From Paraniabella defluvii (lineage in GTDB: Bacteria > Bacteroidota > Bacteroidia > Chitinophagales > Chitinophagaceae): 64,000 nucleotides of DNA. The DNA is taken from contig CP079215.1 in NCBI GenBank assembly GCA_019316985.1, forward strand, positions 620,001-684,000, in the 5' to 3' direction. This document shows positions 1 through 64,000 of the stretch, one piece after another. Position 1 is the stretch's first letter, and each line of letters opens with the position of its first letter. Made by a program: the position numbers and the translations under genes. The notes beneath the pieces were generated by a model. That model was given only the letters and a program-made list of their open reading frames with translations, did not search any database and was not told where the DNA came from.

Positions 1-853
1 GGTTACTTTGATAAGCGTTGGTAAGCTCCATAAAAAGGTTCTGGTAATTGAATTTCCAGATACGGGTATTGAGCCTTAAAAACAGGTTATTGTTTCCGAA
101 ATCACTTAAAAACAAGCTGCGTTGTCCGTTACCAATAAAATTTTTATCATAACCAAAAGTTATATCTACGTATTTGGTTGCGCCTACTGTGATGTATCCG
201 CGCGCATCAAAAAGTCCCGGCCACCAGCGGCTTTAAAATCTTTATAAAAACCAGCACCGGGCACCGCAGTGCGCTCCTTCATCCAGTCCTGCACATAGGT
301 GGGATAGCGCTCCTGGTTATCCGTAAGAGTTGTATAAAAACCTATTTTATTGGCAATACGCCCACGTATGGCAATTCCTGGTGTTGTAAAAAAGACGCTG
401 ATCATTACCATTTTCTTTCATAAAGCCAATGTTCAAAACCGGGTTAACGGTAAGGTCGAAGTCCTTACTATGCGTTTCATACAATCCTGCCGGGTATTGA
501 TAAAAAGTATTACCCACCAGCTTTTTACTCATGTATGCATCCCGCTCTTCTTCGGGTAACCATTCAATATTATTGGCCAACGCGCTTCTTAAATAATACT
601 TATCTACGTTGGTAAGTTTTGCATCCAGGGCAGAATCTACGTTCAGATAGTGCTTTATAGCAGGTACATAAAATTCCCGGCTATAAGGTTTGGTCTTACT
701 TAAATTCAGCAGGGGGTCTTTTTGAGCCTTAATCTCCAGCCGGTCCAGCAAGATTTCCTGTTTATCTCCCCTTGGCAAATAGGTAGATTGCGATGCAGCA
801 AAAAGTGGTAATAAAACAACTGCTAGCAAAGGCAGGTATTTCTTAAATTGCAT
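1..853 (-). CDS. Wzi/RemB-like outer-membrane protein, 3' end cut by window edge
   Basis: The protein begins with a signal peptide (MQFKKYLPLLAVVLLPLFAA, then SQ) and continues as a secreted protein with charged N-terminal helices and a C-terminal part rich in alternating aromatic strands (FGYDKNFIGNGQRSLFLSDF near 60-120). That motif is typical of the capsule-assembly Wzi / gliding-motility RemB type of outer-membrane barrel in Bacteroidetes. The reading frame breaks near 385 and near 200, and all three pieces read on in the minus strand to the window edge. The C-terminus is missing. Family assignment rests on the barrel motif only; gliding or capsule function is inference. Confidence 0.6.
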
Positions 854-1057
854 AGTTTATTGATAAGGTTAATTAAAGTATTTTTATTGATGACCCGGTG
901 GTATTGACTTCATCTGTTTCTGGTGCACTTTTAAAAAAGCGCTATCAACTATAGAACTTTTATACATCCGTCAGTTAAAGCTGAATGCAACTGTTGCCAT
1001 TAGCAGTATTACCTTTTAATGGTAACAAGTAAAACACCGGGCACAAAAACAAAAACC

Positions 1058-2417
1058 ATGCAAATATATCTTTTTAAAAACATTCAGGTAGTAAATGAGG
1101 GGAAAACCGAAACGAAGGACGTATTAATTAATAACGGACGCATTGAGAGGATTGATAACCAAATTGGTATAAATGCCAACGCTATTGAAATAAATGGCGA
1201 GGGCAAGCATCTCTTACCAGGTGCAATAGACGACCAGGTACATTTCAGGGAACCGGGCCTAACCCATAAAGCCAATATTTACACAGAAAGCAAAGCGGCG
1301 GTTGCCGGGGAGTAACCAGCTTTATGGAAATGCCCAATACCGTGCCGCCTGCATTCACGCTGGATTTGCTGGAAGATAAATATAATATTGCAGCCCAGAC
1401 CTCGTTAGCCAACTACTCCTTTTATATAGGCACCAGTAATATGAATGCCGACGACACTTTAGCTGCCAATAAATTCAAAGACCGTATATGTGGTATTAAA
1501 ATGTTTATGGGCAGCAGCACCGGCAATCTCCTGGTAGATAATCCGCTGGTGCTGAACAGAATCTTTGGCGAAAGTGAAATGCTGATAGCCACCCATTGCG
1601 AAGACGAAAAAATCATCAAAGCCAACCTGCAAAAAGCGTTGGATGAAAACCGGGAGCTAACTGCAGCAGACCACCCTGTTATCAGGAATGAAGAAGCCTG
1701 CTTTGAGTCATCGTTCTATGCTATTCAACTGGCCAAAAACACGATGCGAGGTTACACATTTTACATATCACTACCGAAAGAGAGTTGCAGCTGTTCACCA
1801 ATATGGTGCCCCTAAAAGACAAACGCATTACTGCAGAAGTTTGCGTGCACCACCTGCATTTTACAGCAGATGATTATGAACGCCAGGGTAACTTTATCAA
1901 GTGCAATCCTGCTATTAAAGCTTCCCATAATAAAGAGGCTTTATGGAAAGCTTTGCTGGATGACAGGCTGGATGTAGTTGCTACCGACCATGCCCCTCAT
2001 ACTCTCGAAGAAAAAAATGAACCTTATTTAAAAGCCCATGCCGGCCTGCCTTTAGTGCAGCACGCCTTGCCGCTAATGCTTTATTACAATAGCCTGGGTA
2101 AAATTTCACTCGAAAAAATTGTTGAAAAAATGAGCCATGCGGTGGCAGACTGCTTTTCTATCAAAGAAAGAGGCTATATAAGGGAAGGCTATTTTGCCGA
2201 CCTGGTAGTTGCGGATCTTAATGCTCCTTTTACCGTTAGCAAAGAAAATATTCTTTATAAATGTGGCTGGAGCCCTTTTGAGCAGGCAGGCGAAAACGGA
2301 ACCCCTTTTAATTTCCCGGCCAGCATTACGCATACTTTTGTAAACGGACATTTAGTTTATGGAAATGGCCGGTGGGATGAGTCTAAGAAAGGAGAGCGCT
2401 TACTATTTGAAAGATAA
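1058..2417 (+). CDS. pyrC: Dihydroorotase (class I), two frame breaks
   Basis: Catalyses cyclisation of carbamoyl aspartate to dihydroorotate in pyrimidine synthesis; cytoplasmic zinc amidohydrolase. The metal-binding signature DDQVHFREPGLTHK near residue 60, the central ATHCED segment and the C-terminal ATDHAPHT motif are present, and total length (about 453 codons) fits the Bacteroidetes enzyme. I start at the ATG at 1058 (MQIYLFKN), not at the upstream in-frame ATG at 1019, because family members begin there. The frame breaks near 1310, where a run of four G needs a fifth to read AGGVTSF, and again near 1750, where RLHILHITTE continues in another frame. Both look like single-base deletions. 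It stands alone, 78 bases before a MutS-related gene. Confidence 0.9.
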
Positions 2418-2495
2418 TTTCCGTTCTTATGTTTAAAGTTCAACATTAAAACGGGGTTTAACTGGTAAAAGAGCCTCAAACATCAAACAACTACC

Positions 2496-3812
2496 ATGCA
2501 GATAGACGATATTTCCTTTAATGACATTTCCATATTTCATACAGAAGAAAGTTATTCTATCTTCCATAAGCTGAACTTTACAAGAACAGAGGGCGGTAAA
2601 GAATGGCTAAGGCATTTTTTTCCAGCCCGTTTAACGATATCAGGAAAATTATCGGTACACAGAATATATTAAAAAAGCTGATTGAGCAGGTAGACCACTG
2701 GCCCCAGGAAATTTCAAACGGTACCGTGCTGGTAATGGTAAAATTTCTCGATTACGCGTTAGACACCATTGGCAACAACCCATCTGCAGTTGACGCCTTT
2801 ATGTATCGTTTGCTGCATAGCGCCGATTACTCGATGGCCAAATTTTCGATAAAACATTTTACTGATTTTTTCAGAGGATTAAAGAAAATTGAAACGATCC
2901 TGGCCCATGTAGACATGCCGGCAAATTTTAAAATTTATATTGACCGGATGGCTCACCTGCTGAACGTTGTGGAGCCTTTTAAACAAATGGCCGCCATTGA
3001 AGCAGACGAGGTTATCCTCAACATAAGAACCTGTACTTTGCAGCAAGTGTAAGAGGCAATTATAAATCTGCTGTACAGGAACTGATTGATATCTACAGCA
3101 GACTGGACGCATGGTACTCCATGGCCTTTGCCGTAAAAAAAATACGATCTCCATTTCCCTGAATTTATCGAGAGCGACAAACCCTTTATAGAGGCCAAAG
3201 GACTGTATCACCTGCTATTGCATAACCCGGTTCCCTATCATTTACAAATGAGCCCGGAGCATAATTTTCTTTTCCTCACCGGGGCTAATATGGCAGGCAA
3301 AAGCACTCTTATCAAATCGGTAGGCGCCTCTGTTTTTTTGGCGCATATAGGCATGGGGGTGCCCGCTTCAGGCATGCGGCTAACTATGTTTGACGGGCTG
3401 ATCAGCAATATTAACGTGGTGGACAATATTGCCAAAGGCGAAAGCTTTTTCTTTAACGAGGTGCAGCGTATTAAAAACACGGTGCTAAAAATCAGCGACG
3501 GAAGAAATGGCTGGTATTAATTGATGAATTGTTTAAAGGCACTAACGTTGAAGACGCGATGCGGTGCTCCTGGCAGTTATTAAGGGCTTGATCAAAGTAC
3601 AAACCTCCTTGTTTATCCTTTCTACACACCTGTACGAAATAGGCGACGAACTACAGGGTTTACCCACCATTGCATTCCGTCATTTTGAAACCACGGTAAC
3701 TGAAGATGCCCTTTCCTTCAGCTACCAGCTAAAAGAAGGCATTAGTAAAGACCGGCTGGGGTACCTTATTCTTAAAAGGGAAAAAGTAGTAGACCTGCTT
3801 GAAAAGCTGTAG
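2496..3812 (+). CDS. MutS-related DNA-binding ATPase, several frame breaks
   Basis: A protein with the MutS-type ABC ATPase but a short N-terminal part, as in the Bacteroidetes MutS-related family rather than true MutS. Walker A is TGANMAGKST near 3280, followed by a Walker B region (LIDELFKGT near 3520) and the usual helical C-terminus. The start at 2496 (MQIDDISFND) is the first Met in the open frame. Frame breaks occur near 2620 (seven T where eight restore HFFSSPF), near 3050, near 3150, near 3510 and near 3570. About 440 codons. Predicted to act on branched or mismatched DNA, but the substrate is not known. It converges with the next gene, the two stops being adjacent. Confidence 0.75.
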
Positions 3813-4885
3813 TTATTGGCCGTTATAGGCGGTAACCAGCAAATGGGTCATTTCATTAATACTGGCGTAAGAGGCATCCTGGGTTAACGTATAAAAATTG
3901 GTTTTCATTATTTCTCTTAGCCGCAAATAGGTTGCGTCGGTTAAAGGGCTGCCGGGACTCCGTTCCTTCAGTGCCCGTATTAAACCATGGGCTTTGGACA
4001 AATAGTGCAATTTCGCGACCGGGTCGCTAATTTGTTTCACACTGTCCAAAGCAAACAAGGCCGATTGCGCTAAAGTAAGCTCGGTATACCCTCTTATAAC
4101 AGCTATGGAACTGGCATTAACACGGCCATCACCGGCAATAGCAGCTGCCTTTGCACGCCTGAATTCTTCATATATTTTTACCCCGGCGTTCAGATTTTTA
4201 ACTCCGGCAAAAAGTGCAGCGATACCTAATGGCCTGTTACTTCTGGGAGATCCTGAGTAATAATCCAGCTCGGGGTCGTAACTGACAGGAAAGCCCATAT
4301 AATTATATGCAAGATCCCAGCCCAGGGTAACGTTTTGACCAGGCCCTACCAGGTTACTGAAAGCATTTCGCATAAAATTGGAGCCCAACATACTATAATA
4401 CCACACTTCCTGTACCTCCATGCCATTTTCATTAAAAAGGCGTTTCCTTGCCACCGGTATAGTTTGTGTGCCAACGCCGGCAGTTCCGTTACCGGCCGTT
4501 ACTCCATAAAACCGGCTGAGAACCGCCACCGAATCGGCCAGGCTTTTCAGCGAATCTGCATCACCGGTGTTAGTCAGGTTAACCCTGATCATATTATTCA
4601 GCATTGTTTCCGAATAAACAAAATCGGGTACCATCGTCGCCGTAAACTGCCTGCCGCGGTTAAGCCACAGGAATCTACAATTGCTGTGTCTATACGCGCG
4701 TTCACCGAACCGGAAAGATAGTTATACAATCCATGCACCATAATAACGCGTGCCAGCGCAGAAGAATCATTATTCTCCTGGTTAAATACGGGCGGTACCG
4801 AATAAGCTGGTAAGAATGGCTTATTTTTTACACAGGCGGCAAAAAGCAGGGCAATAACAACAAACAGTTTAAAATGCAACTTCAT
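3813..4885 (-). CDS. Secreted lipoprotein of unknown function, one frame break
   Basis: Starts MKLHFKLFVVIALLFAAC, a lipoprotein signal with Cys at about 18; an in-frame ATG three codons upstream is an alternative start. The first part (4885 to about 4640) and the long second part (from about 4640 down) join if one base is restored near 4640, giving a protein of about 357 residues. The second half is largely helical with Tyr/Asn-rich stretches, superficially like TPR/SusD-type substrate-binding lipoproteins, but no SusC partner is next to it and I recognise no motif. The stop codon sits directly against the stop of the MutS-related gene. Function unknown. Confidence 0.6.
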
Positions 4886-4942
4886 TGGGTTCACTTTGGA
4901 AAACGGAGATGTTCAAAATTAATACTTAATAGAATTATCGGA

Positions 4943-5593
4943 TCATTTACCCTGAAGCGCCGTAAACTCTTTGTTTAACTCATGAATAAATGACAGCAGC
5001 TCTTCTCTCCCATCGCCACGGGTGGCCGAAGTAACAAAATAAGAAGGTAAATCGGACCAGGTGTCTTTTAAAGTTTCGATAAATTTCTGCACATTGTTAA
5101 CTGTTGCCCCGGGCTTGTTTTTATCCGCTTTGGTAAATACAATTGCGAAAGGCACCTGCCATTCTCCCAGCTGATTTACAAATTCAAGGTCAATTTTCTG
5201 AGGTTCGTGGCGACTATCGATTAAAACAAACAGGTTACCAAGATTGGCGCGCTTTAATATATAATCTTCTATCATGGAAGTCCAGCTTTTGCGCTGCTTT
5301 TGCGATACTTTTGCATAGCCATATCCCGGCAGATCTACCAGGTACCAGCTCTTTCCTATTTTAGCCTTCACATTACCTTTAGCCACATCGTTGATAATAA
5401 AATGATTGATCAGTTGTGTTTTGCCGGGCGCTGCCGAAGTTTTGGCAAGGCCTTTCATATTACACAACATATTGATCAAAGAAGACTTGCCTACATTACT
5501 TCTCCCGATAAAAGCATACTCTGCCTTATCAGCCGGAGGACATTGTGTATAGTTGGCGCTGCTTTTAATATAAGAAGCTGAAATAATCTGCAT
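4943..5593 (-). CDS. engB: Ribosome-biogenesis GTPase EngB (YsxC/YihA)
   Basis: Intact 216-residue GTPase of the EngB family, needed for assembly of the large ribosomal subunit. G1 is GRSNVGKSS at 30-38, G3 DLPGYG at 87-92, G4 TKAD at 154-157 and G5 TSA at about 187. The length matches the family. A TAnnTTTG promoter element lies only seven bases upstream of the ATG, so the transcript is probably leaderless or nearly so. This is one of the few long genes in the window without a frame break. Confidence 0.95.
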   Translation of the reverse strand: MQIISASYIKSSANYTQCPPADKAEYAFIGRSNVGKSSLINMLCNMKGLAKTSAAPGKTQLINHFIINDVAKGNVKAKIGKSWYLVDLPGYGYAKVSQKQRKSWTSMIEDYILKRANLGNLFVLIDSRHEPQKIDLEFVNQLGEWQVPFAIVFTKADKNKPGATVNNVQKFIETLKDTWSDLPSYFVTSATRGDGREELLSFIHELNKEFTALQGK

Positions 5594-5600
5594 ATAAATG

Positions 5601-5608
5601 CAAATGTA
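5601..5608 (-). promoter_or_regulatory. TAnnTTTG -7 promoter element of engB
   Basis: On the minus strand the sequence is TACATTTG, a perfect match to the Bacteroidetes -7 consensus TAnnTTTG. It ends seven bases before the engB ATG, which leaves almost no 5' untranslated region. Confidence 0.6.
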
Positions 5609-5754
5609 GAATATAGCAGATGAAATTAAGAATAATCAGCAACGAGTAATCAGTAATGAATAATTGATGTAGCTATCGACGACCGTGCATGCCTCCAGTG
5701 AGGCCGTATCAAATAGTTAAAGTGATGGTCTTAGTTTTAAATGAAAGGGTATTT

Positions 5755-6746
5755 CTATTTTTTTCGTTCGCCCTCCAAAATCAACGAAGCAGCCTGCCGG
5801 CCCATCTCCTCAAAATCGGTAGAGAACGTTGTAATGCCCTGTAATATCAGCTTCTTCAATGGTGTTTCATTGTAACTGATAACGCCTATATCTTTACCTA
5901 TCTTCAGTTTAGAGTCTTTTATTTTTTCGATCAGCGTTACCAGGTCGTCTTCCATCAGGCTGATATAGGCAGTGCCTTTTTCTACATCTTCTTTCGCGAT
6001 ATCATTGACCACTGCGGCCGAAAATGCATATTCATGGCAAAATCTCTTAAAGCCTTTTGTGATCTCATCAGGGAAATAAGTATAAGAGGGCACAATAATT
6101 TTCAGTGTTTCATATTTTTGAGACTGCCTACAGCATCTTCAAGCGCTCCGTAAATATCGCTTTCAAAATTTTCATATACCGCGCTGAAGTCACCGCTTAC
6201 TCCAGGCACCAGCTTATCCAGGAGAATGAGCTTTTCTTTCGGGATCGTATTTAAGATTTCATAAGCATTTTCACCGCTTTCCAGGAAATGGGCAATAATT
6301 ACGAAATGTGAATAATGTCTTCCGGCGTTCGTTAAAAGCCGCTTGAAAAAATTAAAATCGTTATTGTAAATATAAAAGTCGATAACGGCATTATCTCCCA
6401 GGGTTTTGACAAAAGAGTCATAGATGATTTTTTTGTGGGAACTGAGCTTATTGAATAGCAAAAACACTTTAATGTCGTTTTTAACATTGGTGGTTTTTAC
6501 ATAATACCCCTTGCCGGGTACCGATCCCAGCACACCCAGCTTTTTGAGATATTTATATGATTTTTCCGCAGTATCTCTTGAAATATCAAATTCAAAGCTC
6601 ATTTCGTTAATAGAGGGCATTACTTCATCATGCTTGATTTTGCCCAACGCAATAGCTTTAATAACAGATTGTGCAAGTTGCAGGTACTTAGGGGTGGAAG
6701 AAAGTTCGTCCAGTTCTATATTATTAAAAAAATCCTTCATCGGCAA
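5755..6746 (-). CDS. GntR-family regulator with periplasmic-binding-like sensor, one frame break
   Basis: N-terminal winged helix of the GntR type (residues about 15-85, with PSINEMSFEFDISRDTAEKS as recognition region and GKGYYV at the wing), followed by a LacI/periplasmic-binding-protein-like ligand domain (about 90-330). This architecture is common in Bacteroidetes regulators of sugar genes. The frame breaks near 6105 in an A run: one more A gives SLKKYETLKIIVPSY and joins both halves. The C-terminus (TFSTDFEEMGRQAASLI) is typical of LacI-type sensors. A short Met-Pro-Met start allows ATG at 6746 or 6740. Ligand and target genes cannot be told; it is divergent from the menG gene. Confidence 0.8.
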
Positions 6747-6888
6747 CCAAAATTACGCTACTAAGATATCATAAAGGCCTCGGCTATACGCATTTCCGCT
6801 AAAAAAATTACGATGTAGCCAGGTTAAACTCTCATGAATTTAAATTTTCACCGCAGGGTAAAGATTCCCAGTTTAGGCTACCAACGCT

Positions 6889-6896
6889 TATCTTTG
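6889..6896 (+). promoter_or_regulatory. TAnnTTTG -7 promoter element of menG/ubiE
   Basis: TATCTTTG matches the Bacteroidetes -7 consensus. The ATG follows after five bases, so the transcript is likely leaderless. Confidence 0.55.
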
Positions 6897-6901
6897 CGCC
6901 C

Positions 6902-7642
6902 ATGCCGGCACAACCCCACGATCACATTATACCGTTCAGCGAATCTGACAAGACAAAAAAGAGCAGGTTGCAGAAATGTTTGACAAAATAGCAGGGAAAT
7001 ACGATTTCATGAATCGTTTTTGTCTGCCCGTACAGATGTAAGCTGGCGTAAAAAAGCCATTAATTCGTTGGGGAAAAAGCAGCCTCAATATATACTGGAT
7101 ATTGCTACGGGCACCGGGGATATGGCTATCAGGGCTGCCAAAATGTTGCACCCCAAACAGGTAGTAGGCGTGGATATTTCTACGCAGATGCTGGCAGAAG
7201 GCCGTAAAAAATAGAAAAGCTGGGGTTAACCAACCAGATACAACTGGAAAAGGGAGACTCTGAAAATCTTCATTTTAACGATAACAGCTTCGATGCAACC
7301 ATGGCAGCTTTTGGCGTTCGCAATTTTGAAAATCTTGAAAAAGGACTTTCTGAAATGCACCGGGTTTTAAAGCCGGGAGGACAGTTATGTATTATTGAAT
7401 TTTCGAGACCACGCCCGGCTTTTATCAATAATCTCTACCAGTTTTATATGAGCCTGGTAGCCCCTCAGATTGCCAAAGCTTTTAAACAAGACAAAAAGGC
7501 TTACCAATACCTGAATAAATCGGCTAAAGCTTTTCCTGAAAGAAAAGATTTTACAGCAATACTGGACAAAGTAGGCTTTAAGAATACGAATTATAAAGCG
7601 CTCACCTTTGGCATGTGCTGTATATACTCAGCTACCAAATAA
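6902..7642 (+). CDS. ubiE: Demethylmenaquinone methyltransferase MenG/UbiE, three frame breaks
   Basis: SAM-dependent methyltransferase for the last step of menaquinone synthesis. SAM motif I DIATGTGDMA and the later KPGGQLCIIEFSRP segment are clear, as is the family N-terminus MFDKIAGKYDFMN. Length is about 247 codons, as expected. I start at ATG 6902 (MPAQPHDHI), directly behind a -7 element. The frame breaks near 6958 (A run), near 7020 (TTTT needs one more T to give NRFLSAR) and near 7210 (AAAAAA needs one more A to give RKKIEKLGL). All three are homopolymers. The next gene starts ten bases after the stop. Confidence 0.9.
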
Positions 7643-7647
7643 CTTTG
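7640..7647 (+). promoter_or_regulatory. TAnnTTTG -7 promoter element of the BtuF-like gene
   Basis: TAACTTTG overlaps the stop codon of the menG gene and ends four bases before the next ATG at 7652. It matches the -7 consensus and again implies a leaderless transcript. Confidence 0.45.
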
Positions 7648-7651
7648 CGCC

Positions 7652-8383
7652 ATGCGCATTGTGTCTCTTGTTCCTTCTATCACCGAGCTTTTACATTATT
7701 TGGGCCTGCAGGATGAAACCGTAGGCATCACTAAATTTTGTGTTCATCCCCAACTGTGGCATCGCACTAAAACCAGGGTAGGAGGCACAAAGAATGTACA
7801 TGCCGATACGGTTAAAGCGCTTCATCCAACATTGATCATTGCCAGTAAGGAAGAAAATGTTAAAGAGCAGGTGGAACTTCTATCTACGTTCAGCGAAATA
7901 TTGCTTACTGACGTCAGCAGTTTTGAAGATGCCCTGCAAATGATTGATACCGTTGGTGCCTTTACCGGAAAAACAAGTTCAGCGCAAGCGCTTATTGCTT
8001 TAATAAAGCACCGGTTCGATCAACAGGATCAATATGAGTTGTCAACAGCAGCTTACCTAATCTGGAAAGATCCGTGGATGACTGTCGGAGGCGACACATT
8101 TATCCATTCTATGATGCAAAAGGCGGGCCTCAGGAATATAGCAGCTAACCAAACCCGTTATCCTGAAATAACGATACAACAATTACAGGAAATGCGGCCA
8201 CAATATGTATTGCTTTCCAGCGAACCCTACCCTTTTAAAGACCAGGATGTAACTACGTTACAAGAGCAGCTTGCTTCTTCTAAAGTAATACCCGTAGATG
8301 GAGAGATCTTTAGCTGGTATGGCAGCCGTATGTTACAGGCAGCCGGTTATTTCAGAACTTTACGCAGTACCATAGAGCCTTGA
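7652..8383 (+). CDS. BtuF/TroA-like ABC-type substrate-binding protein without signal peptide
   Basis: Intact 243-residue protein with the bilobal TroA/BtuF fold: the opening SLVPSITELLHYLGL segment, VGGTKN near 48, a long connecting helix, and the C-terminal SWYGSRMLQAAGY. The family binds cobalamin or related corrinoids and metals. No signal peptide is present, so this may act in the cytoplasm; many Bacteroidetes have such short unexported members. No ABC permease or ATPase is nearby. Substrate not determined. Confidence 0.75.
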   Translation: MRIVSLVPSITELLHYLGLQDETVGITKFCVHPQLWHRTKTRVGGTKNVHADTVKALHPTLIIASKEENVKEQVELLSTFSEILLTDVSSFEDALQMIDTVGAFTGKTSSAQALIALIKHRFDQQDQYELSTAAYLIWKDPWMTVGGDTFIHSMMQKAGLRNIAANQTRYPEITIQQLQEMRPQYVLLSSEPYPFKDQDVTTLQEQLASSKVIPVDGEIFSWYGSRMLQAAGYFRTLRSTIEP

Positions 8384-8398
8384 GCGACTACTGCACCC

Positions 8399-9513
8399 CT
8401 ACTTTCTATCTCTTACACATCTGAAACCGGTATGCTCCAATCCAGTATCAGGACTGCTTTTCATACGGCGGGCTACCCGGTAGCCACTGCAATAAGAATC
8501 GTTACATAAAAAGCTGCCACCCCGCAAACTGCGCTTGGCATTATAGGGCTCCTGCGGATCATAGGATTTATCAGGCCCCTGCGGGTTCACCGTTAATTTG
8601 CCTTCCAGCTGCTGGTAATAATCATGATGATACCAATCACTGCACCATTCCCAAACATTACCCGCCATATCGTACAATCCATAACCATTAGCAGCAAAAG
8701 ACTTAACAGGCGCTGCGGTTATATAGCCATCTTTTTTTTCATTCAGGTAGGGAAATTTGCCCTCCCAGCTGTTAGCTTTGGGTGCTCCTGGCTTATATGT
8801 TCGTTTCCCCAGGGATAGATATTATTAATTAAGCCGCCTCTTGCCGCAAATTCCCACTCTGCTTCAGTGGGAAGCCTTTTACCGGCCCACTTGCAATAGG
8901 CCTGTGCATCGTCCCAGCTTACATGCACTACCGGATAATTTTCTTTCCCTTCAATACTACTGCCTGGTCCCTGAGGGTGTCTCCAGCCGGCCCCTTTTAC
9001 CCAACTCCACCACTGGTTGTAATTGTTTAAATCAACCGGCCCGCCCGACTGGTGAAATACGAGCGATGCGGCAACCAATACACTGTCAGGCGGCCGCGGG
9101 GTGCCGGGTGGTAAAGTAGCTTTTATCTCTTCCCAATCCGGCTTACGTTCCGCTGTGGTTACATAGCCGGTGGCATCTATAAATTTTTTAAACTGCGCGT
9201 TGGTCACTTCGGTTACGTCCATATAAAAAGCATCCACCTGTACCTTGTGCTTGGGATATTCATCTTCACTTGCCTGGCTATTGTCACCGCCCATATCAAA
9301 TACTCCTCCCGGTATCAGTACCATCCCCGTCAGCGAGGTATCGCCTCCAAAACTAACACCTGAAGAATCTGAAGTACCGAAGCGGGCAGGCGTTTTCATA
9401 CAGGAGTGAGCAGCATCTTTTGAAGCCTCCTGCTGTTTTTTATCATTATTACCGCAGGCTGCCAGCAAATACATTATTCCTGCCAGGCCAATAGTTTTCT
9501 TTAAAAAGCTCAT
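8399..9513 (-). CDS. Formylglycine-generating-enzyme (SUMF1-type) lipoprotein, one frame break
   Basis: N-terminal lipoprotein signal (LLAAC, Cys about 20), then a complete FGE-sulfatase domain: [71 protein letters not shown]. Near the C-terminus [10 protein letters not shown] and GFRC match the human FGE region that holds the two active-site cysteines spaced by four residues. Unlike GldJ/GldK-type paralogues, this member therefore keeps the catalytic Cys pair and may convert sulfatase Cys to formylglycine, on the outer side of a membrane. The frame breaks near 8745. No sulfatase gene is adjacent. It converges with the BtuF-like gene. Confidence 0.85.
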
Positions 9514-9580
9514 CCGATAAAAATACTGGTTTTATTAAAAAGCAATGCAAGTTTCCGTTTTATCTGCGAATAAACAAATA

Positions 9581-9605
9581 TTAGTCTATTATTTTTGTAG
9601 ACTAA
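9581..9605. promoter_or_regulatory. Palindromic operator upstream of the poly-Cys leader and cys genes
   Basis: TTAGTCTA and TAGACTAA, perfect 8-base arms separated by nine bases. The spacer carries TTTG (9594-9597), which stands 18 bases before the -7 element and so is a fitting -33 box. A protein bound here would cover the promoter. The same arms occur at 11915-11940 before the encapsulin gene. The size and placement suit a dimeric Rrf2-type (CymR/IscR-like) repressor, but no such regulator is in the window, so that is inference. Confidence 0.7.
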
Positions 9606-9615
9606 ATATAACTTC

Positions 9616-9623
9616 TATATTTG
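9616..9623 (+). promoter_or_regulatory. TAnnTTTG -7 promoter element before the poly-Cys leader
   Basis: TATATTTG is a perfect -7 consensus with a -33 TTTG 18 bases upstream. It ends four bases before the ATG of the leader peptide at 9628, so transcription probably begins at or next to that ATG. Confidence 0.65.
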
Positions 9624-9627
9624 CATT

Positions 9628-9681
9628 ATGTATATTTTGCCGGCATTTAAATCTACCTATTGTTGTTGTTGCCGCTGTTAG
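9628..9681 (+). CDS. Poly-cysteine leader peptide, 17 codons, probably leaderless
   Basis: Reads MYILPAFKSTYCCCCRC and stop. Five of the last six codons are Cys (TGT TGT TGT TGC, then CGC, then TGT). It sits directly behind a promoter and upstream of an unknown small gene, cysM and cysE. Short open frames with runs of the regulated amino acid are the hallmark of ribosome-mediated attenuation. Leaderless poly-cysteine leaders controlling sulfur genes are known from mycobacteria; I know of none described in Bacteroidetes. An imperfect stem (9696-9720) begins 14 bases after the stop. The caution is that the Cys run is also a TTG-repeat tract, and that the window has frequent indel errors. Confidence 0.55.
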   Translation: MYILPAFKSTYCCCCRC

Positions 9682-9695
9682 ACGTTTGTCCGGCA

Positions 9696-9720
9696 GCTAT
9701 TGCGTTTACAGCGTTATAGC
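9696..9720 (+). promoter_or_regulatory. Imperfect stem-loop after the poly-Cys leader
   Basis: GCTATTGCG and CGTTATAGC can pair (five pairs, one mismatch, one G-U, two pairs) around a seven-base loop. It begins 14 bases past the leader stop codon, where a ribosome stalled on the Cys codons would influence folding. There is no U-run, so if it works in attenuation it would have to be by Rho or by controlling translation of the next gene. Confidence 0.3.
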
Positions 9721-9804
9721 AAAATATCATTTCGAAAAATAACCCGCTACGTTTTAATTACCTGTAATCAATTCCATCACGGCTACCAGCCATTAAAACC
9801 TTTT

Positions 9805-10074
9805 ATGCCATTATTCTCAGCAAACATCGTATTACATTATGCGAACAAGCAGGATTTCGTTTTGTTAGATGAAGCTTTAAGATCGAATCACTTTTTGCCG
9901 GAAAATGTGCCCGGCGGCGACCTGTCTGAAACTGCAGCCCGTGAGTCTATTACTTTGCAATATCTTAAAAAGGGCAACTTAGCTTTATTGGAAGTTATCG
10001 AACTGGTGAAAAATGCGGCGTCAAAAACGGGGAAAAAATTCTCATTTACGATTTTAAAAAACAGGAATGAATAG
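9805..10074 (+). CDS. Small cytoplasmic protein of unknown function in the cysteine operon
   Basis: About 89 residues from the ATG at 9805 (MPLFSANIVLHYANKQDFV). Longer versions from upstream ATGs are possible in the same frame, but they run into the leader-stem region and look non-coding. The protein has a beta-strand start, an acidic middle (LPENVPGGDLSETAARESIT) and a basic C-terminus (KTGKKFSFTILKNRNE). No signal peptide, no Cys and no motif that I recognise. It lies between the poly-Cys leader and cysM, 80 bases before the latter, so a role linked to cysteine or sulfur is plausible but only from context. Confidence 0.6.
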   Translation: MPLFSANIVLHYANKQDFVLLDEALRSNHFLPENVPGGDLSETAARESITLQYLKKGNLALLEVIELVKNAASKTGKKFSFTILKNRNE

Positions 10075-10154
10075 TTGAAGAAAGCTGTGTTAGGTACCTG
10101 CTTACCGGTTCGGTAAAACGCCCTTCCATCTTATATTTTAATACTACAATCAAT

Positions 10155-11033
10155 ATGTCAGATATCCTGCTACAGGTGGGCAATACTCCTATTGTGCAAC
10201 TCAAAAACATACCTGCCCACCCTGATGTGCGTATTTATTGTAAACTGGAAGGCAATAATCCCGGTGGCAGTGTAAAAGACAGGGCTGCCTATGGTATGAT
10301 AAAAGGGGCTTTGGAAAGAGGTGAGCTTCAGAAAGGGCAAAAGCTGGTAGAGCCTACCAGTGGCAATACAGGTATTGCATTAGCATTAATTAGCAGCCTT
10401 TTTGGAATAGAAATAGCGCTGGTGATGCCTGAAGATGCCACCAAAGAGCGCATTGCTGCTATGAAGGCCTTTGGCGCCAAGGTGATACTAACGCCCAAAC
10501 GCAGGGCTATGGAGGGCGCTATAGACCACGCAAACGAGCTGGTAGCTACCGGCGACTATGTAATGCTGAACCAGTTTGCCAACCCGGATAACCCGGGTAT
10601 ACACTATCAAACTACGGGTCCCGAAATTTGGAAAGACACGCTGGGACAGGTTACCCATTTTGTGTCAGCAATGGGCACTACGGGCACCATTATGGGTGTA
10701 TCTCAATACCTGAAAGAGAAAAATCCTGGTATTGTTATAGCTGGTTGTCAGCCTGCCGATAACTCACAGATTCCAGGTATCAGGAAATGGCCCAAAGCCT
10801 ACATTCCCAAAATCTTTGATGCGGCAAAAATTGACCGGATTATTGAAGTAACCGAAAAACAGGCAAAAATGTTACCAAACGCCTGGCGCGAGAAGAAGGG
10901 ATTTTTGCGGCATGAGTAGCGGGGTGCAGTTCATGCGGCCCTGGAACTGGCGCAAACTCTTGATAAAGGACTTATCGTCTGCATCATTTGCGATAAGGGC
11001 GACCGCTATTTGTCATCTGAGTTATTTGATTAA
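10155..11033 (+). CDS. cysM: Cysteine synthase (CysM/CysK type), one or two frame breaks
   Basis: PLP enzyme making cysteine from O-acetylserine and sulfide (or thiosulfate). The PLP lysine is in NPGGSVKDRAA near 42, phosphate loop EPTSGNTGI near 70, and ATPK-like helix and GTTGTIMGV motif near 175. The PGIRKWP and C-terminal CDKGDRYLSSELF fit the CysM branch. The frame slips near 10865 and near 10920: one added G in a run of four gives GGAVHAALELAQTLDKG and continues to a stop at 11031-11033. Length about 293 codons, as expected. Thirty-seven bases separate it from the serine acetyltransferase, so both are likely one operon, perhaps controlled by the leader peptide. Confidence 0.9.
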
Positions 11034-11069
11034 TATATAAATAAAATACTTTAACTTTAGAAAACTGCT

Positions 11070-11909
11070 ATGAAACCGATCATTAAAGAAATGCAATTGC
11101 ATGATACTTTAAGCACCATTCATCAGAAATACCGGGGCAATCTTCAGCCTATACCGTCGAGAAGCAGTGCGCAACGTTGGATCAGGCATTTGTTAACCCA
11201 TTTATTTCCTGTACACTCTGAAGTATTTGGCCCTCTCGACATTATGAACCTGGAGTTACAATTAAGGCAATTACTTTTACCGATAGAAAACGTACTGACT
11301 GATGTAGATAAGCTAGTTGACCGCTTTTTCAGGCGAATACCAGATATCTTTATTGAACTGCAGGAGGACGCACAAAACATACTGGCCTTCGACCCGGCCG
11401 CTCATTCTATTGAAGAAATACTGGGTGCGTATCCCGGATTTTACGCTGTGGCGGTATACCGGTTTTCCCACGAACTCTATCAATTAAAAATTCCGGTACT
11501 GCCGCGGCTTTTATCTGAATATGCGCATAGCGTTACCGGCATTGATATTAATCCCGGCGCAATAATCGGCTCTACATTTTTTATCGATCATGGCACGGGT
11601 GTGGTGATCGGCGAAACCTGCGTGATCGGCAACAATGTAAAGATATACCAGGGCGTTACCCTGGGCGCTCTAAATGTTTCCAAAACACAGGCACATATAA
11701 AACGCCACCCTACTATCGAAGATAATGTTGTAATATACTCGGGATCTACTATACTGGGAGGTAAAACCGTAATAGGACATGACTCTATTATCGGCGGTAA
11801 TGTATGGCTTACCGAAACAGTTCCTCCCTATTCACTGGTATACCACAAGAGTGAAGTGCGGGTGCGATCGAATCGCGACATTGACGAAGGGCTCAATTTT
11901 TCGATATAA
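11070..11909 (+). CDS. cysE: Serine O-acetyltransferase CysE/EpsC type
   Basis: Intact 279-residue enzyme that acetylates serine to give the substrate of cysteine synthase. The C-terminal half is a left-handed beta helix built of hexapeptide repeats (INPGAIIGSTFFIDHGTGVV and onwards), with the active-site DHGTG and the KRHPTIEDNVVIYSG loop typical of SAT. The N-terminal helical domain (1-130) is long, as in the EpsC group of Bacteroidetes. It follows cysM in the same direction. The encapsulin gene begins 77 bases downstream, with its own promoter and operator in between. Confidence 0.93.
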   Translation: MKPIIKEMQLHDTLSTIHQKYRGNLQPIPSRSSAQRWIRHLLTHLFPVHSEVFGPLDIMNLELQLRQLLLPIENVLTDVDKLVDRFFRRIPDIFIELQEDAQNILAFDPAAHSIEEILGAYPGFYAVAVYRFSHELYQLKIPVLPRLLSEYAHSVTGIDINPGAIIGSTFFIDHGTGVVIGETCVIGNNVKIYQGVTLGALNVSKTQAHIKRHPTIEDNVVIYSGSTILGGKTVIGHDSIIGGNVWLTETVPPYSLVYHKSEVRVRSNRDIDEGLNFSI

Positions 11910-11914
11910 CATCA

Positions 11915-11940
11915 ATTAGTCTATCTTTTTATAGACTAAT
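11915..11940. promoter_or_regulatory. Palindromic operator before the encapsulin gene
   Basis: ATTAGTCTAT and ATAGACTAAT are perfect 10-base arms around CTTTTT. The inner eight bases of each arm are the same as in the site at 9581-9605; the arm spacing differs by one base. It lies 12 bases upstream of the -7 element, so it covers the -33 region. The shared site suggests that one regulator controls both the cysteine-synthesis and the encapsulin transcription units. Confidence 0.75.
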
Positions 11941-11952
11941 TATTTTTTCTAA

Positions 11953-11960
11953 TATATTTG
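11953..11960 (+). promoter_or_regulatory. TAnnTTTG -7 promoter element of the encapsulin gene
   Basis: TATATTTG, perfect -7 consensus, 26 bases before the ATG at 11987. The -33 region lies inside the palindrome. Unlike the cys leader promoter, this one leaves a short 5' leader of about 20 bases. Confidence 0.65.
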
Positions 11961-11986
11961 TGCGATAACTTTTAAAAAACTAGATC

Positions 11987-12912
11987 ATGGCTGAATCAAA
12001 AACCCAACAACAAACTGCCCTTGGCGACGTAGCAGCACGGCAGCTCGCAATTGCTACCCGTACAGTACCCCAAATGGTTACCATTTCACCCCGCTGGTTA
12101 ACCCGCCTGCTGAACTGGGTACCGGTGGAGTCTGGGGTATACCGGCTCAACAAAGTAAAAAATGCGACGCAGATAGAAGTAGACTGTTCTTCACGCGACG
12201 AGAAAATTTTACCACAGACTTTTGTTGACTATGTTGAGAATCCCAGGGAGTATAACCTGGCAGCAGTACAAACCATTGTAGATGTACATACGAGGGTTTC
12301 TGATTTATATAGCAAACCCTACAACCAGATCTCTGAACAGTTAAGGCTGGCCATCGAAACCATTAAAGAAAGACAGGAAAGCGAACTGATCAATAATGCC
12401 AACTATGGCTTATTGCATAGCGTACCCGGTGAGCAAAGAGTTAAAACACGCACCGGCGCACCAACCCCGACGACCTAGATGAATTAATTGCCAAAGTATG
12501 GAAAGAACCCGGATTTTTCCTGCTTCACCCATTGGCTATTGCTGCCTTTGGAAGGGAATGTACCCGCCGTGGGGTTCCGCCTCCTACTATTTCTCTTTTT
12601 GGCTCTCAATTTATTACCTGGAGAGGCATTCCATTGATCCCTTCTGATAAAGTGCCGATAGTAAAAGGAAAAACCAAGGTCATTCTGTTACGTACCGGTG
12701 AAAGCCGCCAGGGTGTGGTAGGCCTTTTTCAACCGGGCCTGCAGGGAGAACAGACACCAGGACTATCCGTACGTTTTATGGGTATTAACGAAAAGGCTAT
12801 TGCATCTTACCTGGTTTCATTGTACTGTTCATTGGCAGTATTAGTAGACGATGCGATTGCCGTATTAGATGACGTTGAAATAGGAAATTATCATGAGTAC
12901 AAATACCAGTAA
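11987..12912 (+). CDS. srpI: Family 2A encapsulin shell protein (SrpI/MMPI-like), one frame break
   Basis: Shell protein of a sulfur-related nanocompartment. Family 2A members have an extended N-terminal arm and an HK97-like fold of about 310 residues; this reads about 308. Recognisable segments are LGDVAARQLAIATRTVPQM, ISPRWLTRLLNWVPVE, the GVYRLNK beta strand, FLLHPLAIAAFGRECTRRG, and the C-terminal RFMGINEKAIASYLVSLYCS. The frame breaks near 12470, where one more C in a run of four turns PTPTT-stop into PTPDDLDELIAKVW. The gene overlaps the start of the next gene by 20 bases, which is a cysteine desulfurase with an unstructured N-terminus, the established cargo of family 2A shells. Upstream operator suggests sulfur- or cysteine-dependent expression. 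Confidence 0.9.
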
Positions 12913-14857
12913 TCTTCCGGATGTGCAAGAGTTGCAACGTATCGCCAACCAACTCTTTAAAGCATTACCGGAAGAAGCTCCTAAAGAAATATCCCTGGAC
13001 CCTTATAAGCATCCGCGTGCTGCAGCCCTTGCACAATCTGTAAGCGGCGGGGGCAACCCTGCCATTGGGCTTCTTTTCGAATGGCCTGGCTCCACAGGAG
13101 ATAACCCAGCCCACCGCATCACCGGTATCTCCTGCGGGAGTACTAGCCACCCCGCCGTCGTTGGCTGGTGCAGGCATTTCAACTCCTGGGGTACCGGGTG
13201 TCAACCAGGACCATTTCAAGCCCGGTTTCAATCTGGCTGGGATAGATTATACACCGGGCAACAGCTCTTACATCCAGGATCATAACGATAAAAAGGCGTT
13301 TCATAATGGCCAGGTACCTGCTTCTGTGGCGGGCAGCGGGGCTTCTCCCTCGTACACCCATCAACAGAATAATTTCGACCTGAAAGAGCCTGTTACCAGC
13401 TTCCCGGACGCAAGCATTGATAAACCTACGGCGCACACCGATCCATTTGCCTTATCTTTTATTGATGAACAACCTTATTGGTCAGACATCAGCGCTATAC
13501 TGGGAACGCTCAATAACAACATCCTACCAGATACATTGCTACAGCCTTCACAACACCCGATTGAGCAGGCAGGGCCTTCTTTTTATTTTTTGCAACACAG
13601 TCCACACCCATTCAACAGTCTACCCCGGGAGCATTCCATCACACTTTTGACGCTTACAAAATCAAAAAGATTTTGATACTGAACGAAAAGGTCAACGGCA
13701 AAAACCTGGTTTGGCTGGACAATGCAGCTACCACGCAAAAGCCGCAGTCTGTAATTGACCGGATCAGCTATTTTTACCAGCACGAAAATTCTAACATTCA
13801 TCGCGCAGCGCATGAGCTGGCAGCGCGTGCTACCGATGCCTATGAAGCGGCAAGAAAAAAAGTGCAACAATTTCTGGGTGCCGGGTCTGTTAACGAAATC
13901 ATTTTCGTTCGTGGCGCTACGGAGGGCATTAATCTTGTTGCTCAAAGCTGGGGCGCGCAGCATTTAAAGAGTGGTGATGAAATTATCGTCAGCAATCTGG
14001 AGCATCATGCCAATATCGTTCCCTGGAAAAGATTGGCAGATAAAAGGGGACTTACCTTAAAAGTTATTCCGGTTGATGATGACGGGCAGATACTCCTTGA
14101 TGAATATGCCAAATTATTGACATCCCGTACACGACTGGTAGCATTCACACAGGTATCCAACGCTTTAGGAACCATTACCCCGGCAGAACAGATCATAGCA
14201 TTAGCGCACAATGCCGGGGCAAAGGTTCTGGTTGACGGAGCACAGTCTGTATCCCACATGCCTGTAAATGTACAGGCACTGGACGCCGATTGGTTTGTGT
14301 TCTCAGGCCATAAGGTTTTTGGGCCAACCGGTATTGGCGTAGTATACGGCAAAGAAGACATTTTAAATGAAACGGAACCCTGGCAAGGTGGTGGCAATAT
14401 GATCCAGGACGTTACATTTGAAGAGATCAGGTATCACAAAGCACCTAACCGTTTTGAAGCCGGCACAGGCAATATTGCGGATGCCGTTGGTCTCGGCGCA
14501 GCTATCGATTATGTAACACAACTGGGCATGACCAATATAGGCGCCTATGAACATGCATTGCTGGAATATGCAACGCATCAGTTAAAGCAGGTGCCTGGTG
14601 TGCGGCTCATTGGTACAGCAGCTAACAAGGCCAGCGTATTATCCTTTATATTAAAGGGTTACTCCAACGATGATGTAGGCAAGGCCTTAAACCAGGAAGG
14701 CATAGCTGTAAGAACCGGGCATCATTGTGCGCAGCCTATTTTACGCAGAATGAGAGTAGAAACTACCGTGAGACCGTCATTGGCATTTTATAATACCTGC
14801 GAAGATGTAGACCGGCTTGTTGCAGTAGTAAGCCGCTTAGCCTCATCTCAATATTGA
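12893..14857 (+). CDS. Encapsulin cargo: SufS-like cysteine desulfurase with long disordered N-terminal domain
   Basis: Residues about 1-255 are Pro/Gly/Ser-rich and low in structure (PTASPVSPAGVLATPPSL and similar), with short ordered islands. This matches the encapsulation domain of family 2A cargo. The rest (about 400 residues) is a group II cysteine desulfurase: start LVWLDNAATTQKPQ, PLP lysine in SGHKVFGPTGIG, catalytic Cys in RTGHHCAQP. It takes sulfur from cysteine, and in family 2A systems the released sulfur is stored as elemental sulfur inside the shell. The start at 12893 (MSTNTSNLPDVQEL) lies inside the end of the shell gene, suggesting translational coupling. Frame slips occur near 13070 (G runs) and between 13560 and 13670; the disordered part is otherwise continuous. 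About 654 codons in total. Confidence 0.88.
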
Positions 14858-14886
14858 TTTTACTGTTTATTGTTGTTTTACATGAG

Positions 14887-14908
14887 AAGGGCCGTTTTAC
14901 GGCCTTTT
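14887..14908 (+). terminator. Rho-independent-like terminator after the desulfurase gene
   Basis: GGCCG-TTTTA-CGGCC, extended by A-T pairs, followed by TTTT. It lies 30 bases after the desulfurase stop and closes the encapsulin transcription unit. Confidence 0.65.
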
Positions 14909-14982
14909 GCTATTAAAAAAACCGCGGGTATATCAGCATGCTAACGCTTCCGGGTTTCACAAACGTATTGAAGTTATTACAG

Positions 14983-15420
14983 TTACAGAACCTGGTCAGA
15001 CAATAACTTTCCATGTTCTGTAAATAACACTTTATGTTTCTCTTTCGACCTGGTTAATCTCATTTTATAAAAAACACTACGCCCCTCTTGCAGGCGTTCT
15101 ACACTGGAAGGCGTAAAACCATCAAACGACTTTTTGATTGACCATTTTACAGCACCGGGTAATTGGTCCTTATCAAAATCCTGCTTCCATCGTTTTAATT
15201 TCCCGCTGTAATCCATCCATACCTCATATTTCTGCCTGTTGATCTCAAACTCCGCTTTGTAATGTTCTTTTTCAAGTTCCCATACAACATCAGTAGCTTT
15301 AGGAAATTTTAGCTGCAACGTATTGATAATAATGGATGGAACATTTCGGGATTGTACCTCCTGACCATATAAAAGATGTCCTGTAACCTGGAACAGCAAT
15401 ACTATAATAATTGTCTTCAA
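14983..15420 (-). CDS. Secreted PepSY-like protein
   Basis: Intact 145-residue protein with a signal peptide (MKTIIIVLLFQVTGHLLYGQ). The body repeats a beta-alpha pattern: LKFPKATDVVWELEKEHYKAEFEI and a second copy with VKWSIKKSFDGF, VFYKMRLTRSKEKHKVLF. This is the PepSY-like (beta-lactamase-inhibitor-like) periplasmic fold common in Bacteroidetes. It lies downstream of, and on the same strand as, a two-component pair and may be its target or accessory. Function unknown. Confidence 0.75.
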   Translation of the reverse strand: MKTIIIVLLFQVTGHLLYGQEVQSRNVPSIIINTLQLKFPKATDVVWELEKEHYKAEFEINRQKYEVWMDYSGKLKRWKQDFDKDQLPGAVKWSIKKSFDGFTPSSVERLQEGRSVFYKMRLTRSKEKHKVLFTEHGKLLSDQVL

Positions 15421-15479
15421 CAGCCTTTTGTTTACGGTGTAAAGTAAAAAAATAAAACAGGAAAGATTCAGGAATATAC

Positions 15480-16769
15480 CTAACCCCGATCGGCCCTGCC
15501 CATGGTATTTGATAGTATTATAAATTTATGTTTACTATTATGGAATTCATAGTTAACAGATAAAGCGTATAAAGCGGTAATTGCTTTAACAATAGCAAGC
15601 CCAAGCCCGGTAGAGCTGCTTTGGGAGATCGCTTGTAAAACCGGTCAAACATTTTCTCCTCGTCTAATGGCTCAGGATTTCCGCTATTCTCGATACTAAA
15701 CCAGGAGCCGGCTATCGTCACTGTGACCACACCTCCGGCCGTATTATGCACAATAGCGTTCTTTAGTAAATTCATTACCAATATCTCAGCCAGGTCGCCG
15801 TTCATTATACTTTCGAAATCGCCTTCTTCGTTCAACTCTACTTTTACTTCCCTGAAGTGCAGCATATCGGAAAAGTCGCGGGTCAGCTTTTGGAACACCT
15901 CACTGAACCGCACCGTTTGCTCCTCAACAAATTGCTGGTTCTCTATTCTCGATAACAGCAATAATGCTTTATTCAAACGTTTCAAACTTTCTAAGGCCTG
16001 TATTACCTCTCCTACCGTTTCTGCATCTTCATTAGTCAATTCGCCTCTTTCAGCCAGCAGTTCGAGTTTATTAATGCTGATGGCCAGGGGTGTTTGCAGC
16101 TCGTGAGACGCATTTTCATTGAATTGTTTCTGGCTTAAATAAGTGTCTGAATTTCTTTGCAGCAGAGACTGTAACGAATCATTCAGCTCCTGAACTCTTT
16201 TACAGAGGTGCGGGCAGACTTAAACAAAGGTGTATTACCCAACCTGAAATTCCTTAACTGGGCCAGGAGGTAATGAAACGGTTTCCAGATCTTCTTTAAC
16301 ACCAGATTATTAACCACTAATATACTTGCAAGCATCACTCCGTACAAAGCTACCAGTGCTAAAAACAACTTTCTAATCAGATCGGCTTTGTTGATCACTG
16401 CTGATATGATCTTTAATTCGTAATACTTTTCGTTCGCAACAAAAGCCGTAGTTAATAAACGCACCGGTTTATGCTGCTCTAAACGCTCCTGGTAAATCAA
16501 CGTATCTTTGTAAGTGTCCAACACCTGCATAGCCTGTGTTGCAGGTATTTCTTTATGCTGTAATTCTTATCGCTAAATGCATCGCTGTTCAGCATAGCTG
16601 TATCGCCCTGGGCACGGTGCACGATAAACATTTTATAATTGGTAAGGCCATCATCTATCGTATCTTTTACCTCCTGCAACATAAAAAAGTAAAATACAAC
16701 GGCCCAGATCCCCAGCACCCCTAAGAGGGAAACAGACAGGTATAATAAGGTGTGGTTGAGCAATTTCAT
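15480..16769 (-). CDS. Membrane sensor histidine kinase, three frame breaks
   Basis: Partner of the adjacent response regulator, overlapping it by four bases (ATGA). It has a first membrane segment at about 9-31, a periplasmic domain of about 100 residues, a second membrane segment (LVALYGVMLASILVV), a HAMP-like stretch, then HisKA with the phospho-acceptor His in ENASHELQTPLA, an N box (MNLLKNAIVHN) and a G box (GLGLAIVKAI). The frame breaks near 16545, near 16190 and near 15620. Reading through the last one extends the gene to a stop at 15480-15482. About 430 codons, normal for the class. Signal not known. Confidence 0.85.
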
Positions 16770-17443
16770 ATTACCTGCATCTTATAGCCAATACCGTACA
16801 CGGCCCTTATTTCGAGACCGCTGTCATGCTCATTCAACTTCTTTCGGAGGTTTTTAATCTGCGAATACAGAAACTCATAATCATTGGCTTCATCAGCATA
16901 AGCTCCCCAAACGTGCTCCGCGAGCGCTGTTTTCAGCACCAGGCGGTTATGATTCAGCATAAAATAGGTAAGCACATCCAGTTCTTTCCTGTTAAAGGCT
17001 ACCGGCCCTTCCTTGATACTTACGGTTCTTTCATCAAGATCCAGCTTAACATTTCCCAACTCGAGTATATTCTTCCCGCTAAAAGCCTTCCTGCGTAATA
17101 CCGAACGTATCCGTGCATTTAGCTCTGCCATATGAAAAGGTTTGGTAAGGTAATCATCAGCTCCCAGGTTTAGTCCCTGTACTTTATCATCCAGCGAATC
17201 CTTGGCGGAAATAATGATCACATTATCCATCTTACGCATAGCCTTTAATTCTTTTAAAATATCCATCCCATTACCGTCCGGCAACATGATATCGAGCAGG
17301 ATGCAGCTATAATCATAAGCGATGATTTTGCGCATGGCAGTGGCAAAGTCAGACGCTTCTTCTACGAGAAAATGCTCTTTTTCCAACGACTGCCTGATGA
17401 CACCCAGCAACTCCGTCTCATCTTCTATCACCAATATTTTCAT
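16766..17443 (-). CDS. OmpR-family response regulator
   Basis: Intact 225-residue regulator: receiver domain with phospho-acceptor Asp in DYSCILLDIMLPDGNG (about 51), conserved Lys in YLTKPF, then a winged-helix OmpR/PhoB DNA-binding domain (about 125-225) ending in GIEIRAVYGIGYKM-like sequence. It starts the operon with the histidine kinase and possibly the PepSY-like gene. Confidence 0.9.
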   Translation of the reverse strand: MKILVIEDETELLGVIRQSLEKEHFLVEEASDFATAMRKIIAYDYSCILLDIMLPDGNGMDILKELKAMRKMDNVIIISAKDSLDDKVQGLNLGADDYLTKPFHMAELNARIRSVLRRKAFSGKNILELGNVKLDLDERTVSIKEGPVAFNRKELDVLTYFMLNHNRLVLKTALAEHVWGAYADEANDYEFLYSQIKNLRKKLNEHDSGLEIRAVYGIGYKMQVI

Positions 17444-17598
17444 GCTTACAATAATAGCTATTAAAACCGTAAAAAAACAGGAACAGGTAACAGCGCAAAG
17501 CTACTACATCTATCAGCTTTAAAGGCCCGCGTCGTTGATTTCATTTACGTGCAATACAGGCCTATAGGTAAGTGGCGGTATGTAATATTATTTACGGC

Positions 17599-19002
17599 TT
17601 AATGTTTATCTGCAGGGTGATCTCTTACCAACTGTTTTTCCAAGGCTTCCAGCGAAACACCCTTGGTTTCCGGCACTTGGAAAGCACCCATATCAGCTGC
17701 AGCAAAATCATAAAAGCAAAAAATGCAAATATTGGCCAGGGATTATCTTTAAAAATGCCATTATCAGCATCGAGGAATACAGGAGTAATGAAAGTAATAA
17801 TGGCGGCAAATACCCAATGCACGCTGGCGCCAAATGATTGTCCGAGCGCACGTATACGGTTGGGAAATATCTCTGAAATAAATACCCAAATTACGGCGCC
17901 CTGCCCGATAGCATGTGAGGCAATAAACAACAATAAGAAGGATAATAAAAAAGTGGGCGAAGCATGCGTATAAAACGCATAAGCTACCATACCGAGGCTT
18001 ACAATATAGCCTATAGAGCCCCATACCAGCAGGGCCTTCCGGCCAGCACGATCTATGAGATACAGCCCCACAAAAGTGAACACCAGGTTAGTGCCGCCAA
18101 TGGCAATGGAGTTCAGCAAAGAATCTTTAGCGGCCAGCCCTGCTCTTTCCAATATTTCGGGAGCATAGTATAAAATAAAATTGATGCCTGACCATTGATT
18201 GAAGAATGCTATAAAAAAGCCAGCCAGAGAATGCGGTTATAACGGGCACTGAAAAAGAAGTTTTGCTTTTAAGAGATTCTTCCCGGGCAGCCAGCCTGAT
18301 GGCATCAATTTCCTCTTCTGCATTTTGTATGCCCAGTATTTGCAAAACCTTACGGGCCCCTGCGTCGTCGTTTTTCAGAGCTACCAGCCAGCGCGGACTT
18401 TCAGGAATACCAAACACCAGCAAAGTATAAATCAATGAAGGCACAGCCATTACTCCCAGCATCCAGCGCCAATCATTGTTCCCGTCCACACCTTTTAAAA
18501 AATAGTTAGACAGGAAGGCGATCAATATACCGAACACAATATTGAACTGGTACATGGCGCCTAATCTTCCCCGGGTTTGCGGCGTAGATATTTCAGAAAT
18601 ATAAGTAGGCGCTGCTACAGAAGATATACCAATGCCCAACCCTCCCATAAAACGGAAAAAGGAAAACGTGTAAGGATCTTGAGCCAGTGCTGAACCTATA
18701 GATGACACGGTGAAAAATATACCGATCCACAGCAATACGTTTTTACGTCCGTACTTTTCGGTTGGTCCACCTCCAAAGATGGCTCCTACTACGGTTCCCC
18801 ACAAAGCCATCGACATAATAAAAAAGCCATGAAACAAAGGAGAAGTTTGCCAGAGCTCTCTTATAGGTAGATTGGCCCCGGATATCACCACGGTATCAAA
18901 ACCAAATATAAATCCGGCTAAAGCTGCAATAATGGAGATTCCCAATAGGTTTTTTCCACCTTTTGCTGTAGTGTTTAAAGCATCATCACCTGCTTGTATC
19001 AT
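17599..19002 (-). CDS. Sugar porter MFS transporter (XylE-type), two frame breaks
   Basis: Twelve-helix proton-linked sugar transporter of the sugar porter family. Family motifs are present: GFIFGFDTVVISGA in the first helix, the EKYGRKN loop, FRFMGGLGIGISSVAAPTYISEI, IPESPRWL between the two halves, and DRAGRKA in the second half. The frame breaks near 18200 and near 17690; restored, the protein ends VSLEALEKQL...KH with a stop at 17599-17601, giving the usual PETKG/SLE C-terminal signature. About 467 codons. Substrate likely a monosaccharide such as xylose or glucose. Upstream there is a strong palindrome. Confidence 0.85.
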
Positions 19003-19388
19003 CTTGTTTAGTATTTATTTATGAACGGCTCAGGTTCGGGCAACCATACATATGGCTATGGTTAAGTAGTTTTGAAGTTACTGGAATTATTTTATCCGGC
19101 CGTCATTTTTATCGGGAAGGCATAATCGTCGCAGCATCATTGTTTCAAGGCAACAGATTCGAAACGGATATCCGGGATATTTCCCGGAAAACCTTCATTT
19201 CAAAAGTAGTTATGCCGGTTTAGTAATACAAAGCTCTACTATTAAAAAAGTAGGCGATGTTTATCTAAGTACTATAAGAATTGATCCCACTCCCTTGAGC
19301 TTATGGAATATGCAAAATATTATACTAAACGATGTAATGACAGAGAAAGAAATAAGCAGCTCTTTCGGGCTAAATGATCAAATCTGGC
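19003..19388. other. Intergenic region between the sugar porter and an unknown secreted-protein gene
   Basis: No gene supported here. It contains a palindrome near 19171-19188. A plus-strand frame is open from about 19067 to 19457 but has no early start codon and runs antisense into the next gene, so I do not call it. Confidence 0.5.
19171..19188. promoter_or_regulatory. Palindrome upstream of the sugar porter
   Basis: TCCGGGA-TATT-TCCCGGA, perfect seven-base arms, next to a second small palindrome (CGGATATCCG, 19165-19174). It is 169 bases upstream of the transporter ATG and is not followed by a U-run on either strand, so an operator is more likely than a terminator. Confidence 0.4.
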
Positions 19389-20258
19389 TTATTTATTATT
19401 CGTTTTTTCAGTATGATGCAGATATACCTCATTCCCCATCCATTTATAATAATTTATAACATACCCATCCGGCCCTTCTCCATACTTATACACCAGCTTT
19501 TTAACAGGATCAAAAAGAGGTATTCCAGATCTGTTAATTGCTGATGCCTGATAAACTTTTGTGCAGAGGGGCTATAGATAAAATACAGGAAACTACCATC
19601 ATATTTGGTTCTATCCGGAAATGAAACAGGGATCTTGATATCAAAATGGCCGTCGAAGTTAAGGTCTTCCAACTCTATTTCGGGTTCACCACCTATAAAC
19701 TCATCGAAACCCGATAGTGTTTGCAAAACCTTTCCCTCCCGGATAATCTTTAAGGCGGTGGCTTTATAACGCACATCTTCCCGTTCCGAAAGGTTGATAA
19801 ATTTTTCTTTATGTACTGCCAGTTCGTAATCGAAAAGCAAAGGAGCGTCTTCGGCAGTTGCCAATAGCTGTAACTCTACCGGTAACTGTTTACCGGTTTT
19901 AACATTCGTCCAGCTACCATTTAACTTACCGGTTGCCAGTAAAGGAGCAGTAATTGAAAAATGGCCGGTTGTTTCCCATATATATGTCCCGTTCCTCTCT
20001 GCTGTAACCTTTTCGGTAAGTACCGTTGGGTGCTGCAAAATTCCCGATAAACGTATGGTTTTTTCGCGCCCGCTACGCAGGTAATAATAGTTCCCGTTAA
20101 GCGTATCGCTTTGCCTTTTTGCTGCAGTTGCATAGCAATAGGATAATTGCCAACAGTTCCTTGTAGGAGGCGGTATATAACTACCGCGGTTTGAGCATTG
20201 GCAGCTATGGATATGCCTGTGGCTGCCACTCCAGTTATAAAAAGTTTCTGATCATCAT
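19389..20258 (-). CDS. Secreted protein of unknown function, three frame breaks
   Basis: Restored start is MIRNFFITGVAATGISIAAN (one T added near 20240), a signal peptide ending ANAQT. Then follows a beta-rich protein with repeated strands (VGNYPIAMQLQQ, YIWETTGHFSITAPL, LNGSWTNVKTGKQLPV) and an EF-hand/dockerin-like DLNFDGHFDIKIP segment near 19655. The last part, after a break near 19520, reads DPVKKLVYKYGEGPDGYVIN and ends with TEKTNNK at 19389. About 290 codons. The D-x-N-x-D pattern followed by a large beta domain resembles the XAC2610-like group of secreted proteins, but I cannot name a function. Confidence 0.6.
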
Positions 20259-20366
20259 CTGTTTTTTATATGCAAAGCATACACCTCCTAAATATATTTC
20301 CTTGCGCTTTATGCAGATGTTTTTTTTTTTTACAATTTGAAGGTTCTGCTTGCAGATGTAACCAGG

Positions 20367-21506
20367 CTACTGCTGTTTACACCACTTTATTAGCAGAGGA
20401 TACAATTCCTCAATATTTTTAGCTGGATTATCCTGTTTCAGGCGCTTCAGCTCTTCATTAAATTCAGCAGCCTTTTTGAATCCCCTGCTTATTAATATAC
20501 TGTTTACATTATCGTAGGCGTATTGTATCGTGGCCGGGTCATCAGCGAATTTATCGTTGCAAAAAGAGGCAAAAGGTAGCAAAGGTCATGTACTCATCAA
20601 ACACCTTGGAAGGGGTAGGATAATATTCTGTGCCGTTTTTTGTAGTGTCAACCCACTTGTTCCTGTTTTGCAATGCTATATCAATGGAGTCTTTATTGTT
20701 TTTCGTTGGCAGGCCGATATAATTATGATCGATTTCCGTAAACATGATACGGGTGTTTAAAACGATATTTTGCTTCTCAGTATGTCCTGGTGTTTTTTCA
20801 AGCGCTGGCAGCACCATCATGATCTGTTTAAAATCGTTATCAGTATAGCTGGTGGTATAATTTAGTCCTCCAATTAAAGGAGAGCACATAATGGTGTAAT
20901 TATCTACGCGGGTAGTAAAGTTTTTCTCCAGCCAGTTCCATTGTTCCTGCAGGTTGGCGAACTTCTCATATTCATTAATCACTGTATGATAAAAACCCAA
21001 CTGTTGCTTGTAAAACTTCCTAAAACCAGCCATTGTTGCGAATTGTTCTATTTCTTTTTGTAAGTGGTAATAGGATTGACGGTAATAGTGGTATGCGATG
21101 AAACACTTTGTGCAGGAAACAGGTAATTTTTATCAGCCACCAGCTTATTGCCTTTAAAATTATAGCTTAATGCATTCCCCGTAAGGAAGATATAATTAAG
21201 CGGGTTTTTCTTAATTAAAGAATCAAACCGTATAATAATAGGTTCTTCTTTAAAAGGTCCGAAATGCTGTATAACATTTTTGTAATAATCTCCTCTTTGC
21301 TCTATCATATCATCATTCTCTAACCCCGACCTTGTAATTGCAATCATAATATGAAGCAACTCTTTTACTTCATCAATTTCTATTTTCGCCTTTCCCTTGT
21401 TCTCCTTTCGAAACCTTTCATCGAAATTTACTTTTCTTAATTTCTCCTGGCCGGTAACGATTTGCGAAAGCAGGAGCACACCAAATAGCAGGCTAATAGT
21501 TTTCAT
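20367..21506 (-). CDS. Secreted DUF4932-like protein, two frame breaks
   Basis: Signal peptide MKTISLLFGVLLLSQIVTGQ, then a mixed alpha/beta protein of about 380 residues. The frame breaks near 21060 and near 20580; the three pieces are in one order and the first joins as NPITTYKKEIEQF. It resembles the DUF4932 proteins of Bacteroidetes, but that is from general layout (IIIRFDSLIKKNPLNYIFL, then MCSPLIGGLNY). I see no HExxH or other protease motif. An in-frame ATG 13 codons upstream is less likely because the signal peptide would be displaced. Confidence 0.55.
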
Positions 21507-21713
21507 TATTTTATTCTGGTTGAACGGGTTGATTAAAGGGCGCAAATATCAACAGTTATTTTAAATACACCAACTTGATTTACGATTCGCAAGGATATTA
21601 GTACAAACCGCAAAACCAGCCCCTGATTCCCGTTCGGTATGGATTTTGGATTTCATTTCTTACCGTTCCTGGTCATAAGCAGGAATATTTTTAAACCCTC
21701 ATAAAAAAAGAGC

Positions 21714-22299
21714 ATGAAGAACAGATTAGCCCTTTTTACAGCTATTGCCATTGTCACTTTATGGAGTTGTAATGGCATATCAGATGACAAGGATGGAACC
21801 GGACAACCGGAAAACACGCAAGGTATGCCTACAGATACAGCAATGCAGGGAGCCATACCTTCCACCTTAAGCGAGCAGGAGACAAAATTTGCTATAGATG
21901 CCGCCAATGGTAGTATGGCCGAAATACAGCTGGGAGAAATGGCCCGTAGCAAAAGTAACACGCCTGAAGTAAAAGAATTTGGACGTATGATGATTGAAGA
22001 CCACAGTAAAGCCAATGAGGCTTTAAAGATCATTGCAACAGACAAAAACATTCAGCTTCCTGCTAAAGCCAGCGAAGACAAACAGCAGGTTGCCATTCAG
22101 TTATCATCAAAAAATGGCAATGATTTTGACAAAGCATATATTGCCCAAATGGTTAAAGATCACGAAGCTTCTATTTGAACTTTTTGAAACCGGTCAAAAG
22201 ACGGTGAAAGACACTGCCCTAAAGGCTTTTATTGATAATACTTTGCCGGTGCTGCGCAAACATATGCAACAGGTGTCAACACTTAACCAATTAAAATAG
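21714..22299 (+). CDS. DUF4142 lipoprotein, one frame break
   Basis: Lipoprotein signal (IVTLWSC, Cys about 19), then a ferritin-like four-helix DUF4142 domain: FAIDAANGSMAEIQLGEMA, FGRMMIEDHSKANEALK, YIAQMVKDHEASI, then after a break near 22175 LFETGQKTVKDTALKAFIDN and the final TLPVLRKHMQQV. About 195 codons. DUF4142 proteins are often annotated as outer-membrane or stress proteins; the molecular role is unknown. Confidence 0.85.
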
Positions 22300-22353
22300 C
22301 GCCATTCGCTTTTACACATACAATTCAGCGTAAATCATCAACACAGCTTATTT

Positions 22354-23053
22354 ATGAAACATATATTAATGGTACTCACTTCGCACTCAGCGATGGAAAA
22401 CACAGATAGCACTACAGGTGTATGGTTAGGAGAATTCACCGATCCCTATTACGAGTTTATTGATGCAGGTTACCAGGTAACCATTTGCCAGCCCTTTAGG
22501 CGGAAAACCGCCGCTGGATCCGCTGAGTTTACTAACCGAAAACATAACTGCCTCTAACAGGCGGTTTAATGATGATGGTGATGCCCAAGCGGCATTTAGC
22601 GCTACGCGGCTACTTGATACGGTGGATGCAATAAATTTTGATGCGGTATTCTATCCCGGTGGGCATGGGCCATTGTGGGACCTTGCTACCAATGAGTTCA
22701 ATGGCCGCCTTATATTAGAGTTTATTAAGTCACGCAAACCGGTAGGCGCAGTATGTCATGGTCCGGCTGCCCTGATTAAAGCTGCTGAGCTGGCTCCCGG
22801 TCTTTTAACAGGAACCAGAATAACCGCCTTCACCAATACTGAGGAAACGCTTACCCTACGTGCGGATAATATTCCCTACCACTTGGAAACACGCTTAAAA
22901 AAATTGGGGGCCGATTTCAGGAGCGCTGTGTTGCCATTTACCAGTCATGTAGAAACAGACGGCCTCTTTGTAACAGGGCAAAATCCGCTATCTGCAGGAC
23001 CAACCGCGCATGCGTTAATCTCATTGTTAAAGAAAGGAACTATTAAGGATTAG
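22354..23053 (+). CDS. DJ-1/PfpI family protein (Hsp31-like), two frame breaks
   Basis: Class I glutamine-amidotransferase-like fold. The nucleophile elbow AVCHGPAAL carries the conserved Cys, with YPGGHGPLWDL upstream, a pattern typical of the Hsp31/glyoxalase III-type branch (TGVWLGEFTDPYYEF at the N-terminus). The frame slips near 22495 and near 22620. The enzyme probably detoxifies glyoxals or acts as a holdase. About 234 codons, as expected. It stands between DUF4142 and yjbQ, all in the same direction. Confidence 0.85.
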
Positions 23054-23108
23054 CACTGGCACAGCTGTATTAAAAGAGTACTTTTGAAGTAAACGTTCTA
23101 TATTAATT

Positions 23109-23519
23109 ATGACGCGGCAAATAGAATTTAGTTTACCCGAATTCTCATACGGCTTTCATATTGTTACAGACCTGGTATTGGATCAGTTGGGTGCATTGCC
23201 CCAAACCGGTATGCTGCATCTCTTTATCAAACATACATCGGCTGGTCTTACTATTAATGAGAACGCAGACCCAACCGTCTTAAAAGATTTCAAAACTTTT
23301 TTTGCCGATTGGATCCCGGAGCGGTACCCCAAGTTTGTACATACCGACGAAGGCCCTGACGACATGCCGGCGCATATTAAGGCTTCGGTTCTGGGACATG
23401 CGGTTACCATACCTATTACTCAACACCGTTTAAACCTCGGCACCTGGCAGGGCATTTACCTATGCGAATTCAGGTATCACGGTGGCCGTAGAAAACTGGT
23501 AGCTACTGTTATAGATTAA
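23109..23519 (+). CDS. yjbQ: YjbQ (UPF0047) family protein
   Basis: Intact 136-residue protein. The family signature is clear: LFIKHTSAGLTINENAD, the HTDEGPDDMPAHIKASVLG segment with metal-binding His residues, and GTWQGIYLCEFR near the end. The family has weak thiamine-phosphate synthase activity; its physiological role is not settled. Confidence 0.93.
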   Translation: MTRQIEFSLPEFSYGFHIVTDLVLDQLGALPQTGMLHLFIKHTSAGLTINENADPTVLKDFKTFFADWIPERYPKFVHTDEGPDDMPAHIKASVLGHAVTIPITQHRLNLGTWQGIYLCEFRYHGGRRKLVATVID

Positions 23520-23550
23520 CCCCGGCAGAACCAGGCATGCCAAAGGCACT

Positions 23551-24553
23551 CTAAGCAATTGCAAATCTCTTCAGGCGGCTTGCCAGGTCTTCAATATCTT
23601 CTTTTCTGGCCAGTTTCTTGATCCAGCTTTCCGGTATAGCGCGTGCACCGTACAATAAACCGGCAAGGCCTCCGGTAACTGCCCCTGTTGTATCTGTGTC
23701 GGAACCCAGGTTTACAGCTTTCAGAACTGCCTCGCTGTAATGGTCTGTTGTCAGCAAACACCAGATGCTGGCTTCCAGGGTATGTAGCACATAGCCGCTG
23801 CTAAATATTTCGTGGACTTCAAGATCGCAGATATCTCCCTTCAATAAACGATCAAACTGTTTTAACTCTTCTATATCTATTGACAGTTCATTTAAATAGG
23901 CCGGTATTTCTATTTGCAGATTTTTATAAATCTGCATTTTATCTATACCGTCAATTAACTGGCGGGCAAACTCCAGGTAATAAAAACAGGCGATAACCGA
24001 CCGGATATGACCATGCGTGATGGAAGATACCTGCCTAATAATATCGTATCGTGCAGCTATATTTTTGTCCTTTATATAAACAATCAAAGGTAGTATTCGC
24101 ATCAGCGAACCATTTCCATTATCATTTTCCCCATACCGCCGGCCATTTCCGGCGGATAACCCTGCTGAAGCCTGTTAATAGCCTGCGTTGTAGCGAGTCC
24201 CACATCGAACACCTTTCCCTGGGTGTCCAGTAATTGTTATACAACCAGGCGATAAAATTATCAGCAATGGCCGACAGACTGAACGGCTGGGTTAAAGCTT
24301 CAGCCAAACAAAAAGCAAGGGAACTGTCATCCGAAAAGGTACCTTCAGGAAGATGGTAAGTTCCATAACCCATCATATCAGTTACAGGTTTCTTCGCAAT
24401 AACGTCTCTGCTTTTAAACTCTACCGGCACACCCAGCGCGTCGCCTACTGCTATACCCAACAAAATGTCCCGGCAAATATCTTTCTCTATATACATTTCC
24501 TGAAGTTTAGCTGCCTGGTTTACTTTATGTTCTTCATTTGAATAATGTCTCAT
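23551..24553 (-). CDS. ADP-ribosylglycohydrolase family protein, one frame break
   Basis: Removes ADP-ribose from proteins or small molecules, with two Mg ions. The N-terminal GIAVGDALGVPVEF, the TFSDDSSLAFCLAEAL acidic motif and the C-terminal GSDTDTTGAVTGGLAG motif, which holds the metal-binding Asp residues, are all present. The frame breaks near 24130; the missing base sits where MAGGMGENDNGNGSLMRILP would join the halves. About 335 codons. The start could be the upstream MRHYSNEE or the inner Met; the first overlaps the end of the nitronate monooxygenase gene by 20 bases, so the two genes are probably one operon. Confidence 0.87.
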
Positions 24554-25591
24554 AAGCTTGAACCAGTTGACTGAAAACGTCCCCGGAGCTTAGGCCAACT
24601 GACGGGCCTGCAGATTGGCCCGCCCACAAACTCGTATATTCATGATCATTACGTTCCTGCGCCCATTTACGTAACATTGCCGTTAGGCTGTTCTGCAGGG
24701 GATAGGGCGGTATGGGAATACCTGCCTGTTCAATTTCCAGCATCATTTCATTTTGCATGCCCCTTGCCCACCGCCCTGAGAAAGCTCTGGTTAAAACGGT
24801 ATCAGTATCCCTGGCTTCGCTCAGCTTGTTTTTATAGGCAGTGATGGCCATGCTTTCTCGGGTACCTATGAAAGCGGTTCCAACCTGGACCCCATCAGCA
24901 CCCAGATCGAAAGCCGCCTTAATACCTGATGCGCTATTAATACCACCTGCCGCAATACAAGGCACATCCACTTTATTTTTGATCTGGGGAAGCAAAGAAA
25001 ACAACCCTATTTGTGGCAACTGTCTGTCTTTTATAAAGGATCCGCGATGACCACCGGCCTCAATGCCCTGTACCGAGATCATATCAATACCCTGCTGCTG
25101 CAAATACAAAGCTTCATCTACGCAGGTAGCCGTTCCTATTAAAATACATCCATTTTGTTTCAACTTTTGGATGCTATTGCTATCCAGGCAGCCAAAAGTG
25201 AAGCTAACAATTTCAATCTTTTCTTCAACCAAAATATCTATTTGATCAAGATGATTGTACAATGTAAAGTTGGCAAGATCAGCAGCATTAAGCGGATAAC
25301 CACGTTTAGCCGCTATTGCAAGAATCAGCTGGCGCATGGGCTCCAGCTCTTCATCTGTATATACCGGAATATCATGTGTAAACAGGTTAACAGCAAAAGG
25401 TTTTGGAGTAAGGCTTTTCGTTTTACGGATTAATTGCAGGGTAGCATCAGGAGACAATCCCCCACCGGTAAAGATCCCAACCCTCCTCGGTTAGAAACCG
25501 CTGCTGCCATCTCCGGTGTAGAAACGCCCAGCATGGGCGCTTGTATGATGGGGTAAGCTACCTGTAAAGTATCGGCCAGGGTTCGATTCAT
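24534..25591 (-). CDS. Nitronate monooxygenase / 2-nitropropane dioxygenase, one frame break
   Basis: FMN enzyme that oxidises alkyl nitronates. N-terminus [18 protein letters not shown], then SNRGGLGSL, the [10 protein letters not shown] region, VPCIAAGGI and [15 protein letters not shown] are all characteristic. The frame breaks near 25465 in a GGGG run; one added G links GSLPVGG to LSPDATLQL. The ATG at 25589-25591 (MNRTLADTL) begins the restored protein of about 352 codons. It overlaps the ADP-ribosylglycohydrolase gene downstream. Confidence 0.88.
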
Positions 25592-25922
25592 TGTTACTTT
25601 ATTAACGCTTGACTTTGCAATTTACTCCATATTACCGGGCCCGTATAATGAAAATATGGAGCAATAAGAACCTATGAACCTTGACCTGTTCCATATGAGG
25701 TGAATCCGAACCAATAAGTTTCAGCTCCATCAAGATATAATCATCCCGCACTTTTCCAGCTCACTATCTATTCCCTACTTTTGTACATTCCCTTGCAGGA
25801 ATAATTCCCGGAAAAGCAGAAGTGGCATGTATTCTCAGGCAAAGTAGCTTGCGGGAGTCGTTTTGGAAGAGAATAGTTTTTATATATTCATAATTTAGCC
25901 TACATTTGCCGTCCAAAATACT
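25592..25922. other. Intergenic region upstream of tRNA-Arg
   Basis: No coding gene supported. There are two TAnnTTTG matches: TACTTTTG at 25776-25783, which has no gene behind it that I can recognise, and TACATTTG at 25901-25908, the tRNA promoter. Confidence 0.45.
25901..25908 (+). promoter_or_regulatory. TAnnTTTG -7 promoter element of tRNA-Arg
   Basis: TACATTTG, 14 bases before the first base of the mature tRNA. Confidence 0.55.
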
Positions 25923-25998
25923 GGTCCGGTAGCTCAGCTGGATAGAGCAACTGCCTTCTAAGCAGTAGGTCATTGGTTCGAATCAATCCGGATCACCA
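25923..25998 (+). tRNA. tRNA-Arg (anticodon TCT), one base missing in the T stem
   Basis: Acceptor GGTCCGG pairs with CCGGATC (one G-U), D arm GCTC/GAGC, anticodon stem ACTGC/GCAGT with loop CTTCTAA (anticodon at 25957-25959), and encoded CCA. The T arm is ATTGG-TTCGAAT-CAAT: the 3' side has four bases, not five, so a C is lacking near 25984 compared with the usual CCAAT. Length 76 where 77 is expected. The missing base fits the indel pattern of the whole window. The 3' end is the boundary of the integrated element. Confidence 0.92.
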
Positions 25999-25999
25999 T

Positions 26000-26040
26000 A
26001 TGGGACAAGTCAAAATTCAAACGACTTGTCCCATTTTTTT
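26000..26040 (+). terminator. Perfect 12-pair hairpin with T-run behind tRNA-Arg
   Basis: ATGGGACAAGTC and GACTTGTCCCAT form a perfect 12-base-pair stem with an 11-base loop, followed by at least six T. It is placed one base after the tRNA CCA and fits termination of the tRNA transcript. The outer arm also encodes the C-terminus (KKMGQVV) of the neighbouring recombinase on the other strand. Confidence 0.8.
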
Positions 26041-27499
26041 GGGCTTCAATTCCTTGTCTATTAAGGATATAATGTTGATGATTTCATTCAATCTTTTGGT
26101 TCGATGTTGGCAACCGTCGAATACGAGATTTTCAGGGAACATCGAACCAACTATCTTTCGCTTTACTTCTACTGTACCTTCTCTATACAATGTTTCAAGC
26201 TGTGCGATGTTGCTAAACGCCTTGTTCCATAAAGGCTCTACCGTTGTTTGGAAATTTACAGCGGCCTTTAATTTTGCTTCCAGCCGATTGATCTTTTCCT
26301 CACATTCAGATTTGATAGCCCGATAATCATCGCCTTCAATATCGCCGCACAAAAGCAGTTCTCTTGCTTTTACAACCCGGTTGTTTACCTCCTGCAATTG
26401 TACCTTTAAATCTTTTTGTTCATCTCTTTCTCCACGTTCTTTTGACTTATATGTTGACGTAATTACGTCTTTGCATATTTCAAGTCTTGAAAGCGGCCAA
26501 ACATATTTTTGATCTCGTCATACATTTTATCGTTCGTGTCTTTTGCTTTGTAACGAACACCACAAGCAGAACTGCAATGATAGTAATGGTAATATTGTGT
26601 TCTCCTTTTGATGCACTGGCTGTCAACATCCTTCCGCATTTTGGACAGATCAGGAAGCCTCTCAATGGAATGCTGTCATCGGCTGTAACTTTTGTTCCCA
26701 AAATCCGTTTGCGTCCATCCAATACATCCTGAACATCATAGAATAGGGCTTCAGAGATCAAAGGTTCATGTTGCCCCTTTGCCAAGAGACTTTCTTCTTC
26801 TTTGTATTTGGGAACAAATATCAATCCGCAGTATATCGGGTTTCGTATGGCAACCCAAAAGTTATTCTTGCTGCACTTTAATCCTTTTTTTTGCTTTTTC
26901 CATACCTGTTCAGTATTGAGCTTACCGCGAGATAGTTCTTCAAACGCCCACTTCATTATATCACCCTGAATTTCTTTCGGGGCAATATATTTCTTACCGT
27001 TCTCATTAACCTTGTTGGCATAACCAATGGGGCAGTTCCCATCCAGCGCCCTTCTTTCTTAGCCCTGCGCATCCCATGAAACACATTTAACGCTCTCCGG
27101 TCATTCTCTACCTCCGGTGCAGCGAGGTAAAACGCCAGCATCATTTTGTTTTCCGGAATGGAGAGGAAGCGGTTGTTCTACCGCCTGTGGCTCGATACCT
27201 AACCGCCGAAGGGTACTGATCATTTGGTACGCATCTCCTGCATTACGGCTAAACCTGTCCCATTTCGTAAACAGGATAAGGTCGGTATGTCCTTTGTGTT
27301 TCCTTAAATCACCCAGTAGCCCTGTCCAAGCCGGTCGTTTGAAAGTCTTAGCCGAATGGTCTTCCAAGATCACTTTCCTAACCCGGATATTGTTGATTTC
27401 ACAGTATTTCCGCAAACGTTCCTCCTGGTCACGTTGCGAATAGCCTTTATCGGCCTGTTCATCCGTACTTACCCGTACATAAAGGTCTGCTATTTTCAT
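26017..27499 (-). CDS. Large serine recombinase, copy 1, four fragments
   Basis: Site-specific recombinase of the resolvase/large serine integrase type. It has an N-terminal resolvase domain with catalytic Ser in YVRVSTDEQ (about 10) and the KWDRFSRNAGDAY motif, a Recombinase domain (WVAIRNPIYCGLIF), a zinc ribbon (CPKCGRMLT, then the pair of Cys in a shifted frame) and a coiled-coil C-terminus. Fragments meet near 27120, 26950 and 26400-26480. It is closely similar along its length to the intact copy at 29284-30843. The gene ends inside the tRNA terminator hairpin, so it is the outermost gene of the element on this side. Breaks could be sequencing errors or true decay; the clean homopolymer pattern elsewhere favours the former. 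Confidence 0.85.
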
Positions 27500-27632
27500 A
27501 ACTAAAAAAATTAAGTGTGGTACTATGTAAAGATAAGAAGAAAAAAATGAAAATGAGCAATATTTAATAGTATTATCACGTCAAAATTTACTAAATTTGC
27601 TACATCTTTGTTTAATATTAGAAAACCGACAA

Positions 27633-27694
27633 GGTTTAATAGGAATTGAACGCCCCTGTTTTAAACATAACAGGCACAGAATAGCCTATTAACC
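27633..27694. promoter_or_regulatory. Nested inverted repeat between recombinase copy 1 and the Fic gene
   Basis: Outer arms GGTTTAATAGG (27633-27643) and CCTATTAACC (27685-27694) pair with one bulged T; inner arms CCTGTT (27655-27660) and AACAGG (27669-27674) surround an eight-base loop. It ends 22 bases before the Fic ATG. It could be an operator for Fic or the recombinase, or an attachment-like site; nothing here decides. Confidence 0.45.
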
Positions 27695-27716
27695 GCATAA
27701 ATTCAAACTATTCGAT

Positions 27717-29278
27717 ATGGCCACACCCCGCGAAAGATTGGTAGAATCGCTTAAATTCCTGAAAGAATTACAGGATAACGGTGTAGTCGGTATCCATACC
27801 GATGAAATGCCCAACAGGAAATACAGGGAGATACTGCTTAAAAACGGCTTTATCCGTGAGGTGACAAAGGGATGGTACATACCTACCGATCCTGCTGAAA
27901 AGGAAGGTGAAACCACGTCCTGGTACAGTTCCTATTGGGAATTTATTGTAAAGTTCCTGAATCACAAATTTGGCGATGACTGGTGCTTGTCAGCAGACCA
28001 GTCGCTGCTTATCCATGCGGGAAACAGCGCAGTACCTCAACAGTTGATGATACGTTCGCCACAAGGAAATAATAACCCTACGCCCTTACCGCATAACACG
28101 TCCCTGTTCAATTTAAGGACTGGTATTCCCCAGCGGATCAAACCATCGTAACCAATGGAATCAGGATGTACAATCTGCCGGCTGCTTTGGTTTACAGTTC
28201 ACCGAGCATTTATACAAGGAATGCCATAGATGCCCGCACAGCCCTTACGTTGATAAGAGATGCTTCGGAGGTACTACCTATCCTTTTGGAAAATGGTCAC
28301 ACCACATTTGCGGGAAGATTGGCAGGCGCTTTTAGAAATATTAACAGGGATAAAATAGCTGACCAGATTGTTGATACTGTTAAGCAGGCAGATTACGATA
28401 TACGGGAAGAAGATCCTTTTGAAACCAAACTGAACCTTAATCTATCCTCCCGTGAACGCTCTCCCTACGCCAATCGCATCAGGCTCATGTGGCAGCAGAT
28501 GCGTGAGATTATTATTTTCAGCTTTCCAAAAGCTCCCGGCATACCCGATGATTCACAAGCCTACCTGAAGGACGTTGACGACATTTACATAACAGATGCC
28601 TATCACTCCCTCTCGATAGAACGGTATCGGGTGACACCGGAACTTATCGAAAGAGTAAGTAGCGGTCAGTGGAACAGTAAGGCGCATGAGGAAGATCGCA
28701 AGCAAAGGGATGCTATGGCTGCCAGAGGCTACTACCAAGCCTTTCTGCAGGTGAAGGAAACCATCACAGCAATACTGAAGGGAGCCAATTCAGGAAAGCA
28801 GGTGGATAAAGATCACTCAAAATGGTACAGGCAACTATTCGACCCAAGCGTTACCGCCGGGCTATTAAAAGCGGCGGACCTTGCAGGGTATCGAAACCAT
28901 CAGGTATATATCGGGAACTCCAAACACGTTCCTCTGAACGTGGATGCTATGAGAGATGCCATGCCCGTTCTGTTTGAACTATTGGAAGAAGAACCGGAGC
29001 CATCGGTCAGGGCAGTATTGGGTCATTTCATTTTTGTTTTTATCCATCCGTACATGGATGGTAACGGACGAATAGGACGGTTTCTGATGAATGCAATGTT
29101 GGCTTCCGGTGGATACCCGTGGACGGTTATACCTGTGGAAAGGAGAACTGAATATATGCAGGCATTGGAGCAGGCAAGTGTAGGACAGGATATAACTTCG
29201 TTTGCCACTTTCCTTGCTTATCTGGTCAACGAGAGGTTAAAAGGAAAAATAGTTGCTAAGTTGCCCGACGCTAAGTAG
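27717..29278 (+). CDS. Fic-domain protein with N-terminal AbiEi-like winged helix, one frame break
   Basis: C-terminal Fic core HPYMDGNGRIGR at 29045-29080, the complete HPFx(D/E)GNGRxxR-type catalytic loop of AMP-transferases. An inhibitory-type helix lies near 28600 (YHSLSIERYRV), but the residue after Glu is Arg where Gly or Asn is usual. The N-terminal 140 residues (MATPRERLVESLKFLKELQD) look like a small winged helix of the AbiEi/transcriptional-regulator kind. The frame breaks near 28120; restoring one base gives LFNLKDWYSPADQTIVTNG. About 520 codons. It lies alone, divergent from one serine recombinase and converging on the other. It probably modifies host or phage proteins; a toxin or defence role is inference. 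Confidence 0.82.
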
Positions 29279-29283
29279 AACGG

Positions 29284-30843
29284 CTACATCCTATTTCGTA
29301 GTACGGCTACAGCATGTTTGCGGTGCAGATGGACACTTTCAGCCTGATAGTTCTCATTACTTTTTGCCTCTATTTCCCGTGGAGATTTTCTGCTTTTGGT
29401 CAATAAGCTGATAGCTGTACTCACTGTTGTGCGATGAAGTTTTTCACCGTTGCACGTCAGGTTATCGGGAAACAGTGTACTTACGATTTTTCTTTTTTGT
29501 ATAACAGTTCCATTTTGAAACAACTCTTCTAAATGCGACAATTTGGAAATAGGAAGATCCCATAGTAATTCCATATTGTCTGAAAATGAAATGGATGTTT
29601 GTAGCTTTACTTCAATATCAGTCATTCTTTCATTGGCTTCAGACTTAATGGTACGATAGTCTTCGCCTTCAATTTCTCCACGCAGCAATAATTCACGAGC
29701 CTTTGAGAGCCGGTGCTTTATCTGATCCAGTTGAGCCACCAAACGTTTCTGATCTACCTTCTCAACACGGTTTACATCCATGAAAGTAGCTGTAATAATT
29801 TCCTGAAACAGTTTAAGTTGCGGAACATTGTGGACTTCATTCCCGATGGCTTCTATCATTAACTTGTTTGCGTCATCTGCTTTATAACGTACACCGCATT
29901 CGGAACTGCAATGATAGTAGTGATAGTATTTGTTTCTTCCTTTTGAAGCACTGCCGGTCAAAAACCTTCCACAGTTAGGGCAAATCAAATAACCTCTTAA
30001 TGGAATGTCATCCTGTGCAATTACCTTTTTACTTACTGCTTTTCTCTTTCTGCCGTCCAGCACATCCTGCACATCAAAGAATAGTGAAGCGGTAATAACT
30101 GGTTCATGTTGCCCCTGTACAAGTTGACTTTGTTCATCTTTGTGCTGAGGAACGAAAATTAATCCGCAATAAATAGGGTTCCTTATCGCTACCCAAAAAT
30201 TATTCTTGCTACATTTCAATCCTCTTTCCCTGGCTTGTTTCCAGATTTGTTCTGTGTTCAGTTTGTTGCGAAAGATTTCTTCAAATGCCCATTTCATGAT
30301 TTTAGCATCCTGATCTTTCGGCGCAATATATTTCTTGCCATCTTCAGTAATTCTGTTTACATAACCAATCGGAGCCGTGCCCATCCAGCGCCCTTCCTTT
30401 TTAGCACGGCGCATTCCATTAAATACATTTAATGCCCTGCGGTCATTCTCTACCTCTGGTGCTGCGAGGTAAAAAGCCAGCATCATTTTATTTTCAGGGA
30501 TAGATAAATCCAATGGCTGTTCTACTGCCTGCGGCTCTACTCCGAGATGCCTTAGAAGGCTGATCATTTGATAAGCATCCCCGGCATTCCGGCTAAACCT
30601 ATCCCACTTTGTAAAAAGAATTAGGTCTGAATTTCCCCTTTGCTTACGCAAATCTATCAGCAGGTTCTGCCAGGCAGGTCGCCTGAAGGTCTTTGCGGAA
30701 TGGTCTTCAAAAATGACCTTGCGTATTTGAATGTTGTTGATGTTGCAATACCTACGCAGCCTTTCTTCCTGATCCCGTTGGGAATAGCCTTTATCTGCCT
30801 GCTCGTCTGTACTCACCCTGATATAAAGGTCTGCAATTTTCAT
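29284..30843 (-). CDS. Large serine recombinase, copy 2, intact
   Basis: Uninterrupted 519-residue recombinase: resolvase domain (YIRVSTDEQADKGYSQRDQ with catalytic Ser about 11; KWDRFSRNAGDAY), Recombinase domain, zinc ribbon (CPNCGRFLT ... CSSECGVRYK) and long coiled-coil helices (RLVAQLDQIKHRLSKARELL). It is a paralogue of copy 1, with substitutions throughout, so it is not a recent duplicate. The gene is placed at the left edge of the conjugation operon, eleven bases after a small gene that is probably co-transcribed. It likely integrates or excises the element. Confidence 0.9.
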   Translation of the reverse strand: MKIADLYIRVSTDEQADKGYSQRDQEERLRRYCNINNIQIRKVIFEDHSAKTFRRPAWQNLLIDLRKQRGNSDLILFTKWDRFSRNAGDAYQMISLLRHLGVEPQAVEQPLDLSIPENKMMLAFYLAAPEVENDRRALNVFNGMRRAKKEGRWMGTAPIGYVNRITEDGKKYIAPKDQDAKIMKWAFEEIFRNKLNTEQIWKQARERGLKCSKNNFWVAIRNPIYCGLIFVPQHKDEQSQLVQGQHEPVITASLFFDVQDVLDGRKRKAVSKKVIAQDDIPLRGYLICPNCGRFLTGSASKGRNKYYHYYHCSSECGVRYKADDANKLMIEAIGNEVHNVPQLKLFQEIITATFMDVNRVEKVDQKRLVAQLDQIKHRLSKARELLLRGEIEGEDYRTIKSEANERMTDIEVKLQTSISFSDNMELLWDLPISKLSHLEELFQNGTVIQKRKIVSTLFPDNLTCNGEKLHRTTVSTAISLLTKSRKSPREIEAKSNENYQAESVHLHRKHAVAVLRNRM

Positions 30844-30853
30844 AGCTGCTTTT

Positions 30854-31048
30854 TTACTTTACAGTCTTAGTTACGATTTCGGCATTGCAATGCCGCATAC
30901 TTATGTATTGTTCAACTACTATGTTCGCCATACTATATAAAAAGTCGAGTATAATCTGTGCTTCTTCGATATTGACATCAATTCCATCTTTACGCAAAAT
31001 TTCTATCGCCTTGTCTGGAGTGATCCTCATCAACACTTCATCTTCCAT
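30854..31048 (-). CDS. Small protein of unknown function upstream of recombinase copy 2
   Basis: About 64 residues. I choose the internal ATG at 31048 (MEDEVLMRITPDKAIEIL) because a strong AAAGGAGG ribosome-binding site precedes it by six bases; an ATG at 31111 in the same frame would put a transcription terminator inside the gene. Two helices, KDGIDVNIEEAQIILDFL being typical of small element-borne helical proteins. Stop eleven bases before the recombinase. Possibly an accessory or directionality factor, from position only. Confidence 0.6.
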   Translation of the reverse strand: MEDEVLMRITPDKAIEILRKDGIDVNIEEAQIILDFLYSMANIVVEQYISMRHCNAEIVTKTVK

Positions 31049-31070
31049 CTCACACCTCCTTTTTAGATAA

Positions 31071-31093
31071 CAAAAGCCCATTGCGGGCTTTTG
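31071..31093 (-). terminator. Nine-pair hairpin terminator
   Basis: CAAAAGCCC-ATTGC-GGGCTTTTG, perfect nine-base arms, with T-rich sequence on the minus-strand 3' side. It lies between the end of the gene at 31108-31413 and the small gene at 30854-31048 and would separate the conjugation operon from the recombinase unit. Confidence 0.65.
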
Positions 31094-31107
31094 CAAAACT
31101 TTCCAAA

Positions 31108-31413
31108 TCACTTGTCTATTTTAATCGCTTCTTTCAGCAAAATAGATTTTGCTTCCTTCATACGATTAAAAGACGGCTCATACCTTATATAACCATATTC
31201 ACTTAGTTCTCTAACGCATTTGTGGTAGGTGATAGCAGAGGACAATTTTGCAATGCTTAATATCTCATGACTAAAAACCTGGATAGGGTTGGCAAAGCCA
31301 TTCTTTATGCGATACTGTAACAAAGCCGCATAAATGCCTATATGAGTAATGCTGATGCGGGCATCAGTTCCTATGGCTTCAAAAAAATCCGACAAATAAT
31401 ACAGCCTATCCAT
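31108..31413 (-). CDS. Winged-helix-like element protein
   Basis: 101 residues, intact, mostly helical: THIGIYAALLQYRIKNGF, then a helix-turn-helix-like stretch (VFSHEILSIAKLSSAITYHK) and a beta wing (LSEYGYIRYEPSF). This layout is that of a small winged-helix DNA-binding protein found in many Bacteroidetes conjugative elements. No ligand domain. Likely a regulator of the element; not proven. Confidence 0.6.
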   Translation of the reverse strand: MDRLYYLSDFFEAIGTDARISITHIGIYAALLQYRIKNGFANPIQVFSHEILSIAKLSSAITYHKCVRELSEYGYIRYEPSFNRMKEAKSILLKEAIKIDK

Positions 31414-31428
31414 TGCTCACGCCTTTTA

Positions 31429-32480
31429 TTACCCTAATCTCATTCCGTTCTTTTTTGCATGATTTTGTTGCTGCTGCTCATTGACCTTATGCGTCACTTT
31501 CATAGCATCCATTGTTTTATTGCCTAATGCTGTATGAAGCGTTATTTTCCTGGAATGCTCATCGTAAATATTTACTGATTTAAACTGCGGATTAGCTTCA
31601 ATATAGAAGCGTTGTTCATTTCCATCCTTCACAAAGCTCACCGACACACGGTTTCCATTTTTAATTCCGATTGCAGCTTATCTGCTTCACCTTTATTGAG
31701 CAATTCCTTTAACGGAAGCTGCTGCAAAGCCTTTTCAAGATCGTAGCCGTAGTCTGAGTGGAATTGCTTGATTCGGAAATTTCCGTTTGGGTCTTTGTCG
31801 TTAAAATCAAGTTGCATCCAAGTTCCACCGCTCTGGATGCAGCGACCGGATAAAAGATTATAGCACTCCGTGGCATTTACATTATTACCGTTACGCATGG
31901 TAAAGTATTGCTGGCGTTTTTCCTCCGGTTTGGATTCATTATACAGGGTTGTTTTATACCCTTCAAGCTGGTATGCACCGGATTGATCTTTAGCGAACGA
32001 TAACTGATGATCTAACCTTTCTTTATCATTGAGGTAATAGGAAACAGGAATGGAAAATTGTTGCTGCCCAAGTTTCATCTGCTCATCAATTTTTGCAGAT
32101 AGGTCAGGAAAGCCAGCACGCTGCACCTGATGGTGCAACGCCTGGCTGTTTTGCTCTGTTTTCCTGTTATCCTGCCTTATTACGATTTGTTCCTTAACGG
32201 GTGCAACTAATAACCTGCGCAGCAGCCTTATCAGTAGATTAGGATAAAGCTGCTTTTCAATACGATTGCGCTCTTGCCTTAGCACCCTGAGTGCAAACCG
32301 CTCGTCCAGATCCTGCGTGCCTTTATACTTTGCAGCAATACGGTCGTAGTAATCCAGCTTTTCTTTTAGCAGTGCCCTATTATTTGAAAGGCTGAAAGAA
32401 AACAGCTTGCTAAACCGTTCCTCCCTTGAACGCCATTGGTTCAGCTCTGCTTCCACTCTGTTTACAAGACTGTTATTCAT
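31429..32480 (-). CDS. Conserved conjugative-element protein (DUF3945-type C-terminus), one frame break
   Basis: N-terminal coiled coil (MNNSLVNRVEAELNQW at about 32480), a beta-rich middle (FSIPVSYYLNDKERLDHQLSF) and a C-terminal module with GNFRIKQFHSDYGYDLEKAL, then FYIEANPQFKSVNIYDEHSR after a break near 31640. The same module order is seen in the gene at 33335-34137, so the two are paralogues. About 350 codons. Members of this group are widespread in Bacteroidetes ICEs, but their function is not known to me. The final residues are Gln-rich (EQQQQNHAKK). Confidence 0.65.
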
Positions 32481-32511
32481 AACCTGATTTTTGAGGATCA
32501 ACTAAGGCATA

Positions 32512-33249
32512 CTATACGTCACCAGATCATAGGCATAGGTGCTGCAATCGGCGGCGTATTCCACACTGCCGCTCACGATAGCGCCGCCTATATCACTCGT
32601 GACGGCGGCAATCCACTTAACTATGTTTTTAAACTTAAAGGCCGCCGCCGGAGCCGGGGCTGGAGCGTATTCATCCAATAATAAATGGAGTAACGTGCTA
32701 CCGATGCCGCTTTAAGGGCAATTTCACGACCTTCAGGACTGAGCAGGTTATTTTGCATTACCCTCCTCTCAAAGTTCACAATCATGGCTTTAATCACCGG
32801 ATAGGGACTATCCCTATCCGAAAGTCGTTTGATCAATTGCACCAGCGAATCCAGGGCGGCCTTTACTGGCTCTTCATAAGGACAATTAGCTATAAGCGTT
32901 TGGATGCTTTCGTTGCTTTGCCTTACCGTCTGGTTTACTGTTGAGAAAAATGATAGAGGCATGGCAATACGTTCCATTTCCTGCAAAAGCGAAGTACACA
33001 TCGCGTTGACATCTCTACATTAGGTGTGTCTGTAACAGGCTTGCAGTTCTGCACGTATGCCACGATCTGATTATGCCAATAGCCTATGCTATCGTAGGCA
33101 TTTTCCGGGTTTTCAGGACCTGCTTCGCCAAGTGGTGATCTTAACTGCGCAATTTTATTTTCGCCTTCTGATATTACAGCTTCATTATCTTTCGTACATG
33201 CTGAAAGGCTTATTATAAATATTAGCAGCATTAACATTTGACTTCTCAT
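32512..33249 (-). CDS. Lipoprotein of the conjugation region, two frame breaks
   Basis: Signal MRSQMLMLLIFIISLSAC (Cys 18), then a helical domain with NPENAYDSIGYWHNQIVAYV and, after a break near 33000, SLVQLIKRLSDRDSPYPVIK. A second break near 32690 continues the protein into a C-terminal hydrophobic stretch (FKNIVKWIAAVTSDIGGAIV) and a stop at 32512-32514. About 246 codons. Lipoproteins of this length occur at the same place in related elements, after the transfer genes. No known motif. Confidence 0.6.
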
Positions 33250-33334
33250 TTTTCAATCTGTTTTTACGTTATAAATAGTTTCCTTTTCACCATCTCAACT
33301 TCACGACTATTTATAATAGACGGGGGCTTAGTGC

Positions 33335-34137
33335 TTAGCTGATGCTTTGGTTCTTTTTCCTTTTCTTAGATGCCTTCGGTATCTCAGGGCCATCATCTTC
33401 AGCAGGTGTCTGCCTTTCCTTTTACCGTCTTGTTTAGCTGACTGGCTTTCACCTTCAGACTGCTGTTCTTTTTCGCCTGTCTGTTATCAACCCTTTGCAT
33501 ACTGCTATCATATATGTTGATTGTCTTGAATTGAGGGTTAGCTTCGATGTATTGTTTTTGCTCCGCACCGTTGATCTGAAACGTGGCAGATTGCAGGTTC
33601 CCTTTTTAAGGGAATCCATCAGATTGGATTTGTATTCCTCGTTACCTAATTCCCTGATCGGATGCTTGGATAAAACCGCTTCCAAATCGTAGCCGTAGTT
33701 TTCATGATAGTGCTTCAGCTTGAAATTGCCGTTATTATCACTTTGTTTAAAGTCCATCTGTACCCAGGCGTTGTACACCTGTCCTTCTTTATTGGTGAGG
33801 TCTTTATTCACTGACCTTCCTTCCATCAGGTTATACCCTTCCTTCAGGGTAATGTTGTTGCCTTTGTTGATGTAGAAGGTTTGCTCCATTGTTTCAGAGC
33901 TATTTTCCTTTTGCACTTTCACCTGATAGGAATTAAAGAAATACATATCGCTTTGCTTCGATTGGCTGAAATTCAATGTAGCGTTTACAGTATCGTTGCC
34001 ATACTTCGTTTCATAGGCCAATTTAAACTCCGGGGTTCTTTCCTGAATTTTTTTTGCTTCAGGTCGTTTTCCAACCCTTCACCGAACCCGGTGTACTTTA
34101 CCTGGTCACGCAGGTATTCAAAATTTTTCTGATTCAT
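33335..34137 (-). CDS. Conserved conjugative-element protein, paralogue of the gene at 31429, frame breaks
   Basis: Starts MNQKNFEYLRDQVKYTGFGE at 34137, the usual beginning of this widespread element protein. Then follow a beta-rich part (YGNDTVNATLNFSQS), GNFKLKHYHENYGYDLEAVL and IEANPQFKTINIYD, parallel to the paralogue at 31429-32480. The end is basic (KKRKKNQSIS). Breaks near 34050, 33595 and 33425 are all next to homopolymers. The frame is open upstream into the next gene without a stop; I treat this as an artefact of a lost base. About 268 codons, function unknown. Confidence 0.6.
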
Positions 34138-34156
34138 AACTTCTGAATTTTGATTG

Positions 34157-34491
34157 TTATTTAATTGTTCTCTTTCTAATCTTTCGTAACGAACCGCTAC
34201 CATCAGGGACACGTCAATGATGCCCTCCCTTTCAATCATTAGTTTGCTGTTCTCGGCAGCTTCCTGCATAGTCTTATATGCCGACCGTATTGCCAGAAAG
34301 TTGTAAAAGTCAATGTCGGTTGACATTTCGTAGCAGAACTCCCTAACATCGTATTCTGTGGGGAATGTGAATAGATCTTCTTTAGTTACTGGAGAAACAT
34401 CATCGAGAAAGGCTACAAATTCCTCACCTTCCCAACGCTTTTTAGTCAGGTATTCAAGAATATCCTTGTAGTCGTCTTTCCTTATTTTCAT
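34157..34491 (-). CDS. Small element protein of unknown function
   Basis: Starts MKIRKDDYKDILEYLTKK at 34491. Acidic helical protein (EFVAFLDDVSPVTKEDLF, YEMSTDIDFYNFLAI) of about 110 residues. In the sequence as given, the frame continues into the next gene; shifting by one base near 34180 gives a stop at 34157-34159, about 20 bases before the start of the next gene, which I think is the real end. An alternative is a true fusion of the two. Confidence 0.5.
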
Positions 34492-34561
34492 AACATATCT
34501 TTTAGCGAGAACTAATAATTGAAATAGAATGTAACAGTTTCAATGGAGCGTTCAGTTTTAA

Positions 34562-35404
34562 TTAATCGGAGCTGCCTTTACAATTTTCTTGTTCTTTATA
34601 TGCAGTTCCAGATGCCTGCCTCCGTTCGTTCTTCTCCATCATTTGAACTGCGAGGTACTTCTTATCAGGAATAGTAAATTTGGGTACAATAAAAACGATG
34701 GTAGTATCTGACTGCCCGATTACTTGGGTCGTATTGTTATGTACAAGTACGGGTACTATTTCTATCTCCTGCGTAGCAGTTCTTTTGCTTTTCTTTTGGT
34801 CACGGATGTAAAGCCTGAGCTGGTCAATATCATAGTTGATATTTGTTTCATTGGCAATATTGAAGCGCATCAGCATAATGTCATCATGGATAAACAGGCC
34901 GTTCAGTTTAAGACGAATGCCGAAAGTTTGATCCTTTATACCCCGTATCTTTTTCTTCGATTCAAAAGCCATTGAAGCGTAATTCTCCATTTGTTCCTGG
35001 TTGATACTTTCTGAAGGAATAGAGATGGTGTTTTGCTTTGTCAGACCCGCTAATGAAATATTGAGTATAGTAGGCTGTTCGGCGTAATCAACCAGAAAGG
35101 ATGTGAGCTTTCCGTCAGCAGTAATGATGCTGATATTGGTTTGAGGAAAGCTATCTTTTGCGGCTTTTATCTGCAAGATATTTTCTACTCCCTTCGCTTT
35201 TTGAGCCAACACATCCCTGCTTCCTATATCTACACTGACAATAGAATAGGGAAAGATAATGTTGGTTGTTTTGGAGAAAGCAATTGCCACATGATATGAT
35301 TCAATTGCTTTTGTTTGCCAGGCTGTATTTGTTTGCGCCTGCGCTTTGAAAGTTGTAATAAGCAGGAAAATTCCCATTACCATTACTGCACTGATCTTTT
35401 TCAT
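34562..35404 (-). CDS. traN: Conjugative transposon protein TraN (DUF4138)
   Basis: Intact 280-residue secreted protein; signal peptide MKKISAVMVMGIFLLITTFK to AQAQ. The VirB9-like TraN pattern is visible: IAFSKTTNIIFPYSIVSVDI near 45, IQIKAAKDSFPQTNISIIT-type strands, GIRLKLNGLFIHDDIMLMRF near 165, and the TQEIEIVPVLVHNN region. Component of the outer-membrane core of the type IV secretion apparatus. It follows traM by 30 bases. Confidence 0.88.
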   Translation of the reverse strand: MKKISAVMVMGIFLLITTFKAQAQTNTAWQTKAIESYHVAIAFSKTTNIIFPYSIVSVDIGSRDVLAQKAKGVENILQIKAAKDSFPQTNISIITADGKLTSFLVDYAEQPTILNISLAGLTKQNTISIPSESINQEQMENYASMAFESKKKIRGIKDQTFGIRLKLNGLFIHDDIMLMRFNIANETNINYDIDQLRLYIRDQKKSKRTATQEIEIVPVLVHNNTTQVIGQSDTTIVFIVPKFTIPDKKYLAVQMMEKNERRQASGTAYKEQENCKGSSD

Positions 35405-35433
35405 CTTTTGGAATTTTTAAGTGATTCAAATAT

Positions 35434-36736
35434 TTAATTGGATTGTTTTTGCTTTTCGTCACGTAAAAGCACTTGGTAGCCTGCTTTTACAGTTACTTTA
35501 ATCAGCTTGACTTTTTGCTGAACAAAGTCTTTGCAGCTTCTATACCTGCGCTTGCAGCCTGCGCTCCCCACGAAGGGTCAAGTGAAGTCAAGCCGATGGT
35601 TTGCATAGACCGGTCTGCGGACTGCTTTGCAACATCCTGGTAATTGCACCGGGAATGTATATGCCATCCAGTCCGTCCATATCGTACACCGCTAATTCAA
35701 CTGGAAACAATGAATTATTATACCGCACACTGGTAATCTTGATACTTAATCTTTCACCACGGAGCGAAGCGATACCATATATAAAGTTGTCTTTAGGAAT
35801 ATGAACCCCGTTAATGAATACATCATTTACCAATCGCAATTTGACGGTGGAACCATCAACGATAGTCTGCGTTTCGTGTATGACCGCTTGTATGGCGTTC
35901 TGTGAATCTTCGATAGCTGTTGCGCCAGTGAACGAATAGAAGCCATTTGTTGAACCACCCGCAGGCAGGTCGGCGTTGAGCAATGTGATGTTGTTTTCTT
36001 TTGTTTTTGACGATACTGCGAATACCTGCCCTTTGTTTGCCTGGGAGGTCTGCCTCAATTTTTCCTGTACACGTTCAGGATATTGCACATCAAGTATCTT
36101 ATCCAGCATTCCATTCAGTTGCTTCATTTCGGGATCTTCGCCAGCAGGTTGATTCATCATGTTCATCATTTGCTCCAGCCTGTCCACGTCTGATGAATTA
36201 ACGGTTGCACTATTATTACCTCTGCCGGGAGTGCGTTGATACATATCATAAGGATCATCTTCCATAGAAGCAGGTACAGGCTTGCTCATCTCCCTGTCAA
36301 GCTCTGCCAGCTTTCGATATATCTTGTCCGTATGGGGATCATTACCCCACGTTTACCGTAAAGAGAAGTGTTCAGCCCTCTTTCATCGGCAGGTAGTTGA
36401 AATGTGTCTTCTTTCCTGACAGGTATTCATCCGTATCTGCTAATCCAATGTTCTTGTAGTTGGGATCATTCTTAACCAGTTCAAGAAATTTGATTGAATC
36501 CAGTTGCGCCTGATCGTAGTAACTCATTTTATCCATCGGCTTGTCATCTTTCAGGTTAGCGTCCGGCAGGTTAATGTTGAAGCCTTTTTCACTGCTGCCT
36601 GCGCTTCAACTTTTTCAACTTTGCCACCGCCAAGCGCCCAGAATATCATGGTCATAAAAGGCAATGCGAGCATTGGCAATACCAGTAAGAACCTGCGCTG
36701 CCTAATCATTTTCGGAGTTTTCACTTGCTTTTCCAT
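35434..36736 (-). CDS. traM: Conjugative transposon protein TraM (VirB10-like), several frame breaks
   Basis: N-terminus MEKQVKTPKMIRQRRFLLVL with one membrane segment (LVLPMLALPFMTMIFWAL) anchors it in the inner membrane; a long linker rich in Asn/Gln (MMNMMNQPAGEDPEMKQLN) spans the periplasm; the C-terminal domain (STVKLRLVNDVFINGVHIPK to YIPGAITRDVAKQSADRS) is VirB10-like. Breaks occur near 36570, 36290-36340, 35645 (GG needs a third G) and 35525 (A run needs one A). With these restored it ends VLLRDEKQKQSN at 35434. About 435 codons. Connects inner membrane and outer-membrane parts of the secretion channel. Confidence 0.87.
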
Positions 36737-36738
36737 TT

Positions 36739-37220
36739 CTATTTTTGTTTTAATTGTTGATAATAATTTTCAATAAACCTCACACTATCCATCAGCCCCG
36801 GACGATGGTTATTGATGCTGTCGTACAGGGCTTTTCCAGAAGGACTTCGCGCCAGGCTATCCATATACACCCTGAAGTTTTTGATGCGGCTGTATTCTGC
36901 CTCCGATACCTCGGCAGCGTCTGTTTTTGTTTCTCCTGTTTCAGTAGCGTGCTTCGGCTTTTTAATCGGCGTTATAGTGATTGAATTGTCTTTTTGCCCG
37001 TAAAAGCGTTCACCGCCAGATAAACACTGTATGAACTGGTGAACATCACAAAGAGCGCAAGCAGCACGAGCCATGTACGACGTGAGAATTTCTCCGTACG
37101 CTTCATCATCCAGTTTGCCCAGCCACCCTGCAAACGCTTATAGCCTGCCTCCATGCCTTTGCTAATCGCATTGGACTTAGCTTCGGTATTGCCTTTTCTT
37201 CTTTTAGGAAATAGTTTCAT
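36739..37220 (-). CDS. traL: TraL-like inner-membrane protein (DUF3989-type), one frame break
   Basis: Basic N-terminus (MKLFPKRRKGNTEAKSNAIS), one membrane helix (TWLVLLALFVMFTSSYSVYL), then, after a break near 36985 where a run of five A needs a sixth, KKDNSITITPIKKPKHATE and a C-terminal helix (FIENYYQQLKQK). About 161 codons. Size, single membrane helix and place between traK and traM fit TraL of CTnDOT-type elements. Confidence 0.75.
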
Positions 37221-37231
37221 GATCTTTATTT

Positions 37232-37854
37232 TTATTGGCGCCTGCTTACTGTTTTTAAATCCCTGTTGTCAATCGTACTCCATCGTTCAATTAGAAAGCC
37301 ATGCGGGTTATTGTCACTCCGTGATACATTTCGCAACGCCCCATCGGTTACCAGGCTGCGGGTTGTAATGCTGGTAGGGCGTACAATGCTTTGTGTAGCG
37401 TAGCACCGGAATTTGTAGGGATACTCGTTTATATCTACCGCAACACTATCCACCACAATAGTCTGATTGACATTTCCGGAAATAAGCCCGGCGTAATAGC
37501 CATTTTCTTTCAGATCATCGTAAGCACGTTTCGCACTTCCGTCGGCCAGGTATAATGCTTTAGTGATATTTGCGGTAATGGCTTTGTCGTCAGGGTCAAG
37601 TGTGAAGAACAGCTTGTGAAATGTTTTTACGTGATCCTTTGCCTCAACAGGTATGTTATCTTTTCGCTCCGAAGCGTAGGCTTCCAGTGCCTTGCCGTTA
37701 GCGAGAATGTATATTTTGCTTTGCATCTGCGATACCAGACTGAAACTTTTGTACAATGCAAAACAGCAGATCAATACACAGCCGATGATCACAACCAGGG
37801 TAAAGCTCTGACGTGCCGGAATGCCGTATCAATATTTTTCATCTTTTTGAACAT
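37232..37854 (-). CDS. traK: Conjugative transposon protein TraK (VirB8-like), one frame break
   Basis: Starts MFKKMKNIDTAFRHVR at 37854 behind a perfect AAAGGAGG ribosome-binding site. One missing T near 37805 joins it to TLVVIIGCVLICCFALYKSF, a single membrane helix. The soluble domain (VEAKDHVKTFHKLFFTLDPD, YADGSAKRAYDDLKENGYYAG) is the VirB8-like TraK fold. About 208 codons. Inner-membrane scaffold of the transfer apparatus. Confidence 0.88.
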
Positions 37855-37872
37855 ATATCCTCCTTTAGATTA

Positions 37873-39078
37873 TTATGAATTGCCCTTTAGTTTATCGTTC
37901 ATGTAACCAGAGTTTCCGCTACTGCTATCGCCGAAATAGGGGTTAGATGCACCACTGCTTGACATACTTTGCGACATGCGGTTTGCTGCACTGCCCATAG
38001 CATCCACAGCCATGCCTGCACCCGCAGATGCAGTGTTGACCACAGTTCTGGAAGAACTGCCGAATAAACTGGTGACCTTATGACCTAATGCGCCACCGCC
38101 ACCAGCGTGAACGATATAATTAGCCACGGGGAACGGTAAAGTATCCGATGATGCCAATGATCATGAAGACCAGGTAGGCCATATCCGTTCTGCTGAAGAA
38201 TGTATCGCCATAATCCTGTACCTGTGATATATCCAGCTCCAGCATCTTTTCCTGTATTTTGCCGATAATGCTTCCGAAGATGTTTGCTACGGGCAACCAT
38301 AAAAAGATGTTGATATATCTTGCTATCCAGACCGTGAGCGTATGCTGAAAACCGTCGAATACTGCAATCCCGAACACCAAAGGGCCTAAGATGGCCAGCA
38401 CGATTAGCTGAAACGTTCGTAGCGTATCTATACACAGTGATGCCGCTTCAAAGAGTACCCTCAGCACTTCGCTCATCCATTCTTTTACAGAGTTGCGGAA
38501 ATTGTAAGAGGCTTTGGACATGGCAAACTTGATGTCATTGCCAATGCTCTCGAAAAAACCTTCGTCTGAAGGGTCTTCATTATCGTGCGTGTACTTATAC
38601 CATTTATCCCTGTCGCCGCTGCCACTTTCGCCCACATACATTTGCCATACATCTGTTTTCTTGGCTTCTTCTTTTTCTGCAAGAGAACTGCAATAGCCTT
38701 ATCGGAACCTTCCACCATAGCAGCGGTTGCAGTTACCGTAGGCTTCATCACACCGTTAATCACACCAAGAACGACGGTTGGAAAAAATAACACGCAGAAG
38801 CCAATCACGAAGGGACGAAAGAGCGGATAGAAGTCAATAGGCTCTGCTCTTGACAGGTGTCCCCATACACGGGAGGCGATATACCACATAGCTGCAAAGC
38901 CTGCTAATCCTTGTCCTACGCCGATTAACTGGCTGCACAGAGGCATCATCTCATCATACAGTTGCTCCAGTACACCATGCAAGCCTTTCATTTCATCAGC
39001 TATTCCCTGCGCATGGCTTATAAAAGGCAATATCAAACCCACTGCCGCCAGCCAGGCGGCCTTTCTACACTTTGCCAT
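37873..39078 (-). CDS. traJ: Conjugative transposon protein TraJ (VirB6-like), two frame breaks
   Basis: Signal (MAKCRKAAWLAAVGLILPFI) and at least six membrane helices: LAGFAAMWYIASRVWGHL, FVIGFCVLFFPTVVLGVI, QLIVLAILGPLVFGIAVFDG, MAYLVFMIIGIIGYFTVP and others; Gly/Ser-rich C-terminal tail (SSSGASNPYFGDSSSGNSGY). Breaks near 38675 (AAAAAG run) and near 38130. About 402 codons. Polytopic channel protein of the inner membrane. Confidence 0.87.
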
Positions 39079-39088
39079 ATTTATCTGT

Positions 39089-39727
39089 TTAATTGTTTAA
39101 CCCATAGATTTTTCGGATGGTCTGTGCGTCGTTGCGCTCCTTCGCCCTTTGCACTGCCAGTATTGTAGTATTGTTATTAAAATGCCGTAGGAACATCAGT
39201 TTATCCTGCATGTCTGCATATATCCGGTCAATGGCCTGCAAGCGTTCATCATCGCTCATACGAGCTTTGCCTGCCGTGATTACCGTAAGCAACTCATCGA
39301 GGTTGCGCAGACTTTCTTTAAACAGATTATCATATACACGACCCAAATAAGCCAGCTCATCTGCATTGAAATTGTTGTCCTGCCGGAAGCGTTCATAAGC
39401 CTTACGGTATTCTTTAACCAGAATGATCTGGTAATTGGTAATGTCTGCCACACGCCGGTAATTGCGTACCGCCGGACTTACCTCCATCAAGCCATCAAGA
39501 AAAGCCTTATGCAAACTGAAGTTGCCTTCTGAAATATTCTTGATAGTGTTATATCCTCCGCTAAGAATTTCGTAGCCTTTCTTCATGTCGCTAAGTATTT
39601 GCTTGAATTGCGCCAGTTTCTCAATATTGAGTATGAGCTGCGCTATCTCATCTGCCTGCGCAGATGCACGAAAGGCAGGCAATATGCCCAGGAAGGATAG
39701 CGATATCAGTATGATCAGCTTTTTCAT
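39089..39727 (-). CDS. traI: TraI-like periplasmic protein (paralogue 1)
   Basis: Intact, 212 residues; signal MKKLIILISLSFLGILPAFR. Helical protein with EKLAQFKQILSDMKKGYEIL and FRQDNNFNADELAYLGRVYD near the middle, ending IRKIYGLNN. It is the TraI-type (DUF4141-like) protein of Bacteroidetes transfer regions, sometimes labelled TerB. It is the first of three related genes in a row. Role in pilus or channel assembly by analogy only. Confidence 0.72.
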   Translation of the reverse strand: MKKLIILISLSFLGILPAFRASAQADEIAQLILNIEKLAQFKQILSDMKKGYEILSGGYNTIKNISEGNFSLHKAFLDGLMEVSPAVRNYRRVADITNYQIILVKEYRKAYERFRQDNNFNADELAYLGRVYDNLFKESLRNLDELLTVITAGKARMSDDERLQAIDRIYADMQDKLMFLRHFNNNTTILAVQRAKERNDAQTIRKIYGLNN

Positions 39728-39729
39728 AG

Positions 39730-40379
39730 TTACTCGTTTTTAATGCCCTGTAATACACGGCTGGTTTGTACATCTGTTTTTTCTTTGATTCTGGATGCAG
39801 CAAGCGATTTTGCATCGTTGGAAAAACTTTGCGAGAAAGTGTATTTGTCCTGCATGTCCAGATACAACTTATCAATCCTTGCAATGCGCTCATCGTCCTT
39901 CATTTCCAGTTTGCTATCTGTTGTAATCGTAATCAGCTCGTCAAGACTTTTATCGCAGTCGTCCAGCAACCGACCAAAGACCCTTCTGATGTAGGCCAGC
40001 TCATCGTTGCTAAAGGCGTCGCTGCTGTTAAGCCTGCCGTAAGTGCGGTTGTAGTTTTGTACAATTTTTACCTGTAAGGCGATTATATCCGCAACCTTTG
40101 CATACCGCCTGATTTCCGGGTTCACGGACTTCAAAGAATTTAGGTAATCCGTGTGCAGGTTAATTCTCCCCTGGTGAAGCCGCCGATAGTGTTCAACCCA
40201 TCTTTGGCTATGTTGTAGCCCTTTTTAGCATAGCCGATATACACCTGGAGCGCAGCAATTTGCTGAAGCAGGTATTTCTTTTGTGTCTTCTTTTGCTGAA
40301 ACCATTCTGCAAAAGTTTGTGCTTGCAGGTTACTCCCTGCCGACACAACCAGCAATAGAAACAAGAGTATCTTTTTCAT
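39730..40379 (-). CDS. TraI-like periplasmic protein (paralogue 2), one frame break
   Basis: Starts MKKILLFLLLVVSAGSNLQA at 40379. Body FAEWFQQKKTQKKYLLQQIA, GYNIAKDGLNTIGGFTRGEL; then, after a missing A near 40165, LNLHTDYLNSLKSVNPEIRR and YGRLNSSDAFSNDELAYIRR, with the same layout as paralogue 1. About 216 codons. Stop directly before the next gene. The lost base makes this gene look fused to the upstream one. Confidence 0.75.
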
Positions 40380-40389
40380 ACGTTCTGAT

Positions 40390-41063
40390 TTAAGGAAGTC
40401 CATATAATTTTTTACTGCCTGCACTTCGGTTTCGGTTTTAGCACGCTGAAGGCTTAGTAAAGTATTCTGCCTGTTGAACTGCACCAGATCCAAATAATTG
40501 ACATCTACCTGGTCGGCTGCGTTGTTAATCAGCTCCAGCCTTTTGGCATCGCTCATTTTTGTAGTGAAGGATTTTATGATGAGGCTGATCTGGTCAATGT
40601 TCTTCAGGCTTTCGTCAAGAATGCCTGAATACACTTTTTCCATGTAAAAAATTTCCTCTACAGTAAAATGACTGTCCTGCCGGATCAGCGACCATGAGCG
40701 TTTGTATTCATCTACAAGGCGTAATTGTTTCTTTGTAATATCCCGGATGCGCTGGTAGTAGGATATAATGGATTTAACTTTAGCCAGTTCCTCATAGTAT
40801 TTCCGGTATTGCTCTTTTTGCTTTTCCGTCCAGTCCGAAATCTCATCCAGTTTTAATTTGGATAAAGTATTCTCTAAGGTTTTCTGAGCGTTTTGCAGCC
40901 ATATCGTTTTATTCTGCAATCGCTGAATTTGCAGGTCAATTGCCTTGATCACTTTTTTGACGGCAGCTTTTACTACAACCCAAACCACTGCGTGGCTTTG
41001 TTGCGTGGGTGCTACCACCAGTAACATGGTAGCTAACATTGTGATGAACCATATCTTTTTCAT
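40390..41063 (-). CDS. TraI-like protein (paralogue 3), 3' frame break
   Basis: Starts MKKIWFITMLATMLLVVAPT at 41063. Long helices (LQNAQKTLENTLSKLKLDEI) and the shared SHFTVEEIFYMEKVYSGILD block. In the given sequence it runs into paralogue 2 as one frame; adding one A to the A run near 40415 gives AVKKLYGLP and a stop at 40390-40392, matching the KIYGLNN end of paralogue 1. I therefore separate the two genes, which are then eleven bases apart. About 225 codons. Confidence 0.72.
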
Positions 41064-41066
41064 GCC

Positions 41067-41456
41067 TTATAGATTTTTAATAAATAATTCAATCGTTGTC
41101 TTTCCCTGCTCCGTCAGTGCTTCGAGGTACAGTGATTTTGAAACTGTCTCGAAAACGCAATACCGATCTCCGCCTATTTCAATGAGGTGGCCGTTGGAAT
41201 GCCAACCATAGGTAGCCAACCATGTTTCTTCAGATTCAGGAGTGTTACTTACATATTCTGTTCGAGTAACCTGGTAGAAGCTGCCACAGGGCTTTATGGT
41301 AAGGGTGGCATCTACTCCTGCAATCTTTTCATTGTGCGGCGGCTGTCTTACATATATGCCTTCCATCATAGAGAGCGTAGCATGGTGCTGCCTCCCGAAG
41401 TGAAGTATCATTTTAACGGCTACGTGTAGGTCATATATCAGTTTATTCAGTTTCAT
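41067..41456 (-). CDS. Element protein of unknown function between traG and the TraI-like genes
   Basis: Intact, 129 residues, no signal peptide. Beta-rich C-terminal half with CGSFYQVTRTEYVSNTPESE and TWLATYGWHSNGHLIEIGGD. Its start is 12 bases from the traG stop, and its stop is four bases before paralogue 3, so it is part of the transfer operon. I recognise no family. Confidence 0.6.
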   Translation of the reverse strand: MKLNKLIYDLHVAVKMILHFGRQHHATLSMMEGIYVRQPPHNEKIAGVDATLTIKPCGSFYQVTRTEYVSNTPESEETWLATYGWHSNGHLIEIGGDRYCVFETVSKSLYLEALTEQGKTTIELFIKNL

Positions 41457-41467
41457 TGAGTAGATGT

Positions 41468-43936
41468 TTAGCTTTTATTTCTTATTTCTTCTGCCATTGC
41501 CGCAATGCCTTTGCGGATGTCGCCATCAAACTTTGCAGCATATTCCATCAGTTTTACCTTTTCTGTTTGCTCGGTAGTATAGGCGAGATATTCCTCCAGG
41601 CTTACTTCTGTACGGTACACTTTGCTTAGCATACCTCCGAGGCTGATGAAAACCTCCTTGTATTTCTTGGTGGGATCATTAGCCTTGTTAACGGACAGCA
41701 CCAACGCCTTTTCCTTTTCTGTTAGTCCCAACAATTCCTGTATCTGGTCAAACTTGTTCTGATATTTACTTTGGTCAAGCAGTATCTTGCAATCGCTGTT
41801 GTTAATGATGGCCTGCTTTACCACCGGAGAAGAAATAATATCTTCCACTTCCTGCGTTACCACTATCGCTTCTCCGAAAAATTTCCTTACGGTTTTGAAT
41901 AAGTATTTTATGTATTCGGCAAAGCCTTCTTTCATGAGAGCTTTCCAGGCTTCTTCAATCAATATCATTTTCCGGATGCCCTTCATCTTCCTCATTTTGT
42001 TGATGAAGACTTCCATGATGATGATCGTTACGACAGGAAATAAAATCGGGTGATCCTTGATATTGTCCAGCTCGAATACTATAAACCGTTCCTGTAATAA
42101 GTTCAGGTTTTCGGTTGCGTTGAGGAGATAATCAAATTCGCCACCTTCATAGTAAGGGCGAAGCACGTAGAGGAAGTTATTTATATCAAAATCCTTTTCT
42201 TTCACCCGGTCACCTTCCAGCACCTGCGTGTACTCGTCCCTCAGAAAAGCGTAAAAGCTGTTGAAGCAGGGAAACACTTTGGTATTCTTTTCCAGATAGC
42301 TGTAATAACCTCCGATAGCATTGGACAAGGCTACATACTCACTGCGCTTAAATTCCTCATCATCTTTTTTCCATAATGCCAGGAGCAGGGTTTTAATGCT
42401 TTCCTTTTTTTTTCGGTATCAAGGCTATCGCCTTCGCCTATATAAAAGGGATTGAAGCGGATGGGATTGTCTTCACTATAGGTAAAATAGTAGCCATTCA
42501 CCATATCGCACAGTCCCTTGTAGCTGTGCCCTACGTCCACCAGCACGATATGCGTGCCCTGCTCGTAATAGCTGCGTACCATGTGGTTGGTAAAAAGCTC
42601 TTACCGGAACCACTGGGGCCAAGTATGAATTTATTCCTGTTTGTGCAAATGCCCATTTTCATAGGCTCATCGCTGATGTCCACATGAACAGGTTTGCCGG
42701 TGAGCCTGTCACCCATGCGAATACCTACGGGGCTTACTGAAGAACGATACCCCGTTTCCAGGTTCAGAAAGCAGGTAGCCTGTTCCGCAAACGTGTCGAA
42801 GGTGTCGTTCATGGGAAAGTCTGCGGCGTTACCGGGAATACCGCCCAGAATATCTGCGGTGCGCCGATAGTTTCCTGTTTCGCTACTGCATCCATCTGTG
42901 CCAATGCAGAGGACACCATATTCTTCAGGTCCTTCAGTTCTTCCTTGTTATCTGTCCATACCAGTACATTGAAATGCGATTTAACCGGAAGGCGCTGTTG
43001 GCTGATTGCTTCGTTCAGGAAATCATTGGTAGCGTCCCTTGCAATCAAATTCTCCCTGCTGTACGCCGAAAGGGATTGCAGCCGTAATCTTTTGCTTTCC
43101 AGCTTTTGAATGGCTTTTTGCGCATCTTCAATAAAGAGATATTGATTATAGATGTGATTGCAGGGTAGAAGTTGTCCTAACGTAGAAGCAAAGCCAACGC
43201 TGAACTTTGTTTTATCGGTACTGTATTTGTCGTAATTGATACGGCTACCGCACAGTGCAGGAAGATCTGCGGCATCTCCCAGCGTATAGAGCTGACAATA
43301 CTTGTCACCCACACGCATTCCTTCATCAAAACTGATGTCAGCCATCAGGAAACTATCGTTTCGCTCGGACAGATAGCAATACTGCTCTATCAAACCCATC
43401 TTACGGCTATGGCTCCGCAGCTCTTTTTCTTTAAGCCTTGTCAGCTTCACGAAACCGCTGTCTTCCATAATGCGCTTGAACTGACCCGCACTGTCCAGAA
43501 AGTCCTGCAACAGTTGCGGCTTTAAAGTTTCTTCCGGCACTATGGATTTGCGCAGGAGGCTTGAAAACATGGAGCTGGCTGTTTTACGTCCTTCAGGCTT
43601 TTTGGTGAGCATGATGTAGCAGCTATGCGCCAGGAAGGGGCGCTCGTTGAAGAACCGCTCACTGGCCCGACTAAGGAAGCTGGTATCTTCCTTTGTAAAG
43701 TCCGGCTTATGGCTGCTATCCAAAAACCAATCCTGCTTGTGGAATACGCTGTATTTGGGCAGTAGCTTGATTGCTTTTATCCATGCCTGGTGAAAGGCTT
43801 CGTATTCCTGATCGGAAAGCGAAAAGATTTCCGGCAGGTCTGCTTTAAAGACAACCGTCATGTCGCCTTGCTTGCTTAGGATGCAGTCATGCTCTACATC
43901 CATTATTGGTAAAATATCATCCAACACTTTTTCCAT
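41468..43936 (-). CDS. traG: Conjugation ATPase TraG (VirB4-like), three or more frame breaks
   Basis: Motor ATPase of the transfer apparatus. The N-terminal domain (MEKVLDDILPIMDVEHDCIL) is followed by the VirB4-like RecA domain: Walker A LGPSGSGKSF near 42605, VLVDVGHSYKGLC near 42530, Walker B RKMILIEEAWKAL near 41960, and IVVTQEVEDI (arginine/sensor region) near 41850. Breaks lie near 42830, 42590 and 42400 (a TTTTTTTT run on the plus strand). About 823 codons, the size of TraG of CTnDOT-type elements. It is the largest transfer gene after the methylase/helicase. Confidence 0.9.
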
Positions 43937-43985
43937 CTCACTTTTTTACCTGTTATCACTTCAATGCACTCATGGCATTGTTACC

Positions 43986-44800
43986 TCATAGCTTTGGGCC
44001 TCTACGCTGCCGCTGGCCGGTCTTCCGGCTTTCATCTGCTTGTTTGGATTGCTGCTGTTTTTTTATATTCTCTTTTATAGTTTGTTCAATGCCGGTTTCT
44101 TTCCAGTCAATAATCTTCGCCTCAAAATGAGATTTGATGTTCTTTAGCTTCAACCCGTCTGTTTCGTCCCAACCTCCTTTTCTATTGAAGCCTACCGGGT
44201 CTAATACTATTTCGTGCGGAAAGGAAATAACAATAAGGTCTTTAGGAATGGAGGTGAGGTTTTCATAGTCCAATTCCTGAAACTCATGTTTCTTTGGATT
44301 GTATGGTATCACGTAAGCCTCTTTGTCATCATCGTAGTAATGGTCAATCTGTCTGAAGACGATGCCGTTAGAAGCGAAATCATCTTTAGGACGCAGCATA
44401 TCCATTGTTATATCTACATAGAAAGTGTGACCGGCTATGTCCACGGTAGGCAATTGCCCCATCAGCCTCCTTCCAAGCGCCTGCTGATCTACCATTAAAG
44501 CGAAATCTGTTTTTCCCTGCACCTCGTGAACGGAGCAACCGTATTTCTCTGCCATCCCCACAGGATCAAGCTGCACCAGCTCTGGTATCTTTACTGTGGT
44601 AACATCCGTATCATCGCTAAACAACCTCGGTATGTTTTTCTCTGTAGGACTATAATCAAATACATATCCATCACCAACATCCCGCATGTCAAACAGGGGA
44701 TTACGTTCTCCGGGTTTGCTTTCTCACAGAGTTGCAAGCTGGCAACGTCCACAACAAAATCGGTTCCTTCGATGTTGTACACCGGCAATTCTCTTTTCAT
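43986..44800 (-). CDS. Conserved element protein of unknown function, one frame break
   Basis: Starts MKRELPVYNIEGTDFVVDVA at 44800, overlapping traF by four bases (ATGA). One C missing in a run of four near 44700 links ENVIPLFDMRDVGDGYVFDY. Later segments: VDIAGHTFYVDITMDMLRPK, the FRQIDHYYDDDKEAYVIPYN block, and a very basic C-terminus (SRKTGQRQRRGPKL). About 271 codons. It has orthologues in many related elements at the same spot; function not known. The basic tail suggests nucleic-acid binding. Confidence 0.72.
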
Positions 44801-45126
44801 GATTGTTTGTCTTTAATGCCTATAAAGATTTTTCTGCTCCTGGACTTGATCAGCTTAGGAACCTGCTTCCGGGCAAGGGCTTTCATCAACCCATGTTCGC
44901 CGTATTTGTTGCTCATGCCGTAAATCTTCATAACCAGGAATGTTCCTGCGGTCAGAATGATACCGATGCACAGGTAAGTAGGAAGACCGATGATATACAT
45001 TGCGGCAAAGACAATGAGCAGCGCCACGACACCACCGCCTAAATACCAGATATATTGTGCCTTCAAGCCTTTGAACTCGATGCTCTGGTTAATTCCTTTG
45101 TTAATTTGATAAACACTATTTGCCAT
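44797..45126 (-). CDS. traF: Conjugative transposon protein TraF (DUF4133, VirB3-like)
   Basis: Intact, 109 residues. MANSVYQINKGINQSIEFKG, then two adjoining membrane helices (YIWYLGGGVVALLIVFAAMY, IGLPTYLCIGIILTAGTFLV) and a basic C-terminus (KYGEHGLMKALARKQVPKLI). This is the usual TraF of Bacteroidetes elements. Small inner-membrane subunit of the secretion channel. Confidence 0.9.
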   Translation of the reverse strand: MANSVYQINKGINQSIEFKGLKAQYIWYLGGGVVALLIVFAAMYIIGLPTYLCIGIILTAGTFLVMKIYGMSNKYGEHGLMKALARKQVPKLIKSRSRKIFIGIKDKQS

Positions 45127-45146
45127 AATATTTCCTTTTAATTATT

Positions 45147-48100
45147 TTATAATCGCATCCTGCTACGGGAACGTTCTGCTACCTGCTGCGAGGCGAGTAT
45201 CACTTCTTTTGGAACAGTATGCCCGTTCACTTTTTCGGACAGTTGAATGACAGGAGTATCAATAACTTCTTCCGGTTCGGTTTCCGCTACCTGTTGCTGC
45301 TTCAACTGGTTTTCCTGTATCTTGATGGCTATCTGCCTTTCCAGATTAGCCAGTTCATTTTTCATTTGTTGTAATTCCGCTTCCTGTAAAAATGGTTTGG
45401 TAGTAAGCTGCTCCAGTTTGGGTATCTCTGTTTTCAGTTCGTTCAAAGTATGCTCATACTTTTCTTTCAGGCTTTCCACCCGGTCAATCGCATTAAGGAA
45501 ATGTCTTGCCGCCAGCTTAGGATTGTCTGTATTCGGAAGCCCGTTGTTGTAAGTGTACTTAATACCGTCACTGCTTCGCTGCGCATAAAAGCTATTGGAA
45601 TAGCGGTATTCAAAAACTCCGTTTTCCTCATAGGCTTCCTGCTGCCTGCGGATATACAGGCTGAAACCGTAGAGTGTACCTATCTGCGCTGTATGCTCAT
45701 CTGCAACAGCAGGCTTCCAGTCCTGGTACAGCTTGATGATGTGTTTACCAATGGCTTCACTGTCCGTTGAACTGATAGTATCCAGTTTGATAGGGTTAAC
45801 CTTTACACCGTCCTTATCCAGTTGAAGGCCGGCCTTGTACACTTTTTCATCTGCTGCAAGTTTATCGAGCGTTTTAACGGTGGATGCCTGTTCATTTTGC
45901 AGATTTTCCAATTGGTATTTATTGCGTGCGATTTCTCTGAAGTGAGAAACTTTCAGGCTTTCCATTACAGCTATCTTCTTTTCCAGTTTTGATTTTTCCA
46001 ATAATGAAGTGTCGCCGGACAGAATGGCTATATATTCGGAAAAATTCATCCCGCTTTTTTCGTCAATCGCACCTTCATCAATGGTACGCACGTTCAACTC
46101 ACAATTTTTCATTTGCGAAATGAACGTCTGTTTATTCTTCAGAAGGTTGAATTTGTAATTATCCAATGACTGTTCTACTGCGTAGATATAGTTCTGAACT
46201 TTGTTGCCGTAATATTCTTTGGCAATAAGATTGCCCTGGCGTGCGCCACGGCCATTACGTTGTTCCAGCTCTGACGGTTTCCAGGGAATATCAAGGTGGT
46301 GCATGGCCACTACACGTTGCTGCACATTTAGGCCGGTTCCGGCTTTCTCTGTGCTGCCCAATAAAATGCGAATCTCACCTCTGTTCATCTTACGGAACAG
46401 TTCGGGCTTTTTTGTATCTGTCCAGTCGTGAATAAAAGTGATTTCCCGTTCGGGAATATTAAAGTCCCTGATCAGTTTTTCTTTAACTGCATCGTAGATA
46501 TTAAATTCAACAGGCTTGGGTGTACCAATGTCTGAGAAGATAATCTGTGTACCCTTATGCTCGGTAGTTTCTTTATAGATCTCTGCAATCTTGCGGGCAC
46601 TGACATTTACTTTGTTGTCGGGATGATCACTATACTTCCACTCGTTGATCAATCGCATATCCGCCGACATTTTTAGCGTAGTTGGTTGCGATCAGCATTC
46701 TGCCTTTGTCTTCCTCTGGCGTCAACCTGCCACGACCAATCAATTCACCATTACCTGTTTTAGCGAATTGCATCAGGTTTTTAATGAACTCACTTTGTTC
46801 AGGCGTTGGCTTTATGTTCACCAGCGTTTCACTCAATTCGGGCTTGTCAAGGTTTATATGTTTTGCCGTTTTGTAGTCGGTGATCTCGTTATAGAACAAA
46901 GCAAGCTCCGGTACTTTAATAAAATGCCTGAAGCGTTCTTTGGCAATGATCTCGTTGGTCACTGAAAATTCAAAGTCTGTTGTTTTACGTGCAAATACAG
47001 CAGCCCAACCATCAAAATTTTCAATATGCTGGCGTTCCATTTCTTTCGGACGCAGGTATTTAAACAACAGATACATTTCGGTGAGGCTGTTGGATATAGG
47101 TGTGCCGGAAAGGAACGTGACACATAAATCGGAATTAAAACGTGTTTGCAGTTCGCGAACAGCGAACAACATATTCAGCGCCTTCTGGCTACCTTCTGTA
47201 TTACCCAAACCAGCGACCCTGTTATGACGGGTAGTGAAAGTGAGATTTTTGTACTTATGGGATTCGTCCACAAATAAGTGATCAATACCCATTTCTTTGA
47301 AATTGATACCTGTGTCTTTCTTTTCCTCGATCTCTTTCAGGATAGATTTCAGTTTTCCCTCAAGGTTGTTCTTGCGTATCTCCAGCCCTTTGAGCATTTT
47401 CTTAGAGATGTCGCCGCCAAGATCTTTGACAGTTTCAGGTCACGTTCAACATTGTCCAGTTCCGTTTGAAATATCTCTCTTTGTATCTCCGGTGACTGCG
47501 GTATCTTTCCGAATTGATCATGGGTAAGTATGATACAATCCCAATTGTTGTTCTTTATTTCATGGAAAAGCCGCAACCGTTGTGCGGGTGTAAAATCATT
47601 TTGCCCCGGAAACAGGATGCGAGCTTTAGGATAGGCTTTTTATAGGTTTCTGCTATCTGGTTAACGTTGCCTTTAGCGCAACAATCATAGGCTTATGCAC
47701 AATACCTAATCTTTTCATCTCCTGTGCGGAGACGATCATGGTAAGGGTTTTGCCCAATCCTACTTCATGATCAACCAATGCCCCACGGTTCTGTATGATT
47801 CGCCAGGCTGCGTTCTTTTGTGAGCTATATAAATCCTCAATGCCTAATGCTTTTTATCTAAGCCGGGAAAATTGAGGTGGTTGCCGTTGAACTCCGCAAT
47901 ACATAGCAGTTGAACGTATCATTGTACAGGTTTTCCAAGTTCTTTTTCTCATCATCCGGTATTTCATTCAGCCAGTTAATGAAACCACTCCTTATCTGCT
48001 CGATCTTTTGGTGTGCCAGTTGTATGGCTTCATTATCGGGGACCCTGATGGTTGTATTATTAGGGCCTTTCACTTCATAAGTAAAGAAAGGGGTTGTATT

Positions 48101-50682
48101 CTCCAGTGCATGTTCCAGCAAAGTGTATCCGTAGGTAGTACGTCCGCTTTTCGGTGTAAACAGCGAACTCTCTGGATACTTTGATATTCATTCCTGTGTT
48201 TACCTTGAAGGCATCCAGCGACGGAAAATAATTGATGGTAGCGTCCAGTTCGAATAGCGATGTAGCAAATCGCTCGTAGTATGAATTAGGTATCCAGCGT
48301 TCTCCTAAATTGAAATCCAGTAATTCAAACGGAATACGCTCCGGCTGCACCTTTGCGATGGCTTCCGCACTTCTTTTATAGTGCAGGTTATCCGGGAACT
48401 GACCGTACAGGTGTTCTGCCTGCCTCAGCTTTTCAACTACATTACCGCTCAAATACTGGTCTGCTGTTTCCCACTCATTGCTGGCAGGATTCATGTACAC
48501 ATGATTACCGAGGCGATTGATGACTTCGTTTTCATCTAACCCCATTGCCGCACTGATGAAGCCTGTATCTACCTTTCCGGTATCGTTGAGGCTATGTGCA
48601 AGGGCTTCAATGGGATCATCGGTTATGAACCGCTCCTTAACCTGATGAATGGAATGAGTTAGTATATCTGCTTTAACAAACCGTTCGCCTTCTCTGCGTT
48701 CGAGCGAGGACAATGCAATTACCCCGAAAGCAGTATCTTCCAGAATACGCCTGCGGTTATCAGGGCTGTTCAAAAGACCGTATTCAACAACAAAATGTTC
48801 GTACTTGCTGTTTAGCTGATCCCTGTCTGCGTTGCTGATTGTTTCCCCTGATACTTCTTTGGCTGCTAATTCGAGATAAGCATCACGAAGTGCTGCATAG
48901 TTTTCGTAGAAATGAATGTTTCCCTGAAGACCCAGGGGCTGGAGCACGGCTTGCTTGTATTCGGGATCGGGATTGCCAATTGTGCCGACACTACCCATGT
49001 GTACCACCAGCGTTCCTTCCTGGTAGTAAGGCTTTAGCCCGATAAATGGAAGCGGAACTTTTTGTTCAAACCGGAAAAAGCCTTCCAGTGTCTGGTCGCC
49101 CTCGTACCTGAAACTGTGGTCAAACTGTTTAAGATAATTGGAAATACCCGTCAGCTCATGACCCAATAAACGGGCATCCATCCAGTTTGCTGACAGATGA
49201 TCTACCTCTTTGACATTAGAATAAAGCTATATAAAAACCGATTGCTTTTGTGCTGCTTTGCGGTAAGCAATACAACATTCTCATGACTTGGCTTATCGGT
49301 GGTGCGTATCGCGCCGATGATGCGTGCTGATGCTTTTTGCACAACCGTTTCATCGAGTGGATTGATATATGCCATTGCCCGGTTGATCTGCTCTGCCGGG
49401 GCTGTATCAAACAATCCCAATTGTACCGAAGTGCTTTCCGTTGGGTTTTCCGGCATCGGCAGGTACGTGAGTTTTTTACCCTCATTTTCAGGAACAGGTA
49501 ATAGTACCGTTTGCGCCTTCTGATATAATTCAGGGTTAAAGCGATTTTGGAATTGATTGATCAGACTGGCATAAAGGCTTTCCCTGATCTGGTTGATGTC
49601 ACCATCCTGCCAAACCACTTCTGAAGCTCTGCCGTATTGGTTTTTGCCTGGCTTACGCACATTGCCCATGACCACATCGTGATCGTGAGTGGAGATAAAA
49701 TAATTATAGGAAAGCGACCAAATTCATTTTCTCGTTCCCTTACTTCATTCAGCCAATCTTCTTCCCAGCTTATCTTTTCCTTTCCCGTATTCTTTTGAAC
49801 AATCAACAAATGGTTCGGCGCTTCGGTATTGCCGGTATCTTTCATAAGATTATCAGGCATCACCGCAAGGCCCACAAAATCTGCCCGCTGAAACAGGTAT
49901 TCTCTTGCTGTATGATTAGATGGACTGTTCAGGAAAGCATCTGTTGTTATGAAAGCCATCAAACCACCTTCACCCAGTTTGTCCAGACCTTTCGCGAAAA
50001 AAATAATTGTGTATTTTACCCGATATCTCTTTATCGGGAAAGGCTTCATCATATACCGAAAAATTCCCGAAAGGAATATTGCTCACCACCAGGTCATAAG
50101 TGCCGTTATCTTTTACAGGTGCTTCTTCAAAGCCTGTAATATGCGTCGCTGTTTTTACCGGAAGCGTACTGTTGATGGCAGACAGCACTAATCCGGTTAG
50201 CCTGTCCTTTTCCACTGCGGTAATCTGTTCCAGTTGAGGGAATGATATAACCGCTTCGCTGATGAATACACCTGAACCGGCTGAAGGTTCATACAATCTT
50301 TTAGGCTGAATGCCCTGTGCTGCGAGTGTGCTGTACAGGGTTTGGGGTACTACTTCCGGTGTATAAAATGCGGTGAGAACACTATTGCGTAATGAAGCAA
50401 TGATTTCCTTGTAAGCTGTTTCAGGATAGTTTTCTTTGAGCAGGTCGTGTAATTGCATCATTTCAGCATGATGCTTCAAATCCTCTTTTGTAGCACCATT
50501 AGCTTGCCAATCTTCAGGTGACCCATAAGGATATAAAACGGCCTTGATGCCGCCAAAACCTGCATATTTTTTCAGGCTGACGACATCTTCCGCAGTAAGC
50601 GGACGACCGTTCTGATAATCCAACGCTGTACGGATAGCACGAAGGTTATCATGCAGCTTTTGGGAATATTATTGTAAGCCAT
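45147..50682 (-). CDS. Very large N6-DNA-methylase/SNF2-type helicase, eight or more frame breaks
   Basis: One protein of about 1845 residues. The N-terminal region (start [20 protein letters not shown] at 50682 after adding one A) holds an adenine methylase: [19 protein letters not shown] (SAM motif I) and [13 protein letters not shown] (an NPPY-like motif in which Pro-Pro-Tyr is replaced by Ile-Pro-Phe). The C-terminal half is a superfamily 2 helicase: [17 protein letters not shown] near 47745 (Walker A), [13 protein letters not shown] near 47270 (DEAH-type box), [20 protein letters not shown] near 46310 and the motif [13 protein letters not shown] near 46245. Such proteins travel with Bacteroidetes conjugative elements and may protect incoming DNA from restriction, but this is not established. 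It interrupts the tra operon between traE and traF. Confidence 0.85.
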
Positions 50683-50717
50683 AATCACACATTTTCTTTC
50701 TTCACTTTTCTTTTGGC

Positions 50718-51146
50718 TCAGGCCAGGTAATCATGTACCTGCCCAATGATGGCATATCTCAAATGCCTGTTTGTTTCATTTTCACTGTTAAAATCAAAAT
50801 CACTAAAGATGCCTTTGCATGTTTCGATGAGATTTACCACTTCGTAGGTGAGTGTTCCGTTTTCCTTCATCCGCTCGTAGTCTCCATTAAATTCTTCTTC
50901 TATAACCGAGCGTATATACTGATAGCGGGATGGCTGCAATTCTTCTGTCATTGCATTGAGGCATAGTTCTTCGATGATGTAGGGTGCCCTTCCTTCGCCA
51001 AGAAGCTGCTCAACCATCGGCAATACAGCATTTACCTTTTCTTCCAGATACCTGGTGACTGAATAGTCTTCCTGCAAGCTGATCATGAGGTCAGGATTGT
51101 TGTGGACGATATACGCCCACAACTTTTCTGTTAGCACACTTTGCAT
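50718..51146 (-). CDS. DUF1896 family protein
   Basis: Intact, 142 residues, acidic and helical: LWAYIVHNNPDLMISLQEDY, VTRYLEEKVNAVLPMVEQLL, EELCLNAMTEELQPSRYQYI. DUF1896 proteins are found only with Bacteroidetes conjugative elements, usually next to the methylase/helicase gene as here (36 bases apart). Function unknown. Confidence 0.85.
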   Translation of the reverse strand: MQSVLTEKLWAYIVHNNPDLMISLQEDYSVTRYLEEKVNAVLPMVEQLLGEGRAPYIIEELCLNAMTEELQPSRYQYIRSVIEEEFNGDYERMKENGTLTYEVVNLIETCKGIFSDFDFNSENETNRHLRYAIIGQVHDYLA

Positions 51147-51158
51147 ACTTCCTGATTT

Positions 51159-51496
51159 TTAAACACCGAAGAAGGATTGAATAACGGTTGCAACCACCAC
51201 CAGAAAAATGCAGCTACCAAACCAGGCGGCTGCAACTTTTCCAGTGTCCTGATCGCCGGCATTCCATTTCTGGTAAACCTTCACTGCGCCAATCAGACCC
51301 AGCAATGCACCGACCGCGTACATAAGGTTCGTTCCTGCGGAGAAGTAGCTGCGTACTTTAGTATTGGCTTCATTGATACCCTGAATGCCATCCTGAGCGA
51401 ATGCCCCGTAGTGGATAGCCAATAGTGCCAGAGCGACACAGATCATGATAACTTTTTGCGGTTATTTCCTTTTGTTTTCCTGCTGCACATTTCCAT
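51159..51496 (-). CDS. traE: Conjugative transposon protein TraE (DUF4134, VirB2-like), one frame break
   Basis: Restored start MEMCSRKTKGNNRKK at 51496; adding one A near 51450 continues as VIMICVALALLAIHYGAFAQ, giving a signal peptide. Mature part has two membrane helices (FSAGTNLMYAVGALLGLIGA and WFGSCIFLVVVATVIQSFFG), like a pilin of the VirB2 class. An internal Met at 51446 would give a shorter but still exported form. About 113 codons. Confidence 0.85.
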
Positions 51497-51631
51497 AACA
51501 CACGTTTATTAAAATTTGAAATCAACTCTTTTAAAAAACGGGCGGCTTCGCCGTCACACAACCTGTATTCCTACCACACTTTGCCCTTACGCACCAGGAG
51601 GGACAGGGAAACACGCTCCGTTAATGGGCTG

Positions 51632-52131
51632 CTACACTGCTTCTTTCCACAACAGTTCCACTTCATCCTCTTTGAGTGTAACAGCACCATATTTTTGACA
51701 CTCAGATACAATCAGTTCGTTGACTGACGACCGAATAGGCGAGTATCGCACGGCAGGATATTCCTTCAGTACCATACTCAGATATTGTTTAAATTCCTGG
51801 GGATTAACTTTCTGCGGGAAGCGTCAGCAACAACAGCTTTCAGACGTTCAATGAGATGTTCCACTTCTGTAAACTCATCGTCCGTTGTCTTTTCGAAGCC
51901 AACCAATTCTTGCTGGTCTGGTTCATCACCAGGATAAGACATGCCGTTGTTATCAGAAGATACTGTTCTGAGTTTCGGTTTGCGTTTCCCCGACAGCAGA
52001 TCTTTGATTTCAGCAGAAAAATACCTTACACCCACGAACAGGTAGTAAATGGCTAATAGTATGGCAACTGCAATAATGTAGTCACTCCATGAAATGTTCT
52101 TTAACATACGCTTGTTTTTTTCGTTTAACAC
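51632..52131 (-). CDS. Small membrane protein at the head of the transfer operon, one frame break
   Basis: MLNEKNKRMLKNISWSDYII, one membrane helix (YIIAVAILLAIYYLFVGVRY), then an acidic linker (DEPDQQELVGFEKTTDDEFT). After a break near 51800 it goes on as KVNPQEFKQYLSMVLKEYPA and ends DEVELLWKEAV at 51632. About 167 codons. It is the first gene of the operon that runs leftwards to traN; the name is not clear to me, though a gene of this type precedes traE in related elements. Confidence 0.65.
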
Positions 52132-52224
52132 TTTTCACCCCGACTCTTTAAGAACCAGTTGTTTCCATTGGTTTCGTTAGCAAAAAAACAAACACCGGGA
52201 AGGCATTTCAAGTCCAACTTTATC

Positions 52225-52254
52225 TTGTACTCTAAGTTGTACCCCTTGTACCCC
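52225..52254. repeat. Triple TTGTAC direct repeats before the transfer operon
   Basis: TTGTACTC (52225), TTGTACCCC (52237) and TTGTACCCC (52246) in the same orientation, followed by another TTG. They lie in the 222-base gap between the divergent transfer operon and the lipoprotein gene, where the transfer promoter must be. Candidate operator or iteron-like site. Confidence 0.5.
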
Positions 52255-52353
52255 TTGATAATCAGGCATACAGACTTCTGTAAACCGATTATTTTTTTAA
52301 ATTAGTATTCGGAAATTCTGAATGACTATTGTGAAAACTAAAAGAGAATCGTT

Positions 52354-52928
52354 ATGAAAACTGTAAGTGTATTAGAATTGCCATCTTTCTCCTGGCTTCC
52401 TGTAGTCAAACCAAGTTGGAAAAGGAAGAAGCTGCATCAGTTATACGTGCAGCCAAGAATTACCCGAAAGTGTACGAGTATGAAATTAATATGACCGACC
52501 CCGCAAGTGCTAAAAAGCTGCTGGATGCAGGACTGGAGGGAGAAGGATGGGTAACAGTGGATAAAACCCAAAAACTAAAGGATGCCGGACAGCCTATTGT
52601 CCATTTTACGGAGAAGGCAAAGCCTTACCTTATTCGTATAGACGAGAAATACGATAATGTGCAGGTGGTAAAAGTTGCTGATATGGACTTAGGTGAAGTT
52701 ACAGGCGTTCAATTGCAAGAGGATAACAAGAGTGCAACGGTGGAATATACTGTCGTTTATAAAAACGTAACACCTTTTGCTAAACTCATGAAGCGTGACC
52801 TTTCCCAAACAGAAACACAACGTGCCCGCCTCGATTATTTTGATACGGGCTGGAAATGGATAGCCAGCGTTAAATATCCCGTTGCAGTGTGTTCTTTGAA
52901 CAAGCCGGGTGCTATCAATATTCATTAA
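52354..52928 (+). CDS. Lipoprotein of unknown function, one frame break
   Basis: Starts MKTVSVL at 52354; a missing base near 52375 joins it to IAIFLLASCSQTKLEKEEAA, a lipoprotein signal with Cys about 15. Body: KNYPKVYEYEINMTDPASAK, LEGEGWVTVDKTQKLKD, ATVEYTVVYKNVTPFAKLMK. About 192 codons, all hydrophilic. Divergent from the transfer operon and overlapping the end of rteC by 14 bases on the opposite strand. No known motif. Confidence 0.65.
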
Positions 52929-54105
52929 TCTTCTTAATCATTTGTTGCAAAGTTTCCGTTACTATTTCCTTATCCCTTGATTCTGCTGAATAGGATTTGC
53001 TTCTCATGCTGTCGTAAGAAATATTTTCCTGATAAGGTGTTGACAAAAATGGAACGATATTTTTAAATACACTATTCAGAGAGCGGGCCATTACGATTCT
53101 TAAATCATCTGCCGCCCTCAATATCAGCGCCATTTGGTCAACTGAGAGTATTGAAAGCAATTTCTCTTTTTCCTTGTCTTTTGGTGCTGACTTCTGTTCA
53201 CCACCTTTCAGTGGAACAATTGCATAATGTATTTTCTTTTCGAGGTAAAATATTTCCTGAGAAAACCAATTGTCCACCTGCTTGTGCAGAACCGCATTTT
53301 GCGTTAGAAAAATCATTCCAGGCTTTTTATGAAGCTGTTTAAATGATTTCAAGTCAAACAGCAAACACTCCATTCTTTCAGAAGGTTGCTCCACGCTGTT
53401 GATGTGTGCTGCTATTCTTTGCGTAAGGTTATAGATGTACGTTTTGCTGTTAAAGTTCATACGGATCAATACCTCATCCAGTGTGGTGTAAAGCGTGGCA
53501 TCACCATTATATTCCAAAATTCCAGCTCCACACAAAGATCTTTCAGATAGAACATCTCCCTGAAAGTATGCTTGTGCTTATCTGAAGGCAGGTTTAGAAA
53601 TGCTTCCACTTCCCGAATAATCAACTCCAACACCGGAATTAATGAATGCTGTTCCCTATGTTTTTTTATTGTCCGTGGCAACCTTTTTAGCAACTCTTTT
53701 TTGAGCAGGTCGAAGTAGGTGGCAGGCACACGTTCATCAATGCCCAAATAGCTGGTAAAACGCCTTTCTATCAAAAAAGCAATTCCTCGATACATGAAAT
53801 AATATTATCCAGTATCGCCTGGGGCGCTGCATTTTCCGCAAACGGACCCTTGTTTTCCAGTGCCTGGTCAAGCAAGCTGACAAGGCTGGAATGATAGTTT
53901 TTATGGCGCACTTTATCGCTGTTTCGTCATTCAGATTAAACACCGTGAATTTGATGGCGGACTGAACTTTGTCCTTTTCCTGAATTATCAAATTCTGTAA
54001 TTTGTTGATGTCTTCCGGTGGTATTGAACCAACCTCCGATTTTAATGGATTCAGAGTGACGGAAATCAAAGTGTCCAGCCATTCAAGTACATAACCTTCA
54101 CACAT
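52915..54105 (-). CDS. rteC: RteC-like tetracycline/transfer regulator, two frame breaks
   Basis: Helical regulator of the RteC family, which controls excision in CTnDOT. Start MCEGYVLEWLDTLISVTLNP behind AAAGGGAGG. The family core YIYNLTQRIAAHINSVEQPS to KKPGMIFLTQNAVLHKQVDN is in the second half; the last part has MALILRAADDLRIVMARSLN. Breaks occur near 53800 and near 53520; all three fragments keep the same order. About 396 codons. It lies next to a hybrid kinase, as in the RteA-RteB-RteC cascade. Two inverted repeats lie in its promoter. Confidence 0.82.
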
Positions 54106-54128
54106 AAGCCCTCCCTTTTATATGGCAA

Positions 54129-54148
54129 ACATTTGTCACCACAAATGT
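54129..54148. promoter_or_regulatory. Inverted repeat overlapping the rteC promoter
   Basis: ACATTTGT-CACC-ACAAATGT, perfect eight-base arms. The right arm overlaps the minus-strand -7 element TACATTTG at 54142-54149, so a protein bound here would block or position RNA polymerase for rteC. Confidence 0.6.
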
Positions 54149-54149
54149 A
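54142..54149 (-). promoter_or_regulatory. TAnnTTTG -7 promoter element of rteC
   Basis: Minus-strand TACATTTG, 36 bases before the rteC ATG. Confidence 0.55.
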
Positions 54150-54183
54150 GCCCCATACCACCCCTGAAACTATACGTAATTCC

Positions 54184-54207
54184 TACTATTTCCCTACTCA
54201 AATAGTA
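54184..54207. promoter_or_regulatory. Second inverted repeat upstream of rteC
   Basis: TACTATTT-CCCTACTC-AAATAGTA, perfect eight-base arms with an eight-base spacer. Distance to the -7 element (about 35 bases) suits an activator. There is no T-run behind it, so it is unlikely to be the terminator of the upstream gene. Confidence 0.55.
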
Positions 54208-54226
54208 GTAAATCAATGCCTTGTAG

Positions 54227-56433
54227 CTATTTGTTCAGCTTATTGATGAGTTGAATCTTGTTCCTGACATCTGCTTTCTCAAACAGATTCTGGATATGTT
54301 TAGTGACCGTTTTTTCAGAGATAAACAGATCTTTGGCGATCATCTTATACGTTCTGCCTTTCACAATCAGGCGGGCTATTTCGGTTTCCCTTGTGGTAAA
54401 ATGCAGCAGCTTGCAGTTTTCCTCAAACTTTGTCTGGCTGGAAGCGGAAACACCTTCTTGCCCCAGGTTTTTAAGGTTTGAAGTTGGGCTATGGAGGAAC
54501 TTAAGATAGCCTTTTGCTGTTTGTTGATACTATCCAAGATGGTTTCAATCTTTTGGCTCAATTCTTCAAAGGAAAAAGGTTTTGAAATAAAGTCTATTGC
54601 GCCCAACTTCAGACCCTTCAGTTTGTCAACCTGTGTGGATTTAGCCGTTAGGAAAATTAAAGGTATATGTGAATATCTTCCCTGTTCTGCCAGTTTCCTG
54701 GCGAAAGCAAAACCATCCATTTTGTCCATCATTACATCAGAAAGAATAAGGTCGGGAATGACCGTTATTTCGTGGAGCTTTTTCAAAGCCTCCGCACCAT
54801 TTCTTGCGCAGAATACATTATACACCGTACTTAATTTCTGAAGCAGGAAATTAATCATTGTAATATTATCTTCAATCAAAAGCAAAGTGCGCCTGCCCTC
54901 TTTAAATTCACTGTCGGCAATGGTATCATAACTGTATTCGTAACTGAGCTTACTGATTGCTGTACCTGATTTAGCAATTTCTTCATTGCTATCTAATGTA
55001 TGTTGAGTGAGCGTGATTGTAACCGTTGTTCCCGGAACTACTTCCGGCTGGCTTTGAATAGCAATAGTTCCTCCAAGCCCATCCACAACTTTTTTTCACA
55101 ATAGGCAAGCCTAAGCCCATGCCCTGAAGCCCCGTATTTTTATGCCCGATCTGATAATAAGGCTCGAATATTTTCTTTTGCAATTCCGTGGGTATTCCAT
55201 CGCCGGTATCCTTAACAGCAAATACGATTTTATCTTCCTGTTTCGTCAGCGATATAGTTATCTGACCGCCTTCGTTAGTAAACTTTATGGCGTTTTCAAT
55301 AATGTTGTTTACAATACGGTTGATGGCATTGGGATCAGCTTTTATAAGCAGCTCATCCTCTATATCAACAAAGAAGGTAATCTGCTGCATGAAACAATAA
55401 TGCTGGAACAAAGGGAGGCTGCTGCTGAGTATAGCACTGAAATCACAAATACGGTTGTGTTTATATGTGTCTATCCCTTTCGTAAACCGCTCAATGTCGA
55501 ACAGGTTTATTACATCAGCAGTTAGTTTATCTACGCCACCTTTTATTACGTCCAATTCCTGACCAGAACCAAATTTGGATATGTATTCGTCGAGATAATT
55601 TTTAATCAACGTAAGCGGTGTTTTTGTTTCATGAACGAGGTTAATGAAGTTGTTGGTCTTCTGTTCATTGATCTTTTCCAATTCTTTGGTGCGTTTATTC
55701 ACTTCATCCTGCAAATCAGCATTCCAACTTTTTAATCGTTGCTCCGATTCAAGCAGCTTTCCATGTTCTATCCGTAGCTGTGTTACATTCCTATGCACCT
55801 GTAAGCCGAACAATAACAGGAAGCCGATATTGGTAATAGATGCTTCCATTGCCTGTCCGAATTTAAAGTAATCAATAATGGGTAAACCAATCCACGGTGT
55901 TAGGCTGAATAATAATACAATCATCTCCTGTTTTGCTTCAAGGCTACTGAAATCATTACTATACTTATAGCGAATGGCTTTAACCAGAGAAACAATCACC
56001 CAAATTGCATAGAGTACCGGAATGACCAGAAGATTTTGTGCGGACCGAAGGTCGTCCGAAATCAAAAAACAAAAACAAAAAGGCAGTAAGGCAAAATGAG
56101 GAACAGATACACACCTTTATACGCGTGAAACCTAAGCTTTTTTAGATCAAAAGCTTTGAAAACGTAATAGGGAAATAACAGGGTGTGATGAAACCGGTAG
56201 CATATGCAATTATTTCCTGTAAAAAAAAAAAAGCTTCCGGGCAGTTTCGGATCAGGCAGTAAACCTCCGGTGATATTATAAACCAGCAGCAGAAAAATCA
56301 GGATTAGATTGAGCATAGTGATTTTATCATCTGGTCTGGCTAAGCGAAATATCACCAGATAGAAGAAAATCACAAATTCTATGCTCACGAAAAGAAATGT
56401 GACGATGTGCATTTGTGTTCCAAATACCAACAT
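54227..56433 (-). CDS. Hybrid histidine kinase with receiver and LuxR-type HTH, three or more frame breaks
   Basis: Membrane N-terminus with several helices (MHIVTFLFVSIEFVIFFYLV, LLVIPVLYAIWVIVSLVKAI, SITNIGFLLLFGLQVHRNVT). Then come a coiled coil, HisKA (His in FINLVHETKTPLTLI), HATPase (NRIVNNIIENAIKF, GMGLGLPIVKK), a receiver (LLIEDN; Asp in PDLILSDVMMDKMDG; FISKPFSFEEL) and a C-terminal LuxR-type HTH (TTRETEIARLIVKGRTYKMI, SEKTVTKHIQNLFEKA). Breaks lie near 56225 and 56165 (around a 12-base A run), 56065, 55095 and 54440. The stop is at 54227. About 735 codons. It probably senses a signal and activates rteC, combining in one chain what RteA and RteB do in CTnDOT. Confidence 0.83.
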
Positions 56434-56439
56434 TGCCAG

Positions 56440-57016
56440 TTATTTTACATCTCTTTTAAAAAAATACAAATGGTAAGTGAGATCGTGTTCATTATAAACT
56501 TCAAATCCAAATTTTTCATACCACGGCAGATTCTTGACTGTTGATGTCTCCAGATAAATAGGACGATTAGAAGAATTACTGAAATTGATTATTTCCTGGA
56601 GCATCTTACTTCCTATACCCCGATTTTGTACCAAAGGATCAACTCCAATAAACCATAGATAAGACATGATTATTTTGGGTTGAATGTTCTTTATGAGTTT
56701 CTCCCTCTTTAAGGTTTTGTTTATATTACTTATTCCTACAGATCGAAGGATAAGTTTTAAATCTAACACTGATGAACGAAAAGTACTTTTCTTTTTTTTC
56801 TGGATAAACAATTAAAGCGCAAGCTTTCTCATCATCAGAAAAAAACGTCCCCGAACATCATACAGATGTCAAAAGAATAGTCCATTAGTGCACGTATTCG
56901 TTTCTCTCTATGTTTATCCTGTTTAATAATGTAGTTAACACTTGCGTTGGTGTCAAATGACGATGCAAGAATTTCAATAATTAAATTCTTGTGGGTGTAA
57001 TTTGCTTTTTTTTCAT
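56440..57016 (-). CDS. GNAT-family N-acetyltransferase, two frame breaks
   Basis: Acetyl-CoA binding motif A LWFIGVDPLVQNRGIGSKML near 56630, followed by LETSTVKNLPWYEKFGFEVY, which is typical of GNAT. The N-terminal half (YTHKNLIIEILASSFDTNAS, from an ATG at 57016 next to an A8 run) is in other frames; one A near 57010 and one T near 56850 join it. About 192 codons. The relatives of this arrangement (Bacteroidetes) are of unknown substrate. It follows the copper genes and precedes the hybrid kinase. Confidence 0.78.
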
Positions 57017-57117
57017 AATATTGGTTATACAGTTTATATTATTTTACAAGGATCTAAACTCTTCGGTGAGAAGATTACGCATCAGACCAATAAATGTCGT
57101 CGTTATGTTTATCCATC

Positions 57118-59385
57118 TTAATAGGTCAATGATAATCCGACACCCCATCCCATATCACTATCATAGTGAGTGCGGATGCCGATGTTTTTGTTGATGATGT
57201 AACTAAGTTCCCCATGTATTCAAAGTCCGTATTCACCATAAAGCCACCACGTAATCTTTTGGATATAGGAATATCCTCTCTCATCATTTGCAACCGTACG
57301 ATTCCATCGTGATATACCTCTGCCTGGAAGTTAACCAGCATCGGCAGCGTATAGATAAATCCTAAGCTAAACTGTCTGCGGGTGTCTTTCTCATTTCTTT
57401 GCCCGAACAGATTCTTTTCGTGCTCATCAATACCGAGTCTGCGGTAACGCCAGTCAAAACCTATGAATGGCATAAACCATTGCATTCTGCCCAAATACCT
57501 GCCTAAATGTGTTTCCACCTCGTAGCCGTGCATATCATTGTAACCTAAACGCCATTCCGAACTCAGGTTCCACCTCGTGTTTTGCAGCATTGCCGTTCCG
57601 TCATTTCCGTTTGTGGCAAAGTCATTTTGCGCCATGAAATGTGGCATATTGCTTTCCGCTGTAAGGTTCTATAGGCTTTAGCCTTATCGGGCAAGTTGGG
57701 ATTTTGGTAATCGCCTACAGCAAACACCCTGTTCATGCCCGACATCATGTGATACAAAATATGACAGTGAAAAAACCAGTCGCCCTCCGTATTGGCCGCG
57801 AACTCAAGGGTGTCTGTTTCCATCGGCATGATATCAATGATATTTTTAAGCGGTGAATGCTCTCCTTTACCGTTTAGCACCCTGAAATCAAACCCGTGCA
57901 GGTGCATGGGATGGCGCATCATGGAGTTGTTGTAAATCGTAATGCGTAGTATTTCACCTTTCTTGACAGGTATTTTATCCGTTTCAGAAAGTACCCTGTT
58001 GTCCATGCTCCAAACATAGCGGTTCATATTCCCGGTAAGGGTGAATTTTATGTTTTTACAGGTGCATCTTTAGGTAGTGATGTGTTGTAGGGAGATTTGA
58101 GCATGGAATAATTTAAAGTAACAATATCTCCCAAAGCATTCGCATTATAACGGTTGGGGTCATTCTCCATATTCATTCCGCCATGCTTACTATGATCAGC
58201 CTTTTTTCCTGCTTCTCCTGTAATTTCGGGGTACATGACCACATTCATATCCATTTGGTTCAGGCTCATCTTCATACCCATGTCGTCCAGGTTGCCGTTC
58301 ATCTTCATCATATCGTTCATCATCTTCATCCCTTCAAAGTATTTCAGTCTCGGCAGCGGTGAAATAAGTTGCTTTACCCCATTACCGATGAAATAGCTTG
58401 CCGATTGTGTCCTGTCTTCGGTTGTCGCCAAAAATTCATAGGCCAAACCATCATCAGGAATGGTGACCACAATATCGTATGTTTCGGATACGGCAATGAT
58501 TAACCTGTCCACCTCAACTGGCTCCACGTCGTTACCGTCGTTTGCCACTACGGTAATTTTACCACCGGCGTAACGCAGCCAGAAATAAGAAGATGCACCG
58601 CCATTGGAGATACGAAGACGGACTTTATCCCCAGCCTTCAATGTTTTTCCATCCACCGACTTTAACTCCGGCGAATTGTTGCCATTCATAAGGATCTTAT
58701 CATAATACACATCACTTACGTCCATTGCCAGCATCCGTTTCCACTCATTCTTTACTTTCACGCCTAATTTTCCTTCCTGATAGCTTCAACGTATGACTGC
58801 GTTGCATTCTTTTTAATGGCAGCCCAATCATTGGCGTTGTGCAACATCCGGTTAATGTTGTTAGGGTTATAATTTGTCCATTCGCTCAGGACAATGGGTA
58901 AGGTGGGCAAATCGTCAATTCCTTTTCTAAAGGTCTTATCGTCTGCACGCTTGTTCATTATAAAACTGCCGTACATTCCGATTTGTTCCTGCAATCCTGA
59001 GTGTGAATGATACCAGTGTGTACCGTGCTGGATAATGGGAAAACGATAAGTATAGGTAGTACCGGGCTTAATCGGCTGTTGCGTAAGATATGGTACACCA
59101 TCTTCTTTATTGGGCAGGAATACGCCATGCCAGTGTAATGATGTATTTTCCTTTAACAGGTTGTGTACTACAATTTCGGCAGTGTCTCTCGGTAAATGTA
59201 AGCGTGGGCATGGGAATTTGCCCGTTTACCGCAATCGCTCTCTTTTGTTTTCCTGCATAGTTTACAAGGGTATCTTTTACATACAGCTCGTAATGCACTA
59301 CCTTCTGTGCAAACAGGGTTTGTGTGCAAAGCAGTATCAGTACTGTTTGCAGTATTTTTATGGGTATGTCTTTATATCTTTTCAT
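57118..59385 (-). CDS. Multicopper oxidase fused to CopB-like C-terminal domain, several frame breaks
   Basis: Copper-resistance oxidase. Signal MKRYKDIPIKILQTVLILLC. Type 1-3 copper ligands: LHWHG and HWYHSHSG in the N-terminal cupredoxin domain (near 59130 and 59005), RHPMHLHGFDFRVL near 57915 and FFHCHILYHMMSGM near 57760 in the last. Met/His-rich insert near 58330-58190 (MMNDMMKMNGNLDDMGMKMS) suits copper handling. From 57660 on a beta-barrel-like part (WRLGYNDMHGYEVETHLGRY, FDWRYRRLGIDEH) resembles CopB and reads to GVGLSLTY at 57118. Breaks near 59170, 59000, 58765, 58040, 57640 and 57200. About 755 codons. Confidence 0.88.
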
Positions 59386-59396
59386 TATTTCAAATT

Positions 59397-59867
59397 TTAT
59401 TTAATACTGTCTTCCATCGTGCCAAACCAATTAATCAAAACCTGCTTATCATCCTGTGATAATACTGCGTTGCGATGAATCAACGTATATGACGACAACG
59501 GCATTTCTCCGTCCTTGACCTGTCCCGCCATTGCCCTGAACTTATTTCGCTGCTTGCGGGCGGAATACTCCCCAAAAGTGCTAAAGTTGAGTTCCTCTTT
59601 GCCTTTTTTGATATGCCGTGCCATATACCATGCCCCGGGCTGGATACGGCTATACCACGGATAGCGGGTATTGTTGCTATGACAGTCATAGCAGGATTGG
59701 GTAAGGATGGCCTTTACGTTTTGGGGTACGGCGTAAACCCTTTCAATATGAGAGGCGGTTACTTCATCCGACTGGTTTCGTAACGGCTGAAAAACCTGTA
59801 TGCCGATTAAGATAACAGCCAACCCCAATATGATTTTCTTTTTAAGGACATAATATTGTGGCTTCAT
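59397..59867 (-). CDS. Haem-binding domain protein (CxxCH)
   Basis: Intact, 156 residues. An N-terminal membrane helix (IILGLAVILIGIQVFQPL), then a c-type haem motif CYDCHSNNTRYPWYS and the MARHIKKGKEELNFSTFGEY region typical of the Haem_bd family of Bacteroidetes. Exported, membrane-anchored. It begins 12 bases before the copper oxidase on the same strand. Confidence 0.87.
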   Translation of the reverse strand: MKPQYYVLKKKIILGLAVILIGIQVFQPLRNQSDEVTASHIERVYAVPQNVKAILTQSCYDCHSNNTRYPWYSRIQPGAWYMARHIKKGKEELNFSTFGEYSARKQRNKFRAMAGQVKDGEMPLSSYTLIHRNAVLSQDDKQVLINWFGTMEDSIK

Positions 59868-59878
59868 TTAAAATGTGA

Positions 59879-60297
59879 CTACTGTTTTTTTAAATAATTG
59901 TCGTAATTATCCTTACTCTCAAAGTAGGATACTTCGCCGTTGTTCCCCGTAACGGCAATCACCGCTACAGCTTTGTCCACTTGCTTGTGGGAATACGGGT
60001 CCGTTGCCACCCGAACACTGGCATCTTTTGGAATACGTTCTTTGCACATTTCACAGCAGCCATAGTATGTTTTACCTTGAAATTTTACGTCAAACTGCTT
60101 TTTGCCCATATAGGCATCGTTGACCATGCAGACTTCATCTGAGGGGACCAATTCGCCTTTTTGGATATTATGTTCGTGGCCTGTTGCAACTGCCTCCGGG
60201 TGATGGTGTGTTGCTTCCGCCTTATCAGACCCTGCCTGCCCGCAAGCGGTGCATAGCAGGGTTGACAGGAAAGCAAGCCGATTAATACCTTGCTCAT
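59879..60297 (-). CDS. TRASH/YHS-like metal-binding lipoprotein, one frame break
   Basis: One A near 60280 restores MSKVLNRLAFLSTLLCTACG, a lipoprotein signal. Then a His-rich stretch (THHHPEAVATGHEHN) and a TRASH-like part: CMVNDAYMGKKQFDVKFQGK, YYGCCEMCKERIP. The four Cys and the His cluster suggest copper or zinc binding. About 140 codons. Position in the cargo points to a periplasmic copper chaperone, by inference. Confidence 0.75.
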
Positions 60298-60329
60298 GTT
60301 GAAATTATTTTTTGAATTTTATCATCGTC

Positions 60330-60854
60330 CTATTTATCATTCTCAAACTCTTTTAGTTTGCGCTTCATCAGTTCAATTTCTTCTGCCTGAGTTTTAAGTA
60401 TGTTTTTTTGCAACTGTATCAGTTCCGGGTCGGTCAGGTGTGCCTTTTCAGACATCAGTATGGCTGCTGCGTGATGGGGTATCATACCCTTTGCAAACTG
60501 CTTGTCCCCGACATTGATTTGTTCCCTGATACCAAACCATGAAAAAATGCCGACGGCGACTGAAATTATTGCTATCAACCAGTTCATCTTTCTGTTGGGG
60601 TACATCATTTTCATGATCAATAATTCAATTAGCAACATTGCCGAGGTCATCAGCAAGGTCATATACAAATTGTTGATATTGAGTAGAAGGTTCTGCCACC
60701 CGTCTATCATGGCGTACATGATAAAATACATAACTCCGAACATTGCGACAGCCATCACCGCAAAGCGTTTGTACATGCCAGAAGCATGTTTTGAATTGTG
60801 CACACCATGCGCTGAAGCATGGTGTGCATTGTGACTGTTTTCCATATTTTCCAT
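60330..60854 (-). CDS. DUF305 membrane protein
   Basis: Intact, 174 residues. His-rich N-terminus (NSHNAHHASAHGVHNSKHAS), three membrane helices, and a C-terminal helical domain with the FAKGMIPHHAAAILMSEKAH motif of DUF305. DUF305 proteins are frequent in copper and silver resistance clusters and are thought to bind metal ions by the His/Met-rich parts. Confidence 0.85.
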   Translation of the reverse strand: MENMENSHNAHHASAHGVHNSKHASGMYKRFAVMAVAMFGVMYFIMYAMIDGWQNLLLNINNLYMTLLMTSAMLLIELLIMKMMYPNRKMNWLIAIISVAVGIFSWFGIREQINVGDKQFAKGMIPHHAAAILMSEKAHLTDPELIQLQKNILKTQAEEIELMKRKLKEFENDK

Positions 60855-60865
60855 ATAACTGATTT

Positions 60866-61521
60866 TTACTTGCTGTTAATTGTTTGCTGCACCTTACCGC
60901 AGGTCAGCATTTTCGAGCCATAATAAGGGTTTTTGATTTCCTTGTTTTCACTGAACCAAACAGCTCCCTTATTGTCGTTGAACATCGGGCAATGATCCTG
61001 ATACAATGTTTGTGATGAACCAAACAAATCAATCAGGTCTTTCAAATCTTCGCTAAGCGAGGATAAATGTTCGCGTTGGTGGTGGATGTTGCCAACATTT
61101 TCCCCGATATGCTCTGCATGTTCTTTTGCATCATCCGCTATGTCCATGTATTTTTGTGCTTATCGGCAGGAATGGCTTTCATGTCTACCTGGTTCAAAGC
61201 AGCTAAGAGTTTTTTACCTGCTCCGGCAGCAGCTTTGTCATCGTCTGAAACGAGAGCATTCTTTAATGACAGGTAGCCGGTAATGATGGGCGCAATGGAA
61301 AATCCTTTGGCTGCGGCATTTACTGATTCGCCGGGCTGTTTACCGTTTGATGTATCGATAGCGGCAGGGGCGGTTAAGGTATCATTTGATTGGGAAGTCG
61401 CCTGCCCTCCAGAAACGGCGGTGGTATCCGTTCCAGACTGGTTTTTGTTTGAAGACTCAGTACAGGATACTGCTACAAATGTGATGATAACTGCGAAGAT
61501 TGATAATGCGAAATTTTTCAT
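60866..61521 (-). CDS. DUF3347 lipoprotein, one frame break
   Basis: Signal MKNFALSIFAVIITFVAVSC (Cys 20). Ser/Thr/Ala-rich linker, then the DUF3347 domain: ITGYLSLKNALVSDDDKAAA, LLAALNQVDMKAIPADKHK, after a break near 61145 YMDIADDAKEHAEHIGE, HCPMFNDNKGAVWFSENKEI, NPYYGSKMLTCGKVQ. The HCPM and MLTCG pieces are typical of the DUF3347 C-terminus of copper-resistance proteins. About 218 codons. Confidence 0.85.
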
Positions 61522-61643
61522 TTTATTAATTTTTAAATTGAATAAGTATTTTAAGTTAGGGTTACCACCGTACCATGCAGTACCGGCAACCGGTAAGAGT
61601 TATTGGTAGCGGTATAGATGATAGTATCTATGCCACCTTTCTT

Positions 61644-62698
61644 TTACATTTTTATCACGAGGCCATTGGGCTTTTTACCAACGTTAAGCGTCTTTGTTAC
61701 GGCATGTGATGATACGTTGATTACTGAAACCGTATTGCTTTCCTGGTTGGTGACATAAGCGGTATTCCCGTCCTGTGTGAATACAATGGCGTGCGCTCCT
61801 GCACCAGTATTAAATACACCCGCGTGCATCCACATACTCATGGCATTGTCCCAAGTCCAGTAATGAACTTTCCCATTCATAGGGTCAGTTACCCATAGTT
61901 CATTTTTGACGCGTTATGGGCGGCAAATCCGGGCATAAAACCTAAACTAACAGTTTCGCTTACCGTATTGGTAGCTACATCAATCACTGAAATGGTCTGT
62001 GAAGCCTCATTGTCCACATACATTTTGCCGTTACCTGCAGGCCAGGCTCCGACAGGATCATCGCCTACCGTCAGGGTAGCTACCACAGTTTTTGCAGAAG
62101 GACTGATCACTGAAACTGTACCACTGCCACCGTTGCACACGTAGGCTTTTGTGCCATCCATGCTAAAGGTTACTTCCGCCGGGTCTTCACCTACAGAGAT
62201 TGTATTTTTGACAGCATAGGTAGTGGCATCGTAAACCAACACCTTTCCGTCCATCGCCATTTGCGTTGTCCATATTTCTGTACCGTCCGGTGAATAAACG
62301 GCATTGTGGTTCATTGCCGGTGTTTCGATATCCTTTAAAATGGTCCCTTTCTTTGCATCCAGGATCAGGATACGCCCTTTCATACCTGCCATGCCACCAG
62401 TATGACCTGCACTCAAATCCATACCCGGCACGCCGATGGTTAAATGATCTTGATGGCTATAAATGTGATGCGGCCACATAATCATATTACCACTGGAGTT
62501 CATGATGTCAAAGGTTTCGCTCACGGTATTATCGCTTAGCTTGATAATTGAAACGGTGGCGCTTTCTCCATTGACCACGTATGCTGCGGGGTAATCAATA
62601 TTTTTGTCCATTGGCATATCTCCTTGTCATCTTTGTTACAAGAGGACAAAGTGGTAAAGGAAACGGCAGCGATTGCTAAAAAATGCTATGTTTTTCAT
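61644..62698 (-). CDS. YncE-like seven-blade propeller lipoprotein, three frame breaks
   Basis: Signal MKNIAF, then [16 protein letters not shown] (in a shifted frame near 62670). The body has YVTN-type repeats: [71 protein letters not shown]. Breaks near 62670, 62620 and 61885. About 350 codons. The start overlaps the stop of the ATPase gene (ATGA), so the two are translationally coupled. Secreted beta propellers of this kind are common next to copper genes; ligand unknown. Confidence 0.82.
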
Positions 62699-64000
62699 CT
62701 TTGATTTAAATTTTTGATTTTTAAGAAACTTGCGTTAATAGCCACTACAATGGTGCTTACGCTCATCAGCACAGCACCCATAGCGGGACTTAAAATAAAT
62801 TTTGGATAGAGGACACCTGCTGCAAGTGGAATCGCCACAACGTTGTAACCAACCGCCCATATCAGGTTCTGCACCATTTTTTTGTAGGTGAGTTTACCGA
62901 AGTCAATCAGCTTAACTACATCCCTGGGATCACTGTCCACCAATATGATGTCCGCTGTTTCGGCAGCCACATCCGTACCGGAACCTACGGCAATACCCAC
63001 GTCTGCCTGCGCCAGTGCAGGCGCATCATTGACACCATCACCTGTCATGGCAACCACTTCACCTTTATCCTGGAACTCTTTTACCTTTTCCTGCTTGTTA
63101 TGGGGCAGCACATTTGCCAAATAACCGTCCATTCCTATTTTCCGGCCACCGCAGCAGCAATCCTGTCATTGTCCCCGGTGAGCAAAAAGGACTTAATGCC
63201 CATTTTTTTGAGTTCATCAACTGCCTGTCGGAACCCTCCCGGATGCTGTCTGCCAAAGTGATGATGCCGATTACCTGATTTTCGATGAGGACGAAGTTGA
63301 CTGTTTCGGCTTCCTGGTTGATTTCTGCTGGAATTTCCGGTAAGGAAAGGCGGTTTTCTTTGAAATAATTTGGCCCCGCAGCTACTACATTTTTCCTTTG
63401 ACAACACCTTTAACACCGATGCCCTGCATATAGCTGAAGTTTTCAGACTTCCATAAGGCAAGGCCCTTTTCTTTTAATATTGCCATGATGCCTTTTGCGA
63501 TATGGTGCTCCGAATTTTGCTGTACTGCGGCAGCATACTGGATCACTTCATCAGCCTTATACTCGTTTGTTAACGGGATCACTTTTTCCACTGCATGGGA
63601 GCCTTTGGTGAGCGTTCCGGTTTTATCAAAAATGACGGTAGATAGCTTCCGGGTTGTTTCAAATGCCGTCCGGTTGCGAATGAGCAGACCATTAGTCGCC
63701 GAAAGTGTGGTGGAAATGGCGACTACCAACGGGATAGCCACACCCAATGCGTGCGGGCAGGCGGTTACCATGACCGTAACCATCCTTTCCAGGGCAAAGG
63801 CAGTATCACCACTGCTGGCAAACCAATAAACGAATGTGCCTATGCCAACGGCAATGGCAATAAAAGTGAGCCATTTGGCTACTTTGTCAGCAAGGTTCTG
63901 CGTATTGGACTTAGTAGCCTGTGCCTCTTGGACCAGGTTAATCACCCGGTTCAGGTAGCTGTCTTTTCCTACTGCTGTTACCTTTACCTTCAACGCACCG
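62695..64000 (-). CDS. copB: Copper-translocating P-type ATPase of the CPH (CopB) type, 5' part beyond window, two frame breaks
   Basis: C-terminal two-thirds of a P1B ATPase. The transmembrane metal site is [12 protein letters not shown], i.e. CPH, as in the CopB/P1B-3 branch, rather than CPC. The phosphorylation loop is [12 protein letters not shown]; the nucleotide region [26 protein letters not shown] and [13 protein letters not shown] follows, then two membrane helices. Breaks near 63390 and 63135. The window ends before the N-terminal metal-binding and first membrane segments. It exports copper (or silver) to the periplasm, where the oxidase and lipoproteins of this cluster act. Confidence 0.88.

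Follow-up and report, generated by a model that had tools for sequence, protein, structure and literature searches.

The window analysed here, a 64,000-nucleotide stretch of the genome of Paraniabella defluvii (Chitinophagaceae), holds a short open reading frame (ORF) that ends in a run of cysteine codons and lies upstream of cysM- and cysE-like genes. This arrangement raises the question of whether the frame encodes a leader peptide through which the cell senses cysteine and, if so, how such a peptide might control the genes behind it. For mycobacteria and other Actinobacteria, poly-cysteine leaders without terminators have been predicted upstream of cys operons, with Rho and a tna-like mechanism suggested for them (Seliverstov 2005, PMC1262725, in excerpt), and a poly-cysteine leader has been shown in M. 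smegmatis (Canestrari 2020, as cited in excerpts of PMC9094748, PMC9031893 and PMC13236596). Among the literature matches listed, in which subscription journals are thinly covered, none concerns a poly-cysteine leader in Bacteroidota.

The leader and its locus

The features of the locus are as follows.

8743–9513, minus strand: sulfatase-modifying-factor-like (FGE) gene, pointing away from the leader on the other side of the palindrome
9581–9605: 25-bp palindromic operator, TTAGTCTA-N9-TAGACTAA, perfect, with the −33 element TTTG (9594–9597) in its centre
9616–9623, plus strand: −7 promoter element TATATTTG, 18 nt 3' of the −33 TTTG; its spacing to the ATG is the same in three orthologues
9628–9681, plus strand: poly-cysteine leader ORF MYILPAFKSTYCCCCRC, up to and including its stop codon; predicted leaderless
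9661–9678, plus strand: Cys codons TGT TGT TGT TGC (CGC) TGT, the proposed stall site; YCCCC is invariant in three orthologues
9696–9720 (our own count), plus strand: stem-loop GCTATTGCGTTTACAGCGTTATAGC, 14 nt past the leader stop; not conserved in two orthologues
9805–10074, plus strand: ORF of 89 aa, the first gene past the leader; no Pfam match
10155–10919, plus strand: cysM-like cysteine synthase (Pfam PALP); the frame ends early
11070–11909, plus strand: cysE-like serine acetyltransferase (Pfam hexapeptide repeats; name inferred)
11916–11939: another palindrome (spacer of 8 nt) upstream of the encapsulin gene, with TATATTTG behind it and no visible Cys leader
11987–12912, plus strand: type 2A (SrpI-like) encapsulin shell, in two frames
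13673–14857, plus strand: SufS-like cysteine desulfurase, likely the encapsulin cargo

The poly-cysteine leader at 9628–9681 is confirmed as an observation. The first-pass annotation had placed its ATG four bases behind a perfect −7 element and counted five Cys codons among its last six, and both statements hold: TATATTTG occupies 9616–9623 (the −7 consensus is TAnnTTTG), the gap to the ATG is 4 nt, and Cys takes five of the last six sense codons. The stem that it described 14 nt past the stop is present as well, yet the whole leader RNA at this locus folds about as its shuffles do (z between −0.41 and 0.05 in two computations), and the sequence of the 9696–9720 stem is kept in neither of two orthologues. 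A search of positions 8400–14,900 against Rfam at the gathering cut-off returned no match.

Comparison within the genus shows which parts of the locus are maintained. The 89-aa gene is present in three of the 17 same-genus genomes searched, and all three keep the leader, with Cys codons at the place where the first-pass annotation would expect them in relatives. Palindrome, TATATTTG, 4-nt gap and ATG are common to the three loci, the palindrome having one mismatch in genome G536, and the −33 TTTG is absent in the orthologue from G119 (locus L110). The three leaders read MYILPAFKSTYCCCCRC, MTISLASKHTYCCCCGPSF and MNILLAFTPLYCCCCC; YCCCC is invariant, codon differences within it are confined to the third base (TGT/TGC), and the flanks drift. 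The FGE gene is divergent across the palindrome in G119 and G536 also. In G536 the leader copy is followed by cysM and cysE, and the 5 kb read in G119 yielded no cysM. The region just 5' of the 89-aa gene is well conserved in the three genomes. At positions 9780–9805 of the window, GGCTAYCAGCC or a close form, then a T-run, stands directly before the 89-aa start, and this arrangement is conserved in the three orthologues.

The first-pass annotation had set the leader before cysM-cysE. Both genes are indeed downstream, although the first gene is the 89-aa ORF and the cysM- and cysE-like genes come after it. Because the encapsulin gene has its own palindrome and TATATTTG, the leader would most directly govern the 89-aa gene, cysM and cysE, and the encapsulin and desulfurase genes may have a controlled promoter of their own at 11916–11939. 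The pairing of encapsulin with desulfurase is already known (PMC8049743 and PMC8346489, in excerpt), and an SrpI encapsulin is raised under sulfur starvation in a cyanobacterium (PMC8049743, in excerpt). Bacteroidota are among the nearest named relatives of the desulfurase, with Niabella, Niastella, Flavobacterium and Mucilaginibacter as examples. Apparent frame breaks divide both the cysM-like gene and the encapsulin gene; since the genome, a 6.13-Mb contig with broken frames, is by estimate 72% complete, these breaks are as likely to be assembly errors as pseudogenes.

Recurrence behind a palindromic operator

A degenerate form of the palindrome occurs in 36 of 147 family genomes, against two of 147 for the reversed pattern. 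In the P. defluvii genome its degenerate exact form is found six times and that of the reversed control not at all; with up to three mismatches the palindrome is no commoner than the control (25 against 29), so that only the stricter form stands out in this genome. With at most two mismatches there are 12 palindromes, seven of which are followed by a short ORF ending in a Cys run. Across the phylum, 13 of 395 genomes hold the palindrome, against four of 395 for the reversed control; seven of the 13 are outside the family, and their eight loci lack a three-Cys run, some having short ORFs with CC.

Cys-terminated ORFs are strongly enriched behind these palindromes. An ATG-initiated ORF with at least three Cys in its last eight residues, starting no more than 330 nt past the palindrome, was found in 20 of 122 palindrome directions, where shuffles gave a mean of 0.78 and a largest count of four among 200. 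Two of the 20 represent a single leader preceded by paired palindromes (L105), and one, at L123 in the minus direction, looks like chance. At a threshold of four or more Cys the count is eight of 122, against 0.05 by shuffling. When other residues were counted in the same way, Leu gave 18 and each remaining residue 0 to 7 at the lower threshold, and no residue other than Cys exceeded three at the higher. Gene-upstream windows without a palindrome contain a Cys-ending ATG ORF in 7 of 252 cases, and this, together with the shuffle mean, argues that the class of leaders is not a product of chance. MYILPAFKSTYCCCCRC itself is not a chance ORF. A wider rule (ATG, GTG or TTG start, three Cys in the last ten residues) makes 23 of the 122 directions positive; about 100 have no Cys leader even by this rule, and half of these are presumably not transcribed.

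There are 21 runs of at least three TGY codons downstream of palindromes, and an in-frame start precedes 19 of these. An in-frame stop follows at a distance of no more than two codons in 16 of the 21, against three and four in the other frames and at most three on the opposite strand. Judged by their sequences, the short ORFs look translated in the Cys frame.

The leaders also emerge when genes are chosen by protein alone. PhyH-like proteins, picked by sequence, gave 42 places in 38 of 147 genomes, and 30 loci were read. All nine of the closest homologues in these 30 loci (the best-scoring, with at least 60% identity, own genome included) have a Cys-run leader upstream, seven of them found by script and two read in overlapping loci; the script missed L223 on account of a displaced start (read in L056) and L229 on account of one extra gene (read in L025). 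Among the other 21 loci, L240 carries a chance-looking ORF only and L237 gave no frame; for L241 and L250 the distance was taken from the start of the neighbouring gene. A distant PhyH gene behind a palindrome, at L126, has no Cys leader. A PhyH-like dioxygenase gene, mostly followed by a short-chain dehydrogenase gene, is the operon most tightly tied to poly-cysteine leaders (L097, L125, L027, L025, L109), and the dioxygenase may act on a sulfur source.

Other genes behind the leaders are cysM-cysE, those of TonB/SusC-D receptors (with rhodanese or metallo-beta-lactamase-rhodanese genes near two such loci), and those of fatty-acid-hydroxylase-like and fasciclin proteins. Palindromes without a leader precede genes for a protein with NAD_binding_7 and TauE, which we take to be siroheme-synthase-like, a Cys/Met PLP enzyme and thioredoxin-like proteins; several other palindrome-linked genes have no evident sulfur role, among them those for a cupin, DUF2490, a LigB-like enzyme and a HAD hydrolase. 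We see a sulfur regulon behind the palindrome in outline only, and for the TonB/SusC-D and PhyH genes, which often come first after a leader, we infer a sulfur role. A search of the P. defluvii genome for Rrf2-family genes gave four matches, two of which are pieces of one place. The Rrf2-family gene at 887 kb (L056:3340-3651) lies about 3 kb from a palindrome and a PhyH leader; by eye we take its Cys residues to be NsrR-like, and the adjoining ORF is presumably truncated-globin-like. A literature search for such a regulon found no match.

The anatomy of the leaders was compared in a set of 26, made up of 22 plus four additions (L217, L226, L227, L230), in which orthologous pairs were kept, so that counts from it are not fully independent. 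Of the entries given by the wider rule, four were left out, namely L070, the minus-direction ORF at L123, the second of the L082 ORFs and one L105 entry of two; L053 was re-started at its ATG, and L037 and L041 were included, their palindromes having one and two mismatches. The leader at L023 (MNQYFLATRFYTCQERCCIR) stands outside the count. The last Cys lies 0–5 codons before the stop, and 0–1 in 21 of the 26; the longest Cys run is 2–5, with L111 at 2. For 22 leaders the −7 box was placed relative to the palindrome: in eight it lies at +35 to +37, counted from the start of the palindrome, which then covers −33; in seven it lies at −4 and the palindrome overlaps −7; two have other layouts, and five have no box.

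Box-to-start spacing bears on the claim of the first-pass annotation that the leader is leaderless. A 4-nt spacing occurs in four of the 26 leaders (L034, L110, L027 and L217; 22 leaders scored by script and four by eye), which are for this reason likely leaderless. The remaining leaders with a recognisable box start 14–65 nt behind it, and on this evidence leaderlessness would not define the class: the claim suits MYILPAFKSTYCCCCRC, its two orthologues and L027, and does not appear to extend further. The leaders before SusC-type genes at L050, L052, L053, L099 and L123 have in common AACCACC and a nearby CAGC before the ATG, in four of the five followed by ATCTAAACTAAA, and some of their downstream stretches are by eye complementary to this 5' element.

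Such leaders were found in one family, the Chitinophagaceae, and in one Mucilaginibacter MAG. A class-wide pattern of four Cys codons and a stop matched 178 of 295 genomes; of the 30 class-wide loci listed, all outside the family, none passes the leader filter, and each match in them overlaps an open frame of more than 100 codons. Of the attenuator that the first-pass annotation called independently evolved or ancient, the distribution over the loci read would favour a local origin. A scan of 80 named desulfurase loci, none with a palindrome found, gave 14 rows, one from Bacteroidota (L203), five mycobacterial and the rest chance-looking. At L203, in the Mucilaginibacter MAG, the leader MKTDFTLKALFPNLHTTCCCCCC (minus strand, near 4134) precedes a SusC-like-looking ORF of 1051 aa and has at most a degraded palindrome. 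The mycobacterial encapsulin-desulfurase loci (L189, L194, L195, L197, L208) carry short poly-cysteine ORFs on the opposite strand, one ending in CCCCRCC, which are of the known actinobacterial kind. Of 11 relatives chosen for their encapsulin gene, only three (L023, L025, L027) have a leader-like ORF near it. Neither a palindrome nor a Cys leader was seen at L136, L146 and L147, which are loci from Niabella and Niastella. Encapsulin is not a fixed partner of the leaders.

Proposed action of the leader and competing readings

We propose that MYILPAFKSTYCCCCRC is probably a cis-acting, cysteine-sensing leader peptide of an operator-linked class, one that may gate Rho. As long as Cys-tRNA is abundant, ribosomes would translate the leader to its end and dissociate, and the exposed RNA, rich in C and poor in G, would let Rho end transcription. 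Under a shortage of Cys-tRNA, a ribosome waiting at the last Cys codons would cover the RNA just past the stop, Rho loading would be blocked, and the 89-aa gene, cysM and cysE would be transcribed. At this promoter the palindrome would contribute a further layer of control, through a transcription factor. The Rho step, taken by itself, is close to an even call and leans slightly against.

Base composition past the stop bears on this step. In the 60 nt that follow, C minus G is +6.9 in the 26 leaders and positive in 25 of them, against +0.26 in 101 palindrome directions that have no leader (p = 4e-7); the value for the 22 leaders is +6.4, against +0.5 in 161 gene-upstream stretches. Past the stop of MYILPAFKSTYCCCCRC it is 0, which makes the Rho argument weakest at the leader of the window itself; at the orthologue L110 it is +9. 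Rho is encoded in the genome, and terminal Cys codons set against the stop, with a rut-like stretch behind, would suit a tnaC-like gate. That the whole family carries a two-layer sulfur regulon, in which the operator sets initiation at many operons for sulfur and for outer-membrane uptake and many transcripts, those of TonB/SusC-D genes included, begin with a Rho-gating poly-cysteine leader, is a bolder suggestion, for which we consider the chances somewhat unfavourable.

The main rival is translational attenuation, in which pausing on the Cys codons would alter a fold that blocks the start of the first gene, with no termination involved. In mycobacteria, Cys leaders have been described as acting by attenuation of translation (PMC9031893 and PMC13236596, in excerpt), the conserved stretch before the 89-aa gene in three genomes, GGCTAYCAGCC included, could belong to such a fold, and three leaders fold well (z of −3.1 at L050 and −2.9 at both L119 and L100). 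Complementary 5' and 3' stretches can be read by eye in L050, L052, L119 and L123. However, z is −1.9 or weaker in 19 of 22 leaders, most of which fold no better than their shuffles, no common structure is seen, and the distance from leader to gene varies from 45 to 260 nt, with 666 nt at L119. Single folds and the three-sequence alignment gave no conserved RNA fold. We therefore regard this reading as a serious one that is nonetheless unlikely. Classical attenuation by an intrinsic terminator and an antiterminator has a parallel in the Rhodobacterales cysS leader with its tandem Cys codons (PMC8632094, in excerpt), but a hairpin with a T-run lies near only three of 22 leaders, all of them weak and none at MYILPAFKSTYCCCCRC. 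The trp-type intrinsic-terminator model was dropped on these counts, and we judge it very improbable.

Were the short ORFs working Cys-rich small proteins that bind metal or act in redox reactions, they would be expected to look translated in the Cys frame, as they do; yet non-orthologous leaders have by eye little in common beyond the terminal Cys run, their lengths range from 11 to 54 residues, and they sit between operator and operon, and this reading is likewise very improbable. A protein that reads the UGU-rich stretch as an RNA or DNA motif, the Cys reading being incidental, would account for the preference for TGT over TGC (84 to 27 codons in the 26 leaders), but the runs end near a stop mainly in the Cys frame and third-base changes are tolerated, which leaves it a slender prospect. 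That the Cys run arose by chance, with the palindrome and its regulator doing all the control, agrees with the many palindrome directions without a Cys leader; it is hardly credible, since Cys leaders exceed what shuffles and gene-upstream controls give and stand before each of the nine closest PhyH operons.

Relation to known leaders and implications

The actinobacterial leaders, as described in excerpts of the literature, resemble those found here: they are short ORFs placed ahead of cys operons, with Cys codons in a run close to the stop and no conserved terminator. They differ in phylum, in promoter type and in the palindromic operator present here; most of the leaders here are predicted not to be leaderless, and they also stand before TonB/SusC-D, PhyH-SDR and other operons. 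In the uORFC-8-2 motif upstream of cysS in Rhodobacterales, the Cys codons of a short ORF are presumed to sense Cys-tRNA (PMC8632094, in excerpt); its two Cys codons lie within stems and it has an intrinsic terminator, neither of which was found consistently here.

Escherichia coli tnaC offers a likeness to the proposed gate, since a ribosome halted at the leader end hides a Rho-loading site beside the stop. In tnaC the stall occurs when tryptophan is high and depends on the nascent peptide, whereas here hungry Cys codons would cause it when cysteine is low. The cys leaders have been likened to tna before (PMC1262725, in excerpt). Within Bacteroidota, leader-peptide attenuation is suspected in Flavobacterium psychrophilum and Bacteroides thetaiotaomicron (PMC9723704 and PMC7366714, in excerpt), and the excerpts of these two papers name no Cys leader.

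The first-pass annotation proposed a cysteine attenuator in Bacteroidota, and a putative cysteine-sensing leader peptide before a cysteine operon has good support from its recurrence, from the conservation of its codons and from the genes around it; its leaderlessness appears not to be general. That proposal was mostly right, with the further correction that the leader would be one level of control within a regulon recognisable by its palindromic operator. In Bacteroidota, translation mostly starts without Shine-Dalgarno pairing, and the 26 leaders represent natural variants for the study of leader-peptide function without Shine-Dalgarno starts or terminators. The operator sequence, in turn, provides a handle for searching a sulfur regulon, and the PhyH-SDR and TonB/SusC-D genes of unknown substrate are hinted to serve sulfur supply. 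If our reading is true, one more phylum would join the few that sense cysteine by leader peptides; if the two-layer reading is true, an amino-acid-starvation, tnaC-like switch would operate across a regulon that includes TonB/SusC-D uptake.
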